From: Tritrichomonas foetus
Taxonomy: Eukaryota; Parabasalia; Tritrichomonadida; Tritrichomonadidae
Direction of reading: 5' to 3'
NCBI GenBank assembly: GCA_001839685.1
Contig: MLAK01000591.1
Coordinates: 31,487 to 95,486 of the forward strand
Length of the DNA stretch: 64,000 bases
Part shown: positions 1 through 64,000 of the stretch, in pieces
How the letters are laid out: each line of letters starts with the position of its first letter
Position numbering within the stretch: the first letter of the stretch is position 1
Made by a program: the position numbers and the translations under genes
Notes under the pieces: generated by a model
What the model was told of the DNA's origin: nothing
What the model saw: the letters and a program-made list of their open reading frames with translations, nothing else
Databases searched by the model: none

Positions 1-1
1 T

Positions 2-262
2 GTTGAAGATGCCGCAGAAATTCGCGGACAAGCCATCCCAGATTGGGCACGTGCAGCAAACCTCCTTGTTGAACTTCAGAAACAGCAGGGGGTCGACCCA
101 GATAAGATTTTCACCAACTTTGAAAGAACCTGCGATTTGAGCTCGATGTTCGAAAAGAAGAAGCGCTCATTCAAGGTCCGTGGTGACAGTGGATGGTGGG
201 CAGCTGATGGATTGACTCCAGCAGAAGAGGCTAACTACAAGAAGGCTGTCGGCCTTGCATGA
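2..262 (+). CDS. C-terminal end of an unidentified, probably abundant protein (partial)
   Basis: An open frame enters from the left edge and ends at a TGA at 260-262, giving the last 86 residues of a protein. The tail is soluble and mixed in charge, with a KKK run followed by a short aromatic segment (GWW). Codon use is clearly richer in G and C than in most of the window and resembles the beta-galactosidase at 37560-39341. In AT-rich protists this usually marks high expression, so a metabolic enzyme is a reasonable guess. I do not recognise the family from this tail alone, and the true start lies outside the window. Confidence 0.8.
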   Translation, partial: VEDAAEIRGQAIPDWARAANLLVELQKQQGVDPDKIFTNFERTCDLSSMFEKKKRSFKVRGDSGWWAADGLTPAEEANYKKAVGLA

Positions 263-884
263 TTTTTCTAATATTTATAAATATTCAAATAAAACTCATT
301 CATACTATTAATTATTTTTTGATATTAGTATCCTCAGTTCATTTTTCATTTATTTATTGCATGATTTGCCTTAGAATAACAACAATTGTGCCATTGGATT
401 ATATGAAATGCATTTATATATTCCCATTGACTTTTTTTGAACTCTCTCATATTTAATAAATCTTTATCATCACAACAATGCCACATAATGAAGAATATTA
501 CTAATGAACAGGAAAGTCCCCAATGATTGGTGATGCGACTAATTGTGTGAATATGATTCTCATTCTTGAAATGAAATGAGCTTTCCCAAAACGTTGTTTT
601 GAATCAAGTTGATCATCAATTTATTAAACAATATACATACTCTTGTATCTGTCGTCTCATTGGATTTAAATGTTTTGAGAATGCATCTATCTCAAGAAAC
701 ATTTTTGTGGAATCTTTCAGACATTATAATATCTGCAGATATCTGAAGATATATCGGATTATTTCTCATCATTAAGAAGAGTTCTATAATTGCATTTAGA
801 ATTGTATGTGAAAGAATGAATTCAAAACTGAAGGAAATAAAAAATGCACAAAAAAGGAAATATTTTTACTATAACATATTCTGT
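263..884. other. Intergenic, convergent gene ends
   Basis: An AT-rich gap between two genes that end towards each other. Short open frames here have no start context or recognisable composition. I see no RNA gene or repeat. Confidence 0.6.
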
Positions 885-1877
885 TTATCTTTCATCGTCG
901 CCATCTTCACTTTCATTATCATTATTTAGTCCTTTACTAATCAATGGTTTATTTTCTGATACTGACAAATTCTTCTTCTGTATATCCAATCTTGCTTTTG
1001 TATACATGAATACTCCGGCAAGTGCTGTACAAATTCCAACCATTGCCCTAATCATTTGTGAAGTTGATTCCCATTTTGATGGGAAAAGAATATATCCGAA
1101 AATCAATAAAAGAACTGTTTTCAAATGTCCAACAACTTGATAAGTAACAGATGATGTTTTTCCAATGAGACCGAATGTTGCAACATTCACACCAACTGCA
1201 AACACGCAAGTTCCAGCCATTAACCAAATAGTATAGCTATCCAAATTTTCAGCAAAAAAGCTCTTTCCTTCTAATCCAAAAGAACACAAAACTCCAAGAA
1301 TAAATTCAAATGGAATAACAGCAAGTTGTAACTCTGGTCCATTCAAATGGTATTCGGCTTGAAAGCTACCAGTGAGCATTTGGTTGTGTGCTGTTGAAAG
1401 AACAGCAATGGCTGCATATATAGTTCCAACTACATTAAGCTCAACATCAGAAACCGAAAAGATTCCAACGCCCGATATTAAAACCGCTAATGAGATTAGC
1501 TCAAAGTTGGTATATCTTTGGTTTTTGGCAACCATATTATACACTATCATGTATGGAATACAAACGAGCTTTGACATTTGATAGAAACCGATCGAATTAT
1601 TGGTGAGATTGAAATTCATAGAAATAATTGAAGTCATGACTAAGAAAGCGAGTAAAAAGCGTTTATGAAGCGGAATTTCGTTTGTTTTACGGATGAATTT
1701 GAACGCAGCCATAACGAGTAAAGAAATCCAGGTTGATAAAAAGTGGAGAGTGGAAAGTGTGACTGTCCATTGGCAATGTAAGTGCGGTTTAACTCCTTTA
1801 AGTAAAAGAATGAGTGAAGTTGATGAAACGATACTGAGAAGAATCCAAGAACCAACAACAAAATTGGACGAATTCAT
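885..1877 (-). CDS. Triose-phosphate/nucleotide-sugar transporter-like membrane protein (DMT superfamily)
   Basis: This 330-residue protein has about ten hydrophobic segments and almost no large loops, the usual size and shape of SLC35/TPT transporters of Golgi or ER membranes. The second half carries a typical stretch, GKTSSVTYQVVGHLK, followed by a hydrophobic helix. It closely resembles the Lys-containing motif of the triose-phosphate-transporter-like nucleotide-sugar carriers (SLC35E3 and plant UDP-sugar transporters). The C-terminal 35 residues are a charged cytosolic tail (Lys-rich, then Asn/Glu/Asp-rich). I chose the ATG at 1875-1877; one codon upstream is only a TTG. Family membership is firm. 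The sugar-nucleotide or phosphate substrate cannot be read from the sequence. Confidence 0.85.
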   Translation of the reverse strand: MNSSNFVVGSWILLSIVSSTSLILLLKGVKPHLHCQWTVTLSTLHFLSTWISLLVMAAFKFIRKTNEIPLHKRFLLAFLVMTSIISMNFNLTNNSIGFYQMSKLVCIPYMIVYNMVAKNQRYTNFELISLAVLISGVGIFSVSDVELNVVGTIYAAIAVLSTAHNQMLTGSFQAEYHLNGPELQLAVIPFEFILGVLCSFGLEGKSFFAENLDSYTIWLMAGTCVFAVGVNVATFGLIGKTSSVTYQVVGHLKTVLLLIFGYILFPSKWESTSQMIRAMVGICTALAGVFMYTKARLDIQKKNLSVSENKPLISKGLNNDNESEDGDDER

Positions 1878-2348
1878 CAATGTTGGCTTGTGTCATTTTA
1901 CACCGATATAATTTCAATGTAAATATTTGAAAATATCAGTTATATAATCTTCGAATATAATGTAAGATTGCTTCTATATACAATATTCTTTAAAAGTATT
2001 CATGCATAATTCTTAAGGAATTAACGAAAACATTAACTATTGAATAACAGACAAATCTCATTCTTGCATACTTTACTGCTCAAAAGTGAATTTCATTCAT
2101 TTATTATATTCTGATTTTCTTTTTGATATTAATCTCCAAACCTAGATATTCATGGCTATTATTTTGGGAAAAAATCGAGTTGTGAGTCACAACTTGTGAC
2201 ATTGTTAGTGCAGGTATAATAGAATAAAAAACAAACTAACTAAGTAATAACGAAGCATTAATAATAAATAAAAAGAAATCAAATTATATATCATTTTAAT
2301 AACAAATAATGAAAACAGTAATATAGTCTAATATAATGTAAAACTGGC
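1878..2348. other. Intergenic between two minus-strand genes
   Basis: This stretch holds the promoter side of the transporter and the 3' side of the USP7-like gene. It is AT-rich, and I recognise no specific element. Confidence 0.5.
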
Positions 2349-5300
2349 TTACATAAAGAATTTCAATGAGTCTTCAAATTCTGGGAAGAACTCATTCTTC
2401 TGTTTAGGTTTGGGTTCTTTTTTATTTTTCGTTGTAGATTTTTTTTCACTACCCAAAAAGACTTTCAAAGTGCTGTTTTGGTTAGCTTCATAAGAAATTA
2501 TTGTATTATCATTTAACTGCTTCGAATTAATGAAAAAGAGAGAATTTTCAATAATTTCTTTGCTTGCAAATTCTATTTCTCCCAATCGTATTTTAATATG
2601 TGTTAAATTTTCTCCCATTACAATTCGGAGCAAAAACATATGAATTGGTGTTTTCATATCAATCTTTTTATTGGATTTATAAACGCTTGTCGTAAGTAAG
2701 AAGGAATTTGATCCAAGATATATTTGATCTTGAGGAATTTTTTCTACACGGAAAACTGTAGATTCATCGAAATAATCAGACTGATCAGGAACTTTGAGTA
2801 TTTCATCATTAATGTTTAGTAAAACTCTAATATGACCATCTAATACATTTAATTGATTAACATGTTGGAGAATGCATGAAATGTCTTCATCAAGTCTCAT
2901 TGGGATGCGAATTCGTTTTACAAAGTGAATAAGCGAGTCATAAACATCAATAACTCGAAATACCATCATTTTCAGCTGCTTTTCAGTATATCCCTGAATA
3001 ACATCAAAAAATAAACGAAGAGATTTATAAGCCGACACTTTTCTAAATTCTGAAACAAACAGATTTTTCAAAGTGATATCATTTCTTAAGTGATAGGGCA
3101 TAATTTCAGGCAGATCAGAATTAGTTTGCCTTCTAAAAACTTGAACTACTGTATTTGTCGTGGCATTTGTATTCAAATTAATGTTTGAATGTTGTTGTTC
3201 ATTGAGTGCAAACAGAATAAGTTGAGGTAGTTCAGTAACAATCATGGTTTCAGGTGCAACACAAGTAACTACGACAGTATTTGGTTCAGTCACTTGACAA
3301 AAATCAATAGCTAGTTGACATTTTTGTCTCTCAAGATATTCTTCCGCATTTTTATCACCATAGGGTCTCAACATTGAATAGTAATTAATACAAATATGAT
3401 GTTGAGTACAACTTTCAATCTTAAATGATGTTGGCATAAATGATTGATCATAGGGTTCAAATAAAATAGAAGATGAATCATTAATTTGATAATATAAAAG
3501 GCTTTGTTCAATATCTGTGATTTTTTTGGAAAATCCAAGACCATCATAATAAACGTTTACTGGTAGATCATTTGTTCCACCTAAAATGCCGTAAATCACA
3601 GGAAGTAACTGAGAAACTGGTTGATAAACATTAGCTAGAGTTGATCCAAGGAATTGGACCTGTGGTGTAGCACGACTGAAGAAGAACTTCAAAAAGACAA
3701 CAATGATATTTTTTTTACTGTTAATTAAACTTATCATTGGTTTCATATAATCAGTTACAAATTGAATGAAATAGGTATCATCTTTTGGAATTTTCCCTGG
3801 GCCATTTGGAAGGAGAAGAGTTGGCATATATAAAGTTGAGACTTTCCAAATTAGAATCCCATCAACTGGACGATCCAGAAAAGTAGAAACATCATTATAT
3901 AAATCATAAATTGTAGATTTCTCTGGAATTTCGATTTTTGGCGGGAAATTAATAAAATCATAATTATCTGCACCCATTAAAACCATTTGTCGATAACAAT
4001 CTTCAGTAAATAAAGAAATTGACCGACATGGTATTTCTTTTGGTGCTTGAGTTTTAAAAGGAATTGCATTCTTTAAAAGTTCAGAAACATGGGTTGGTAT
4101 TGATACTTCTGAAAAAATTTCAAATAGCTTAATATTTTGCACATATACCAGCATATACGCACTCGATGAAGTGCCGCCATAATTATCACTCACTGCATTT
4201 TTTTCTGAACATTGAGTTACATTTGAATCATTAAATTCGTACCATGATTCTTCAGGCGTTGGTTTTATATAAGCAAGATAGTGACCATTAGTAGTTGATC
4301 CACAATGCACCAAAACTGAACATAATGTATACTGTGCATTAGGAGTGGCTGAAAAAGCAGTTAAATCAAGATTGGAAGGAAATTCAAATCTATCATTCAC
4401 TTTTTCTTTATTTCTTGTTTTACTGTTATATATAAAACGTTGTAGATGAATGTTTAAGATCGGTGGAAGGCTAACAAAATAGGTTTTAACAAAAGCATCT
4501 TGTTTTCCCATTGGTGTCATATATTGATTATTCCCTTCGAGAATTTGGGGCTCAGTAAATTGTTTAAAAGAAGTATACAAATCTAAACAACCACGTACTT
4601 GCATTTGTAAATCATCAAAATCTTCATAATTTTGAGTCGAGTAATTAATATTCTTACATTGGATTAATTTACACCATTTTCCATAAAATAATGTTTTGTA
4701 ATTTTGTTTGATCGGTGATTCTTCAATAACCATATCTATTAATTTATTATAAAATTCTTGCGCGTCGTGTTGTTGAAATGTTCGAGCATCATTCCAGCCA
4801 AAAGCTTGAGTCAAACCTCTTGTTGAAACTGGTTTGTTTGAGCTTTGTAAAAACCCAAATAATCGTTGAAGTTCGGTGGTTATTCGGCCAGGTGATTGAG
4901 TAATATAAATATTATTTCGAAACACTGGCAAGTGAAAAAGTGATTGTAAAATACTATTCATATAACATGTCGAACCTTGATTGAATATTCCCGCATATTT
5001 CAAAGGCTTCAGAATTTTAGGAATAGAATTTGGCGAAAGCAAAGGTAAACCTATGGACTCAAATTGTGCATCACTAAATCGAATATCAATAACTAAATTT
5101 CCATCCCAACTATAGAATTCCAAATCAGATGAAGGAATCAAAGTTTCTATGATTGATTGCTGATCTGAAGACTTCAATAAAAATGGCGAATATATTGTAA
5201 TCGTTTTCAGCGGGTCTTGCGAATGCAATATCAGCTCGATGAAAAAAACTTGGTTGATTATGCTTTTTTCACGCGATTCTATACTTATTGTAAGGTATTG

Positions 5301-5492
5301 CGGCTGTGGCTGTTGAAATCGGAACTGATAAGTTGTGGAATCGAATTGTATGCTAAATCGTTTAGGAGCTGTCGTCTGGTAGTTTTCTATTGTCCAACGA
5401 GCGGATATGCAGTTACTGTTAGAATTGAATGCTAATGGTGGTGGTGTTGCTGGAGGTGCAAAACTCGGGAAATCGCCAAAAAAATCAAACAT
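2349..5492 (-). CDS. USP7/UBP12-like ubiquitin carboxyl-terminal hydrolase (peptidase C19)
   Basis: The protein is 1047 residues, close to USP7 (about 1100). The Cys box is NQGSTCYMNS with catalytic Cys176. A QQHDAQEF block follows near 240-247, as in USP7. The His box is GHYLAY with His404, followed by WYEFNDSNV, which supplies the Asn/Asp that completes the triad. Residues 30-145 look like a weak MATH-type beta domain (ARWTIENY at its start), the substrate-binding part of USP7. The C-terminal half holds ubiquitin-like domains of the USP7 ICP0-binding region, including a segment near 760-800. It should remove ubiquitin from nuclear or cytosolic substrates. All catalytic residues are present, so it is probably active. 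The start is an ATG at 5490-5492. Confidence 0.92.
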   Translation of the reverse strand: MFDFFGDFPSFAPPATPPPLAFNSNSNCISARWTIENYQTTAPKRFSIQFDSTTYQFRFQQPQPQYLTISIESREKSIINQVFFIELILHSQDPLKTITIYSPFLLKSSDQQSIIETLIPSSDLEFYSWDGNLVIDIRFSDAQFESIGLPLLSPNSIPKILKPLKYAGIFNQGSTCYMNSILQSLFHLPVFRNNIYITQSPGRITTELQRLFGFLQSSNKPVSTRGLTQAFGWNDARTFQQHDAQEFYNKLIDMVIEESPIKQNYKTLFYGKWCKLIQCKNINYSTQNYEDFDDLQMQVRGCLDLYTSFKQFTEPQILEGNNQYMTPMGKQDAFVKTYFVSLPPILNIHLQRFIYNSKTRNKEKVNDRFEFPSNLDLTAFSATPNAQYTLCSVLVHCGSTTNGHYLAYIKPTPEESWYEFNDSNVTQCSEKNAVSDNYGGTSSSAYMLVYVQNIKLFEIFSEVSIPTHVSELLKNAIPFKTQAPKEIPCRSISLFTEDCYRQMVLMGADNYDFINFPPKIEIPEKSTIYDLYNDVSTFLDRPVDGILIWKVSTLYMPTLLLPNGPGKIPKDDTYFIQFVTDYMKPMISLINSKKNIIVVFLKFFFSRATPQVQFLGSTLANVYQPVSQLLPVIYGILGGTNDLPVNVYYDGLGFSKKITDIEQSLLYYQINDSSSILFEPYDQSFMPTSFKIESCTQHHICINYYSMLRPYGDKNAEEYLERQKCQLAIDFCQVTEPNTVVVTCVAPETMIVTELPQLILFALNEQQHSNINLNTNATTNTVVQVFRRQTNSDLPEIMPYHLRNDITLKNLFVSEFRKVSAYKSLRLFFDVIQGYTEKQLKMMVFRVIDVYDSLIHFVKRIRIPMRLDEDISCILQHVNQLNVLDGHIRVLLNINDEILKVPDQSDYFDESTVFRVEKIPQDQIYLGSNSFLLTTSVYKSNKKIDMKTPIHMFLLRIVMGENLTHIKIRLGEIEFASKEIIENSLFFINSKQLNDNTIISYEANQNSTLKVFLGSEKKSTTKNKKEPKPKQKNEFFPEFEDSLKFFM

Positions 5493-6348
5493 TTATTTTT
5501 TGATAATTCTGAATCTGTGTTAATTTTTGAGATGATATATGGCTGGAAATTAACTGCAATAGGCCAATTAAGAATTTAAACAACATCGGAAAATTGGAGT
5601 TTGATAATGCTCAATAGAAAAAATAGAGTTATTCTTCTTATGAAAAAGTTGGTGTTGATTATTTTTCTGTCAAGATTGCTTATCTTTTCTATAGATTATA
5701 TTTTTGACTAACAAAAGTCAGGAAGTTATTCTCATTTCTTTCAATCCTTTTTATTCTATTCAATTTTTGTTCCTTATTTCGTTGATATCACATGTCTTAT
5801 TAAATCTGGTCACAATCTATATCTATGATTTATTATAATATTTATATACCTCTGCATTACAACTCATCATGAAAAAGATTGCTACCAATTAGAGTCAATT
5901 CCAAAGGTGAATTTGGATTTCTGGCTTAACTTTTGACTCGTAATGTAGAAGTTTGATTGATATCTAAATAAAGATACGATTCAAATACAATTCTTATCGA
6001 TTAGAAAGCATAGAATCAATGATTAGATAAGATATGAACACTCAGGTTTCTGATCAACAACTGAATCATCTAGAGTTTCATCATTTACTAGCTATAATGC
6101 TATGATAATATCACATTGTAATTATATTAACTATCAAACAAAAAAGGTGTCTCCTCAAATTTAGATAGCTTCATGACAATTTGATTATCAAACTTTGATA
6201 TTTTTTTTTAGTTTACTTTAAGAACAAAAATAAATAAATACTGAAGAGATTATCAAAATAGAAAGAATATTTTATAACAATTTAAATCAAATACGAACAA
6301 AATAACGCTTATCATAAGCAAATGGCTCATGCTTCATGAATTATGATT
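5493..6348. other. Intergenic upstream of the USP7-like gene
   Basis: This stretch is AT-rich. It contains one copy of the recurrent 9-mer GAAAAAGTT at 5642-5650, about 150 bases before the USP7-like start. Nothing else is recognised. Confidence 0.5.
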
Positions 6349-7698
6349 TTATCCTGTCAATCGAAAAGTACTACTCGGATAAGGGGAGACTTTATTTTCT
6401 TCTAAATCTGAATCAGATGTGAGACATAAATATTGAGGTTGTTTTTCATCCAATTTGGGTGGATCACCAGTTGGATCAACATCATCCGGTTCTCTTCCAA
6501 TTATTCTTACTGCATAACAAAATCTATTATCAAGCACGGAAAGTCCGAAACCAAATGAAGTGACATTTTCAGAGAGCAGCCTCTGTCTTGTTTTTAGACG
6601 AGAGGACCAAATCAAAAGGAGTTCCTTTAAAGGGTCTCTTGTTTTTTGCACAAGAAATATTCCAACGTGGACTTTTGCTTTTGGCTGAAATTTCAATAAT
6701 TTTTTGGCAACTGTTTGGTCATCAAGCTCAATTTCCTTGTTTTTCATTCTTTCTGCATACTTATCCGCAAATCTACACCATTGATGTGAGAGCTTTAAAA
6801 CATGCAAATTATGTGCTAATCTGTAATCATTGACAAGTTGAAGGCATTTTGCGGCATGAATATAGTGCTGGTCAGAAATTGGTGTTGGCCGATAAGGAGA
6901 GTCACATTTCCCAAAAATTATGACACAAGCTGTAGAATCATGTTTTATTGGCTTGAAGTAGCATGCTATGTCAGTTATATTGTCTTTTCTTATGATTCTT
7001 TGGAAATTTGGGTTATCGTGAAGTGAGTTTAAAAAATTTTGAAAGGAGTCTGGACCAGATGAAAATTTTTCCATAACATATTCGGCCTCCTGGCAGCTTG
7101 GACCAAAAAGGATTTTTGCCCGTGATGAAGTCATTCCTATATATGCATCCAGATTATTTTTGGCAAGCTCTGCGAGTTTTGCTGATGCATATAACGAATA
7201 TGAAAGCAAATCCAATTCTTTTCTGTATCTTGTTTTATTCGCATAACGTCCGATGATAAGAAGTTTATCTTTGTTTGTGAGTTTTGGCTTGAAGAGCGCC
7301 AGAATTTGGCAACAAAACCAGCGTCCATCCTCACTCTCCGCCGCTCCAATGCCTGTGTGGGAAAACGATGACAAGATTCGCGACAATGAAGATCGACGTG
7401 AAATCCAATTCACTAATATATCATGAGCGGGATCGATGCTGTTCTGAATTTCGATGACGTTTTCTGTAAAGGCGATGGCCATTGGAGTTGCGGAAAGTCG
7501 ATGATTGAATCCATCATGACCGACGGGAACATCGCCGATCGACATTTTGCATGCATGCTCTCCAGCGAGAAAAGAGAGGCCTTTGTCGAAACAAAGTGGT
7601 TCGCGTTTGTATTGCTCTCTTGCTTCGTTGATATTTTCAAATAACTTGCGTATAACTTTATCAGGACCTGATGTGTGTGATGAAGAAGCTTGAGACAT
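6349..7698 (-). CDS. Three-repeat CAP (SCP/PR-1) domain protein without signal peptide
   Basis: The 449 residues contain one clear CAP domain and two degenerate ones. Repeat 1 (about 15-137) has the family hallmarks: a first helix ending in LAGEHA, GHDGF with His61, TENV with Glu79, a W..R helix, SHTGIGAAES with His114, and a final strand DGRWFCCQIL. Repeat 2 (about 143-264) keeps the helix LYASAKLAELA, a spaced middle helix and a last strand of the form ACVIIFGKC, but has lost the His/Glu residues. Repeat 3 (about 278-403) starts HAAKCLQLVNDYR and ends FGFGLSVLDNRFCYAVRI, again without the site. The C-terminal 45 residues are disordered and Pro/Asp-rich. CAP proteins are normally secreted, but the N-terminus here is hydrophilic (MSQASSSHTS), so a cytosolic role or unconventional export is implied. 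The start ATG is at 7696-7698. Confidence 0.8.
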   Translation of the reverse strand: MSQASSSHTSGPDKVIRKLFENINEAREQYKREPLCFDKGLSFLAGEHACKMSIGDVPVGHDGFNHRLSATPMAIAFTENVIEIQNSIDPAHDILVNWISRRSSLSRILSSFSHTGIGAAESEDGRWFCCQILALFKPKLTNKDKLLIIGRYANKTRYRKELDLLSYSLYASAKLAELAKNNLDAYIGMTSSRAKILFGPSCQEAEYVMEKFSSGPDSFQNFLNSLHDNPNFQRIIRKDNITDIACYFKPIKHDSTACVIIFGKCDSPYRPTPISDQHYIHAAKCLQLVNDYRLAHNLHVLKLSHQWCRFADKYAERMKNKEIELDDQTVAKKLLKFQPKAKVHVGIFLVQKTRDPLKELLLIWSSRLKTRQRLLSENVTSFGFGLSVLDNRFCYAVRIIGREPDDVDPTGDPPKLDEKQPQYLCLTSDSDLEENKVSPYPSSTFRLTG

Positions 7699-9515
7699 TT
7701 TTCCGAGAAAACGATTTATTTAACTTTTTCCATAGTGAATAAAATTATTTCCACAAAAAATTATACGTTTTCTATAACATAAATAAATTATTTAATAATT
7801 TATTTAAAAATTTATGTATTTATATTCAAATTTTCCTGGCTATTTAACTTTTTCTTTAATGTGTACATTTCCTTGAAATTTGAATACAATTATCTTTTGA
7901 TGTAACTCAAATTTTATTCAATAATTTGCGTCACTCACCAATATATCGAATGATTATTTAATCACACTTTTCATCTGCTTATAGCGGAAATTTTTGAAAA
8001 CATACAATATTAATTGAATAGTTTTCACTATACATTCAAATTTAAATATTGTTAATTACCCTGATTGATTCATGTTTTAGATTTATCTTTGAATATTAGA
8101 AATAAATGTATTAAATATTGATTATTTAATTATATTAGTAACATTTAAAAGCAAAAACTGCATATATATAAGATGAATACAATCACATTGAAAGGTATTA
8201 TTGTTATCTCATTTGGATTACTTTTCATTTAAAAAAAAACGTTTCCCCAGATTTTCAATTTGTGATATGATAAAATTAATACAATTTTCACTTTGAGAAA
8301 GATATTCTGAACTTATCACTGACCCGTAGGCAACTTTGTCGTTTATGGTTCAACATCTTGCATTATATGATTCATCTCCTTTTTTGAGAATTATTTTTTA
8401 AGGAAACGATTGAAGGAAAAAGAAATGAGAATTCTATTTCGGAAAAAAAAGACAGATATCAAAATTTTAATCAAATCAATGATTATTAATCTACAGTTCG
8501 AAAGATTTTTCTTTTGTTTCAATCAATAAATAACTTTTGAGAAAATCATCTTTTCTACAGAATCTTTTTCACAAAATTTCGCAAATCGAAATAATTTCGC
8601 TTAAAGAGGGTAAATTCTGGTTAGAGTTCATGAAATTTCATATTCTTTGAAGAGAAAATTCTTGTCCTTCATAAAACAAATGTTAACTGTTAACATAAAC
8701 ATTAATCCTAAAAGTTAAAATTCGAAAAGAAAAAAAAAGTGTTTTGTAAAAGATAAATATTCAGAATCCTTTCAACAATTTGAATATGATGATTTTTTCT
8801 ACAGAAAAAAATATAATGTCATTGTTTTTTACTTGAAAGTCATTTCTGTCGTTATTCAAAATCATCACGATTTATCGTTTATGATTTGAGAGATCTCACA
8901 GAAAAAAACAATTTCTAGCTAATATGCTTCTTCATTGATTTAATATAGTGATTTTTGATATCAACTGCTGATCTTCCTAGTAGTCTTTTACTAATAATTT
9001 TCCATTTTGGTCTAATTTCAAGACTGCCAATAATATAATTTCTTCTTCATCACTACCAAATACATTCTAAAATTTATAAGAGACATGATAAGTATCATAA
9101 GCATAATGAATAAACAAAAATAAACTTGATATCAGAGAAAACCAAAGAATACTCAAAATCCAAAACTAGCTTGATATTCTCGCAAACAAGTTTGTAGGTG
9201 CAATAGTGATAAAGTATTTTTTGGGATTAGTTGACTTCATGCCTTTGAAAAATCATGGGGAAAATCGAATAATAGTATTTCAGTATTTTTTATTTTATTT
9301 TTGAACTTAAAAGGGAAAATATATCTAAATATAAACATTTTGAATTATTATTTCTAGTTATTGAACAACTTAACATCAACCAAATCACTCATAACAAATA
9401 TATATGTTAATTCAAAGAATCAAAGGAAGAAAATGAATCAAAAAAAGGATGAATGAATTAATCAGAGTAAAAATGAATGAAGAAGCTCAATAACTAATAC
9501 TGTATATTGAAGGCC
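7699..9515. other. Long intergenic region with recurrent motif copies
   Basis: This is 1.8 kb of AT-rich sequence. Two copies of GAAAAAGTT read on the minus strand (7722-7730 and 7846-7854), both inside the longer context TATTTAACTTTTTC when read on the plus strand. I find no coding sequence, RNA or mobile element. Confidence 0.55.
7722..7738 (-). promoter_or_regulatory. Candidate initiator and adjacent GAAAAAGTT element of the CAP gene
   Basis: On the minus strand, TCACT at 7734-7738 fits the trichomonad initiator consensus TCAYW, with the predicted +1 A at 7736, 38 bases before the ATG. GAAAAAGTT follows immediately at 7730-7722. The consensus is established for Trichomonas; its use here is inferred. 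Confidence 0.4.
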
Positions 9516-11261
9516 TTATTGTGGTCGTTGGTTTTCAACTTGAACGAGTTCTTCAATGATATTCAAATTTCTTTGTAATGCCGTCAAAATCTTTTCTTCA
9601 AGCGCAGGAAAAACTTTAACACCTGCTTGAAAGACAGGCATAACAATCACTCTGAAATGAGTATTAATGAATGATGCCATTGAAGAATTCAATCTTCGAT
9701 CCATTGGTGCAGCAACTTTAAACCCAAGTCGTCTTTCAGTATCCCTTTGAAGGTATTGTTCATCACGCATTAAGTCATACCAGTAACCAGATACTTCCCA
9801 TGGCCTAATAGCAAATGCCAAATCACTCATAAGTACAATTAATGCAAGTGCATCAAATCTATCGACTTTATTATTCAAATCAAGTTTGCGTGATGCTAAT
9901 TTAGTTATGAACTTTTGAAGTTTCTTATAGTCTGTCTTTAAAATAGAATGAATCATGATTTGCCTTGAAGTAAGTAATTCGGCTTCTTGATTTGAAAAAG
10001 TAAAACAATCTTGAAGTAAATGTGATCCAACTGAACAAGAATTATTTTCAAGAATTGAACGATCATTATAAGTCATTGATAGATTTGAACTTGTTCGAAC
10101 TTGAAACATATTATTGCATCCAGGATGATCAATATCATGTAGTAATGCTGAGAGTGCAAGTGTGGCGATTTCAAAGTTTTCCAAAATGTTAGAATTCGCT
10201 TTATTTAAAATATCATTAAATGCGATAATAAATTGAACACTTTCGCAGGCTCTTCGAAAATTATGGAATGGGTTTCCACGGAACTTTTCAACACATTTCT
10301 TTATGAAATATTCAACTTCGCCTGGTTTTGAGTTAACATCTACACCAACTCGAGCAGCAGTGAGTAAATCATGGCATAAATTCATTAAAACTTTTTCATT
10401 GATTGACCACACATTAAAATCGAGAGAAAACATGGCGTCACCTAAATTTAATGGCTGTAAAGAAGGAACCATTGGTGCTGGTGCAGCCCTGTGCGATCGA
10501 ATCGCATTTACTGCTGTTGGAATAATCACTTTTGGTTGAGCTTTATTACTGACACCGAATTGAGTGGCAAAAAAGTCCTGCATTTTATCAGGAATCGCTG
10601 GACGCGCAACTGATGTGATTTCACCATTCTCAAACCCTTTGAGATTGACTATGACAGCTTGGATGGAAGCTACTGCTGCCGGTTGGACTCCACCACTTAC
10701 TAAAACAGCTTCAAGTGATTTCACTATTTCATTCAATGGCGTATTAAATGAATCAGAAAATGTTTGCTTTAATTCAGCGATTCGACGCGATATAACAGTT
10801 GATTCAACAATTTGATGTTGAATTTTAGCAGCTGCTGCATTTTGTCTTCTTTTGATCCAAACGTTGGCATAGATATTTTTCAGAACCTGTGGCGACAACG
10901 GTTTAATCATGTAATCGTCTGCACCTTTTGAAAGACAATCAAATACAATTTCGTATTGATCGTTGGAAGACATCATAACGATTGGGATTTGAGCAAATTT
11001 TGGATCTGATCGAGCGGCTGATAAAAACTGAGGTCCGTTCATGACTGGCATCATTACATCGCTTAAAATCAAATCGATTTTAACACCACTGTTTAAAACA
11101 TCGAGTGCTTCTTGGCCATTTTTCGCAACGAGAACCTGATAACCATCCTTCTCAAGGGATTTTTGAACAACGCTGAGCTGCATTGGATCATCGTCAACAG
11201 CAAGGATTTGAAGATCGTCTCGAGTGAATGGGAGAGAAATATTTGAAGAATCTTCAGTCAT
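9516..11261 (-). CDS. Receiver domain fused to a degraded cyclic-nucleotide phosphodiesterase domain (RegA-like architecture)
   Basis: Residues 16-132 are a response-regulator receiver with intact chemistry: the acidic cluster VDDDP (23-25), phospho-acceptor Asp68 in LILSDVMMP, Ser98/99 and Lys120 in IKPL. A helical linker (about 140-215) follows. A class I PDE catalytic domain occupies about 280-570, with HDIDHPGCNN (His375, Asp376), YNDRSILEN and a second metal-type Asp480 in MSDLAF. The layout matches Dictyostelium RegA. However, the family motif HNxxHA reads HNFRRA, so the Zn-binding His is Arg337. The purine-selecting Gln position near the end is Met528. The domain may therefore bind or scaffold rather than hydrolyse cAMP/cGMP. 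No histidine kinase is visible nearby. The start ATG is at 11259-11261. Confidence 0.88.
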   Translation of the reverse strand: MTEDSSNISLPFTRDDLQILAVDDDPMQLSVVQKSLEKDGYQVLVAKNGQEALDVLNSGVKIDLILSDVMMPVMNGPQFLSAARSDPKFAQIPIVMMSSNDQYEIVFDCLSKGADDYMIKPLSPQVLKNIYANVWIKRRQNAAAAKIQHQIVESTVISRRIAELKQTFSDSFNTPLNEIVKSLEAVLVSGGVQPAAVASIQAVIVNLKGFENGEITSVARPAIPDKMQDFFATQFGVSNKAQPKVIIPTAVNAIRSHRAAPAPMVPSLQPLNLGDAMFSLDFNVWSINEKVLMNLCHDLLTAARVGVDVNSKPGEVEYFIKKCVEKFRGNPFHNFRRACESVQFIIAFNDILNKANSNILENFEIATLALSALLHDIDHPGCNNMFQVRTSSNLSMTYNDRSILENNSCSVGSHLLQDCFTFSNQEAELLTSRQIMIHSILKTDYKKLQKFITKLASRKLDLNNKVDRFDALALIVLMSDLAFAIRPWEVSGYWYDLMRDEQYLQRDTERRLGFKVAAPMDRRLNSSMASFINTHFRVIVMPVFQAGVKVFPALEEKILTALQRNLNIIEELVQVENQRPQ

Positions 11262-12586
11262 GATTTTATTTTATCAAATCAGATTATTTTTTTGAACGAC
11301 TTTTGTCAGTTGAGGTCGAATTTAGCGTCAATGTAACTTATAGAAAAGTTCATCTTTTTCTGATTAACTACCGAAATGATTACCTTGGAAATATGAGTGA
11401 TATTAAATTCAAATGATGAGTTATTCATCGAAAATTGATTGAATTATTGAATAACTTATTCAAAGAAATTCAATGATATATCATTCGATAGATCAACTTA
11501 ATGATGTGAAGTTTAACTTTTTGTGATATTCACTGAACAGATAAATAAAGAAGAAAAATAGAAATATTCATTTTAGAAATTGATTGAGATTATAATTTTT
11601 AATGAATCTAAATATTACATGTAGTATTTCACGCGAATGTAATGATTTAAAATGAAAAAAAGTACATTCATAATTTTACATTATAAAGATATCTAGGATA
11701 TAAATGACAATTGATTATTCCCTATTAATAACAAATTAACGTAAAAATTAACGAATTATTAGAATTCTGCATTCCTGCATGTAAACTAAAAAAATAAAAG
11801 TAAACTATTCATATCGAATATGAAAGCCAAAAAAATAAAAGCAAATGGTTTAAATTCTTCTTCTATACTTGAAGTTCAATTTTTTGGTTCTACTTAAGTT
11901 AACAAAGAAAACCGATGATAACACTTATGACAACTTTTAAACCATTTGGGAAATATTATAGCAGGAAATATTCTAGAATGAATAACTTATGCATAAACCT
12001 TCATAATAGAGTAATAAGTAATTTATCAAATTTTCGACGAATTCATCTCACCTACAGCTATTTGGATTTTGGATTAATAGTTCACTTTAGTACATATTTT
12101 ATTGAATGAATAGATATAAAACAATATAAAAAGACAAATCATACAATTCAAATTATCTTTTTTTATGCATTTGATTCATTTCTCATCTATCAATTTGATG
12201 TTAATCGGAACAATTCTTTATTAATCTTCTTAAGGCTTACTTACATTCAATTAACAACAAAATGCTCATATCAGGAAAAAAAATTTTATTCAATTCTAGA
12301 ATGAAAGCTGCTTCATGTGAATTTTTTATATCTTTTAATTCCGCACATAAATTTTCCTTCATTGATCTCAGAATATTCTGCCCACCTTCTTTTCTGATGA
12401 ATCATCATCTTTTTATAACGATATTTCATTGAAAATGCTTGTGAATATTATCAAAAAGTTTTATTCGGTGAAATAATTCAATGATTCTTAAGAAATAATA
12501 TATAGAAATTTTTGAAATTAATTTCTGAAACAGTAAATATTGGTAACAATTCAATATCTCACTTCTTCATTTCATTTTACATTCTC
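11262..12586. other. Divergent intergenic region
   Basis: This is the shared promoter side of the receiver-PDE gene (minus) and the C2-like gene (plus). It is AT-rich with a short palindrome (TTGAATAA-C-TTATTCAA) near 11451. A 64-codon open frame at 11915-12109 has no recognisable features and I do not call it. Confidence 0.5.
12566..12576 (+). promoter_or_regulatory. Candidate initiator sites of the C2-like gene
   Basis: Two overlapping-phase TCATT matches to the trichomonad TCAYW initiator give +1 positions at 12569 and 12574, which are 18 and 13 bases before the ATG at 12587. Confidence 0.35.
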
Positions 12587-13510
12587 ATGACTACCTTAAA
12601 TATCAAAATCATTGAGTTGATCACAGAAGAAAAGTATACTTCAATGAACCCACTTCAAGTATTCATCAATACATCATCAAAAAATGATAGAGGAAATACT
12701 TCTTACAATTCCAAAATAACCAAACTCAAAATATGTAAGTCGTCTGCAGGAAATGTGTTAAAATGTGATAAATCAATTCAATATGAAATTGTAACACAAA
12801 GAAATAGTTTTATCAATGTTGAATTGAAAAGACACCGTGTTATCATAGCTGATGACTCTCTCGGTAATGTTTTACTTCCTTTAGAATGGTTTCCAACAAA
12901 TCATGTTGTTCGTGAATGGTTTCCAATTCACAATAAAAATACAAACAAAGATAGTATGATTTTATTGGATGTTCATGTTGATCGTCGTAAAGTTATGCCT
13001 TTTATGGCTCCGTTTGCAACATTGAGGGTTCTTCCATGCTGGCAAAGGCCAACTTTAACTGAACACAATGACTTTCCAGTGATTCCACCAATTGTATATA
13101 TAATTCAATCATACAATAGTCAAACTATTTCTCCAAATGCACATCAAATTCAAGATGCTAATGTACCAGCCTCTTTACAAAGGATTATTCCAAATCACAA
13201 TACTGAATCGAATAATAGTCAGCAATCAGTAGCTATTCCTCAATATCACGAATATTATGTACCACAACCATTTGAAAATAATGGAATAAACTTAGTTTCA
13301 CCTTATTCACTACCAATTTCCCAAAATGATATTCCAGAAGAAAATGCGGAACCAAATCACGATAAAGAAAACAATCATCACATTCAGAGTGAATGTCCAA
13401 CTGTTTATTATCCACCACTTGATAATGCATCAGAATCTTTCACATTACCAAGTTACCCTTCTATATCTGAAAATGAAGTTGTTCACCCTTTTACTCCTAC
13501 CATTTATTAA
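12587..13510 (+). CDS. C2-like domain protein with long disordered tail
   Basis: The protein is 307 residues. The longest open frame begins at a TTG 25 codons earlier, but the first ATG is here and sits just after initiator-like TCATT sites. Residues 1-140 have the alternating strands of a C2 fold: LNIKIIEL, NPLQVFINT, a pair around SIQYEI and FINVELKRHRV, then ADDSLGNVLLPLEWF and a final strand MILLDVHVD. This order matches C2 domains of the kind that bind membranes. The usual Asp pairs for calcium are mostly absent, so calcium binding is doubtful. Residues 150-307 are Asn/Pro/Gln/His-rich and probably disordered. A C2-like call is structural inference rather than a strong family match. Confidence 0.6.
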   Translation: MTTLNIKIIELITEEKYTSMNPLQVFINTSSKNDRGNTSYNSKITKLKICKSSAGNVLKCDKSIQYEIVTQRNSFINVELKRHRVIIADDSLGNVLLPLEWFPTNHVVREWFPIHNKNTNKDSMILLDVHVDRRKVMPFMAPFATLRVLPCWQRPTLTEHNDFPVIPPIVYIIQSYNSQTISPNAHQIQDANVPASLQRIIPNHNTESNNSQQSVAIPQYHEYYVPQPFENNGINLVSPYSLPISQNDIPEENAEPNHDKENNHHIQSECPTVYYPPLDNASESFTLPSYPSISENEVVHPFTPTIY

Positions 13511-13623
13511 AATTATGATTAACTAAAAAAGACTTTTCTAATAAAAATATGAATTCATGAATTTTTTGTAGATTACGATTTTATTACTTAATTGAGTGGT
13601 TTTAATTCTTAACTAATTCTAAC

Positions 13624-13850
13624 TCATGTAAAAGTAATGGTATTGAGAGGCATTATATTCATTGGTTTATTTCCTCCGAAGATGCAGTTGATCCACTTAT
13701 TGAATGATCATGAGCCCCATCATCAGCAGTTTTGAATTGATGCAAAAGTGAAGTAACTCCTTTAGAATACATTTCATTAGATTTGTAATTTGTATATATT
13801 CTGTCATCTTCATTCCAATCTTTTTCTTCACGTAATTGACTCTCTTCTTT
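13624..13850 (-). pseudogene. Decayed C-terminal fragment of a fibre-tip (collar-like) gene
   Basis: On the minus strand a frame without a start encodes a segment that aligns with residues 320-365 of the gene at 16234-17409. Shared features are an Asp/Glu/Arg-rich stretch ending in RIYTNY (RCYTSS in the intact copy), LLHQF (LHHFL) and GAHDHSISG (GNHSHTISG). A one-base shift after the ISG motif then restores GGNKPMNIMPL in the next frame, matching GGNKEFNILPP. The final IKVYMW strand is lost and the frame stops at 13624. The upstream part is cut off by a TGA at 13851-13853. This is a relic of the same family as its two neighbours, on the same strand. Confidence 0.75.
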
Positions 13851-14146
13851 TCAATTAATTCACATTCATTATATTTGATATCCATCTCTCGAGAGAATAA
13901 TGTTGATCTTTCGTGAATAAGATTTCCAGTAACTAAAATAGTTAAATTTCCTATTAATAGTGAAATATGTCAATATTCCAGCAATAACTAATGCTATATA
14001 TCAATTTGTCTACGGGGGAAATGAATATATGAATGAATTGAAAATGAAATACCAATTAGGATTATTACTATGAATATAGGAGTACATCCAAATGAATAGG
14101 TACAAAAAATGTTGACTTTTAAGGATTTTGTTTTAATTATTATAAC

Positions 14147-15076
14147 TTATTTTATTCTCGTCCACACGAACACTTTAATGTATGGTGGTATCAAATTAAA
14201 TCTTTTATTTCCACCTGTTTCTTCGGTATTTCCTTGAACTTTATGTTGATGACCATCAACTCGATTTGTTTTAAATATATGTGTATGCATCCAATTGAAT
14301 ATTGGTCCATTCTGGTTGATACCAGTATCCACTCTTATAAAATTATCATTGCCAGCCACTGTACCAACTTTTTCCACATCCTTGAGTCGAAAATCACAAT
14401 ACCCCTCATGATTATGCTCACCATCAAGTGAAGTGCATAAATTATTGATTGCATGAAAATGAGGAGGAAGTTCATCGAGTGTCAAAAGATGGGTTTCCTT
14501 GCCTCCAATTTGTAATGACTCATTCATTGTTGAATAGTCACTAGCTGACATTAAGAAACGTCCTTGTAATGGATCCCATTTGGTACCTGGAAATAGTATC
14601 TCTGGATTGTCATTTTTTGCTGAAATGAAAAGAGAGCCAATTGGATACATTTTTTCATGTTGATCGTAAATTTCATTTTCTAATCTTGAGAATAAATAAA
14701 GAAGTGAAATGTGGCTAACATTGACATATGGAAAAAAATGAGGATTTTGAAATAATAGTCGAAGATTCGAAATTCCAAGTTTTTCTATTTTTACTTCTGA
14801 CATCAATAATTTGATTTCTTTGACTTTGTTGTGTCTCATGATAAAATTGAAGACTAAATTTTCATCAATGTTTCCAGCTCGATGAGTTATAATGTTATGC
14901 TGAATATTCAATTGGCTCTTTAATAATAATTCAACGGATTCCTCATCGTTCAAGATTTCATTCAAATTATTTGCAAGGATCGTCATTCCATGATGAACAT
15001 CAGATGAATCCTTATTCGGATTACTCTTCTTCAAGTTCTGGATGCGTGCCAAAAGTAGCTTTATTTCTCTAATCAT
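14147..15076 (-). CDS. Phage tail-collar/fibre-tip-like protein with HxH motifs, copy 1
   Basis: The protein is 309 residues. Residues 1-135 are a helical N-terminal domain shared with the gene at 16234, including LNIQHNIITHR (56-66). Residues 143-309 match the bacteriophage tail-collar/baseplate fold: YPIGSLFIS (144-152), then PGTKWDPLQGRFLMSA, GGKETHLLT, and a closing strand NLIPPYIKVFVW. Four HxH motifs (HFH 206, HNH 221, HTH 264, HQH 276) resemble those that coordinate iron or zinc along the trimer axis of T4 fibre tips. No signal peptide is seen. It is paired head-to-head with the U-box-ubiquitin gene at 15088, only 11 bases away. Relative to copy 2 it lacks the coiled coil. The start ATG is at 15074-15076. 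Confidence 0.8.
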   Translation of the reverse strand: MIREIKLLLARIQNLKKSNPNKDSSDVHHGMTILANNLNEILNDEESVELLLKSQLNIQHNIITHRAGNIDENLVFNFIMRHNKVKEIKLLMSEVKIEKLGISNLRLLFQNPHFFPYVNVSHISLLYLFSRLENEIYDQHEKMYPIGSLFISAKNDNPEILFPGTKWDPLQGRFLMSASDYSTMNESLQIGGKETHLLTLDELPPHFHAINNLCTSLDGEHNHEGYCDFRLKDVEKVGTVAGNDNFIRVDTGINQNGPIFNWMHTHIFKTNRVDGHQHKVQGNTEETGGNKRFNLIPPYIKVFVWTRIK

Positions 15077-15087
15077 TAAATGAAGTC

Positions 15088-15642
15088 ATGATGGACAGAT
15101 ATCTCGCTCTCTTTTTTTTATTGGTTTACATGAAGAATATTGTCAAAATAACTTTGATTTTATTCATTTCATTTTTTTCTTTACTTATAAGTGCTTTAAT
15201 ATCTGAGCTGCGATGTCCTTTGTCTGGCAAAATAATGCATGTTCCTATGATTGCTCCTGATGGTTACACTTATGATAAAGAAAGTTTACTGAATTATCGC
15301 AAAATGTATGGAGATATTTCCTCAACAACAGGAAATGCAATGAATTATGATGAAATACATGCAAATAATAGGGTCAAGATATTAGTCGATAAATTCAAAA
15401 ACGCTCATCCAGAGTATATGACCGATGCAGAAAAGAGAGAAATGGAAAAAGGTTTCCAATTATTTGTCAGAACAGTTCAGGGAAAGATGATAGCCATTAA
15501 TGGTGTTAATAATAAAATTACTATATTGGAATTGAAGAAAAAAGTTATGGATAAAGATGGTACTCCAGAAAATCAGCAAAGATTAATATTTGGTGGAAAG
15601 CAATTAGAAGATCATTATGATACTAATGCATTATGGCCTTAA
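15088..15642 (+). CDS. U-box-ubiquitin fusion protein, copy 1, frameshifted near its C-terminus
   Basis: As read, 184 residues. Residues 15-38 are strongly hydrophobic (MKNIVKITLILF onward) and could be a signal anchor. Residues 41-105 are a U-box (CPLSGKIM, then APDGYTYDKESLL). Residues 123 onward are ubiquitin-like: FQLFVRTVQGK, QQRLIFGGKQLED, with Lys at the K48 position and Ile at I44. The frame then stops early at 15640-15642. One base later in phase, the sequence continues as YGLKKEDTIDVSLRLKGG and stops at 15686-15688, exactly after the diglycine. The spacing to ubiquitin fits perfectly if a single T near 15631 is extra. It is either a recent pseudogene or a sequencing indel. It starts 11 bases from the divergent copy 1 fibre-tip gene; the second usable ATG is at 15130. 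Confidence 0.78.
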   Translation: MMDRYLALFFLLVYMKNIVKITLILFISFFSLLISALISELRCPLSGKIMHVPMIAPDGYTYDKESLLNYRKMYGDISSTTGNAMNYDEIHANNRVKILVDKFKNAHPEYMTDAEKREMEKGFQLFVRTVQGKMIAINGVNNKITILELKKKVMDKDGTPENQQRLIFGGKQLEDHYDTNALWP

Positions 15643-16233
15643 AAAAGAAGATACAATCGATGTAAGTTTAAGACTGAAAGGTGGTTAATTTGGTATAGAA
15701 AATTAATTTTTCTGATTTGATATCCTATTTTAGTAAATTCCTGTTCATAATATTGGACAAATCATATCTCAAATCTGAGAGACATTTTATCATGATTGTG
15801 ACTATTCACCAAAGTCAAATAAAGATCAAAAATACAACATAAACTAATTGTAGTTAATGAAGGGGAGACAAGATGAGTGAACATGGCAGAAGTATGAAAC
15901 AGCAAGATCGGTGTTAATGAATCGTTTCCTCCAATGGACAAATCACTTCACATTTGAATCATATTTCAAAATCTTTTTCTAATCTCAAAAACCATTTATT
16001 AGAAATATTGAACTCAACATTAAAACTATTATCTAAATAATTCAGAAATAATGTTTTCTTAAATATTTTTATAATTCATGACATGGAAAACATATACTTT
16101 ATATAATAAATAATGAGAATATGAATTGACAATATTTGGAAGCATATTCAGCTCATTTGCCTGTTTTATTACTCATCAATCGAAGAATTTGCATATTTAA
16201 TAAGAAAAAATTAGATGTGATTTATATAAAATC
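15643..16233. other. Gap between the two cassette copies
   Basis: The first 46 bases are the out-of-frame end of the ubiquitin-like domain. The rest is AT-rich and non-coding, and holds the convergent 3' ends. No insertion-sequence ends or target duplications are visible. Confidence 0.5.
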
Positions 16234-17409
16234 CTACTCTTTTCGAACCCACATATAAACTTTAATGTATGGTGGTAAAATATTGAATTCTTTATTTCCA
16301 CCTGCCATTTTCGTCCTTCCAGATATTGTATGACTGTGATTTCCTTTTGTGTTTGTAAGAAAATGATGCAAATGAGATGTTTTATGGGTATATTGAGGTG
16401 TTAAATCAGAAGATGTGTAACATCTATCTTCTCGTTTTTCATCAAAATCTATTTCATTTGCCCTCATGAATCTATGTTTGTTTCCAGGTGAAGTTATCCA
16501 GTATTTTAGTGAAAGAGGTTGCTGTTCTGTATATCCTTCATGCTGATGTTCTCCATCAGAAGATGTTTTTAAGTTTAATAGATGTTGATGCGCTGGTATT
16601 TCTTCTGGTGATAATACATGTGTTTTGCTACCACCTTCCTGGTATGATTCATTCATGTTTTGATAATCTTGCGCTGACATTAAGAAACGGTCTTTAATGG
16701 GTTTCCATTTTGTCCCCTCAAAGATTTTTACAGGATTAATGTTTACAGTAGAAATAAAAATGAATCCAATGGGATACCATGCATTTATATCCAATTTTGA
16801 TTTCATTTGAATAATATTTTCTTTCATTTTGGAGATTTGAGTTATATCTTGATTTATTTTCATTTGTTCCTCATATCGAGTATTACGATAATCATTAAAT
16901 GTGCTATTCATTTGATTTTGGATTTCTTTGATTCGAGTTATTTCTTGAGATAATTTGAAAATCTTTTTTTGGTACTGAGCTTGAATTTGTTCCAATTTAT
17001 GGTTAAATTCTGACTCGAGTTCTCTTTTTTGAGAAGCAAAGAGAGAAAGAGATATTTTATTAATTTTCACATATGGAGATAATCGAGGATCCTCAGTTAG
17101 ACAGAGAAAATTCTTGGGAGAAAGTCGTTCAAATTTTAAATCAGAAATCAATAATAGTGCTTCTTCTTCATCATGTTTCATAATGAACTCAAAAATGAGA
17201 TTTTCATCTTCATTTAATGGACGATGTGATATAATATTGTGCTGAATATTTAAATCCAGTTCGAATAATTTTTGATGTAATTCTTCATTTTCTAAAACAT
17301 CTTTTAAATCACAGCAAACCTTTTTTATTGCTTTATAAACGCTCTTACCAACATTGTTCCTTTGGAAATCTTTTAAATTTTGTAAGTGAAGCAATAAATC
17401 CGCATGCAT
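16234..17409 (-). CDS. Phage tail-collar/fibre-tip-like protein with coiled coil and HxH motifs, copy 2
   Basis: The protein is 391 residues and paralogous to the gene at 14147-15076. The N-terminal helical domain (1-124) includes LNIQHNIISHR (53-63). A coiled coil (about 125-206, rich in Glu, Lys, Gln and Ile heptads) is absent in copy 1 and fits a trimeric fibre stalk. The collar-type domain (211-391) has WYPIGFIFIS, EGTKWKPIKDRFLMSA, GGSKTHVLS and the final NILPPYIKVYMW. HxH motifs are at 274 (HQH), 288 (HQH), 346 (HLHH) and 358 (HSH). In T4 short and long tail-fibre tips such motifs from three chains bind metal ions, so a metal-stabilised trimer is inferred. It is divergent from the U-box-ubiquitin gene at 17554. 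The start ATG is at 17407-17409. Confidence 0.82.
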   Translation of the reverse strand: MHADLLLHLQNLKDFQRNNVGKSVYKAIKKVCCDLKDVLENEELHQKLFELDLNIQHNIISHRPLNEDENLIFEFIMKHDEEEALLLISDLKFERLSPKNFLCLTEDPRLSPYVKINKISLSLFASQKRELESEFNHKLEQIQAQYQKKIFKLSQEITRIKEIQNQMNSTFNDYRNTRYEEQMKINQDITQISKMKENIIQMKSKLDINAWYPIGFIFISTVNINPVKIFEGTKWKPIKDRFLMSAQDYQNMNESYQEGGSKTHVLSPEEIPAHQHLLNLKTSSDGEHQHEGYTEQQPLSLKYWITSPGNKHRFMRANEIDFDEKREDRCYTSSDLTPQYTHKTSHLHHFLTNTKGNHSHTISGRTKMAGGNKEFNILPPYIKVYMWVRKE

Positions 17410-17553
17410 ATGATCAAAACTAAATTAAGTGAAAAATCTTTGTCAAAAAAGCAACTCATATAATTGTCAAGAATGTTGCCATGAAAAAATATTAGATTTT
17501 GCCAGAAAGCATTCAATAATTACATTACATCACTTATTTGAATTAGCTTGAAA
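17410..17553. promoter_or_regulatory. Bidirectional promoter between fibre-tip and U-box-ubiquitin genes
   Basis: This 144-base gap separates two head-to-head starts. A TCACT match to the trichomonad initiator occurs on each strand at similar distance: plus strand, +1 at 17532, 22 bases before the ATG at 17554; minus strand, +1 at 17430, 21 bases before the ATG at 17409. This symmetry supports coordinated divergent transcription, although no expression data are available. Confidence 0.5.
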
Positions 17554-18018
17554 ATGACATACGATGACTTTGATGAAAATGATCTGTATTGTCCAATCTC
17601 CGGGGGAATAATGGAAGAACCTGTAATAGCCAATGATGGTATCACTTATGATCGAAGAAGTCTTGAGATGTTGAGAGATCAGAATGGTGGGGTATTACCT
17701 AACGGAACAAAAATTGATTGGGCTATAATAAAACCCTATGGAAGACTAAAAAAACAGATATTAGCACAAAGGCCCTTTTCTATATTTTTAAAGACACTAT
17801 TAGGGAAAGTTATCATTATCAGTGACCTCTGCACCAGTACCAAAATCCACCAATTAAAATGTAAGATACAAAATAAAGAAGGTATTCCTCCTGATCAACA
17901 AAGATTAATTTTTGGTTCTAGTCAATTAGAAGACCAAAATAAATTAGGAGACTATTCAATCCGAAAGAATTCTACTATTCATTTAGCTCTCCGCCTTCGT
18001 GGTGGATTCCATTTTTAA
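17554..18018 (+). CDS. U-box-ubiquitin fusion protein, copy 2 (intact)
   Basis: The protein is 154 residues. The U-box is at about 10-72 ([25 protein letters not shown], ending GRLKKQI), the fold that recruits an E2 enzyme. Ubiquitin-like residues 75-151 follow: [25 protein letters not shown] and HLALRLRGG, very close to ubiquitin itself. Lys positions equivalent to K6, K11, K27, K29, K33 and K63 are kept, but K48 is Ser123. The I44 patch (Ile119, His143) is kept. After the diglycine comes a three-residue tail (FHF), as in ubiquitin precursors that need a deubiquitinase to expose GG. So it could act as an E3, as a conjugated modifier carrying an E3 domain, or as a self-processed ubiquitin source. 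No hydrophobic N-terminus, unlike copy 1. The start is the ATG at 17554; two codons upstream is only TTG. Confidence 0.9.
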
Positions 18019-18093
18019 TCTTAGATGATTCACAGAAAAAACTGATGAATTGTGTTCGCTAACAAGTAAATATATGTATTGCAACAATTGGAC

Positions 18094-18096
<3 letters not shown>

Positions 18097-18138
<42 letters not shown>
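18097..18138 (+). repeat. A(42) homopolymer
   Basis: An uninterrupted run of 42 A lies 78 bases after the U-box-ubiquitin copy 2 stop. The only comparable run in the window is the T run at 23344-23386. Run length in homopolymers is often unreliable. Confidence 0.95.
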
Positions 18139-18141
<3 letters not shown>

Positions 18142-18331
18142 AGAGATTGATGAATAAATAACTTCACTTTGTATTCGGTGATTTTACTATCATATTAATA
18201 TAAATGATGAGCATCAAACAAGAAAAATAAATAGATAAGTATAAACAGTGAGAAAGTGACCAAGTAAGTCTTTTCAGGTTAGTGAAAACAAAAGAGTTAG
18301 TCAAAAAGGGAAGTAACAAAAGTTATATAAC

Positions 18332-20470
18332 TTATATTGAGTATTGCATATATTCGATTATTAAATTTTCATTATCTTTACAAAATGTTTTTATTCCATC
18401 ACTTAGGTATTTCCTTGATTCTTGGATTTCTCCTATGCAATAATCTAAAATATCATATTTTTGAATAATAGCGTCGCACAAAATCATTGTTCCAAGTAAT
18501 TCCTTGTTATCAATAGTTACAATTGCATATGAAAAAAAGAAAGTAAATAAATCTTCCGTATAACTTATGTCATTATCATTAGTTGTAAAGTGATAACTAT
18601 TCATATGATGCTTGCTGATGACTTTAATTTCATTTGCCAAGTTAATTAAAGACGAATATCTTGTTCCTAATGAGCTTCTCATAAGGGAAACACATTGAAA
18701 ACAACAACAATCAATTGCACATTTTTCAATTGGGTATTTCTCCATGTTTTTAAAAATTTGAGCTCGTTTTAATTTAATAAGATCAGCAAAAAGTTTGAGA
18801 ATCGAATCAATTCGAGGATCAGCTTTAATTATGAAAAAATCGAAAATTGAATAAAACATTAAAGTAGAAATTGTTGGATCAACCTTGTTGTCTAAAAAGT
18901 ACTTTTTAAAAAGAGGTGAAATAAATTTATCGATTTCATTCACAGTGATTTCTGTATTTTTTTTGATGTTCACACAATGATGCTTAATTGTGCAATTACA
19001 ATGATTTTTTATTAAAGACTTTACAATTTGGTACATTTTATCTTGGTAAGAAAGATTTATTCGAATTAGTTCTTCAATATCAAGCATAATATCCAGTTTA
19101 TGATAAGAAACTTCACAGTTTCTAATACACTTCAAATATCCATATTTCACTAAATTTTTAGTACTAGTGATTAAATCACTATAAATTGTTTTTCTTTCCA
19201 TAAATTGAAAAGGACTCATATTCATAATACCAGCTTTTCCAATAATTGCATTAAACCGGTTTTCTAAATGAATTATTTTGTCCTGAATTACATCTTCTTG
19301 TTTTAATGGAGCATTTGGATAATTGTCAAATTTCATTGGCTCGAAACCTTTTTTAAAAAATTCGTGTTTCTGTTGAACTAATTTTTGAAATGATTCAGTC
19401 GTAAATTTATTTGGATTTCCTAAAATTTCAATTAATATGAAAATATCACGAAAAGACAGAATCATTGGCATAATATTTAATTCTCTCTGTGTTGGATGAT
19501 TTGGGGTTGATCCTTCAGATGTTTTGGAATCAGTGAATGCATGAAAGATTTTCTTTCCATTTGCATTGTCTGAATCATTTTCATGATTAATGAAAAATCG
19601 ATGGATTCGATCATGACTTTCTTTCGGAAGTTTTATTAATCCATTTGTTACAAACACGTTAAAAGAACTAGCTAAGAAATCTTTAATTAAAAATCGAATA
19701 CAAATTGATGGAAATTTCATAAACATGATTTGAATAATTTCTTTATGATGCTCACTTAATAAAGGTGATGCTTTTTCGATACAAGCGATCATAAAAGCAA
19801 AAAAGTCAATTGATAAATATAAAATTGGTAGAATTTCGGCACTGAAATAATTCCAAAGTCCACAAGTAAAAGAAAATGCACAGAAAAAGAAAGAACTAAG
19901 CATATTCATGCCGATTGTGAATGGAATTTCATCAGGCAAAAGAATAAATTGATAAATTAAATCAACACCGCAACGACAGTAATAATCTGTTGTAAAATAA
20001 GCAAACATTGCAGGAAATGTCATATAACAAAATGTTTCAAGCAGTGAAATATCTTCTTTAAAATATCCTTTAATCACATATGAAAAAGAAACCAAATCTT
20101 TCGTAATTCTGGATAAAATGTTGGTCATGATTTGGCTTGTTGTAGCAGACATTCCAGAACACAACGGTTTTATTTTCGGATTTGGCTGAATTGAAAACCC
20201 AAGAATAACATCAGATGGTGGGGATTCAAAAAAATTTGATGAATCAATTTGAGATAAATAAAGAAGAAGGCATTGCCTTGCTGTCCTCAAATTTATAAAC
20301 ATTACATCATATAGCTTATGCTTAATTTTGGTAATATTCGCATCAGGATTTAAATTAGATATTGATGATATATAGTTGTAATATTCTTTAATTTCATCAA
20401 TATCACGATTTAATCCATCTTCAATGGTCTGAAAGAACCTAGTCTTTTCTTTACCGATTAAATCATCCAT
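18332..20470 (-). CDS. Unknown 712-residue protein
   Basis: I do not recognise this family. The protein is mostly helical, with hydrophobic but not clearly membrane-spanning segments around 165-280 (including a Phe-rich FFFCAF stretch). A charged, Ser/Asn-rich segment (about 300-330) looks disordered. The C-terminal third has several Cys clusters (a CNCTIKHHC stretch near 510 and IDCCCFQC near 605), which might bind metal but do not fit a zinc-finger spacing I know. The overall helical layout is loosely reminiscent of GAP or VPS9-type helical regulators, but no catalytic finger can be identified, so I give no function. It is the only gene between the A(42) run and the divergent saposin gene. 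The start ATG is at 20468-20470. Confidence 0.75.
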   Translation of the reverse strand: MDDLIGKEKTRFFQTIEDGLNRDIDEIKEYYNYISSISNLNPDANITKIKHKLYDVMFINLRTARQCLLLYLSQIDSSNFFESPPSDVILGFSIQPNPKIKPLCSGMSATTSQIMTNILSRITKDLVSFSYVIKGYFKEDISLLETFCYMTFPAMFAYFTTDYYCRCGVDLIYQFILLPDEIPFTIGMNMLSSFFFCAFSFTCGLWNYFSAEILPILYLSIDFFAFMIACIEKASPLLSEHHKEIIQIMFMKFPSICIRFLIKDFLASSFNVFVTNGLIKLPKESHDRIHRFFINHENDSDNANGKKIFHAFTDSKTSEGSTPNHPTQRELNIMPMILSFRDIFILIEILGNPNKFTTESFQKLVQQKHEFFKKGFEPMKFDNYPNAPLKQEDVIQDKIIHLENRFNAIIGKAGIMNMSPFQFMERKTIYSDLITSTKNLVKYGYLKCIRNCEVSYHKLDIMLDIEELIRINLSYQDKMYQIVKSLIKNHCNCTIKHHCVNIKKNTEITVNEIDKFISPLFKKYFLDNKVDPTISTLMFYSIFDFFIIKADPRIDSILKLFADLIKLKRAQIFKNMEKYPIEKCAIDCCCFQCVSLMRSSLGTRYSSLINLANEIKVISKHHMNSYHFTTNDNDISYTEDLFTFFFSYAIVTIDNKELLGTMILCDAIIQKYDILDYCIGEIQESRKYLSDGIKTFCKDNENLIIEYMQYSI

Positions 20471-21025
20471 TCAGCGAACGAAAGTGGAAGCAGTTATTTG
20501 ACCACTCTTTTCACCATATAACTTTCGTATATTCTTAGTGTATTCAAAAAACAAGAAAATACAAATCTAAATATCTTCATATTTTAATTATATAAATCAA
20601 TTATAATGAAATAATAAGCTATTCTAATACATGAAACATGATATAAATAATAAAAAGTTGAAATATGACAATTTGATTCATATTTTGAAAAATAAAAAAT
20701 GTCATCTCTTAACCGGTGATTTGGTCTAACTTTTCATGTGACACATTTTTGTGTATTGATCATTTAGGAGTGAATTGGGATCGTAGAAAATCTTTCGCAG
20801 TCTTTTTCTGTATATTGACAAAAATTATTCAATAAAAAGATAATCCCGATAAACTTTTTGAGAATTATCCAAGCATTCAATATTGCCATTTTTCAATAAA
20901 AATTGTAAAATAGTCTTCATCATTTGAGAACCAAGTTAGTAATTGAGTTATTTTTGATTGTTGTTTTGTGAGAATCGGTTTAGATTCTATGGTTTACATC
21001 AAAAGCATTCTTCATATTAAATTCA
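20471..21025. promoter_or_regulatory. Divergent intergenic region with initiator of the saposin gene
   Basis: This is the shared promoter side of the unknown gene (minus) and the saposin gene (plus). On the plus strand TCATA at 21012-21016 matches the initiator consensus, with +1 at 21014, 12 bases before the ATG. Confidence 0.4.
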
Positions 21026-23308
21026 ATGTTTCTTTTCTCGATTCTTTTTGCCTTATCCCTTTCTCGCCAAGAGAATGTTCGTTTACCCCCTCGTAAGGTT
21101 ATATATTCCACCAAAGGAGACAATGGAATTGCCTGTGACATTTGCAAACAGGCTGTCAAATATATAGCCGACGCTTTAGCTGACAAAAAGGTTGAAGAAG
21201 AAATAATTGAAGCAATTGACGAACTTTGCAAACAATATCCATCACCGTATGATACAGAATGTCTTACAAAAGTCGCCATCTATGTCCCGTTAATAATTTC
21301 CTGGATCGAACAAGGTATTGAGCTTATCGACATTTGCACAATGACTCATTTGTGCTCTACAGTAGCTGGACAGCCACGTCCCGCTATGCGTCCAGCTATT
21401 ACCAAATATTCACCAAATGGATTAAGTTGCGATATGTGCACCAAAGCTGTTGAATATATCGGAAAACTTTTGGAAACGCAAATCGTCGAATCAGAAATCG
21501 CCAGACTCGTTAAACAATATTGCACCACATTCGAAACTCCATACTCCAGTCTTTGTAACGCTATTGTAGAATCCTCTATTCCATTGATTATCAGCTGGAT
21601 TGAAGCCGGACTTGTCGCCAGCGACATCTGCACAAAAATCGGATTTTGCGCATCTAACGAATCCCTACCAATCAATCACAAATATACAGACGCTGCAGTT
21701 CGAAGAGTTGTTACTGCTGCATTTCCAAAGAACGATAACGGTATCGGCTGCTTACTCTGCAACAGAATTGTTGAATATCTCGATAGCGTTCTTGATGATC
21801 CTCGCTTCTCTGGTTCAGTTGAGCGTCTCCTCGACCAATTCTGTGACAAACTTCCAGCCGCCTATGCGGCAGGGTGCCATGTCCTTGTCGATAATTTCAT
21901 CCCAATACTCTCCCAGTGGATCGAGCAAGGAATTGACTCTCTCCACATCTGCGAGAAAATTGGATTGTGTGATTCGGAAACGGTTAAGCGTATTGAACAC
22001 AAAAAATTGGCTCCATCAAATCAAAAAGCTTCAACACCAACCAAAGTCCAAATTCCAAACTGGCCAAAGAACGATAACGGTCTAGGATGCCTTCTTTGCA
22101 ATGAATTTGTTGCAAAGATTGATGAACTCCTCAACGATGAAAGATTCGATGGATCGCTCGAACGCTACCTCGATAAATTCTGCGATAATCTTCCAGTTGT
22201 CTATGCAGCTGGCTGCCATGCCCTTGTTGACAGCATGATTCCAGTCATTACCACCTTGATTGATGAAGAATTTGATAAACTTGAAATTTGCATCAAACTT
22301 GGATTATGCGAAAATACATCAACTGCAATTAGTGCAGTTAAAGCCCGCCTTCCACGCGCAGCTGTAGCCAAAAAATCTGTAGAAAAACTATATGACAGCG
22401 ATACCTGTACAATTTGCACAATCACAATAAACTTCATCGACACAAAGATGAAAGACGAACAAGTTCAAGACGAAATTATTGAAGCTGTTTATGGATTTTG
22501 TGGCACACTTTCATTCATTTATGATCCAATTTGTAAAATGATCGCATCAACCTATATTCCACTCATCATTAGACTCATCACAGATGGTGTTGAAACACTT
22601 GATATCTGTAACAAACTTGGATTCTGCACAAGCTCCGTTGTCGCCGAATTTAAGGCCAACTACAGAAAGCCACTTTACCTTCCAACAAAAACACTGAAAA
22701 TTAACAAACCATCACCAAATGGTCTCTGTGAAACTTGTAAAGAAACCATCCAAATGATTGAAGACCTTCTTGAAGACAAAAAAGTCGAAGAAGAAATTAT
22801 CTCAGTTTTGAAGCAATTTTGTGATACACTTCCTGAGGAATTAGTTGCTAGCTGTGATTCAATTGCTGATCAATATGTTCCACTTGTCATTAAGCTTATC
22901 GAATCAGGATTAGAAACATTAGATATCTGTGGAAAAATTGGCTTCTGTTCAACCAACCAAATATCATCTCAGAAAGCTTCTAAACGAGTTCCTATAAGAA
23001 AATATGTGAATCGTAAATCACTTCCACCATTAAAGAAGTATACATTTCCACAGAAGTATGATTCAAAGGTTGTTTGTGAACTTTGTAACCAGGTCTTCAA
23101 ATATGTCGAAGAACTGCTCAATGATCATCACGTCCAAGAAGAAATTGCCAATCAAGTGATGAAATTATGCGACTTTGTTCCACCACCAGAGCTCCTCCAG
23201 GGCTACTGCAAGGACCTCGTAAGGGAGTACGTCCCTCTCGGTGTCCAGTACATCGCGGCTGGAATCGAAGCGGCCGATGTGTGCAAAGCGATCGGTTTTT
23301 GCGAATAA
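21026..23308 (+). CDS. Secreted protein with seven saposin B-type domains
   Basis: The protein is 760 residues. The N-terminus MFLFSILFALSLS is a short signal peptide. Seven saposin-like units follow at roughly 100-residue intervals. Each opens with a CxxC (CDIC, CDMC, CLLC, CLLC, CTIC, CETC, CELC) and closes with a C.k.GfC pattern (for example DICTKIGFC, DICNKLGFC, DVCKAIGFC), with two further Cys between, which gives the six-Cys saposin fold. Units 3 and 4 share GCLLCN and are the closest pair. Linkers of 15-30 residues are basic and could be cleaved, as in prosaposin. Saposin-like proteins bind lipids, and some from amoebae and trichomonads disrupt membranes. Which applies here cannot be told. 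Codon use is richer in C and G than in neighbours, suggesting strong expression. The stop is followed by TAATAATAAA. Confidence 0.92.
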   Translation: MFLFSILFALSLSRQENVRLPPRKVIYSTKGDNGIACDICKQAVKYIADALADKKVEEEIIEAIDELCKQYPSPYDTECLTKVAIYVPLIISWIEQGIELIDICTMTHLCSTVAGQPRPAMRPAITKYSPNGLSCDMCTKAVEYIGKLLETQIVESEIARLVKQYCTTFETPYSSLCNAIVESSIPLIISWIEAGLVASDICTKIGFCASNESLPINHKYTDAAVRRVVTAAFPKNDNGIGCLLCNRIVEYLDSVLDDPRFSGSVERLLDQFCDKLPAAYAAGCHVLVDNFIPILSQWIEQGIDSLHICEKIGLCDSETVKRIEHKKLAPSNQKASTPTKVQIPNWPKNDNGLGCLLCNEFVAKIDELLNDERFDGSLERYLDKFCDNLPVVYAAGCHALVDSMIPVITTLIDEEFDKLEICIKLGLCENTSTAISAVKARLPRAAVAKKSVEKLYDSDTCTICTITINFIDTKMKDEQVQDEIIEAVYGFCGTLSFIYDPICKMIASTYIPLIIRLITDGVETLDICNKLGFCTSSVVAEFKANYRKPLYLPTKTLKINKPSPNGLCETCKETIQMIEDLLEDKKVEEEIISVLKQFCDTLPEELVASCDSIADQYVPLVIKLIESGLETLDICGKIGFCSTNQISSQKASKRVPIRKYVNRKSLPPLKKYTFPQKYDSKVVCELCNQVFKYVEELLNDHHVQEEIANQVMKLCDFVPPPELLQGYCKDLVREYVPLGVQYIAAGIEAADVCKAIGFCE

Positions 23309-23341
23309 TAATAAACTAAAAGTGATGTTTTCCTTTGTTAA

Positions 23342-23343
<2 letters not shown>

Positions 23344-23386
<43 letters not shown>
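23344..23386 (+). repeat. T(43) homopolymer
   Basis: An uninterrupted run of 43 T lies 35 bases after the saposin gene stop. Together with the A(42) run at 18097 it flanks a 5.2-kb block in inverted orientation. Confidence 0.95.
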
Positions 23387-23985
23387 CATTATTTCATTCA
23401 TTTGGGAATGTGTGATATAATATTAATCTAGCGTTTCTTATTCTTTTTTAATGACTAAATCGATACTTACACGTCACTCTGATTTGACTTGAGTAACTCG
23501 TTTAACTAACTTTTTTAATTTTGTATTTCATTTTTAAATTGACTCCAAACTTGATGTCTTCATGGAATATTGGATTTGATGGCGAAATAGTTGTTCCTCC
23601 GAGAAAACAGCAACAAAATATACAGTCCAAAATTAATCAAGATCAACTTATATCTATCTGTTGTCATCGGTTGACCAGCAAGGACAATAATACGATGTTA
23701 CAGAATTAATACAAAAACTGAATGAATTCAAAAATTCCCAATTTTTCAATTTAAGATTAATTTCATTCACCAAAATGACAAAGAGATATTTCTTTAACCA
23801 AACAGAATGTAGATTGATAATTATAGATAGTTTTTACATTTTTCGTGTACCAATGATGAAAATAAAATAGAAAGAAGGCTAATATACGCCAATGAGTTTT
23901 CTCAATTGTCATGAAAAATAAAGGTGATAATGGAAGAAAATATCAAATAAATAAAAAAATCATTAATATCAAGTTTAAAAAAAAA
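23387..23985. other. Intergenic, convergent gene ends
   Basis: An AT-rich stretch between two genes that end towards each other. A 62-codon frame near 23521 begins at TTG and has no recognisable features. I see no RNA gene. Confidence 0.5.
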
Positions 23986-24333
23986 TTATACAAGTTCGAT
24001 TAATTTCCCACCTTTCTGAGAGGTTTTTGGCTTTGAAAGAGTGCTAAGCATGATTTCGGCGCGTTTGTTCACACGATTAATTCTAACACGGCAAAATTCA
24101 ATTCGTGAGCAGAGTTTGTTAATCCTATCTGTTGTTTCTTGAAGGTTGGATGGCGGGAGAACACTTTCGATTTTTTCAAGCGAATCTGCGAGTTCATTAA
24201 TTTTTTGAATCACAATCTCTTGTTCTTCTTTGGCTTTTTTCAGTTGTTCGAGAGTTTTTTTCTCGATTTCAGATGAATATTGTTCTATCTCCTTCGAAAT
24301 TGTTGCGCGGGCTTGGGAATCGTCTGCTGACAT
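23986..24333 (-). CDS. Small coiled-coil protein, possible Snapin-like BLOC-1/BORC subunit
   Basis: The protein is 115 residues from the first ATG (24331-24333). The open frame extends upstream 16 codons only to a GTG and is not used. Almost the whole protein is helical heptad repeat. Residues 55-105 follow the pattern of Snapin: an INELADSLEKIE helix, a Pro-containing break, then an Arg-rich helix with INRVNKRAE near its end. Snapin acts in BLOC-1 and BORC complexes that position lysosomes and assist SNAREs. The tail is Lys/Gly-rich. The match is pattern-level only; other small coiled-coil adaptors are possible. The neighbouring DENN gene also points to membrane traffic, but trichomonad gene order is not functionally grouped. 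Confidence 0.55.
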   Translation of the reverse strand: MSADDSQARATISKEIEQYSSEIEKKTLEQLKKAKEEQEIVIQKINELADSLEKIESVLPPSNLQETTDRINKLCSRIEFCRVRINRVNKRAEIMLSTLSKPKTSQKGGKLIELV

Positions 24334-24947
24334 TCTCCACTTTTTATCTCTGGATTGTTTTTTAAATGTATATATGGCCACTTTTTCGTCAATTTTTTAA
24401 ATTTTTAGGAGAGATCAAAACTCTGAATTCCATTTTCATAAATGGCAAAATGGAATTGCATATAAGAAGAACATGATTTACCTATAGAGATAAAAAATTT
24501 TCACGCTTGGAATCGCCTTTCTTACATTTGTATTTTTATCAATAATTTCAAAATTTGGCAATTTGAATTAATATTTGAACTATATATACCATTTAAAACT
24601 AGTAGTTTCTTTTACAGGATTATTTATATGAATTTTCAATATTATTTAGATTTAAGTTGAAAATATAATATTTTGGCCCATATCCAATTTTTTCCTGTCA
24701 GAAAAGAATATTTGGATATTGGTGATGAAAGAATTTATTTATTATCGATTTTAGATGCAGAGTGTGCTTTTCTGTTATTTGACTTTACATTTGACCTTAG
24801 ATTTTCACTGTAAAACAAGTGGGCACTGTGAAAAGAGAACGTTTAAATATAACGTGCCTGATTCAATATCTATATTTAAATTTCAATAAGATAAAATTTT
24901 AAATCAAAAACTATGAATCATAATTCAAATTCAGAATTGACGTGAAT
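24334..24947. other. Divergent intergenic region
   Basis: Upstream region of the coiled-coil gene (minus) and the DENN gene (plus). AT-rich, with no distinctive element identified. Confidence 0.45.
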
Positions 24948-26684
24948 ATGGCGGATTTCATCCCCACAAGAAGATATCTTAATAATTCTGATGCACATAT
25001 TCATCACAATATTCGAATAAAACGAATGTCTTTTAGCAGTGTAAATACACCGCCAATTATCGAAATCGAAAAAATGTTCGACCAATTTTATATCTTCGGA
25101 GCACCACCAGACATTACAGAACACGTTGATCCAGTTCTTCTCGTTACATATCCATCAACTACGAATAGCTCAACTCAAACGAACGAAATTTTAAATCAAT
25201 TAAAATCTTTTTCTTTTCCATCCGGTTTTCATGAAATTAACAACGAAAATAATAATACTAAAAAAGGGAAAAATCAAAAGGTATCAACCCATATAAATAA
25301 TGATCAAATTTTACTGAATGAATTTGTTTTTTATTTGTCGAGTAATTCAAAAGAAAAAACATATGGAATATGTGTTCAATTTCAAATTCCTTCAACAGCA
25401 TCTCCATTTTTCTGTACTCATTTTAGTAGAAAGTATCCTTTTTGTTTATGCTTCCTCTCAAAAGTTCCATTTCTATCGTCTCATTTTCAATTTGCTTCGT
25501 ATCTTGCTTTATTTTTATGTGGATCACAGAAATCACTCAAAGGACAAGGTAACGATCTTCACAAGCCAAGAATTCCAATTCCGGTGAAAGGTTTTTGTCA
25601 TAGTTCTTTAACACTTGATAAGAATTTTCCCGCTGTTGCTGTTTTGAAAGGATTTTCTGTTCCTAAATTATTTTTTGAAGAATTAACATTTTATCATAAC
25701 TTGCCAGTAAATCCAGATATTTCAGATATGAGATCGAGAGCTCCAATACCACTTTCTAACGAAATGGCTTTATGCGTTCCTTATCACTTTACACGAAATA
25801 AATGTTTAGCTTATCCAACATTTCATGCCTTTTTCTCAGCACTTAATCCTTCAGCTATTGTAAAAATATATACTTCTCTTTTACTTGAACAAAGGATACT
25901 TTTTGTTTCCCAAGATTTACAACTTGCTTCATTTGCAGTCATTGCTTCTAATTCTTTAATTTCACCACTTATTTCACAAGCGTGCATTGCACCAATTTTA
26001 CCAGATGATGAGCGTTTCCAATGCATTTTACAATCGCCTGTTCCTTATGTCGTTGGATCTACCACTGAGAATGAAAATGCTGATGTTATTGTTGACCTTG
26101 ATAATGGTTCAATATCAACAAATTCTGACATTCCTTCTTTGCCTGAATCAGAATTACTGATTCAAAAACTTGAACAACTAATTTCTAGTTCAAGTGAATC
26201 AATCCTTGTACCACCAAAAGAAGTTAAATCGTTCTTTGGTGCAAAATCAATGAATCCTGCCTATGATAAATTCATGGATTCTACAAATGTTTATGTTTTT
26301 CCAACAGTTTTCACAAAATATACTCCAATTAAGTATATTTTAACACCATTTATTATTGAAGACATTTTAACTTTGTTTTCTGAGTTTTTTATTCCATCTG
26401 TTAATGAAAGAATCGCTAGTTGTTTTGTAACAGATACAACTGATCCTGAGAATCCAATAACTGTATTAAATAAGGATTTATTAATGAACATTGTTCCAAA
26501 TGAAGAAAAAGAATTTTATTCTTCATTTATCGCAACACAAGTTTTTTCTGAATTTTGTGAGAAGAAAGCAGACGAATTTTCAAAGTCGAAACTTGACAAT
26601 ATTGAAAAATCTAAGAAAGATTTTTCTCATTCTATCTCTCTTCCAAGTTTCCGAAAAAAAGATTTACCAGAGAAAACAGTTTAA
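24948..26684 (+). CDS. DENN-domain protein, putative Rab guanine-nucleotide exchange factor
   Basis: The protein is 578 residues from the ATG at 24948; the frame begins two codons earlier at GTG. The upstream DENN part starts around residue 45 (DQFYIFGAPPD) and continues through YPFCLCFLSKVP near 165. The core DENN part spans about 245-375: ALCVPYHFTRN, FSALNPSAIVKIYTSLLLEQRILFVS (the most conserved helix-strand), ASNSLISPL and a VPYVVGS strand followed by an acidic IVDLDNGSI. The downstream helical part runs to the Lys-rich C-terminus. DENN proteins activate Rab GTPases at endosomal or secretory membranes. The specific Rab cannot be predicted. A Lys/Asn-rich insert near 90-115 looks disordered. 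Confidence 0.88.
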   Translation: MADFIPTRRYLNNSDAHIHHNIRIKRMSFSSVNTPPIIEIEKMFDQFYIFGAPPDITEHVDPVLLVTYPSTTNSSTQTNEILNQLKSFSFPSGFHEINNENNNTKKGKNQKVSTHINNDQILLNEFVFYLSSNSKEKTYGICVQFQIPSTASPFFCTHFSRKYPFCLCFLSKVPFLSSHFQFASYLALFLCGSQKSLKGQGNDLHKPRIPIPVKGFCHSSLTLDKNFPAVAVLKGFSVPKLFFEELTFYHNLPVNPDISDMRSRAPIPLSNEMALCVPYHFTRNKCLAYPTFHAFFSALNPSAIVKIYTSLLLEQRILFVSQDLQLASFAVIASNSLISPLISQACIAPILPDDERFQCILQSPVPYVVGSTTENENADVIVDLDNGSISTNSDIPSLPESELLIQKLEQLISSSSESILVPPKEVKSFFGAKSMNPAYDKFMDSTNVYVFPTVFTKYTPIKYILTPFIIEDILTLFSEFFIPSVNERIASCFVTDTTDPENPITVLNKDLLMNIVPNEEKEFYSSFIATQVFSEFCEKKADEFSKSKLDNIEKSKKDFSHSISLPSFRKKDLPEKTV

Positions 26685-27211
26685 TTAATTTTTGATAATT
26701 TGTTTATTTTTTTGTTTATAATAAATAAATATTGTTCTTATGCTTATATACCAAATGTATTTTATTATAAAATATGAATGTTTAGAAATTAATTCAAATT
26801 CCGGTGTTTTTGAGTTTTTCTAAAATGCGAATCTTTTGTGGTTTTATTTTCTTGGAAAGGGGAGAATTTGGAGTGAGATTATGTTTGTAAAGTCATTATT
26901 ATCATATGTATTCAGATTATTTCCGATGATGGTGAATGATCATTCAATAACTTATGATAAGTTATTGAATATCACGATGATATTTCTATAGTTAGGATTT
27001 CAAATTTTTTGAATTGGATCTGATCTCAGATTCAATGAACAATTTTCCATAGTTAAATTTCTATGAAAATAATTGAAATATTTCAATGATACGGTAGATT
27101 TCGTCTATGAATTTTCAATGATCATAATTACGATCAATCAAATGTGAAATTTATGCTTTGAATTTTTTTTGTATTGAAATTTTTCAGGAATCAAATCTAT
27201 AGCTGAGATTT
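26685..27211. other. Intergenic with nested palindromes
   Basis: An AT-rich gap between two plus-strand genes, containing the palindromes at 26933-26970 described separately. Confidence 0.5.
26933..26970. repeat. Two overlapping perfect palindromes
   Basis: TGAATGATCATTCA (26933-26946) is its own reverse complement. It overlaps a hairpin with perfect 13-base arms (26942-26954 and 26958-26970) around a TGA loop. They lie 250 bases after the DENN gene and 240 bases before the SNARE-like gene. Confidence 0.8.
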
Positions 27212-27952
27212 ATGTATGATTATGCCCAACCATACTCTCTCTTTCTGCTCACGAAAAAGAATGCTTTAAAGAAAGCTCAAACTGCAATGAAACCAATTAA
27301 TTCCAAAAATAATAATATTTATTCATTCAATGATGACGAGTATGATGAAATTCGATCAAACGAAACAGACAGTTATAGTTTTGACTCAAGAGAAAGCGAG
27401 GATAGCGATGATCTTGATTTTCCAACTTCAGAAAAGAAAAACACAATTGATCATATTCAGGACATCACATCAAATGATAATAAAAACGATACTAATAGAA
27501 AAAGTTCACATAATAACAAAATAAAAGAAAGTGAAAGTGATGAAGATGATTTTTCAAAAAATCGGGAAGTCTCGAATAAAGATATAGTTATGCTGAAGAA
27601 CCAAATTCAACAAAAGTACAATTACTATGACAATGAAGCAACACTAATCATAGAATCCTCACTTCACATAATCAATAACAGCATGCTACATACATGTAAT
27701 TCACTTGAACAAGATATTGAAGATTTACAATTGACATCCGATGACATAATGGTCAAAGGAGGCGAATTCAAAAAATTATCTGAAGTTTTTGAAGAAAGAA
27801 CAGGTGCATTACATAAAAGAGTGAAAAAGACGGATAAAGAAATGAAAAGATTAATGTTGAAGAATTATTCCCCTTTTCAAAGAATGTTATTTTACTTGAC
27901 CAAATTTTTATCGGTTATCTTCACTTTGTTACATTTTCATATGTATTTCTGA
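27212..27952 (+). CDS. Tail-anchored SNARE-like protein (divergent)
   Basis: The protein is 246 residues. Residues 35-130 are Asp/Ser/Asn/Lys-rich and disordered, including acidic clusters. From about 130 to 215 there is a helical, heptad-patterned region; its last part (KKLSEVFEERTGALHKRV, then DKEMKRLM) resembles the C-terminal half of synaptobrevin-type SNARE motifs. It is followed by a hydrophobic tail anchor of about 24 residues ending at the C-terminus (FYLTKFLSVIFTLL). The layout is that of a membrane-fusion SNARE. The central ionic-layer Arg of R-SNAREs is not obvious; Gly or Glu occupies the region. The N-terminal Longin fold is absent. I call it SNARE-like, not a confirmed SNARE. 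The start ATG is at 27212, with a second ATG only 2 codons later in another frame. Confidence 0.5.
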   Translation: MYDYAQPYSLFLLTKKNALKKAQTAMKPINSKNNNIYSFNDDEYDEIRSNETDSYSFDSRESEDSDDLDFPTSEKKNTIDHIQDITSNDNKNDTNRKSSHNNKIKESESDEDDFSKNREVSNKDIVMLKNQIQQKYNYYDNEATLIIESSLHIINNSMLHTCNSLEQDIEDLQLTSDDIMVKGGEFKKLSEVFEERTGALHKRVKKTDKEMKRLMLKNYSPFQRMLFYLTKFLSVIFTLLHFHMYF

Positions 27953-28052
27953 TTGATGAAATCTCAACAAAAGGCACTATTGAATGTATTATTAAAGATT
28001 TTTGGAGTGAAAAAACTTCGAAGTGATACTTTTTATTCATGAAAAAAGATCT

Positions 28053-28188
28053 AAACAAAACAAAGATCGAAAAATAACAAAGATTGAAACAAAACAAAGA
28101 CCGAAACATAACAAAGATCGAAACAAAACAAAGATCGAAACATAACAAAGATTGAAATAAAACAAAGATCGAAACATAACAAAGATCG
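28053..28188 (+). repeat. Tandem repeat, eight 17-base units with 34-base alternation
   Basis: Eight consecutive 17-base units with consensus AAACAAAACAAAGATCG alternate with AAACATAACAAAGATCG, so the higher-order period is 34 bases. Units differ by one or two substitutions and have no indels. It lies just after the SNARE-like gene. Reading frames through it on either strand give only repetitive Phe/Cys-type or Lys-type peptides, so I treat it as non-coding. Confidence 0.9.
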
Positions 28189-28910
28189 AAACAAAGAGAA
28201 ATTTCTCTAATATTAATGATACAGTTCGTTCAATTATTGTTTTTTTTTTGTCCAACTATAAATTATGAATTGGAAAACTGCCATTCGATTTTTATTCATC
28301 TCCTTTCATAGATATTTTCACAAAACTCTTGTTGATTGTCACTAGAGAGGAAATCATTTTCTGCTCTGTGTATCGATTTCCTTTAAGTCATGAAAGAATT
28401 TCGTCCTGATCCATGGCGAAAAAACGATAAACAAACAATCTGGTAAGCAGGAAAAGATAATTTAAAATTAGCAGTAAAATATTAAGCCTTCTTTCTTGTT
28501 GGCTTTTTCTTGTTATATAAGATATATTGGCTATAGTCTAGAGCTTGGATACTCTATCTGAAATAAGTTTTCCCGTATTCTTGAATAAAGTATGAAAACT
28601 AACTCTATTAATTTGAATATTTTATTAATGTTTCGTTGATTCATTAGCCATAATTTAGATAGATTTTTATCTGTGCTTCGTCGATTCTCCCAAATATTTT
28701 AACGATATTTATATTCATTTCTTCCGCTTCCAGTAAATCATTAAAATGTTTTTATCTATATAATTATATGCCAGTAATATGATATGCACAATTTGGATTA
28801 TTTTCCAGAGTAAAGTACTTTCTTGGAGGAATACTAAACTTTTGAAAAAGTTGTAACACTCATCAAAATTTTCAAAAAATTTTGATCCTATCGTTTATAA
28901 TTAAAGTTCG
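28189..28910. promoter_or_regulatory. Intergenic upstream of the NOT-box gene
   Basis: AT-rich; GAAAAAGTT is at 28844-28852, 59 bases before the ATG at 28911. No other element is recognised. Confidence 0.4.
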
Positions 28911-30005
28911 ATGAATGGAAGAAATTATGGGAATAACACCGGTCTTTTTAATAGAGCAGGCACGCCAAACCCCGGAATGCGCCAAACATTTCAAGCTCCA
29001 ACAGGTGTGAATGTTCAAATGAAATCATCCAACGGACCAAAAATCGAGTTTACTAATAAAGGCAAGCAGGCTTCCATTTTCATTGAAACAAACAAAGCCA
29101 CAGAAAAACGATCAATAACCACGCATAATCCTCCTCCTCCGCCAGTCGTAGAACGTCCAAATACGCCAAATACAATGATGGCTGGTGTTCCCCATTACGA
29201 GCGTCCACAGACACCAGAACATAATTTCCAAAATTACAAGGCCTTCGAAATACCACCAAACAGACCGCCTCACCAGCCGCCATCATTTTCGCTATCAAAT
29301 AATATGGGCGGAATGAACGGCTTCAACAGCATGGGAAACATAAGTAGTATGAGTGGAATCAACAATATGGGAAGTATGGGTAATCTCAATACAATGGGCA
29401 ATATGAATAATATCCCAATAAAACCAAACAATATGAATAATATGAATATGGCTATGTATCCGCCACCTGTTCAAGCTGTAATGCAACCACCAAAAGCGCA
29501 TCCTCAAGCACCTCATATCCAACCGTCGCAACCGCCGCCACAACCGCCACAGCCAGATGCATTTTGTCGCCTCAATTTGCTATCGTTTGTTTCATCCTTT
29601 GATGATGAGAAATCATATAATGAGACCGATCTTGAAAGCTTGGGGCTTGATTTGAAATACCAAGAGCCACTTCTTCCAATGCTACACTCAGTTCTTTCAG
29701 ATGCACCACTTCTTGATCATTCAAAGCATCCAATGCCTGAATGTTATTCCAAAATTGCGCCAGCTGGAAAGCCACAAGAAAAATTGTCACTTTTTTCACC
29801 ACAGACACTCCTGTTTATTTTTTACACATTCCCTCGTGATCCATTACAGATACAAGCTGCTGCAGAACTCACACGACGGCAATATACGTTTGATGATGAT
29901 ACTGAAGAATGGAAAGACCCAGATGGAAATGTTTGGGCTGTAGATCAATGGAAAGAGCAAGAAGATGTCTCTACAAATGTTTCGGTCAATAATGATGAAG
30001 AATAA
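28911..30005 (+). CDS. CNOT2: CCR4-NOT complex subunit with C-terminal NOT box (CNOT2-like)
   Basis: The protein is 364 residues. Residues 1-215 are disordered, with Pro-rich patches and an Asn/Met/Gly-rich run of NMGSMGNL-type repeats (about 125-180). Residues 220-355 form a NOT2/3/5 domain: LNLLSFVS, a LGLDL motif, a short conserved PECY segment, KLSLFSPQTLLFIFYTFPRDPLQIQAAAEL, and a final RRQYTFDDDTEEW. The LFIFYTFPRD-LQ-AAAEL block is typical of CNOT2 and of the fungal NOT2. It joins the scaffold of the cytoplasmic mRNA deadenylase. The final catalytic-complex contact strands look intact. The first ATG is used. CNOT2 is preferred to CNOT3 because it is short and lacks an N-terminal coiled coil. 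Confidence 0.85.
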   Translation: MNGRNYGNNTGLFNRAGTPNPGMRQTFQAPTGVNVQMKSSNGPKIEFTNKGKQASIFIETNKATEKRSITTHNPPPPPVVERPNTPNTMMAGVPHYERPQTPEHNFQNYKAFEIPPNRPPHQPPSFSLSNNMGGMNGFNSMGNISSMSGINNMGSMGNLNTMGNMNNIPIKPNNMNNMNMAMYPPPVQAVMQPPKAHPQAPHIQPSQPPPQPPQPDAFCRLNLLSFVSSFDDEKSYNETDLESLGLDLKYQEPLLPMLHSVLSDAPLLDHSKHPMPECYSKIAPAGKPQEKLSLFSPQTLLFIFYTFPRDPLQIQAAAELTRRQYTFDDDTEEWKDPDGNVWAVDQWKEQEDVSTNVSVNNDEE

Positions 30006-30368
30006 ATAATAATAAATATATTTTTTTGAATCTTCAAACGAGATCTTAATTTAGCACTTTTTTTAATTTTTCGTCACTTTTTCAAGTATAAAGAGAAAGC
30101 AGGGTTAACACTCATTCAGTAAACCACTTGTTCGCACAATTGAATTTTTATACGACTTTTATCTTTTATGCAGTAGAAAATAATGTCAAGAAAATGATGT
30201 CATATTTTGGTGAGAATTCGATAAGATACTCTGTGTCACAAACGCTCAAACCAGATTCAACAAAAAAATGTCATACATTTTGACAAAATAAACTTTTTCT
30301 ATATTTTGAATCAAAATTTGCTTCCTATATAGAAAAAATTGAATAGTCGTAACTACTGAATTAAATTG
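30006..30368. promoter_or_regulatory. Intergenic upstream of the giant USP gene
   Basis: AT-rich. Carries AACTTTTTC at 30291-30299, the reverse complement of the recurrent GAAAAAGTT motif, 70 bases before the USP start. Confidence 0.4.
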
Positions 30369-33300
30369 ATGAATGATTTCGATCGATGGAGATCGGATTT
30401 CGTTTCTTCTCTCGATCTAAACTATAATTTCAATGAACATATCGAAACGTGCGAGCAATATATCGAAGAAATCATTCAATATAATATTATTAAATATGTC
30501 GGCCCCGAGAAAACCAATTCATTTCTTACAGAAACATTAAAGTTTGCCATAGATCAAATAATGAATTTTCGAATTAATAATTCAAATCGACTTAAATGTG
30601 GCATTTTAATTCATTTTTTGAAGCTCACAACAGTTTTAATTCCTTATTCTTTTTTGAATGACATATTTGATTTATTTCCAATTTTAGAATCAATTCTCGA
30701 TTCTACTCATCCATTTTATCAATCATTAAAAACTGGTAATAATACTATTCAGCAATTAAATGTTATCAAACAATATATTGTTAGTCATGAAATGCTGGCT
30801 TTAATGGCCACAAGAATACAAAAAAATGAAGAAACACCAATCACTGCAACACATTTTATCTTTTTCTTCAATCTTTATTCAATTTTGTCAGATTTAATGA
30901 ATTCTAACACTAAAAGTTCACTTTTATTTACAATTTTTCCTGTTTTCTCTGAATTTATTAATGATATTTCAAATTATGACATTAAAGACATTAATGCAGA
31001 GGAAGTAGAATTATTATTTAATTCTGCTATCAAAATTCTAATTGCCACCGATGAATTCTCAGATGAAATTTAATCATCTATAGTTGAATTTCCAATGCAA
31101 ATGTTTCAACGCGACTCTTTGGAGTTCCAAATGCTCGGTATTCGAATTTTCTCACAGTTTTTAGAAGCTCCCAATCATATAACTCAAGAATTTTTCACAA
31201 TTTTATCAAATGATCTATTTGTTACAAAAATCCTGACACAGGATTGTCACCAAGAAATTGTAAATCAAATGATTCCTATCATCATGAAAATGGCGAGCGT
31301 TAATTTAATAACACCTAAAGAGCTTTCAAACATATGGAATAATACATTTTCTCTTGAAAGTCTTGAGAAAAAGCTTTTACAAAATACAGTCTCTGATATT
31401 TTAATTTCGATGCCTTTTGAAAAGGTGAAAGTATTCTTTAGTTCAATTTTTGAATCACCTGATCAAACAACAGATTTCTTTCTTGATGTATCAAACATTG
31501 TTGTTAATTTTTTTTCAAGTAGAAAATCTGCTCCATCTGATATTGTTTCATTTGTTTTTTCATTAATTTTTGAGTATCCACATAATTCAAAAAAAGCAAA
31601 CACTGTGATAAAAAACCTCAGTAAACTTTATTCAAATGAAAATTCGAAAATATTCCGCGAAAAAATCATTGAAATAGCCAAAAACACACTCAAAAAACAT
31701 TACTCTGATTTTGTAATCCAACTTCTCATTAACATTCTAAATGACTCGTCAGTTAATTATTCAAATAATTTACCACCTAGCGCTGGAAGATGTTTGGATG
31801 AAAGCTTTATTTTGATAATCGAAGGTTTTATTTCAAGTAATACTGAAACTCAATCAATTTTACCTTTATATTCTATCTTACTATGCTATTATCATAAAAC
31901 AATTAATTCAAATATAATGAAAAAAATATTAGAGAATCCCAATGATGCAACATGGGACTTTTTGATTCAATTACTTGAAAAAACAAGATTAGATGGTTTT
32001 GATCTTGATTCTATAGGAGTAATTTCCGAATTTATTCTTCAATATAATCATTTTGAAAGTGATTTATATCTATATTTTCTTAAACTATTCATTTTATTCA
32101 ATAATATTCGATGTAAAATGATACGTTCATTAGGAGACATATCAAGTAATTTACCTATACCAAAAAGATTTGACGTTTATCAAATACCACTTTTGGGACA
32201 AGAAGTCATCATTAAAGTCATTCTAGAAGCAAAATCTGACCAAATTGCATATCAGGCATGTGAAATATTTCTTTTCTTTTTCAATCAACTTCGTGTCCAT
32301 GAAGAAGTTCTTTCAATCATTCAAAATTTATATGATAATTCGAAAAATGATCAACAATTTATGAGATCCATTTTTTTAATGAAAGAATATTGTCAAAAAT
32401 TCGATGATGAACAAAAAATGATAGTAATTTCACATAAGACAATTTTATCAACAATCCAGGATTCGATAAATAATATTGTAATACAGGTGAAAACACCAGA
32501 TAATAATGAAGTCCGACTTGAAATTCAAGAAGGATCAAGAGCTAATAAAATTTTAGTAATCATCGCTCCCTATTTACCGAAGTCCATCAAAAATTATACT
32601 ATTGAATTTGAAAATAAGACAATCTCACCCACTAGTGTCATAAATGAATCATTTTCAAAATCACCTTTATTAATTATTGAAAAAAGACAATCTACACCAG
32701 GATTCACATCTGATTGCCTTCCTTCTGAAATTTTAGACCAGTGCCAGTTTCCTCACATTCTTTTTGACAATTTAAACCGTCATATTGATCAGAAAATAAT
32801 CCAAAGCATAGACAACTCGATTGACCATAGTGACTACTCAGATAAGCTTAATGAAAAGATTTTCGAATTATTATCATATTTGCCGAGCGATGATGTACTT
32901 TTTGAATTGACAAATAACATTGAAGAAACTCAAAAACTACTTTATAGTGTTTGCAACAAATATTCACTGAGGTATTTCTTACAAATTATTTTCTGGAGAA
33001 TGAAATGCCCAAAATATGCAAAAATGTATTCAACTTTTTTAATATCATACTTCTTGAATATTTTCAGAGATAGAAACTCAGCAATTTATTTAGCAGACGA
33101 ATTAATCTTAATAATTGGGTTGATTTTCGACAATTCGACATCTAATAATGAATTATTGTTACCAATGTTTGAATTATTATCTTATCAAACAGTTTCTCCT
33201 GGTACAAAAATCAACATTGCACGAATCTTTCAAAAAATTGATAATTTCAAAATATCAGAAATTATTTATTTTGATGATTTGAAACTACTGCATAAAGTTC

Positions 33301-36300
33301 TTTTTAATATTACTAAAGAAGTTTGGGATGTTCTAAAACCTTGCATACTAAAATCTTCTGCATCTGAAATATTTTTCTCAGAGTCGTTGCAGGTTTTATT
33401 AAGGAAAAAAAGTCAGTTTCATTCAGAAATTTTTGTTTATTTCTTACCAAAATTAAGTTTTGATTCAGCATCTTTGAATATAGATTTATTAATTCAAATA
33501 TTAAAAAGAAATCAAAATACAGAAATTTCACAATCAATTCAAAAAATGATCAAGAATTATGAAACAAGCAATAAATTAGACCCAAATACAAATTTTCAAA
33601 TAATTGAAGTCATAAAATCGTTAATTATGGCTGTACAAGAATGCACCAACATGGATGTCATGACAATTTTATATGAAACAATTACCTATCTTGCATCCCT
33701 TTCAGATAAAACAAGAAATATTCAAAATGAATTTATCGAAAAAATTGTTAATTATAACTTCTTAAAATGGAGTTTCATGCCTGACTCTATCAGTGCAAAT
33801 TATTCGGATACAAATTTCTTGTATCAATTCAAAGGCATCAGAAACTTAGGTGCAACATGTTATATGAATTCAGCCCTTCAACAACTTTTTTATATTCCAG
33901 CATTTCGATATTTAGTTTCAAAAGCTGAGCCAGATCATTTCATTCCTTCATTACAAAACTTGATCTATAGGATGGAATATACTAAGAGGAAATATGTAGA
34001 TCCTGATATTTTCTTTCATGAGTTTTCCAACAAACATTGTGGAATTTTTGCAGTTGGTGAACAACAGGATTCACAGGAATTCATTCAATTCTTTCTAGAT
34101 GATCTTCCAAAAGATGTACATAATTTATTTGAAGGTGTAATTGAAAACACTACTTATGAATTATCAACTGGAAAACTAATCTCACATCAAGATGAATCAT
34201 TTATTTCACTTCCACTCTCTGTTGAATATCACAACATTCAAGAATCATTAAAAGGTTTCTTCAAAAACCAACTTTTCAGAGGTGAAAATAAATATCAAAC
34301 CAATGATGGTGATAAAATTGAAGCGAAAGCCGTACCTAAATTAAAGAAATCACCAGATATTCTCATTCTTCAATTGAAAAGGTTTCATTATGATACCAGA
34401 ACAAAAGAACGAGCAAAAATCAATTCCAAGTTTGTTTTTTCCAATGATATTTCATTAAATGATTTTATGGTAAATAATACTGGAGGAGAAAATTATATAC
34501 TTAATGGTGTTGTTGTTCATAGGGGCAATGGAATGCATGGCCATTATACATCTTTGATTAATAGCAATGGAAAGTGGCTCAAATTTGATGACACTGAAGT
34601 TAATGAAATTGATCAACAGACTTTTGAAAATGAAGCTTTTGGAAATGACTCAAATGCTATGAATAACCAACTATATGAGGGTATGAATAATATTAATGGA
34701 TATATAATATTTTACATCAAAAATAACTCCACTTTGACTCTTAAAAACGAAGATGGATCTGAAAATCAAATAAATATTAACGATGATTCTTTACATTCAA
34801 TTATTCCTGATGATATAAGAAATGAAATTGAAGAAGAAAACAGAATGTATCTTTATGAACAATGTATTTTCGATCAACCAACACTTAATTATATTGTGCA
34901 ACAGGCCAGTCCACTCCAAAACTTATTATATTTCTTCAAAGTGTTTTGCCATTCTAAATTGACGCATTTTATTCCTGATATCACCAAAAAAATCATCAGT
35001 GTGAGTCAAGATGAAGCTTTCAGTTCTCTAATTTTCTTAACAGAAAACTTTCAATCATTGGTATTTCCTGTATTTAATCAATGTAATGTCGCCGAAATGA
35101 CGAAGGCAGCATCCGATATAATTGTTAGATTAATTACTTTGGTATTTTCAACCCATCCTGAAAATGTTCAACCTGAACAAGTACAAGCATGTGGTGAGCT
35201 TGTTTTTAGCTTTATTTCATGCCTTAAAAAATTGGTTCCTAAATGGCATCAAATCCACGAGGTTGGCCGTTTAATTAACCAATTTTTAGATATTACTATT
35301 GTCGCATTGAATTATGCTATCACAAGCAATTGGGTTGTCCCATTAGTAGAATTTGTTCTTTATGTTTATGATGGATCACGAAGTGATAGTGTTCTTCGAA
35401 TAACTGATATCTCTTCGATTTTTATCAATTTGACATTGATTATTTCCTATAAAGATAAAGACTTTTCACATTTGATTAAAAATTTATTGAGAATTAATCA
35501 AATGGTAAAATGGTCGAAAGCCTACAGTTGCTATAAAAATATGCTATTCAAGTGTCTTGAATGCAATTTGTTTTCAATCGAAGAAATTTCTCGGGAATTA
35601 CCTGATGAATTCACAAGATCAAAAGTTATTTCTTATCAAATACAAAAAGCTACACCAGAAACATTTCAACAAGTGTTCCACAGTCTTATATCACAAAGAA
35701 TTGAGCCCAAATGAAATTTATACAGAATTATCCAAATTTTATCCAAATAATCACAAAATAATTTTAGAAAATTTGGACTTTGTTGCTTCATTACTCTCAC
35801 AACAAGGTGCTGATATGTTGGGATACTTACTTGAACGTATCGATTTCAATGACAATGAACGGATGAAATTATATAATGAAATGAAAAACATAATTGCTTC
35901 TGATCATATCATCATAGAAAATATCGATTTATTCTTTTCAATTGTCAATATTTTAATGCAAAAACTCAAAATTGATTTCCAAAGTGAAATCGGGGATAAT
36001 AATGAAGTCATAAAAGGCTTGGAGAAATACGAAAAATATTCATCGCTTGAATTATTGAAGCTACAAAGTAAATTAAGTCCGGAAAAATTAATTGATATTT
36101 TCGAATCAACATTTGCGGAAATAACTTCTGATCAACATAACTTCTATGGCCACAGATTCAATAATCTTGACAATAAACTTTCTGATATACTTGCTTACTT
36201 TGGCGAACTTGATAATGATGATGTTCTTAAGCAAATTTATTCGAGTGATAAATGGCCCAAAATCATCGACACTTGTATTAAGACAAACCAAACTGATTCT

Positions 36301-37292
36301 GTTGTTAAAATTGCCGATTTCATCATAAAAAAGCCGATAACTTCGGAATCAAGAAAAGTTTTGTTTTTGATTTTCACAGGAAGTCATGAATTGAATCATG
36401 TTGTCAAATTTTCATCTCATATTTCATCATTCTTGCCTTATTCGAACTCAGAAGAAGTGTTTGGACTATTCAACATAATAGTCGTCTTGATGAATGACCC
36501 ATCACGAAATAGAGAAAAAGACTTAGCCTTCCAGACATTAATATCCGCATTTATGAATTTCATAAGTTCACATAAAAATGAAGAAAGATTAAAAGAACTA
36601 TACATTTTACCTGAATTAGCATTGAAGCATGCCGTGTTGATACGAGATTCAATGTTTCTCATTTATGTAAATTTCTTAAGTTTGATTGCAGAATTGAATA
36701 AAACTTTTTGTATGCATACTATTGAATTATTGAATAGTAAATTCAATAATCCTAAAAAAGAAGATGATCTTTTTGTTTTTGCTGCAATTCGATTTAAACT
36801 CTATTTCTGCGAAAAAGGTACTTCCAAAGACGCGATCTTGACTTCACTCAGGTTTATATACGACAAAGCCGCCAAAGGGTTTATCCAACAAAATCAAAAT
36901 TTATTTTTCCTTGTATTAACGTCGACCAAATTCGAAGACTGGATTATTGACTTTGCCGAAAGTGTATTCCTTGATCCAGCTATTCCAATAAGCTCACCGA
37001 AAGAGGAAGAATGGCTAATCAAAGCGATTAAATTAATGAAAGGTGAAAAATTGACCATTTGGTTGAAAATACCAAAAATTTCACCAATAATGATCAATTT
37101 TCAAAATTGAATGAGATTTCACAAAAGAACAAAATTATTGACCAACTTGAAAGATTCAATATTTTAATTAAAATTGTGCCTGATACAAGAGAGGGAATTA
37201 CAAAATTTCTCCTTCCTGAAAGAGAAAGTTTGAAAAGGTATTCCCATTCAAAAATCGACAAGCTTGTCAAAGACATTTTCATTGATGAATAG
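30369..37292 (+). pseudogene. Giant USP9X/USP34-like deubiquitinase gene, interrupted
   Basis: One coding unit of about 2300 codons with three breaks. Piece 1 is 30369-31073, ending in TAA at 31071-31073; reading continues in the same phase from the next codon. Piece 2 is 31095-35714 in that same frame. A one-base shift near 35690-35700 leads to piece 3 (up to 37110), and a one-base loss near a run of five A at about 37043 leads to piece 4 (to 37292). Protein texture, helical repeats and codon use run smoothly across all breaks. Pieces 1-2 form an ARM/HEAT-like helical region, the peptidase domain lies within piece 2, and more helical repeats follow, as in USP9X and USP34. A young pseudogene, assembly errors or stop-codon readthrough could explain this. 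The first ATG is 30369; one codon upstream is TTG. Confidence 0.78.
31095..35714 (+). CDS. Catalytic segment of the giant USP gene
   Basis: This is the longest uninterrupted piece (1539 residues). The Cys box GATCYMNS has its catalytic Cys codon at 33858-33860. EQQDSQEF follows, then a basic LILQLKRFHYD block and the His box MHGHYTSLI with the catalytic His codon at 34542-34544, followed by WLKFDDTEVNE. These residues are complete, so the peptidase domain itself shows no decay. The zinc-finger CxxC pairs seen in many USPs are missing. Upstream helical repeats (about 900 residues) and a ubiquitin-like segment (about residues 460-530) precede it. It would act on ubiquitin-modified proteins if translated. 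Confidence 0.85.
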   Translation: MQMFQRDSLEFQMLGIRIFSQFLEAPNHITQEFFTILSNDLFVTKILTQDCHQEIVNQMIPIIMKMASVNLITPKELSNIWNNTFSLESLEKKLLQNTVSDILISMPFEKVKVFFSSIFESPDQTTDFFLDVSNIVVNFFSSRKSAPSDIVSFVFSLIFEYPHNSKKANTVIKNLSKLYSNENSKIFREKIIEIAKNTLKKHYSDFVIQLLINILNDSSVNYSNNLPPSAGRCLDESFILIIEGFISSNTETQSILPLYSILLCYYHKTINSNIMKKILENPNDATWDFLIQLLEKTRLDGFDLDSIGVISEFILQYNHFESDLYLYFLKLFILFNNIRCKMIRSLGDISSNLPIPKRFDVYQIPLLGQEVIIKVILEAKSDQIAYQACEIFLFFFNQLRVHEEVLSIIQNLYDNSKNDQQFMRSIFLMKEYCQKFDDEQKMIVISHKTILSTIQDSINNIVIQVKTPDNNEVRLEIQEGSRANKILVIIAPYLPKSIKNYTIEFENKTISPTSVINESFSKSPLLIIEKRQSTPGFTSDCLPSEILDQCQFPHILFDNLNRHIDQKIIQSIDNSIDHSDYSDKLNEKIFELLSYLPSDDVLFELTNNIEETQKLLYSVCNKYSLRYFLQIIFWRMKCPKYAKMYSTFLISYFLNIFRDRNSAIYLADELILIIGLIFDNSTSNNELLLPMFELLSYQTVSPGTKINIARIFQKIDNFKISEIIYFDDLKLLHKVLFNITKEVWDVLKPCILKSSASEIFFSESLQVLLRKKSQFHSEIFVYFLPKLSFDSASLNIDLLIQILKRNQNTEISQSIQKMIKNYETSNKLDPNTNFQIIEVIKSLIMAVQECTNMDVMTILYETITYLASLSDKTRNIQNEFIEKIVNYNFLKWSFMPDSISANYSDTNFLYQFKGIRNLGATCYMNSALQQLFYIPAFRYLVSKAEPDHFIPSLQNLIYRMEYTKRKYVDPDIFFHEFSNKHCGIFAVGEQQDSQEFIQFFLDDLPKDVHNLFEGVIENTTYELSTGKLISHQDESFISLPLSVEYHNIQESLKGFFKNQLFRGENKYQTNDGDKIEAKAVPKLKKSPDILILQLKRFHYDTRTKERAKINSKFVFSNDISLNDFMVNNTGGENYILNGVVVHRGNGMHGHYTSLINSNGKWLKFDDTEVNEIDQQTFENEAFGNDSNAMNNQLYEGMNNINGYIIFYIKNNSTLTLKNEDGSENQININDDSLHSIIPDDIRNEIEEENRMYLYEQCIFDQPTLNYIVQQASPLQNLLYFFKVFCHSKLTHFIPDITKKIISVSQDEAFSSLIFLTENFQSLVFPVFNQCNVAEMTKAASDIIVRLITLVFSTHPENVQPEQVQACGELVFSFISCLKKLVPKWHQIHEVGRLINQFLDITIVALNYAITSNWVVPLVEFVLYVYDGSRSDSVLRITDISSIFINLTLIISYKDKDFSHLIKNLLRINQMVKWSKAYSCYKNMLFKCLECNLFSIEEISRELPDEFTRSKVISYQIQKATPETFQQVFHSLISQRIEPK

Positions 37293-37559
37293 CATTTTGA
37301 GTGAATTTTGTTTCTACAATTCAATACTGTTATTTATTGTTTTCTTATTATAAAATCTATTTTTATATTTTTATTTTTATCATTCTTAATCGTATTTTAT
37401 TAGGGGTTTAAGTGACTTTGTGGAGCATGTTTGACTTCCATATATCATCAATCAAAAAGTATGAAAAAATCAAATGATAAACGAAAACGAATATGAAAGA
37501 AGAAACGAAAATAATTAGAATAATAAAAAAATTACAAGAACTATCTTTATTTTAACGGT

Positions 37560-39341
37560 TTAGATGATGTCGATTTGTGGTGTGTCATCGAATTGCATTG
37601 TTGGAACCTTGTCCTTTTGGAGTTCAACTTCGAAGATGATGAGTTCGTTTGTTCCCTTATGGAGGAAGTATTGTGGAACGTAAAGAGTAAGTTGTGGTCC
37701 AACAGTCCAGTATCTTCCGATGTTTTGTCCGTTGATGAAAGCGCATCCCTTCTTGAATCCGAATGGGTTGAGGAAGGTGTCAGCAACTTCGTCAACTTCG
37801 AAAGTAGCTCTGTAGAAAGATGGGACTTTAGTTGGAAGGTCTCCTTTGTTGAACTTGAGGTCTTCGATGTTTGTTAAGTTGAATCCAGACATTGTCCAGC
37901 CAGTGACTGCGTCACCATCGAGTGTAACACCGTCTGTGAGACCCTTGAATTCAACGAAGTCACCACCATAGTTCATACGGCCTTGGTTTTCGACTAAGAT
38001 ATCCAACTTTCCAGCTTCAACTTCAACAGCCTTTTCTTTAGCGTGAACAACAGTTCCAACATATTGCTTGTCGACGAAAACGTTGGCGCGGTCGTGGACC
38101 TTCTTCAACTTTAATGAGCCACCTTCTTGGATTGTTGTTTGGTACAAAACGAAACCGAAGTCGACATCGAGAGCTTCGAATGTCTTTGGACTGTCGGCTG
38201 TTTCTTGTCTTTGGGCGATTGTTGGAAGGGCATCATAAAGTGAAATTCCTTCTGTGAATGTGACCTTTCCATATGCCTTCTTGGTTGTGTTCTTCACATC
38301 GAGTTTGCGAACTGGAAGGTACTTGGCAATTGTTTCCTTAACTTTTTCATACTTCCATGTCATATCACCACATTCGCTCAATGGGGCATCATAGTCGTAT
38401 GATGTTGGATCGGCCTGGTAACTGTTTCTGTCACCGTTGGCACCATTATAGAAGTAGAAGTTTGTTCCGCCGATGTACATGTAAAAGTTGACGTTTCCGT
38501 CCAAGGCAAGCATCTTGTCGAGGGAGGAAGTGACGGCATCTGTGGAAACCTTGTGGTGGGCCTCTTCCCAGTGGTCAAGCCAGCCTGGATAGAATTCGCT
38601 ATTAACGTATGGACCACCGCCGTTGAAGTTACGTTGAAGTTCGAAGTGGGCTGTTGGATCGCCTGTTCCGAAATCGACTGTAGCGAAAATTCTGCCTTTC
38701 AAAGCACCGCAATCGAGTAAATATTGGGAAGCGGAATCGACTGTGAAAAGAAGGATGTCCTTTCCGAGTTTCTCTTCAGCGAGGTCAGCGAGAGCGTTCA
38801 TGTAGTCATGGTCGCAGTATGGATAGAAACCATATTCGTTTTCGACTTGAACCATGATGATATTTCCACCATTGCAGTATAAGAGTGGCTTAACTTTTTC
38901 GTAGAGTACTGTAAGAAATTCTGTGGCGTGTTTCATGTAGACTGGATCGGATGTACGAACTTGGATTTTTTCTTCCTGGAGAAGCCAGTATGGAAGACCT
39001 CCGAAGTCCCATTCGGCGCAAATGAATGGTCCTGGACGTAAAATCACATACAAGTCGTACTTCTGGCAGATTTGGATGAAGCGGACAATATCGCCCATTC
39101 CGGTAAAGTTGAAAACGCCCTTCTTGGGTTCATGAAGGTTCCATGCAACATATGTTTGAAGGCAGTTCAAGCCACCGTTGGCCATTTTGGCGATTGTATC
39201 TTCCCATTTTTCTGGGTCAGATCGGAAATAGTGAAATGAACCTGAAACGTACTGGAATTTCTTTCCATCCATTTGGAATTCGTTTCCAACAATTTTGAAT
39301 GATCTCTCGCAAAGGCAAGCACCGAGTAATACGAGAAACAT
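37560..39341 (-). CDS. Secreted or lysosomal GH35 beta-galactosidase
   Basis: The protein is 593 residues from the ATG at 39341; the frame opens six codons earlier at TTG. MFLVLLGACLCE is a signal peptide. The GH35 signature RPGPFICAEWDFGGLPYWL lies at about 102-120. The acid/base Glu is in QVENEYG (Glu169) and the nucleophile Glu in VNSEFYPGW (Glu249). C-terminal jelly-roll modules (from about 380) end with GCAFINGQNIGRYW and TLYVPQYFL. It hydrolyses terminal beta-galactose, probably in lysosomes or outside the cell, where it could act on host or dietary glycans. Codon use is GC-richer than in neighbours, suggesting strong expression. A TCATT initiator match on the minus strand (+1 at 39367) lies 26 bases before the ATG. 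Confidence 0.95.
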   Translation of the reverse strand: MFLVLLGACLCERSFKIVGNEFQMDGKKFQYVSGSFHYFRSDPEKWEDTIAKMANGGLNCLQTYVAWNLHEPKKGVFNFTGMGDIVRFIQICQKYDLYVILRPGPFICAEWDFGGLPYWLLQEEKIQVRTSDPVYMKHATEFLTVLYEKVKPLLYCNGGNIIMVQVENEYGFYPYCDHDYMNALADLAEEKLGKDILLFTVDSASQYLLDCGALKGRIFATVDFGTGDPTAHFELQRNFNGGGPYVNSEFYPGWLDHWEEAHHKVSTDAVTSSLDKMLALDGNVNFYMYIGGTNFYFYNGANGDRNSYQADPTSYDYDAPLSECGDMTWKYEKVKETIAKYLPVRKLDVKNTTKKAYGKVTFTEGISLYDALPTIAQRQETADSPKTFEALDVDFGFVLYQTTIQEGGSLKLKKVHDRANVFVDKQYVGTVVHAKEKAVEVEAGKLDILVENQGRMNYGGDFVEFKGLTDGVTLDGDAVTGWTMSGFNLTNIEDLKFNKGDLPTKVPSFYRATFEVDEVADTFLNPFGFKKGCAFINGQNIGRYWTVGPQLTLYVPQYFLHKGTNELIIFEVELQKDKVPTMQFDDTPQIDII

Positions 39342-40585
39342 CAAATAAAAATTAAACAATTTTCAATGAAAGAAGTTTATTTCTGAGAAAAATATGAATA
39401 CTAATAGATATTGAATGACATTGAAAAAAGGCCATTTTATGAACAAAAAATCTACTGCTTTGTTTCAGAATTCACATCTCAATTCTGACTTTGAAAAAGT
39501 TTATTCTCTGGAAATTTAATAGAAAATTCAATGGACGATAATATAAATATGAATACATATATCAGTTCACTGATACATTGAAATATTAACTAATTGAATA
39601 TGGCATGTAAACCGAAAAAGAATTAAACAGAGATTGAACGAAAGATTTTTCTTGAGATATTGAAAATAATTGAATGATATCTGATCATATTAGTATTACA
39701 ATTTCTTGTTATTATTTCATTAAATCTCTTATATTAAGTAATAAAAACATACTTTTGATTGTAATATTCTAAAAATTAGCATAGAAAGCTTCAACAGAAG
39801 GTTATACATTCACTAAATGAATGGAATATAATGTAAACAAACGATTTTATTTTTAACATTTTCTAATGTTAACTAATATTTGTTAACCAATATTAATCAT
39901 GAATCATTATTTTTTCTTCATGTGAATCAAATGATTAAGTGTTGTTTAGTGAACCAGGAAATGTGAAAATTTATTATTACCAGAATTTGTAAACCTGTCG
40001 TGATATTTATGCAATATGATATGATGCAAATTCTGGTGACTTATTGGTTAAAGAAATATGTATAAGGTTCTCAAACTAAAAATATTGAATTCAAGTCAAT
40101 TATTTTGACTTTATTTTTTTCTACAATCAATATTCCTATTGAACAAAAAATGGTTGAATCATGTTTTAATGTTTGATTCATGTTTTAATGTTTGATTCAT
40201 GTTTTATGTATAAGACATTCACACCAAACGGAAGTCTTTTCATGATTTTTAATTCAATATCATTGTGGTTCTGTGCTTTAATAATTTGAAAAAATGGCAG
40301 TTCAAATTGAAATTTTCCCTTTGGGAAAAAAAAATCAAAAATTTTCGCTTGACTACCCATTCGTCATAATTACCAATTGCTGAGATTATTCTTGAAAAGA
40401 CATAAAAATTTGAAAATGGGATGGAGAAATATCGGAAATAAAAACATAGAAAATAGCTAAGTATTCAAAAAATAAACTTATGAATTATTATCAAATTATT
40501 AATGGATATTTGAGAAAATTATTATATAAATAAATACATCGAACACAAATTTTCAAAACGATTCGCATTCGAAAAACTTCCTTCA
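39342..40585. other. Divergent intergenic region
   Basis: Promoter side of the beta-galactosidase (minus) and the tubby-like gene (plus). Contains GAAAAAGTT at 39493-39501 and a 19-base tandem repeat at 40152-40208. No other element is recognised. Confidence 0.5.
40152..40208 (+). repeat. Three 19-base tandem units
   Basis: Three units of about GTTTGATTCATGTTTTAAT; the first (40152-40170) has two substitutions and the last ends with a small change. This is probably slipped-strand variation. Confidence 0.8.
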
Positions 40586-41575
40586 ATGATGAAGATTAAC
40601 AACCAAAAAACTTCAGAACAACATCGTTTTGTTCGAAGTAGTTCATTTGCCTTATATGGTATTAATACTTCTGAATCAACAGGAAGTCTTCTACTTTCAC
40701 AAAATAGAACAAATTCTACAAGAAATTTTATAAATGAAAGTAGCTCTTCATTAATATTAGGACATAATAATACTCAAAATATATATCATCTAAAGCCTAG
40801 ACCCCCAACATCTCCACGACTAAATCGGAGACCTTATCCCAAGACACAATCATCTGATGATGAAAGTCGAGATTGTAATAGTCAGAGTGAAAATGATTTC
40901 AGCAACATTGATGATGATATCATTAGTCCAAATTTGAATGATTCGTTCCTAGTTCAATCATTGGTAAATTCCATTCCAAATAATAATGCACTGAGAAACA
41001 AGAAAATATCCTATAGGATAAACCGCGATGTGAAAAAGACCTTTTTTGGAAAAAGGACACACTTTCAACTATTAAAAGGAAGCACGCCTCTTTATCATAC
41101 AAAACTTAAAAAAACAAAAAATGTTAATCAAATTTTTATTGGTAGAGGAAAACAAATTCATTATAAAGATCAAGATTTTGCAGGCGTTCTTTTAGCATGT
41201 AGGGATAATACTAACTTTTCTTTGAGAGATTCCAGAAGTGCATATGGGGAAGAGATTTTAACTATAAAGTATTCATTTAAGTTGGAAAAACAAGTATGGT
41301 GCAGTGTCTGCTTTATGAATTCATACACTGATTTTGGACGTTTTTTATGTACACGATCAAATGCCCAGCTCGATTTTGGTGGAAGATTAGTGAAACCTAG
41401 TTGGAAAAATATGATCCTTGAAGATTCAAATCATAATGAAATAATTGCTACTATGCAAGTTTCACGTGATTCTTTTTACATTGACGCAGAATCATCTGTA
41501 AATGATATAATGGTTTTTGTTCTTGGGATATCTCTTTTTCTCATGAAAAAATTGCGCCCTCCCATAAAAATATAA
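40586..41575 (+). CDS. Tubby-like domain protein
   Basis: The protein is 329 residues. Residues 1-145 are Ser/Asn-rich and disordered. The C-terminal part (about 150-325) follows the tubby barrel plan: FGKRTHFQLLKG, an IFIGRGK strand, FSLRDSR, LTIKYSFKL, then the most telling run DFGGRLVKPSWKNMIL. The barrel ends at SRDSFYIDAESSVNDIMVFVLGISLFLMKKL, a hydrophobic central helix as in TUB family members. Tubby barrels bind membrane phosphoinositides and can act in signalling. The family is expanded in trichomonads. Some basic residues of the lipid site are not visible, so binding is inferred. Two ATG codons in a row begin the gene (40586 and 40589). Confidence 0.75.
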   Translation: MMKINNQKTSEQHRFVRSSSFALYGINTSESTGSLLLSQNRTNSTRNFINESSSSLILGHNNTQNIYHLKPRPPTSPRLNRRPYPKTQSSDDESRDCNSQSENDFSNIDDDIISPNLNDSFLVQSLVNSIPNNNALRNKKISYRINRDVKKTFFGKRTHFQLLKGSTPLYHTKLKKTKNVNQIFIGRGKQIHYKDQDFAGVLLACRDNTNFSLRDSRSAYGEEILTIKYSFKLEKQVWCSVCFMNSYTDFGRFLCTRSNAQLDFGGRLVKPSWKNMILEDSNHNEIIATMQVSRDSFYIDAESSVNDIMVFVLGISLFLMKKLRPPIKI

Positions 41576-41919
41576 ATGTTGTATGCGATATAAAATATAT
41601 TATAATATAAATATAGAATCCATTTACTTTCTATTACCTTAAATTGATTGATGTTATCATTATATAATAAATTACAAATGATATATTGGTTTTGAGGTTA
41701 ATAAATAGAGTCAAAATCTTCAATAGAATCATAATCTTCAAAAAATGATAAAAGAAAAATGTTTACTTAAAAATACATGTTTATTTAGAATTTTTGTTTA
41801 AAGTACTTTCGATAAAAAAGACCAATCTTTTTCAATCAGAAAAGTATTATCGCTTAATTGAATATTTCATTTTATATAAACTATCATACATATATAAAGA
41901 TAATCAAAGTTCATTCTAG
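41576..41919. other. Intergenic, convergent ends
   Basis: An AT-rich stretch between the 3' ends of the tubby-like gene and the IBP39-like gene. Nothing recognised. Confidence 0.5.
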
Positions 41920-43122
41920 TTACAAATAGCTTCCATTAAAGTAGTCGTCGCTTTGTTCGGGGTCAGATTTCCCACATTCATCAAAAAACATGAACGATTC
42001 GAATGTGTCACAGTAAAAATTGTTGATAGATTCTTTTTCTTCGCATTTTGTAATATTTTCTTCAAAATCTTCTTCAAGACACAAATTGTATGCTGATCGC
42101 TCGCCTGCTTCAATATTCACATTTTTATTAAAGCTACAACAATTTATATTCACATTGCCGCCAGTATTCACTACATTTGCACTATAATAAGGAACAATAT
42201 AATTATTTATATTGTTGTTTGTATTGGTATCTGCATTTTCAAATAATTGAATTTCTGAAGAGGAATGTTGAATTGTTTCGTTTGATAAAGAAATAGAATT
42301 CTCATTGATTAATTCATTTTTTTCACAATTTTGATGATTTTCATTCATTTCTTCAATTTTTAATGAGCTTTCATTAGTTTTTATCTTGTTGAGATTGAGT
42401 CTGACACATATTTTATTACTAGTGGACTTTTTAGTTTTTCTGGGATGATTTTGGCAATTTTGCGAACTATTCGTACAGTTATAAATATTTTGGGAATAAA
42501 ATTGATTAGACTTTTGGCAAGCAGTATTAAATGCTTGGCCAATAAAGCATGCATTACTGACAGAATTTATTAAAGCAGCACTGGCGACATTTACAGCATG
42601 AAAATCATTATTATTATTAATATCGTTCGTGATTCCAATTGGCACATATATTGGCGCATAGGGCATATACTGGTTACTCGTATAAATCATTCTCCTTAAG
42701 GTCCATTGCCTCATTTCATTAAAATGTGTTTTCAAAAATGGAATTTTCATGAATAAAAGTGTAGAATTCTTCGAATTGAGGGGAACTGGATCGTATCCAA
42801 GTTTTGCCAAAACTCCGTTAACTGTTGATTTACTTTTTGATAGCAAGTTTCGAAGCTGGCAGGTATTTAATGCAAGATCGGGACCGAGCCAGCAAATTCC
42901 GCACGCCAGGTAACGTTTCCAGTCGTCACCATCATTCCGGACACAAAATATTCGAATTTCGTTGAGTATTTCGATGAAAGTTTCGAGTCTTTTATTTCGA
43001 TTGTAACGATTATCAGGCGATCCAACTTTTTGTTTGAGATTTTCGTATGCCAAGCGATCTTGATCTGTTAGATATTCGAGATAGGAAGGTGCTATTTCGT
43101 CGGAGGTTGTGATTTCTTCCAT
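41920..43122 (-). CDS. IBP39-like initiator-binding protein
   Basis: The protein is 400 residues. Residues 14-135 match the initiator-binding domain first described for Trichomonas IBP39: SYLEYLTDQDRLAYENLK, then RLETFIEILNEIRIF, and the very characteristic WKRYLACGICWLGPDLALNT followed by QLRNLLSKSKSTVNGVLAKLGY. The last of these forms the DNA-recognition winged helix. IBP39 recognises the TCAYW initiator at transcription start sites. Residues 150-400 are Asn/Ser/Glu-rich and disordered, ending in an acidic tail, and differ from IBP39, so this is probably a family paralogue that could act as a sequence-specific regulator. Its own gene has a TCATT initiator match (+1 at 43141), 19 bases upstream. 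GAAAAAGTT lies at 43229-43221. This gene is the best taxonomic marker of the window. Confidence 0.92.
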   Translation of the reverse strand: MEEITTSDEIAPSYLEYLTDQDRLAYENLKQKVGSPDNRYNRNKRLETFIEILNEIRIFCVRNDGDDWKRYLACGICWLGPDLALNTCQLRNLLSKSKSTVNGVLAKLGYDPVPLNSKNSTLLFMKIPFLKTHFNEMRQWTLRRMIYTSNQYMPYAPIYVPIGITNDINNNNDFHAVNVASAALINSVSNACFIGQAFNTACQKSNQFYSQNIYNCTNSSQNCQNHPRKTKKSTSNKICVRLNLNKIKTNESSLKIEEMNENHQNCEKNELINENSISLSNETIQHSSSEIQLFENADTNTNNNINNYIVPYYSANVVNTGGNVNINCCSFNKNVNIEAGERSAYNLCLEEDFEENITKCEEKESINNFYCDTFESFMFFDECGKSDPEQSDDYFNGSYL

Positions 43123-44840
43123 ATTAAAGATAATGCCGAATGATAATCTGGAAAAATTTTCATTTCTTTTATTGAAAAAGCTGAGAAAAGAAATTTTGAC
43201 TTAATAACCGTAGAATAATGAACTTTTTCTATTTATTCAAATGTTGAGGAAAAAACGATCATGACACAATGAGTCTGACTAATCATATAATAAGCGATGA
43301 TCATAAATATTCTCACCACATAGAAACTATCTATAAAGAAGATCCTATATAATGGTCGATTTGAATCTCTGGAACGACTCGAAAAACTATTTATATTTCT
43401 TAAACAATTTTGAAGATAAGCATTCAGAGTGGTGATTTTGATCGAATATCATTGAAATTTAATGATTACATGAATTCATATACACTAAGCTGACAAAAAA
43501 AGAAAGATTTAATCTTGATTAAGATTTCATATTAAATCAATGAATTGAAAATCACTTTTTAGTAATTTTTACTGCATTAAAAACATGTTTATCTCCTTGG
43601 AAATAATTTTGAAAGAGACAGAAGTGGATTGAAATCGTTGATATATCACCAAATCACATTTTATGCATTTAAACATCTTAGTACATGCTGCAAATATAAT
43701 CAATGGCATAGATATCAATAATTTTTGTTTGAACGCATTATCATATGGAAAATTGACTATATTGTTTCCAAAATTTAGCAAAACACTTAGAAAAAGTATT
43801 ATTAATAGAGTTTTTATCTTTAAGCTTAATCGTAAAAACTATTTTTGTCGAATGACTAAAATAACGATACTTTTTATTTTCATTTGAAATTAAGCAAAAA
43901 ATAATTTATTCTCAGATTTTTTGATATAATTTATTGACAGTACTCTGAATTAACAATCTTCAAAAAATTGTAGAAAAAGTTCAATTCTAGACGATTGATA
44001 GCGTTCCTTTCCATCCATATATTCAAAATATTCATAACCTTCTTGAGACAGTGATGAATGAAACATAATTTTCATATTTGATAGTACAATATGGCTATGT
44101 ATTTCTGTAGTAATCAGATTTATGAATGCATATCATGAAGAAAATCACTCTACTTTGTCAGATAATTTATATGAATTCATACACAAATTTTCAATATCAG
44201 ATGATTTCTTTACATTCAAACCAAATTTTTGAATTTGTCTGCTTTGTCGATATTATTTCCTTTATTTTGAGAAGCATTAATATTCTTAATTAACAATTCG
44301 TTATTTATTCTCTATTAATTAATATTGGATCCAACAATACAACTCTATTTCTATCCAGAAAGAAAAAATATAAAAATTGTGAATATTCAAATTTGAGAAG
44401 TGTAGTGAAAACTAATTGAGTGAAAGTTTCTTTTTCTCATTACAATACTTAAAATCATTCTTTGAAATCATGTATCTTACCAGTGATGTATTATTTTTTT
44501 TACAGCAACTAAATTTCCTAAAGAAATCACTCATCAAAGCCAACTTTCTCAATACATCTTCCTTCAAAATTCAAATATATCAAATAAACTAGTCAAATGA
44601 TTCAATAAATGACTATCTTCATATCGAATTTGTAACACCTGAAAAATTGATAATTGACAGTTTTATCTCAATGACTCTCTATATTTAACATTATTCTGTA
44701 ATTTCACTCATTTGCTTCATGAATGATAAAATATTTTCAATCGTCTTTCAATCTTTTTTGTTTTCCTTTTCAATTATCTCAATCAACATTTTTTAAAAGT
44801 TAATTCAATTTGAATTGTGATTCTGAAATACCCAAAAAAT
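43123..44840. other. Long divergent intergenic region
   Basis: Promoter side of the IBP39-like gene (minus) and the R2R3 Myb gene (plus). Contains GAAAAAGTT copies at 43221-43229 (minus strand) and 43973-43981 (plus strand). A 74-codon frame at 43663-43887 lacks family features and I do not call it. Confidence 0.5.
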
Positions 44841-46553
44841 ATGAAAACTGGCTCAGGAAGCTTCGTCAATGAACAAAAAACATCGCCAGGTGGATGTCAG
44901 AGAGATGGACTTCCTAGTTTAATTGACGATGATTGTGAAGAATATTCAAGTTTTATTAAAACATTAAGTCATCCTGATTCCCTTCATTCAAAAGGCATGA
45001 TAAATACATCGCATACTGATACATCTCATATGCAAACAGATGCAGGTGCGATGAGATCAAATACAACGACATTTTGCAATATCGATACCAACATCACCAA
45101 TTCGACTAATATTCCAAATTACATGGGTATATTAGGTCCAATTCACACAAATAGTATAACTACTGAAGGAAACAGTTCAAACTTGAACACAATCGGTCAT
45201 TCTAACAATATTCATAACATTGATAATAATCACAATGTCAATGATCTTCAATCAATTGGCAGTAGTGGATTGGCTAACATGGATTGTCCAACGAATAGTA
45301 ATTCCACTACAAACAATTCATCAAAATATATGCCAACCATAAATCAAGGTCAATCACAAGGTCAAAATAGCAACACTAATTCTCAGAATGTTACTTCAAA
45401 CCGATATAAAAATACAACTCGTTCTCATCAGTCCAAAGAGGTTTCTAATGATAATGATAGTCATCAACAAACTAATACATCATCTCATCGATACAATTAT
45501 TTGTATAAGCATCACATTTGGGAATCAGACGAAGATGACAAACTTAGAGAAGGAATAAAGAAATTTGGATTAGATTGGTCAGCGGTTTCCAAATTTGTCG
45601 GAAATAAACGCTCACGCTCACAATGTGAGCAAAGATGGAACAGAGTTCTCGATCCAAGCATTTCACGCAAGCCATGGACTGAAGACGAAGAGGCCTTACT
45701 CCTTCAACTTGTTCAAATCCACGGAGATCGTTCATGGAAAACTCTCGCTGAACAAATGCCAAACAGAAACGACTCCCAGTGCCGATTCCATTATATTCAC
45801 ATGCAGAAAATAAACCAAAGCATACAGAAGAGTTTTCATGTATCCTCATTCGTAGAAAATAACACCAAATATAACTTCAACAACTCTTCGTCCGATCACG
45901 AAGAAAAATCAGTCAAAAATTTGCCTTCACCTGAAACAACAGAGGAAGATGTTTCTCCAAACATTCAAAATAATTCTAACAAAGTTCTACCAAACATAAA
46001 CAACATTCCATCATTTAGCCAAAATATTGATAATGTAAGTCACTTGAATCCAATGAATGTGAATATGAATATGAATATCAATCCTATTCCAAATATAGCT
46101 ACCATAAATGGAATAAACACAATGAATCCCATAGTTAATGGAATGAATCCCGTAGTTAATGGAATGAATCCTCTAGTTAATGGAATGAATCCTATGAATA
46201 TAAATCCAATGAACAGCATGAATCAAATGAATCTCAGTTTAAACACAATTAGACCCAATATGCCATCAAACATTCCATCAAATATGCCATCAAACATTCT
46301 ATCAAACATTCCATCAAATTTGCCATCAAACATTCCCACTAACATTCCAACAATTATCACAGACATAAGTCAACAATATATTGATCCTCAGTCGAATCCA
46401 AACGCATACAACATAAATAGTATGAACAATTTCGGATCACAACAAATGATCCCCAGCACAATCGCTGGCTATCCGGGCGGCATGCTGCATCTGCCAAACG
46501 ACCCACAAATGAACATCTTCCCCACATGGGGAAAATCGCCAGGAACACTATAA
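44841..46553 (+). CDS. R2R3 Myb DNA-binding protein
   Basis: The protein is 570 residues from the first ATG at 44841; the frame opens eight codons earlier at GTG. Two Myb repeats sit at 225-268 (WESDEDDKLREGIKKFGLDWSAVSKF, RSQCEQRW) and 276-322 (WTEDEEALLLQLVQIHGDRSWKTLAEQMPNR, SQCRFHY), with all the spaced Trp positions of R2R3 proteins. The rest is low-complexity: an Asn/Thr/Ser-rich N-terminal half and, from about 400, repeats NGMNPV/MNP and PSNI/PSNM in tandem. Myb proteins are major transcription factors in trichomonads, and some bind core promoter motifs. The ATG region carries no obvious TCAYW within 20 bases. Confidence 0.92.
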   Translation: MKTGSGSFVNEQKTSPGGCQRDGLPSLIDDDCEEYSSFIKTLSHPDSLHSKGMINTSHTDTSHMQTDAGAMRSNTTTFCNIDTNITNSTNIPNYMGILGPIHTNSITTEGNSSNLNTIGHSNNIHNIDNNHNVNDLQSIGSSGLANMDCPTNSNSTTNNSSKYMPTINQGQSQGQNSNTNSQNVTSNRYKNTTRSHQSKEVSNDNDSHQQTNTSSHRYNYLYKHHIWESDEDDKLREGIKKFGLDWSAVSKFVGNKRSRSQCEQRWNRVLDPSISRKPWTEDEEALLLQLVQIHGDRSWKTLAEQMPNRNDSQCRFHYIHMQKINQSIQKSFHVSSFVENNTKYNFNNSSSDHEEKSVKNLPSPETTEEDVSPNIQNNSNKVLPNINNIPSFSQNIDNVSHLNPMNVNMNMNINPIPNIATINGINTMNPIVNGMNPVVNGMNPLVNGMNPMNINPMNSMNQMNLSLNTIRPNMPSNIPSNMPSNILSNIPSNLPSNIPTNIPTIITDISQQYIDPQSNPNAYNINSMNNFGSQQMIPSTIAGYPGGMLHLPNDPQMNIFPTWGKSPGTL

Positions 46554-46989
46554 TATACACAGCAGCACTCTAGACAAATGCGATTTTATGTTTTTTAGTC
46601 ATAATCTTTTAAAATAAAAATACAACTTGTCTAATTTTCTTCAATCGGAAACGTGAATGACTTCAACGCTTGCTTACCAATTTCAAATGAACAAGATTAA
46701 ATCACATATTAAACAATTAATAATTGATCAAAAAATTAAGACAGATCAAGATAAAAATAGAATGTAAAATAGAATTTCTATATGACATTTTTAATAAAAT
46801 TCAAATTTAAAAACAATATAAAAAGAATGAGCTGTTATTTCCTTTCATAACTCGAACAAAACTCATTGGGTTTCAACTTTTCTTTTTTCTTGGTAATAAC
46901 CAGCATTATACTATCATCGACTTTATCATTTAAACATACTATAATATTAACAGAAAACAGAATAAATAAAAACTAAATTAGGATACAAA
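46554..46989. other. Intergenic, convergent ends
   Basis: An AT-rich stretch between the 3' ends of the Myb and phosphatase genes. Nothing recognised. Confidence 0.5.
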
Positions 46990-47985
46990 TTATTCTGGCG
47001 AAAATAAATCATATACGTTCTTCACTCTGTAACTTTGTTTCAAGAAATCTAAAATAAGCAAAAGCTCGTTGTCCATTGGTTCATCGAACCACGAGCTAAT
47101 TGCAATTGCATTATAAGGTTGGAGCAAATAAGCGGATGGACTGTTATCGATAATAATGATTCTTTCGAGGTTTCTGTTAAGTCTGGAAAGATCTTTGACA
47201 AAATTTCCACCAAAATCAGTACAGGAATCGCGATATAGTCGGTATTTGATGACCCGGCCAGGATCGATATAATCAATAACAGTATCGGCATAAGGTTGAC
47301 AAGAAGCGGTAAACACAACAAGTTCATAAAGGTTCCCAAGCTCCTTTAAAAAGCGTTCAGCGCCAGGCCGAATGCATACAAATACGCCAACTTGATTTTC
47401 ATCCATTCCGAGAACAAAGCGGAAGTCTGCATGCGGAATTGAAAGAAAAGATGAATGAACGAGCGTTTCGTCGAGATCTAATACGAGACAAATTTTATTT
47501 TGATCTTCGGGAAGAGGCGGCGGAAGAAGCGGTGGAAGGGGATCATTCGGGTTATTTCCACCACTTCCTTTAACAGTGGTGTTTGTTCCTTCTGAGCTTG
47601 AACTTGCGCCATTTGTTTGTCGTTTCATTGATGCACAACAGCCTGGTTTCTTGCCGAACCTTTGATCATAATCAACTGATGTGGCACCCCCAGCGGTAAC
47701 AAAGGTGTCAAGCGTGAAAGATTCCATAGAAACTGAATTTGTGGAATATAACGAAGTTGCATTAGAATAAGTGGACGATGATGCGACAGAAGTGTCTGGT
47801 AGGCCAATATTGAAGAGTGGATCGACTACTGAATTACCAGCCTGCATTGTTCGAAGGATTTCGTTCTCAAGATGTTGTATTGCTTTTGGATCGAGGTTCT
47901 TCTTTGCACGAATGTGCGTCTCCAAACCTTCTTCGTCGTTATTATCGTCTGCATTATCTGGGTAGTCGTTGAGTGGAGAAGACAT
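46990..47985 (-). CDS. SCP/FCP1-type HAD phosphatase (RNA polymerase II CTD phosphatase-like)
   Basis: The protein is 331 residues. The N-terminal 160 residues are disordered, with Ser/Asn/Gly-rich and Pro-rich stretches (PLPPLLPPPLP). The catalytic HAD domain begins at CLVLDLDETLVHSS (nucleophile Asp170, acid Asp172). It continues with VGVFVCIRPGAERFLKEL, YELVVFTAS, DPGRVIKYRLYRDSC and ends with IIIIDNSPSAYLLQPYNAIAISSWFD. These motifs match small CTD phosphatases (SCP/CTDSP) and related TFIIF-interacting phosphatases, which act on Ser-phosphorylated RNA polymerase II tails or other nuclear proteins. The BRCT domain of FCP1 is absent. All expected catalytic residues are seen. Confidence 0.93.
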   Translation of the reverse strand: MSSPLNDYPDNADDNNDEEGLETHIRAKKNLDPKAIQHLENEILRTMQAGNSVVDPLFNIGLPDTSVASSSTYSNATSLYSTNSVSMESFTLDTFVTAGGATSVDYDQRFGKKPGCCASMKRQTNGASSSSEGTNTTVKGSGGNNPNDPLPPLLPPPLPEDQNKICLVLDLDETLVHSSFLSIPHADFRFVLGMDENQVGVFVCIRPGAERFLKELGNLYELVVFTASCQPYADTVIDYIDPGRVIKYRLYRDSCTDFGGNFVKDLSRLNRNLERIIIIDNSPSAYLLQPYNAIAISSWFDEPMDNELLLILDFLKQSYRVKNVYDLFSPE

Positions 47986-49643
47986 TGCTTCTTCTTCTTT
48001 TGTCCAGTTTGTTAAACTTTTTGTTAGAGCTTGTTATTATTTATTCTAAATTTTACCATGATTATTGTCAATTTCTTTTTTTTTTTTATCCATAGTTTCA
48101 TAAATATCTGTTTTCTATTGAATAGTTTACACTATTTGTATTTAGAATGATATTATTACTTTTCAAAAAATTTCTTTGAGTCTAACAATAATTTGTGTGA
48201 TATAATTAATATTTGAGTATATTTAAATGAATAGATTTCAATTTCTTTTGCAGAACGAGAAGAATTGTGTTTTCTTGGGATTAATCTGGAGAATTTCCCA
48301 TTGATAGAAAAATAGAATAAGAATAATTATTTCATTTTTTATTCAATTGTATTAAAAAAAAAGAAATTATTCAGAATTTTGTATTAAACTTCCTCAGTCA
48401 TCAGAATGTGTTTTCACTATTTAAATCGTGTATTATTATTATATAAAGATATAGTAGATTTTCAATGAACATAATTAAAACAAAAAATTGCTTATATATT
48501 CTACAATAAAAAACACACATGAAGATATTTTGATTCATACAATTATGTTAGAGTACGTTATTGCGAAAAATTTGGGAGCGAAAATATAATAGGCCAAATA
48601 ATTGACCTTTTCTTCGGTTTTTTCTGTTAGGAAAGTAGTTCCCAGAAATCTAAAGCTTCTTAACGTACAAATTCACAAATAAATTCAAAAGGAAAGATCA
48701 CATCATATGATTTCTCAATTGAACACAATTCTGTCTTAACGTCATAAAAATAGCCTGATCCACAAAATGAATTTTATGCCTTATTCTGTATGCGTGCAAC
48801 AATTTTTATAACACAGAGGAGTTTATACAGTTCAGAGACAATATTTCACACAATTGAATAACCCAATTCAAATTTGACACATGGGTATAGAAAAAGTTCT
48901 TAATCGTTTTTTTTTACTTCATTATTTCAGTGTTCTTCACTGTGCGGCCTGCTGAAGTGAATACGTATTGATTCGTTGAGGGATTGCTATAACACAATTT
49001 TGCCCATGGGTTTTATGGATTCTCCGATACAAATTTGATCTTCTAAATAAGATTAATTTTCATTAACTCAAATTATTATTTCAAAACTCAAGTTCATAAT
49101 TCCAGAAGTGAAATCATTGTTTTCTACTTTGGTATTGAAATCGAATGTGAACCATGCTTCATCTTACTTGTGGGCACAATCGGTGATGACATTGGTAATT
49201 CTGATTGGGTTTTATTTCCATGAGTTTTAGACGTATAAAAACATCCTTTATCTATTGTACTGAAATAATCTTTACAAATCAAATTTGAATGAGAAATATA
49301 TATTTCAGTAATGTCTCTAGAAATATAAATATGCAATCGAATCAGGGAAAAGTTGGAAAATCAAGTTTTGATTCTTTGAGAGAGCTCTCCTGGTCGTGAC
49401 CAATGGTGAAATTAAAATCCTATCTTTCACTGTGAATAGCACATGCTGATTTCTATTAATTGATTTGTTAAAAAAAAAAAGCGTCAATTTTTTTTCTTGA
49501 GACTGACAAACTGATAATAAAATTGGGAAAAATGAATAGCACAATATATTTTCATAAAATCATTTGATCTTCATAACCCAACTCTCTTTACACTGCGCTA
49601 TCAAAACTCTATCCTGATTCAATAATTATATTTTTCATATAAG
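47986..49643. other. Long intergenic region
   Basis: 1.66 kb of AT-rich sequence between divergent genes. It has GAAAAAGTT at 48890-48898 and an initiator match TCATA (+1 at 49637) 7 bases before the nucleoside hydrolase ATG. No gene or RNA is recognised. Confidence 0.5.
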
Positions 49644-50645
49644 ATGTCATTATTTGAAATGGAGAGAATCAATTTATGGATTGATACAGATTGTGGAATT
49701 GATGATTCTACAGCAATATTGATATGCCTGGACTCCCCTCGAATTAATGTTGTTGGTATTTCATGTATTGGCGGAAATGTTTCTGTTTCAAATGTATCAA
49801 TAAATGTTTTAAGAACTTTGAAAGCATATAGTCATCATTTAAATAAAATAAACAATCAATTAAAACAAAACAAAATAAATGAGTATGAAAATATCCCTGT
49901 ATATGCCGGTTGTGAAAAAGCTCTTCTTACTCCATCAATGCATGTTCCACATATTCATGGAAATGATGGACTTGGTGATATAGATCCATCTGAATTTGAT
50001 GTTCAAGAAACTGTTGAAAAAAGGCCTGAAAATGGAGTTTTCAAAATGATTGAAACGATTCGTAAATATGAGCATATAACAGTTATGACACTTGGCCCAC
50101 TTACTAATTTTGCTTTAGCAAATCATCTTGCACCAGATATTTCAGAGCATATTGATTCTCTTGTGATTATGGGTGGTGCAGAAGATCTCAAAGGAAATAC
50201 AACAAAATTTGCGGAATTTAATATTCGTTGTGATCCCGAAGCAGCAAAAATAGTATTCGATACATTTCCTAATCATAAAATAACACTTTCTACATGGTCA
50301 CTAACTATGAAAAATGGAATTAGTGGTGAAAATTTCAACTTTATTTTTAAACAAAATGGGCCAGATTGCACCATAATGCAAAGATGGATAGCAAAAACAT
50401 GGGAAAAGGCTTTAAAACATGATAATGGTGTTGCATTGATGGCTGATCCACTTGCTGCATTCATAGTTGCATATGGAGATGATGCAATTCTCGAATCCAT
50501 GAGAAAGAAAATTGATGTCCCACTTTTTGGTGAAGAAGTTGGCGCAACAAAATGCAATGATGATGCAAATGGAGTCCGAATTGTAACAAAAATTAATTTT
50601 GATTTGCTTATGAGTGTTATGAAACATCTATTAACAGGTCAATAG
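49644..50645 (+). CDS. Inosine-uridine preferring nucleoside hydrolase
   Basis: The protein is 333 residues. The calcium-binding loop is DTDCGIDDSTAI (Asp14, Asp16, Asp20, Asp21). The substrate segment IHGNDGLGD follows at about 111, then the TLGPLTNFALA loop and NIRCDPEAAKIVF. The late MADPLAAFIVAY supplies the last metal Asp. These are the hallmarks of the IUNH family, which cleaves nucleosides to base and ribose. Trichomonads cannot make purines and depend on salvage, so this enzyme would feed that need. No signal peptide is seen, so cytosolic action is inferred. Closest relatives (bacterial, kinetoplastid or trichomonad) cannot be told by eye. Confidence 0.95.
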   Translation: MSLFEMERINLWIDTDCGIDDSTAILICLDSPRINVVGISCIGGNVSVSNVSINVLRTLKAYSHHLNKINNQLKQNKINEYENIPVYAGCEKALLTPSMHVPHIHGNDGLGDIDPSEFDVQETVEKRPENGVFKMIETIRKYEHITVMTLGPLTNFALANHLAPDISEHIDSLVIMGGAEDLKGNTTKFAEFNIRCDPEAAKIVFDTFPNHKITLSTWSLTMKNGISGENFNFIFKQNGPDCTIMQRWIAKTWEKALKHDNGVALMADPLAAFIVAYGDDAILESMRKKIDVPLFGEEVGATKCNDDANGVRIVTKINFDLLMSVMKHLLTGQ

Positions 50646-50830
50646 CAATAATTAGTTTTATTGCTTAAAACATGTAATACTTTTATTGACACTGTAAATC
50701 AAGAGAAATTAATAAATAATAATAATATTAATGATTAGAAGACAATTATCATATTTTAATATACAAATTATCATCTATCTTCAATCATATTATATACTAG
50801 AAATACAACTCTCTTTTAGAAGATGACAAA

Positions 50831-51535
50831 TTAATTATCCTGCTTGATGTTGTCATCTAGCACATCTTTGGCGATTTTCTTTGTCATTTTTTCAAGATTT
50901 TCAGTTGTACTGTCTTTATCAATTAATTCCAAATAATGCTCATCTAACAATTCATCAGACTGTGATGTTGATGGGAGGGAAATATCATCAGTGTTACTTA
51001 ATGAGTCGATCCAAATATTCACTTTTCCACTTCCAGAATCATCTTCGGAATTTGTCATTTTGTTATTTTTTCTTTGATCATTGTCAGGAACAACAAGTGT
51101 GATTCTTGGAGATCGATTTGGTGGTGTTAAATTAACTCTATCATTTGTTAATTTCAATAAAATATCTGCATCAGCATCAATCTTAATTGGCTGGAAAGAA
51201 ACATGTTCATAGGGTTCTAATTGAATAAAATCGAAAGTTTGATAAATTAAAGCTTTTTGTATGACCTCCTTTAAATACAATCGTAAATCGGAACTAATTC
51301 CATCATTTGAAATAGAATAGTTTGCTTTATCTTCGATTCGGTGATGTGACTTTTCTTTTACTGATGAAAGAAATTTTGTTATATTTTCGGCAGGGGCAAA
51401 AATTGTTTTCTTGAGATTTGCGTTGAAAGTGTTTGTTGGAAAGAACATGGAAATTGCTTCGATTAGTTCGGCATGAACTTCCTTGCCAATTTGGTTGTCG
51501 GTAATTTGCTTCAGATGAGACGTAGCCTGATTCAT
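50831..51535 (-). CDS. Unknown 234-residue protein
   Basis: I do not recognise this family. It is soluble and mostly helical in the first 140 residues (MNQATSHLKQITDNQIGK at the start; a helix SDLRLYLKEVIQKALIYQ near 95). The C-terminal half (140-234) is Asp/Ser/Asn-rich and disordered except a last helix of about 25 residues containing EKMTKKIAKD. It ends tail-to-tail with the nucleoside hydrolase, 185 bases away. Composition and codon use fit the neighbours, so it is a real gene. A small cytoskeletal or centrosomal role would be guesswork. Confidence 0.7.
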   Translation of the reverse strand: MNQATSHLKQITDNQIGKEVHAELIEAISMFFPTNTFNANLKKTIFAPAENITKFLSSVKEKSHHRIEDKANYSISNDGISSDLRLYLKEVIQKALIYQTFDFIQLEPYEHVSFQPIKIDADADILLKLTNDRVNLTPPNRSPRITLVVPDNDQRKNNKMTNSEDDSGSGKVNIWIDSLSNTDDISLPSTSQSDELLDEHYLELIDKDSTTENLEKMTKKIAKDVLDDNIKQDN

Positions 51536-51920
51536 TGACTCAGTTCTTTTTTATGAAATGTAAAATCTTAACCGATTAATTTCTGAAGAAATTGAGAAAG
51601 TAAAAGACTTTCATAGAATATTGAAAGTGATTTATTGAATCATCTTTTGATCACATTCAAAATTTGAATTGAAATGAAAATCTATTAACGTAAGAAAGAT
51701 AAAACTATGACTAACTTTTCTTATGAATAAATGGTCATGCTTTTCATCTTTTTGTGTGCGTAAACAGTCAAAAATGAAATGTGATATAAAATATTTTTCA
51801 AACAAGAAATTTTACCTCAATCAAGGCTAAATCACACTTTTTCATATAATATAATCTTGCTAAAGACCAAATATTCTAACAAATATTTTGAATACCACAA
51901 AAGTTGAATTTTCCCAGATC
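51536..51920. other. Divergent intergenic region
   Basis: Upstream side of two divergent unknown genes. AT-rich; no motif stands out. Confidence 0.45.
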
Positions 51921-53450
51921 ATGACGAAAGAGCTCGATTTCAAGAATCTTCTCCTCGCTCTTTCACAACAAGCCATTTCACATAGTTTCCAATCTTTACT
52001 ATACACATATGAAGAGGATGGCGGGAACCAATCTGGAAAAATTATATGTGTGGAAATGAAAGTGAAGGATGGCAAAGTTCATATCAAAAGGAAAGAGAAA
52101 AACGATAATGAAAGTGAAAATAACCAAAAAGACAATTGTGAAACTCAAACGAAAAATCAAAACAAAAATAATTATTCGAAAGAAAATGGAAATAAATTGA
52201 ATGAAAATGGAAATAAATTGAATGAAAATAATCACAAAGAATTGAACGAAAATCACGAAAATAAAAATGACGATATCATTGAAAACACTTATCGCCAAAC
52301 AGAAATCCAAAATAATACAAATAATGAAAATACAAATAATAAAAATAAAAATAATGAAAACGAAGAAGAAGAAAATATAGAATTTGAACAAAAGGGTATT
52401 ATTACTGATCATAAATGTACAGAAGGTGATTTAGATGAAGTTCATAAATCAAGAGCTATTTTGATTTTTAATTCTTGTGTTGATGTAATTGCAAAAATTT
52501 ATAATTCGTTAGCTATTCAAATGAGATTATCGTTTGGTGTATATAAAGAGAAACTTTATCTTCTTGAAGATTCATCCTGCATTGTTGGTCTAAGTTCAGA
52601 ATACGTTGATATAAAAGATGAAGAATTTATGTCAAAGTTCACAGATTTCTATATAAATGAAATAAATCGCCCTATTATTCATTCAAAGTGCTGCTCAAAT
52701 CTTCCTGATTGTGGGCCTCCAGATTATTATATTGCACGTTCGAACTTCATATTATATAATGCAATTAAAGCCTTTCCAAAAACCGATAAAGCAATTCTGA
52801 GAAAACTAATTAAAAAGCGCACTTTTGAAGATGAAATTATGCTTAAATCTTGCATTGCATGTACGCATAAATTTCAATCTGCTTTGCATTTCTCAATTAA
52901 AGCCAAAGAACAAACTCCTCAATTAAATGTTGCTAAATTTGTAGAATTCCAAGCGTTAGTTCCTTCAGAAATGTATTATTTAAAAAAGAATAAACTGCCT
53001 GTTGGTCTCTGTCCTCAAATGAACCGACCATATTCATTTTCATACAATTTGGATGAATCACCTTATAAATTAAAAATTCCCAATAAGAAACGACCAGCTG
53101 GTGGAATTTATCCAAAAGTGCTTTCTCTATCTTGTGAAAATCCAGTCAGCACCAAAAGACTCTGTAGTATAAGCAAACACCTTGATGCCACACAATACCA
53201 AAGTTCATCTGCAAGAACAACACAAAGGGGAATTTCTCGAGGATTGAATACTCGCAGGAGTGAAAAAGAAATCGAAGTACCTGAAATTCCAAGGAGATCA
53301 ACAACTTTATCAGAGTCAAAACTAGATAATTTATATAGACCAAATACGCCAATTATTCGAAAATTACAAAAGAATAAGAAAAAACGTCCAGAAAGGCCTC
53401 TAAATGACGAAATGAATTTTGATTTTAATGCTTTATATAATAAGCATTAA
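51921..53450 (+). CDS. Unknown protein with Asn/Glu/Lys-rich insert
   Basis: The protein is 509 residues from the first ATG (51921); the frame opens 11 codons earlier at TTG. I do not recognise the family. It starts with a helical segment (FKNLLLALSQQAISHSFQSLL) and strand CVEMKVKDGKVHI. A very polar insert follows (about 65-150) with small tandem units such as GNKLNEN. A folded middle part (about 165-340) includes LIFNSCVDVIAKIYNSLAIQMRLSFGVY and several Cys residues. The C-terminal 150 residues are basic, Pro/Arg/Ser-rich and disordered. The tandem insert reflects short DNA repeats near 52185-52240. It ends tail-to-tail with the interrupted Myb gene, 153 bases away. Confidence 0.72.
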   Translation: MTKELDFKNLLLALSQQAISHSFQSLLYTYEEDGGNQSGKIICVEMKVKDGKVHIKRKEKNDNESENNQKDNCETQTKNQNKNNYSKENGNKLNENGNKLNENNHKELNENHENKNDDIIENTYRQTEIQNNTNNENTNNKNKNNENEEEENIEFEQKGIITDHKCTEGDLDEVHKSRAILIFNSCVDVIAKIYNSLAIQMRLSFGVYKEKLYLLEDSSCIVGLSSEYVDIKDEEFMSKFTDFYINEINRPIIHSKCCSNLPDCGPPDYYIARSNFILYNAIKAFPKTDKAILRKLIKKRTFEDEIMLKSCIACTHKFQSALHFSIKAKEQTPQLNVAKFVEFQALVPSEMYYLKKNKLPVGLCPQMNRPYSFSYNLDESPYKLKIPNKKRPAGGIYPKVLSLSCENPVSTKRLCSISKHLDATQYQSSSARTTQRGISRGLNTRRSEKEIEVPEIPRRSTTLSESKLDNLYRPNTPIIRKLQKNKKKRPERPLNDEMNFDFNALYNKH

Positions 53451-53603
53451 TTCTTTTCTCATCTCTTGTTGGTCTGATTTATGTATAAAAATTGTTTCAA
53501 TGTAAGAAATTCTTACTAAGTACTATTATCTCATGATTTAGCTTTAAATATAAAAATATGAGTTTTATAATATTATAACTTTAATAAATAACTGAAAGAG
53601 AGC

Positions 53604-54500
53604 TTAGTACTCTACATGAAAATACATATACTCTTCATTAGTGGTGGGTTCAATCCATATTTCTTCAAAATCATTTGGATTAAATAAATCTAAACCAACA
53701 ACTGAATTATTATTTAACTCAGGTGATTCTGGTGAACTAGGATCACAATCAGCCATATAATGGCAAGAGGTACGATTATCCAACATTTCCTTTGTTGAAA
53801 CTATCGTATTTTGAATTATATCATTGCTACTTGGTGGCGATGTGGTGATATTTGATGAGGTGTCATTTTGTTTTCCTTCTTTTTCATTTTTTATATTTAT
53901 GATTGGTATTGGCAACAAGTTTGGTCTCATTCTTGTTGGTAAGGATCCTGATCGAATAGGCGGAGAACACATTGGAAATGTTGTCAAGTGCCTTCTTTCA
54001 AGCCAATTAAACCTGTTTTTAACTGAATTTCCTGATCGTCCAGGTAAAAACATAGCAATATGTGCCCAAAGATTACCATGAATTTTGTGCAATTGGAGAA
54101 GAGTTTGATCTTCTTGAAGAGTCCAACTTTGTTTGGTGAGTTGTGGATTTATTTGTGCAGTCCATCTTTCTCAGCATTGTTTCGAATTTCTCCCTGGAAC
54201 TAATGTACATACTGAACACCAGTTTTTCTTTCCATATATCATAACTGCTTTTTTGAGTAGTTCGTCTTCTTCTGAAGTCCATTTCTTTTTATTTGTCAGT
54301 GAAGTATTTTTATCTTTTAGCAAATGGTTACTTTCGAATGCTTCATTTACAATATTTCCTTCAAAGTTTGAAATTGGATTATCCAACCTTGAAGAGATTA
54401 ATTCATCATTGATATCGACTGAAGGACAATTATTTGAATCGTATTGTCCTGCAATATATATAGTTGGATCATTCTGATGTTCTTTTTCTTCGCACTTCAT
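53604..54500 (-). pseudogene. R2R3 Myb gene interrupted by an in-frame TGA
   Basis: The gene starts at an ATG (54498-54500) and reads 109 codons to a TGA at 54171-54173. The frame continues without any shift to 53604. Repeat R2 starts at WTSEEDELLKKAVMIYGKKNW and is cut just after VPGRNSKQC, where Myb proteins typically have Arg-Glu-Arg-Trp; here stop-Glu-Arg-Trp follows. R3 continues as WTLQEDQTLLQLHKIHGNLWAHIAMFLPGRS, GNSVKNRFNWL. A single change, for instance CGA to TGA, would explain it. The remaining coding is fully intact, so the mutation is recent, is an artefact, or is suppressed. A start at ATG 54092 would give only R3. The C-terminal 80 residues are Ser/Asn-rich. Confidence 0.85.
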
Positions 54501-56414
54501 ATAATCTTTTACACTTCACCTTTTTTCGAAACAATTCTATTAACTCTGAAATTATTGAATATACATTCTAAATTGTTAAGAGTATTTCGCTATTTTACAT
54601 TTCTGTACTATTTTGATAAAAGTGCGTCCAATTTGAATATAGCAGGTGATGTTTTATTCAAACTTAAATACATGACTTTTTGAATTAATTTGGAGAACTA
54701 AGATATCATGAATTTAGTTTTCTTTTTCGTCAATATAACACAATATTACTTGTATCCATGCTTCATGCCATTTGAAGAAAATAAAAGATTTTAAGTTTAG
54801 TAAATTTGGAATATTCAATGTATTGAAGAAAGATGGTTCAATTCAAATTCTCAGTCTATTCGATGATAAAATAGCAATCGCAGAATTCAAAAAAAGTAAA
54901 TATTACAAAATTTTTCTATGCATATAAAACTTCAGAATTAATGACCTGCTGGATTTTTCTCACATTTGTGAAGACAAGATTTTGGGTATTCAATTTTTTA
55001 TAATTATTATTTCCTTCTTGCAAACCACATTTCGTCATAAAAGAAATGATAAGAATCTGATTTAGTGAAAATAAATCTGTCTATTTATTTTATAATCCTG
55101 ATTCTTTTTTTTACGAATTTAAGTGTTCAACGGGGAAATATCATTCATACATCTCTTTGTACAAAAGAGGAGATATTTTATATACATTTTATTTGGTGGA
55201 GTTCCATAAGACAACAATATTTTAGCGTGATTTTATTATTGGGAAGGTATTTCTACCCTTGATTTATTATTTATCACAGAAAATAATTGTTTGAGGTATT
55301 TTATATACTTGACTCCATTCACCGATGTTAGTATAATGTTCAAATACTCATCTTGAAATAAAAATGATAACATTGGCAAATGCGGACATATTTTACCTAT
55401 TTTCTGTCACTTAAATATGCAACATTTTTCTTTATCTTATGAAGTATGACACTTCAAGTAACATAATATATGATTGTATGAAGCAAATATTAGTAATATG
55501 GACGAATAAAATAAGATGAAATGAAAAAGAAATACCATTCAAATCACTTTCTGAGCCAATTGATATATAAAATAGATTTTTCTGAGAATAGTAATATTGA
55601 TGCATTCAAACATTCTATTTGTCGTATTTATGTTGAAAGAGAAATTCATTCAAATCACTTACATCGACAGTCGTGTTTCATTCAGATGAGAAATGCACCA
55701 CCATGAATTGATCATAAAGGTTTCAAACTCTCCAAATGATATTAGTCTGGGGAAATATATAATATAAAAGTGTCTTGCATCCGCAATACATCATTTCAAA
55801 AGTTAATTTTCAATGTTTTTTATATGATATATCTAAATCAATAATAATAGCGGATTTTTAAAAGAACCTAATAGTATGTACATATTATAAACTCACATTT
55901 ATGTCAATCATAATCAAGAGCATTTCTCATTGATTCCACCTCATAATTCACAATATTTTTTCCTCTCATTTTTTCAATAAATGATATTTATAATTTCTGT
56001 AATTTTTACGAACATTTTTTGAATGTGCTGTTATAAAAATTTTCGGAAAAGTTAATCATATTGTTTTTTAGGCAGGATTTTGGTAACTAGCCAGATTCTA
56101 AATCATATCTTTATTTCCCAACAAGGTGGAAATTTCAATGATCATGTAAAAAATTCAATAAACATCATTGAAAAAAGTTTTTACAATATTATTATTTAAA
56201 TCCCCATAACTCTTCCTAGGAACACTATAAAATATTTATTATAGGCAAACTTTGGATCTATTTTTTCTGACATTTTCAAAGCTTCCCAAAATAACGAATC
56301 ATTTTTTTCACTATCAACAGAAAAATTTGTATGAATTGATTTTACCAAATCTCCACTAAAAAGCATTCAGAAAATTCAATTGTCATAAACCATCCTGAGA
56401 AAATATAATCATTC
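54501..56414. other. Longest gene-free stretch
   Basis: 1.9 kb of AT-rich sequence between divergent genes. Short frames at 55065-55262 and 55521-55706 have no recognisable features. An initiator match TCATT has its +1 at 56411, 4 bases before the KATNIP-like ATG. No RNA, repeat or transposon is seen. Confidence 0.5.
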
Positions 56415-57824
56415 ATGAGCAAAGTAATTTTTAAGCCACATCCAGGCTTTCAAAGATCCATAGGGACAGTTAGATCCAAATCATTGTCATATTCATTTCA
56501 TAGGAAAAATGATCCCACAGGACATGGTTTATTAAACTCACAAGGAACCAAAACTTTTGCTGCATTGCACCAAATTACTACTTCAAATAGTACTTTTGAA
56601 GGAGGTCAGTTAAAAACAAATCAATCGCACAGTAAACTTTGTTTAAGTGGAGTTGAAGCAGAACACACAATTACAATAAAAATATTATCCAATTATGGAC
56701 ATTCATCATTGGTAGCATTTTCTGAAATAGATATTTTAAACCAGTCACGTTTGGTCATTCCTGTGAATAAAATCTATTATAAAGAACAATATGATGAATG
56801 TGATAACACTCAGAGAAATTTACAATGTTTAGCAAATGGTGCATTAATAAAGAATTCATTAAATGAATGTTGGAAACATGAATGGCCACCAAACTCTTTC
56901 CAGAATAGTATAGATATTGTTATGAAAGTAAAATCACGATCTCAAATAGATTCGATTCGTTTTTGGCCAATCTCATTCGATTCCACTTTGAATATGAGGC
57001 ACGTGATTATAATGCTTGATCAAAATGTTTTATATGATCAAGATTTACCGAATGATTTTGGTACTATTATACCATTAAAGTTATTTGATGAGATGGGTAA
57101 GAGTTTAGTTAAAAGAACGGTTGAAGAAACATTTTCATTTGATGATTATGGTGTATTCCCATATAAATCGGCATTAAAAGTTGAAATTCAATTACTTGAA
57201 TCATACAAATCAAAAACAGAGATTGGAATTCAGCACATTGGTCTTTATGATAATAATGGTGCATTTATTCCATTAAATGTGAATGAAAATGTACATTTAT
57301 TTGATTCACACTATTATCAAATTCATAATACAGATTATCATTTAAAAAATATATTCTATAATCCAAATACTAATGAGCAGCATCATCCATGGAAAAGTGA
57401 AATTGGAAGTCGAATCATTATCAGTCCACCAATGCCAATTTTTGTATCAGCTATTGTCTTTGTTACACTTAAAAAATTAAATGATTTAAAAACAAACAAT
57501 GACCATAATAATTCAAATGATGCTGAATCAAGTGTTTTACATTCTGATACAACAGCTAATGAAGATTATCATTCCAATAAAAAATCATCAATAACATGTG
57601 ATGATATTGGGGCAAAGAAGGTTAGTGTCCTCATTAATAATGTGAAAATCAATACATTGAAATTGAGAAGGGACCATGAAACTGATGATCAAGAACTTGC
57701 CAGAACAAATATTGTATTCTTGCATGACAATTCAATGATCAAAGAAAAATTAATTCAAAAACTAACACTGGACAGTAAGAATTATCAGAGGAATACAGAA
57801 AACTGTTGGGCAAATGAATATTAA
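56415..57824 (+). CDS. KATNIP-like DUF4457 protein
   Basis: The protein is 469 residues. Residues 78-250 match the DUF4457 unit of KATNIP (KIAA0556): ITIKILSNYGHSSLVAFSEIDIL, a PVNKIYY strand, LANGALIKNSLNECWKHEWPP, then IDIVMKVKSRSQIDSIRFWPIS and RHVIIMLDQNVLYDQDLP. A second, less clear beta-rich unit covers about 250-365, including IGIQHIGLYDNNGAFIP. KATNIP binds microtubules and works at cilia. Trichomonads have flagella and large microtubule structures, so that role is plausible. Human KATNIP is far longer (about 1600 residues) with repeated units; this protein has one or two. The last 100 residues are polar and partly disordered. Confidence 0.75.
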   Translation: MSKVIFKPHPGFQRSIGTVRSKSLSYSFHRKNDPTGHGLLNSQGTKTFAALHQITTSNSTFEGGQLKTNQSHSKLCLSGVEAEHTITIKILSNYGHSSLVAFSEIDILNQSRLVIPVNKIYYKEQYDECDNTQRNLQCLANGALIKNSLNECWKHEWPPNSFQNSIDIVMKVKSRSQIDSIRFWPISFDSTLNMRHVIIMLDQNVLYDQDLPNDFGTIIPLKLFDEMGKSLVKRTVEETFSFDDYGVFPYKSALKVEIQLLESYKSKTEIGIQHIGLYDNNGAFIPLNVNENVHLFDSHYYQIHNTDYHLKNIFYNPNTNEQHHPWKSEIGSRIIISPPMPIFVSAIVFVTLKKLNDLKTNNDHNNSNDAESSVLHSDTTANEDYHSNKKSSITCDDIGAKKVSVLINNVKINTLKLRRDHETDDQELARTNIVFLHDNSMIKEKLIQKLTLDSKNYQRNTENCWANEY

Positions 57825-58617
57825 TATATTTCATGTCTTCATCAAGAATAATGAATATTAAAATATTTATTTTCTTCATCAATTATAATCATGACAAATG
57901 GTTCATTACATTATACTATTTATTAATAAACACAATTTATCGCTAAAATCAAATTGTTCTCTTTTTGACGTAAAGAAAATTGTAAAATTTCACGAACAGG
58001 TCTAATACTGGTAGTTAATTCCATCAAATAATTAAAAAACTTATTAAATTTTGTATCTATTGAATAATAATAAGATATGATTTTTTATGCGGATGAGGAC
58101 AACATTTATTCCTTTTTATTGTACTATATAAGACCACAATTGCTTTGCTATTATAATTCTGTTGATTTACCTCGGTAATCCATATTAGCAGGTGAGATAT
58201 TGGCGCTGCATGCTAATTTACTTTTCTTTTAGTTATTATAAGCAGTTATGAAATGTCCATGTGCTAACGTAAATAGAAAGAGCAATAATAAATAGAAAAA
58301 ATAACATAATAATAATGTCACAAAAGAATAAATGAAAGACGACAAATTCAATTTCTTCTTTGATTGTTGGTATTAATGTAGACGAATTGATGATAATATA
58401 TTTGACAACTGATTAATTATCAATAAATGGACTTGTTATAAAAAATGACAAAAAGATTTTAGTGAATATAAGCTTAGTATTTAATCATTTATTAATTACA
58501 AAATAAAATAAACCAATAAAATGGAAAAAGAAGAATTTGATTAATAATCATCTTTATATTTTTCTATAATTTAATAAATTAAAATATTTTTTCTATAAAA
58601 ATATAAAATTATAATTT
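57825..58617. other. Intergenic, convergent ends
   Basis: An AT-rich stretch between the 3' ends of the KATNIP-like and CHD genes. I looked for tRNA-like or RNA-polymerase III-type boxes and found none I could defend. Confidence 0.5.
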
Positions 58618-61600
58618 TCATTGTTTGGAATCAACTTGAGCTTCACTGCTAATGTCAGCATCATTTTCTTCATCATCCTCAACTTTTTTCGCCATTCTTT
58701 TGACTGCTGCTTTTAAAGGATCTTTCGAGAACGGTACTGGAACGTCAAGTCTATCTCTTTGAACAACTTGGTTTTCTGGAACCATTACACTATACAATTC
58801 GAGATCATTTGTTTGGTCAGCAATTTCAGAAAAGTCAAAATATAGTTCCAACTTTTCTTTAGCCCTTGTGGCTGCATTTCTTTGTGGACGCGATCGAATT
58901 AATGATTGTGCTTGTTGAGAACTCTCAAAATTTTCCCTTGATTTATTCCTCTTTGATTTAATATCCATGTTCTTTACTTTCTTTTTCTCATTGTCTGAAT
59001 CAGTTCCAGATCTATTTTTACTTTCAGGACTTGTAGCCTGTCCATCCTCATCATCTGATTCATCACCATCATTCTTGAACTTTTTACGAAGGAATCTAGC
59101 ACATTTATCTGCATTTTCAAGGTTTTGAACAAGATGACTTCCAAGTGGAGAATAGAGACCAAACATTTCAGGACCAGAAATTGTTAAGCATCTTTGTGAG
59201 CCCATTTTCAATTGCCTTTTTCGATTTTCTATGGCTTTAACAACCTCTGTCCATGGCTTTGAAGGCGCATTTCCTTCAAATACGCGCTTTTTCTTATCAT
59301 TTATCATTTCTACACGGAAAATTGGATATTCACCGCCATCTAGAATCTGTTGCAAATACCATGCTTTGTCATTTGGTTGTTCAAGGGATGTAAATTGACG
59401 TTCAGCTGTATAGCCAACAGGAAAGATGTAACGTTCATTATGATAATTCTTTCTATCATATACAACTTTCCCTAAATCTTTAATAATTGTTAAATTATTA
59501 ACTTTTATAGGAAGAATAGGTGAACCATCTTCATTCTTTTCGTATTCAGGAATTACGAAATTATGAAGTGTTGAACGACTCTTTGGAAGGATCTGTTTAC
59601 CAGTTACAACTTTTGAAAGATGCTTGAAAATTATGGATTCAAGATTCTCAGAACCAAATCGACTTGTAATAAAATCTTGGGAATTTAATCCAATTAGTCC
59701 ATTAGCAGCAACATATTTTATTAGTTCAGCGTCATCCATTCTAAAATCTGTTTTTTCTGTGCTTTTTCTGACTGATTCAAAGAATTCTAATCTTTGAAGA
59801 ACTTTGTCGGGTCTTGCAATTTTATCAACAAGAATTCTCTCAAATTCATTTTTTCCTTTACAGTAATTAATTATAGCATCAAGGTAATCTTCAATGACTT
59901 TGTCGGATTTACTCATTAAATTTGCGACTTTCTTGAATTGTTGAACATCTGGATATCCGAAATAATTAATGTAATGTAAAATTACTTTATGATCACGCTT
60001 GTTAACTGCTTCTTGTGTTAGTTTTAATGTTTCGTAATTGAATGGAATGTTTTCATCATTCAGGTTTTCTTTATATGTCATATAAGCATTCTTTAAGCCA
60101 ATAATTAAGTTCCTTAATCGACTAGTTAATGCAGACATATTAACTTGCTCTTCAGTATTCGTGAATTTAATGTCACTGTAATTCATGTATCCGTACTGCC
60201 AAGCTCCATGAAGTAATAATTGATCATCCTTATCTGTCCACCATTCTGTCGGCTTTTGGTTAGCAATATCTGGAACTATGATATCATCAGGCGGGTTTGG
60301 ACATGAACCAACTGCTCCATTAAGGAAATATAATAAATCTAAACGAGAAAGCTTTTTAGATGCGCTTGAACTGCAGGATACTTTTGTATCATTGTAATTC
60401 TTGAATAATTTTTCGAATTCTTTCGTTTCGCTTGAGCGAGAACCATTATAAATTGACTCGAGAACGGGGAAATGTTCATCACTTGATGCTTTAATCATCC
60501 AACCGAGAAGAACGATGCATGCTTCTTTAACATCAGAAATATGACAACTAAGTTCAGAGCTTTCATAAATTACGCGCCATCTTCCCCATCCGAATTTCAT
60601 AAAGTTTGACATAACTTTACCTAATTTCTTTTTATTCCAATCACTATTTTCATTTGATTGAGAAGTAGGAGCATTTGACGCGGCTTCAGAATCAGCTCCT
60701 TCTCTCATAATTCTTCTTCTTTCACCCATTGAAACTCCTTCTAGTGATAAATCATCTTCAACAACATCAGGCAAATACTTCTGCCAAAAATCAGGTGCAG
60801 ATAAATCAACTTGTGAATCACTTTCATCTAATTCGAATTGTGTGAAACTGAATTTCGAACTATTTCCAATATTTTCATGTTTAATTTTTGTGGATTTTAA
60901 TAAAACTGTATCTATATCTTCATTTTCATTGAATTTTTCATTTTCATCATCTTCAAAGGCATAATAGGCGCCAAGTTTGAGGAGTTTATCCAAATCTTCT
61001 TTATGTTGTTTTTTATTATTCTGTTCAAGAAGTGCCTGATCAAGTCCAAGCTTCACTGAAGCAGTTTCAAACATTTTTCTTTCATAACTTTTCGCTGTGA
61101 TGAATCGATACATTTTAACTTCTTTAGTTTGGCCAATTCTGTGACATCTTGCGGTTGCTTGAATGTCATTTTGTGGATTCCAATCACTATCATAAATAAT
61201 AACTGTATCAGCAGTTGTTAGATTAATACCAACACCTCCAGCTTTCGTGCAAAGAAGGAAAATAAAATCTTCGGAATTTGGATCATTGAAATTATCGATT
61301 GCCATTTGTCGTAAATCACCACGAACTTGTCCATCAAGTCTTTCAAACTTATATTCTTTATACTTTAGATAATCTTGGAGAATATCAAGCATTTTAGTCA
61401 TTTGTGAGAAAATTAAAACTCTGTGACCATCTTTCTTTAATTTTTCAAGAAGTTTATCAAGAAGGATCATTTTTCCAGCAGAACGAATTAAAGAATCATT
61501 AACAAAAGCATATTCATTAGAAACAAAACCACCAAGGCGATCCCTTAATTCAATTAGAATCTGATCTTCAGCACCACGAATTAAATAAGGATGATTACAA

Positions 61601-63180
61601 ACTTTTCGTAGTTCCATAGATATATTCAAAAGATTTGTTTTATTATCTTTATGTGCACCACGTGAAAGATATTCCAAATTTCGTGTAAAAATAGATTTAT
61701 AGTAAGCTTTTTGATGTTGTGTCATTGGACATTCAATAATAATTTCTTCAAGTGGAATTATTGATTGTTCAACATCATTCTTACGTCTACGAATCATTAA
61801 TGGCTTCAAAATTGATTGAAGTTGAATTATTTGATCGGATTCTTTCAATTCACCAAATTTGTTTTCAAAGTCTTGCATTGATTCGAAAGCATCTGGATCA
61901 AGAAAATTCAAAAGTGTCCATAATTCTTCAATATTGTTCTGCAAAGGTGTTCCTGTTAATAAAAGCTTGAAATCAATATCAAATTGACGAATACAATTAA
62001 TTAATTGTGATTTATGATTCTTCAAGCGATGAGCTTCATCAACAACAACACATCTCCATTTAATTGTGGAAAATAAATTGACATCACGTGTCACATATTG
62101 ATAAGTAGTCACTAAAACATTAAATTTTGGTAATTGTGTGTCAGGATAAAACATTTCATAAATTCTTTGATATTTTCGTCTTTCTTTTATGCCGTAATAA
62201 GATAAAACCTTTAAATGTGGTGCCCAGTCAGCAAGCTCACGTTCCCAGTGGGAAATAGTACTTAATGGGACAACAATTAAAAAAGGTCCCGGAATTTTTT
62301 GAACAGTTGATAAATAATTAATAAACACAGTTGTTTGACAAGTCTTTCCTAGACCCATTTCATCAGCAAGAATAGCATTTCTATGGTTAAACCAAGCATT
62401 TGTGAGGAAATTCAAACCATCAAACTGATATGATTTTAATTGAAGTCCTTTTTTTGAAGGATTGTGAGTTTTAATTGGTTTCCAGTCGGACGGCTTAGGG
62501 CGAGGTGGCAAAAATCTTTCTTCTAAAGAGGGAATTTTGTTTTCTTTCTTAAATTGTTGAATTAATTTTTTATCAATCCTTTCTTCATCTTCAAACGTGA
62601 GGTTGTCATAATCAAGTCCTTTCCATTTAACCAGATATTTTCCATCCTTCTCGCCAACAATAAAATCGATAATATCATATTGCGGATCATAAAATGGCGG
62701 CGTTGGAGGATTTGGATGTTTTTTTAAATAATTTTTTATCATCACATTATTTAATTCGCGAGAAGGTACCCATTTGCAATCCATGTAGCACTTTCCTTGG
62801 AGTTTTACAAAGTATTCAGTTGAACCATCCGAATTAACTTTGTGAGCGAGAATTGCTTGAATTTTTTCGTCGTTTGAACCTTCCTGGTCTGGTCCCTCAG
62901 CTTGTTCATCTTCAGAAGTGATTTCCCAATTGGTGACAAAATCGTCAGATAAAGCAGCTGATGAGTGATGGTCGTCTGTGCTTTCATTGTCTGTTGTAGA
63001 ATCAGAAGTTCTTTTTGATTCATTTTCCGATTTGTTTTTTCCATTTTTTGCAAAATTATTCATTTTTTCGACATCGATATTTTTACTACGTCGCGTACGG
63101 ATTTTCGTTTTTGGCTCGGGTTGTGACTCATCTTGTGAGGATAAATCGCTTTGATTTTGAGATTTCCTCCTCGATCTCAT
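58618..63180 (-). CDS. CHD-type chromodomain helicase (SNF2 chromatin remodeller)
   Basis: The protein is 1520 residues. The first 100 residues are acidic and basic and disordered. Tandem chromodomains lie at about 104-156 (EYFVKLQGKCYMDCKWV) and 167-216 (KYLVKWKGLDYDNLTFED). The SNF2 ATPase follows: ADEMGLGKT (272-280), VVDEAHRLK (Asp381-His384) and LLTGTPLQNN. The helicase C half has LIFSQMTKMLDIL, GGVGINLTTADTVI and the HRIGQ motif. SANT/SLIDE-like helices follow around 1000-1250 (WTDKDDQLLLHGAWQYGYMNY). The acidic C-terminus is disordered. It slides or spaces nucleosomes using ATP. Length and domain order fit CHD1 or the CHD6-9 group; PHD fingers of CHD3-5 are absent. The start is the ATG at 63178-63180. 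Confidence 0.95.
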   Translation of the reverse strand: MRSRRKSQNQSDLSSQDESQPEPKTKIRTRRSKNIDVEKMNNFAKNGKNKSENESKRTSDSTTDNESTDDHHSSAALSDDFVTNWEITSEDEQAEGPDQEGSNDEKIQAILAHKVNSDGSTEYFVKLQGKCYMDCKWVPSRELNNVMIKNYLKKHPNPPTPPFYDPQYDIIDFIVGEKDGKYLVKWKGLDYDNLTFEDEERIDKKLIQQFKKENKIPSLEERFLPPRPKPSDWKPIKTHNPSKKGLQLKSYQFDGLNFLTNAWFNHRNAILADEMGLGKTCQTTVFINYLSTVQKIPGPFLIVVPLSTISHWERELADWAPHLKVLSYYGIKERRKYQRIYEMFYPDTQLPKFNVLVTTYQYVTRDVNLFSTIKWRCVVVDEAHRLKNHKSQLINCIRQFDIDFKLLLTGTPLQNNIEELWTLLNFLDPDAFESMQDFENKFGELKESDQIIQLQSILKPLMIRRRKNDVEQSIIPLEEIIIECPMTQHQKAYYKSIFTRNLEYLSRGAHKDNKTNLLNISMELRKVCNHPYLIRGAEDQILIELRDRLGGFVSNEYAFVNDSLIRSAGKMILLDKLLEKLKKDGHRVLIFSQMTKMLDILQDYLKYKEYKFERLDGQVRGDLRQMAIDNFNDPNSEDFIFLLCTKAGGVGINLTTADTVIIYDSDWNPQNDIQATARCHRIGQTKEVKMYRFITAKSYERKMFETASVKLGLDQALLEQNNKKQHKEDLDKLLKLGAYYAFEDDENEKFNENEDIDTVLLKSTKIKHENIGNSSKFSFTQFELDESDSQVDLSAPDFWQKYLPDVVEDDLSLEGVSMGERRRIMREGADSEAASNAPTSQSNENSDWNKKKLGKVMSNFMKFGWGRWRVIYESSELSCHISDVKEACIVLLGWMIKASSDEHFPVLESIYNGSRSSETKEFEKLFKNYNDTKVSCSSSASKKLSRLDLLYFLNGAVGSCPNPPDDIIVPDIANQKPTEWWTDKDDQLLLHGAWQYGYMNYSDIKFTNTEEQVNMSALTSRLRNLIIGLKNAYMTYKENLNDENIPFNYETLKLTQEAVNKRDHKVILHYINYFGYPDVQQFKKVANLMSKSDKVIEDYLDAIINYCKGKNEFERILVDKIARPDKVLQRLEFFESVRKSTEKTDFRMDDAELIKYVAANGLIGLNSQDFITSRFGSENLESIIFKHLSKVVTGKQILPKSRSTLHNFVIPEYEKNEDGSPILPIKVNNLTIIKDLGKVVYDRKNYHNERYIFPVGYTAERQFTSLEQPNDKAWYLQQILDGGEYPIFRVEMINDKKKRVFEGNAPSKPWTEVVKAIENRKRQLKMGSQRCLTISGPEMFGLYSPLGSHLVQNLENADKCARFLRKKFKNDGDESDDEDGQATSPESKNRSGTDSDNEKKKVKNMDIKSKRNKSRENFESSQQAQSLIRSRPQRNAATRAKEKLELYFDFSEIADQTNDLELYSVMVPENQVVQRDRLDVPVPFSKDPLKAAVKRMAKKVEDDEENDADISSEAQVDSKQ

Positions 63181-63935
63181 TTTCTATTTCGTAAACGTAC
63201 ATTCCCGTTTTCTATTTCGAAACATAAACTTTTTCAATCGAAAATCATCGTATAAAACAATGTGATTTGACCAATTTTTGGTCAAAACTTCCAGTTTTTG
63301 AAATGAATGTCGTTGAAAAGGTTAAGAGAGTCTATCGGTGAGTTTTGACTTTTTCACCCAAAATCTATCGGCGTATTGTATGGTCGTGCTTTTTCAATTT
63401 TTATGATTGCCAATTGTTGTTGATTGCATCATTGTTGGAATAAATAGAGCCTATATTTAGGAAAGCTAAAGGATTTTATAATACTTCCATTGATTTAGTT
63501 TTCTAGTTTGTATGTAAATAAATATATTTTGTGATTGTTTTAGAAATCGTTGATAGCTGGAAATATCGTGCGAAATGGGTCGATAAATGCATCCATGGTG
63601 TGCTGTCAAGATAAGAGTGGAAAATAGCTTGGTTTGTCAGAGTTTGTTTTTCGGAAAAATCAATAGCAAACGAAAAAATCTGTTTGACATTTTTTTGAGA
63701 TTTACATTTCTTTAATTAATCTAAAAATGTCTTTTAAATCGAATTTAGTGTATATTTGGACTTAAAAGAAGGATTTTCTTTCAGATTTTATATTTCATAT
63801 TTATATAAAATATCGAAAACATGGCTTTTTCTTCTTCTAATGATCTTTGAAATATCATAAATATTCTTATGTGATTATCAAAGACCACTAAACTCAATAG
63901 TATAATATACTAAAATAACAAATGCCTCCTATATG
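63181..63935. promoter_or_regulatory. Upstream region of the CHD gene
   Basis: AT-rich. GAAAAAGTT on the minus strand (63235-63227) continues into TATG, 47 bases before the CHD start. Related ACTTTTTC strings occur near 63350. No gene is recognised. Confidence 0.45.
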
Positions 63936-63990
63936 AAAGGTTTACAAAATGGTCCCCCAAAGATTTTGTGGGACCATCCCATAAACCTTT
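63936..63990. repeat. Long interrupted inverted repeat (hairpin) at the window edge
   Basis: Two pairs of complementary arms: AAAGGTTTA (63936-63944) with TAAACCTTT (63982-63990), and ATGGTCCC (63949-63956) with GGGACCAT (63970-63977), spaced four bases apart on each side. An inner pair ACAAAAT/ATTTTGT can form an alternative stem. It is richer in G and C than its surroundings. It could be the end of a mobile element, or a structured RNA or 3' element of the next gene. Confidence 0.75.
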
Positions 63991-64000
63991 GTCCTACCAC

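Follow-up and report, generated by a model that had tools for sequence, protein, structure and literature searches.

A phage-type tail-tip domain and a U-box–ubiquitin fusion in a duplicated head-to-head gene block of Tritrichomonas foetus

What does it mean that a gene with a phage-type tail-tip domain (F) and a gene joining a U-box to ubiquitin (U) lie head to head in a trichomonad, and that this pair occurs twice, side by side, as F1/U1 and F2/U2? The whole stretch of DNA analysed here, referred to as the window, comprises 64,000 nt with 36 ORFs of at least 100 aa and is nuclear DNA of Tritrichomonas foetus, the IMPDH encoded in it being identical to PDB 1ak5 at 503 of 503 residues. A sequence-only reading, which had rightly guessed a parabasalid, had suggested that the pair is co-regulated and may work together. 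The simplest account of our results is a laterally acquired tip in a lineage-specific protein together with the tandem duplication of a two-gene block, and the whole of this explanation is given a probability of about 0.6.

Results and discussion

The tail-tip genes F1 and F2

14147-15076, minus strand: F1, 309 aa; N-terminal domain (about 1-125), short linker and Gp10_C tip (142-308) with four HxH motifs
16234-17409, minus strand: F2, 391 aa; N-terminal domain (about 1-125), predicted coiled coil (124-205) and Gp10_C tip (209-389) with four HxH motifs

The Gp10_C profile (PF21939) reached 68 bits in both F1 and F2 for a cut-off of 27, and both genes lie where the sequence-only reading had placed them, with the fibre-tip assignment borne out. 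HxH pairs bind metal in phage relatives, and the four motifs of each F protein correspond one-to-one and collinearly in the F1/F2 alignment. Both frames are open and all four motifs are kept, though the proteins are only 44% identical over the aligned part; the differences at codon positions 1/2/3 (0.41/0.30/0.58 over 298 codons) follow a coding pattern. A coiled-coil stalk is predicted in F2, while F1 is devoid of a long coiled coil, and no signal peptide was apparent by eye in the F product. It most probably acts as a homotrimer inside the cell and, judged from phage relatives, would trimerise and bind metal through the HxH pairs.

F1 and F2 have in common with the phage tail-tip and baseplate proteins of this family (T4 gp10, long tail fibres) the profile, the HxH motifs and a YP[IV]G ... 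W ... GG ... PPY..V..W frame. T4 gp10 was the top structural match, over a span of 48 residues, and a gp10-like fold is possible. Unlike these phage proteins, F is a eukaryotic nuclear gene with a private N-terminal domain and, in F2, a coiled coil; a Pfam scan of 15 window proteins revealed no further phage structural gene. The complete F architecture was found nowhere else in the protein database, in a search that reaches only relatives sharing short exact words and through which alone other parabasalids were covered. A search with the tip region alone returned F2 and not even F1, and its sensitivity is considered low because only 57 candidates were scored and F1 itself was missed.

Outside F1 and F2, searches of this genome and of the protein database yielded only one relative of the N-terminal domain, a relic on contig C142 that is probable only (genome-wide E of 0.009), a match of similar strength on C385 (E of 0.013 in the F2 search) sitting within a long unrelated open frame. 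The BACK domain of BTB–BACK proteins was considered for this region and is not claimed. A BACK-like profile of this genome, built from 29 of the 30 family members fetched, scored 11.4 bits against F2, a value also reached by the top one of 1000 shuffles; against F1 it scored 9.6 bits, which at least three shuffles exceeded. The hhalign probability was 14%, and reciprocal genome searches met at E ~0.08.

The U-box–ubiquitin genes U1 and U2

15088-15642, plus strand: U1; U-box (residues 40-107) and first 51 positions of the ubiquitin profile (residues 125-176)
15643-15688, plus strand: remainder of the U1 ubiquitin, out of frame (three frames compared)
17554-18018, plus strand: U2, 154 aa from the ATG; U-box match (11-45) and complete ubiquitin (about 76-151)

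Both U proteins exceeded the Pfam cut-off for the U-box (21.4 bits), with 34.3 bits for U1 and 27.1 bits for U2; the U2 match covers only positions 5-39 of the 73 of the model, its second half being divergent. U1 had been read as one gene from 15088 to 15688. The start was retained whereas the in-frame end was not: U1 is frameshifted as assembled, since its frame stops at 15642 and the end of ubiquitin lies in another frame, and there is therefore no in-frame diglycine end on its ubiquitin. Its N-terminal stretch is hydrophobic by eye. U2, on the other hand, is intact and upholds the earlier description as a U-box–ubiquitin fusion, with a ubiquitin ending in RLRGG followed by a three-residue tail. 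This ubiquitin matches the native one of T. foetus at 47 of 74 aligned residues; K48 is replaced by S and V70 by A, while L8, R42, I44, H68, R72, R74, G75 and G76 are kept. The residues needed for ubiquitin conjugation are kept, and on the boldest view U2 could be a conjugatable ligase. U1 and U2 are 40% identical over the aligned part, and their codon-position differences (0.42/0.37/0.57 over 119 codons) again display a coding pattern.

The U-box links both proteins to U-box E3 ligases such as CHIP, plant U-box proteins and LubX: U1 can be aligned with CHIP along 61 residues, and among solved structures LubX scores highest with U1 as well as U2. They differ from these ligases by their very small size and by carrying ubiquitin in place of a substrate-binding domain. 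Ubiquitin fusion genes have been reviewed (PMC11354881); they comprise ubiquitin–ribosomal protein genes and algal fusions, among them a chlorarachniophyte case in which the partner is a zinc finger protein. As in the fusions described there, ubiquitin is translated within the fusion in U1 and U2; compared with them, it forms the C-terminal part, behind a U-box, and K48 is replaced in U2. A protein database search with the U pair gave 7956 matches among 7959 scored candidates and was swamped by polyubiquitin; no U-box besides that of U1 itself appeared in the Pfam domains of the 120 matches listed, and such fusions may exist in other genomes. In the excerpts of open-licence literature consulted, no description was found, for trichomonads, of a phage tip in a eukaryotic gene or of a U-box–ubiquitin fusion.

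Divergent gaps and a possible joint function

15077-15087: F1–U1 gap, 11 nt between start codons; TCAYW at 5 nt from the F1 ATG and 13 nt from the U1 ATG
17410-17553: F2–U2 gap, 144 nt between start codons; TCAYW at 21 nt from the F2 ATG and 22 nt from the U2 ATG

The duplicated head-to-head arrangement and its gaps of 11 and 144 nt were thus recovered as first reported, and so were the initiator-like sites placed about 21 nt from each ATG of the second copy. Such a TCAYW site lies within 40 nt of all four F and U start codons, versus 9 of the 26 other ORFs of the window. By itself this is modest evidence, because the motif is common near other ORFs and in random 40-mers (1166 of 4000). None of the other eight divergent gaps in the window, which has 10 in all, is as short as these two, and transcription shared from them is likely.

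These observations bear on the proposal of a functional cassette, in which F would be a trimeric target-binding subunit and U2 its ubiquitin-side partner, both expressed from a two-way promoter, U2 marking or limiting F or its target. The initiator-like sites and short gaps favour it, as do the head-to-head order retained in both copies, since a linked order kept for so long could mean selection for the pair, the coding constraint found in F and U families alike, and the open frames and full set of HxH motifs that F1 and F2 have retained. Against it, U1 is broken while F1 is still open, F relics occur elsewhere with no U partner in the stretches searched, and divergent neighbours are frequent (10 of 29 adjacent ORF pairs in the window). 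A joint function is regarded as rather unlikely. In a more specific form, U2 would be a ligase itself attached to a target through its activatable end, the tag recruiting an E2 and, K48 being lost, a chain being built via its remaining lysines; F, sharing the promoter and acting as a trimeric phage-tip binder held together by metal, would pick the target, for example foreign surface structures in the cytosol. This form is highly speculative and considered very improbable.

Copies elsewhere in the genome

13648-13820, minus strand: third F relic, an F2-like tip split over two frames

The decayed third fibre-tip copy noticed earlier persists as a tip relic only: neither an N-terminal domain nor a U partner of its own was found for it. 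Further F relics were detected on two other contigs (C202 and C142), and none of the three relics was found to have a U-box–ubiquitin gene of its own beside it in the stretches searched. Only a handful of F copies occur in the genome, and a third U-box–ubiquitin fusion was not found in this partial assembly. The assembly searched amounts to 63.7 Mb, versus 148.7 Mb for a later T. foetus assembly (PMC11415386); as only the best candidates were scored, copies may have been missed, and intron-containing or very diverged relatives would escape such searches.

The sequence-only reading had proposed to weigh pairing against scatter. Within this assembly no F–U pair was found at an independent locus, the pairs forming one tandem array only, and the relics devoid of U point towards tandem duplication. 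Together with the breakage of U1 beside an open F1 and the failure to find the F architecture elsewhere, they favour, within the limits of a single partial genome, the alternative already named in that reading, and the F–U pair is not supported as a conserved system.

Origin of the locus

Alternatively, the locus could be what is left of a viral or mobile insertion (giant virus, virophage or Maverick-like) that brought genes for a fibre and for ubiquitin, which would fit a tail-tip gene adjoining a ubiquitin-system gene and decayed tip copies at other places. This origin is improbable considering that, F1 and F2 aside, nothing viral was recognised in the 15 proteins scanned and that F copies are so few. 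In addition, viral_contigs gave no confirmed U-box–ubiquitin relative (16 stretches matched one of the few peptide patterns) and no F1/F2 relative with the full-length pattern set (few patterns, located in the N-terminal part). The phage-like tip could also suggest an assembly chimera or bacterial or phage contamination. Such an artefact is hardly credible, as the tip shares its reading frame with a fused domain for which phage contigs gave no match, eukaryotic genes flank the locus on both sides within a 95 kb contig, F relics lie on two other contigs, and the third-position G+C of F1, F2, U1 and U2 (0.22-0.27) falls inside the 0.18-0.36 spanned by the six neighbours measured.

Under the favoured explanation by acquisition and duplication, a phage-type tail-tip domain would have been acquired by the T. 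foetus lineage through lateral transfer and built onto the N-terminal domain, which has been seen in this genome alone, F2 also bearing the predicted coiled-coil stalk. The tip would act as the binding head of an F trimer, and U2 is a separate gene, a U-box fusion whose ubiquitin still resembles a conjugatable one. The two-gene block would have been tandemly duplicated long ago, given the 40-45% protein identity, after which U1 broke and other F copies decayed elsewhere; F and U would thus be found together because one block was duplicated. Trichomonads are reported to hold laterally acquired bacterial-type genes, such as those for cell-wall enzymes and antimicrobial peptides (PMC12612818, PMC6299479). 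F resembles these acquisitions as a prokaryote-type domain in a parabasalid genome and differs by being a fibre-tip domain.

A nuclear gene of a eukaryote has apparently gained the binding domain of a phage tail tip and combines it with a new stalk and a private N-terminal domain. The adjacent gene places a ubiquitin-ligase domain ahead of a ubiquitin with K48 replaced. Both the F tip and the U-box–ubiquitin fusion are directly testable as recombinant proteins. At second codon positions, F1, F2 and U1 have a G+C of 0.27-0.28, lower than in any of the six neighbours measured (0.32-0.40).

Structure of the duplicated array

The window carries two copies of a divergent gene pair, in which F1 and F2 (an N-terminal domain followed by a phage-type Gp10_C tail-tip domain, hereafter the tip) stand head to head with U1 and U2 (U-box–ubiquitin fusions), respectively, together with a tip relic, i.e., a decayed copy with stops or split frames:

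13648-13820, tip relic
14147-15076, minus strand, F1, Gp10_C (68 bits)
15088-15642, plus strand, U1, U-box and interrupted ubiquitin
16234-17409, minus strand, F2, Gp10_C (68 bits)
17554-18018, plus strand, U2, U-box, then whole ubiquitin and a three-residue tail

The sequence-only reading had described the head-to-head pair as occurring twice. Both layouts were recovered, with start-codon gaps of 11 nt (F1/U1) and 144 nt (F2/U2), but the second gene of the first pair is broken as assembled, its frame ending at 15642 and the remaining ubiquitin lying in another frame. The decayed third fibre-tip copy of that reading corresponds to the tip relic. Traces of block duplication persist in the DNA: the 3' ends of the F genes share an 80-nt repeat (74%; spacing 2087 nt) and the U genes one of 64 nt (77%; spacing 2322 nt), and blastn gave four pieces. 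Adjacent ORF pairs in the window (n = 29; ATG ORFs of at least 100 aa, overlaps removed) comprised 10 divergent, 10 convergent and 9 tandem pairs, the F/U gaps being the two smallest of the 10 divergent ones. TCAYW, an initiator consensus, was found within 40 nt of all four F/U starts versus 9 of the 26 other ORFs; of 4000 random 40-mers, 1166 contained it. Shared transcription of the head-to-head genes would be plausible.

Properties of the F and U products

F1 and F2 are 44% identical, have matches among PHROG tail proteins (lowest E 2e-23) and align at four HxH motifs each. The predicted structure of F2 contains an extra helix at 124-205 (block-mean pLDDT 80-92 across residues 131-200), whose heptad pattern was equalled in 1/2000 shuffles. 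Both between F1 and F2 and between U1 and U2, the third codon position differed more often than the first and the second.

The U1 U-box aligned with CHIP across 61 residues, and that of U2 gave a good match to the first half only of the Pfam model. The U2 ubiquitin, identical to native T. foetus ubiquitin at 47/74 positions, retains K6, L8, K11, K27, K29, K33, R42, I44, K63, H68, R72, R74 and the diglycine, with K48 replaced by serine and V70 by alanine; these residues are important for activation and chain assembly. A hydrophobic stretch seen by eye opens the U1 frame (15088-15195, plus strand) and is absent from U2. It could reflect either decay or a membrane anchor, and would be unexpected in a cytosolic ligase. 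Elsewhere, a decayed ubiquitin copy with stops lies on contig C503 (stretch L028:4712-4936), with no U-box match nearby.

From these properties, F2 would trimerise through its stalk and tip, its HxH pairs would hold metal and it would bind a ligand within the cell, while U2 would work in the ubiquitin system.

Origin of the tip

Using tblastn, the tip matched 196 phage records, with 26.6-30.4% identity among the 30 matches listed; relatives are also encoded by 382 stretches in IMG/VR, 80 of them retained. A profile of 34 sequences retrieved, among solved structures, the long tail fibre 8kec (6e-8), 7z47 (8e-5) and T4 gp10 2fkk (0.0014); in a structural comparison T4 gp10 was the top match, across just 48 residues. 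It would be natural to infer that the tip was gained laterally from a phage or prophage. In Trichomonas and relatives, lateral acquisition is described for cell-wall enzymes and antimicrobial peptides (PMC12612818). Among open-licence papers, none was found on a tail fiber domain with T. vaginalis and lateral gene transfer, nor, by title, any trichomonad paper on phage tail collars in eukaryotes by horizontal gene transfer.

Distribution of the F–U pair

In the T. foetus genome, the tip occurs in F1, F2, the window relic and relics on two other contigs, C202 and C142, and the F N-terminal domain in F1 and F2, with one probable relic besides:

C202, ~88615-89124, tip relic with stops
C202, ~88308-88442, weak further tip fragment
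C142:7419-7673, tip relic
C142:1876-2139, probable F N-terminal relic with stops (E 0.009 genome-wide)

A CYT, CYK or IYT stretch is common to the window, C202 and C142 tip relics and to the long insert of F2, which is missing in F1; the tip of F2 may thus be the older of the two forms.

The F–U gene pair is real and unusual. Beyond this array, the two families were not found as neighbours in the searched genome: around the relics on C202 and C142, no U1/U2 match was better than E 1.5, a chance value, and the 13 U-box matches and 32 U2 matches (mostly ubiquitin) were co-located only at U1 and U2. Against 5.8 billion proteins, the F1/F2 profile, in a search finding only relatives with short exact words in common, gave three at E <= 0.001, namely F1, F2 and a phage-tail-fibre-like protein. 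From these genome and protein searches, the pair is therefore known only from this array, and its distribution does not favour the proposed joint F–U system. The part consulted of a review of ubiquitin fusions (PMC11354881) describes no U-box–ubiquitin fusion, and no open-licence paper on T. foetus together with U-box was found.

The searched genome, in which the window lies on contig C201, is partial (63.7 Mb in 1064 contigs, versus 148.7 Mb in a later assembly; PMC11415386), so the copy counts are lower bounds. The main text of the later assembly paper contains neither 'phage', 'lateral' nor 'ubiquitin'; the strain K draft genome is described in PMC5399258.

A large BACK-like domain family (stretches L118-L147 and others in the genome, G000) gave 110 matches at E <= 0.1, one being F2; in the members examined, the C-terminal part is of the F5/8 type, both domain names having been given by eye.

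Genomic neighbourhood

Eukaryotic genes surround the array (domain scan of nine ORFs, two without match), their types being USP-type ubiquitin hydrolase, CAP, response-regulator/phosphodiesterase, saposin repeats, DENN and NOT2/3/5. The IMPDH product of the window and PDB 1ak5, the T. foetus enzyme, agree at each of 503 residues; the PDB rows give a molecule name but no organism. Three neighbours are detailed here:

2349-5492, minus strand, ubiquitin hydrolase of the USP type, its C-terminal match USP7-like, ~9 kb away from F1/U1
9516-11261, minus strand, response-regulator receiver domain fused to cyclic-nucleotide phosphodiesterase
21026-23308, plus strand, saposin B repeat protein with seven SapB_1 stretches
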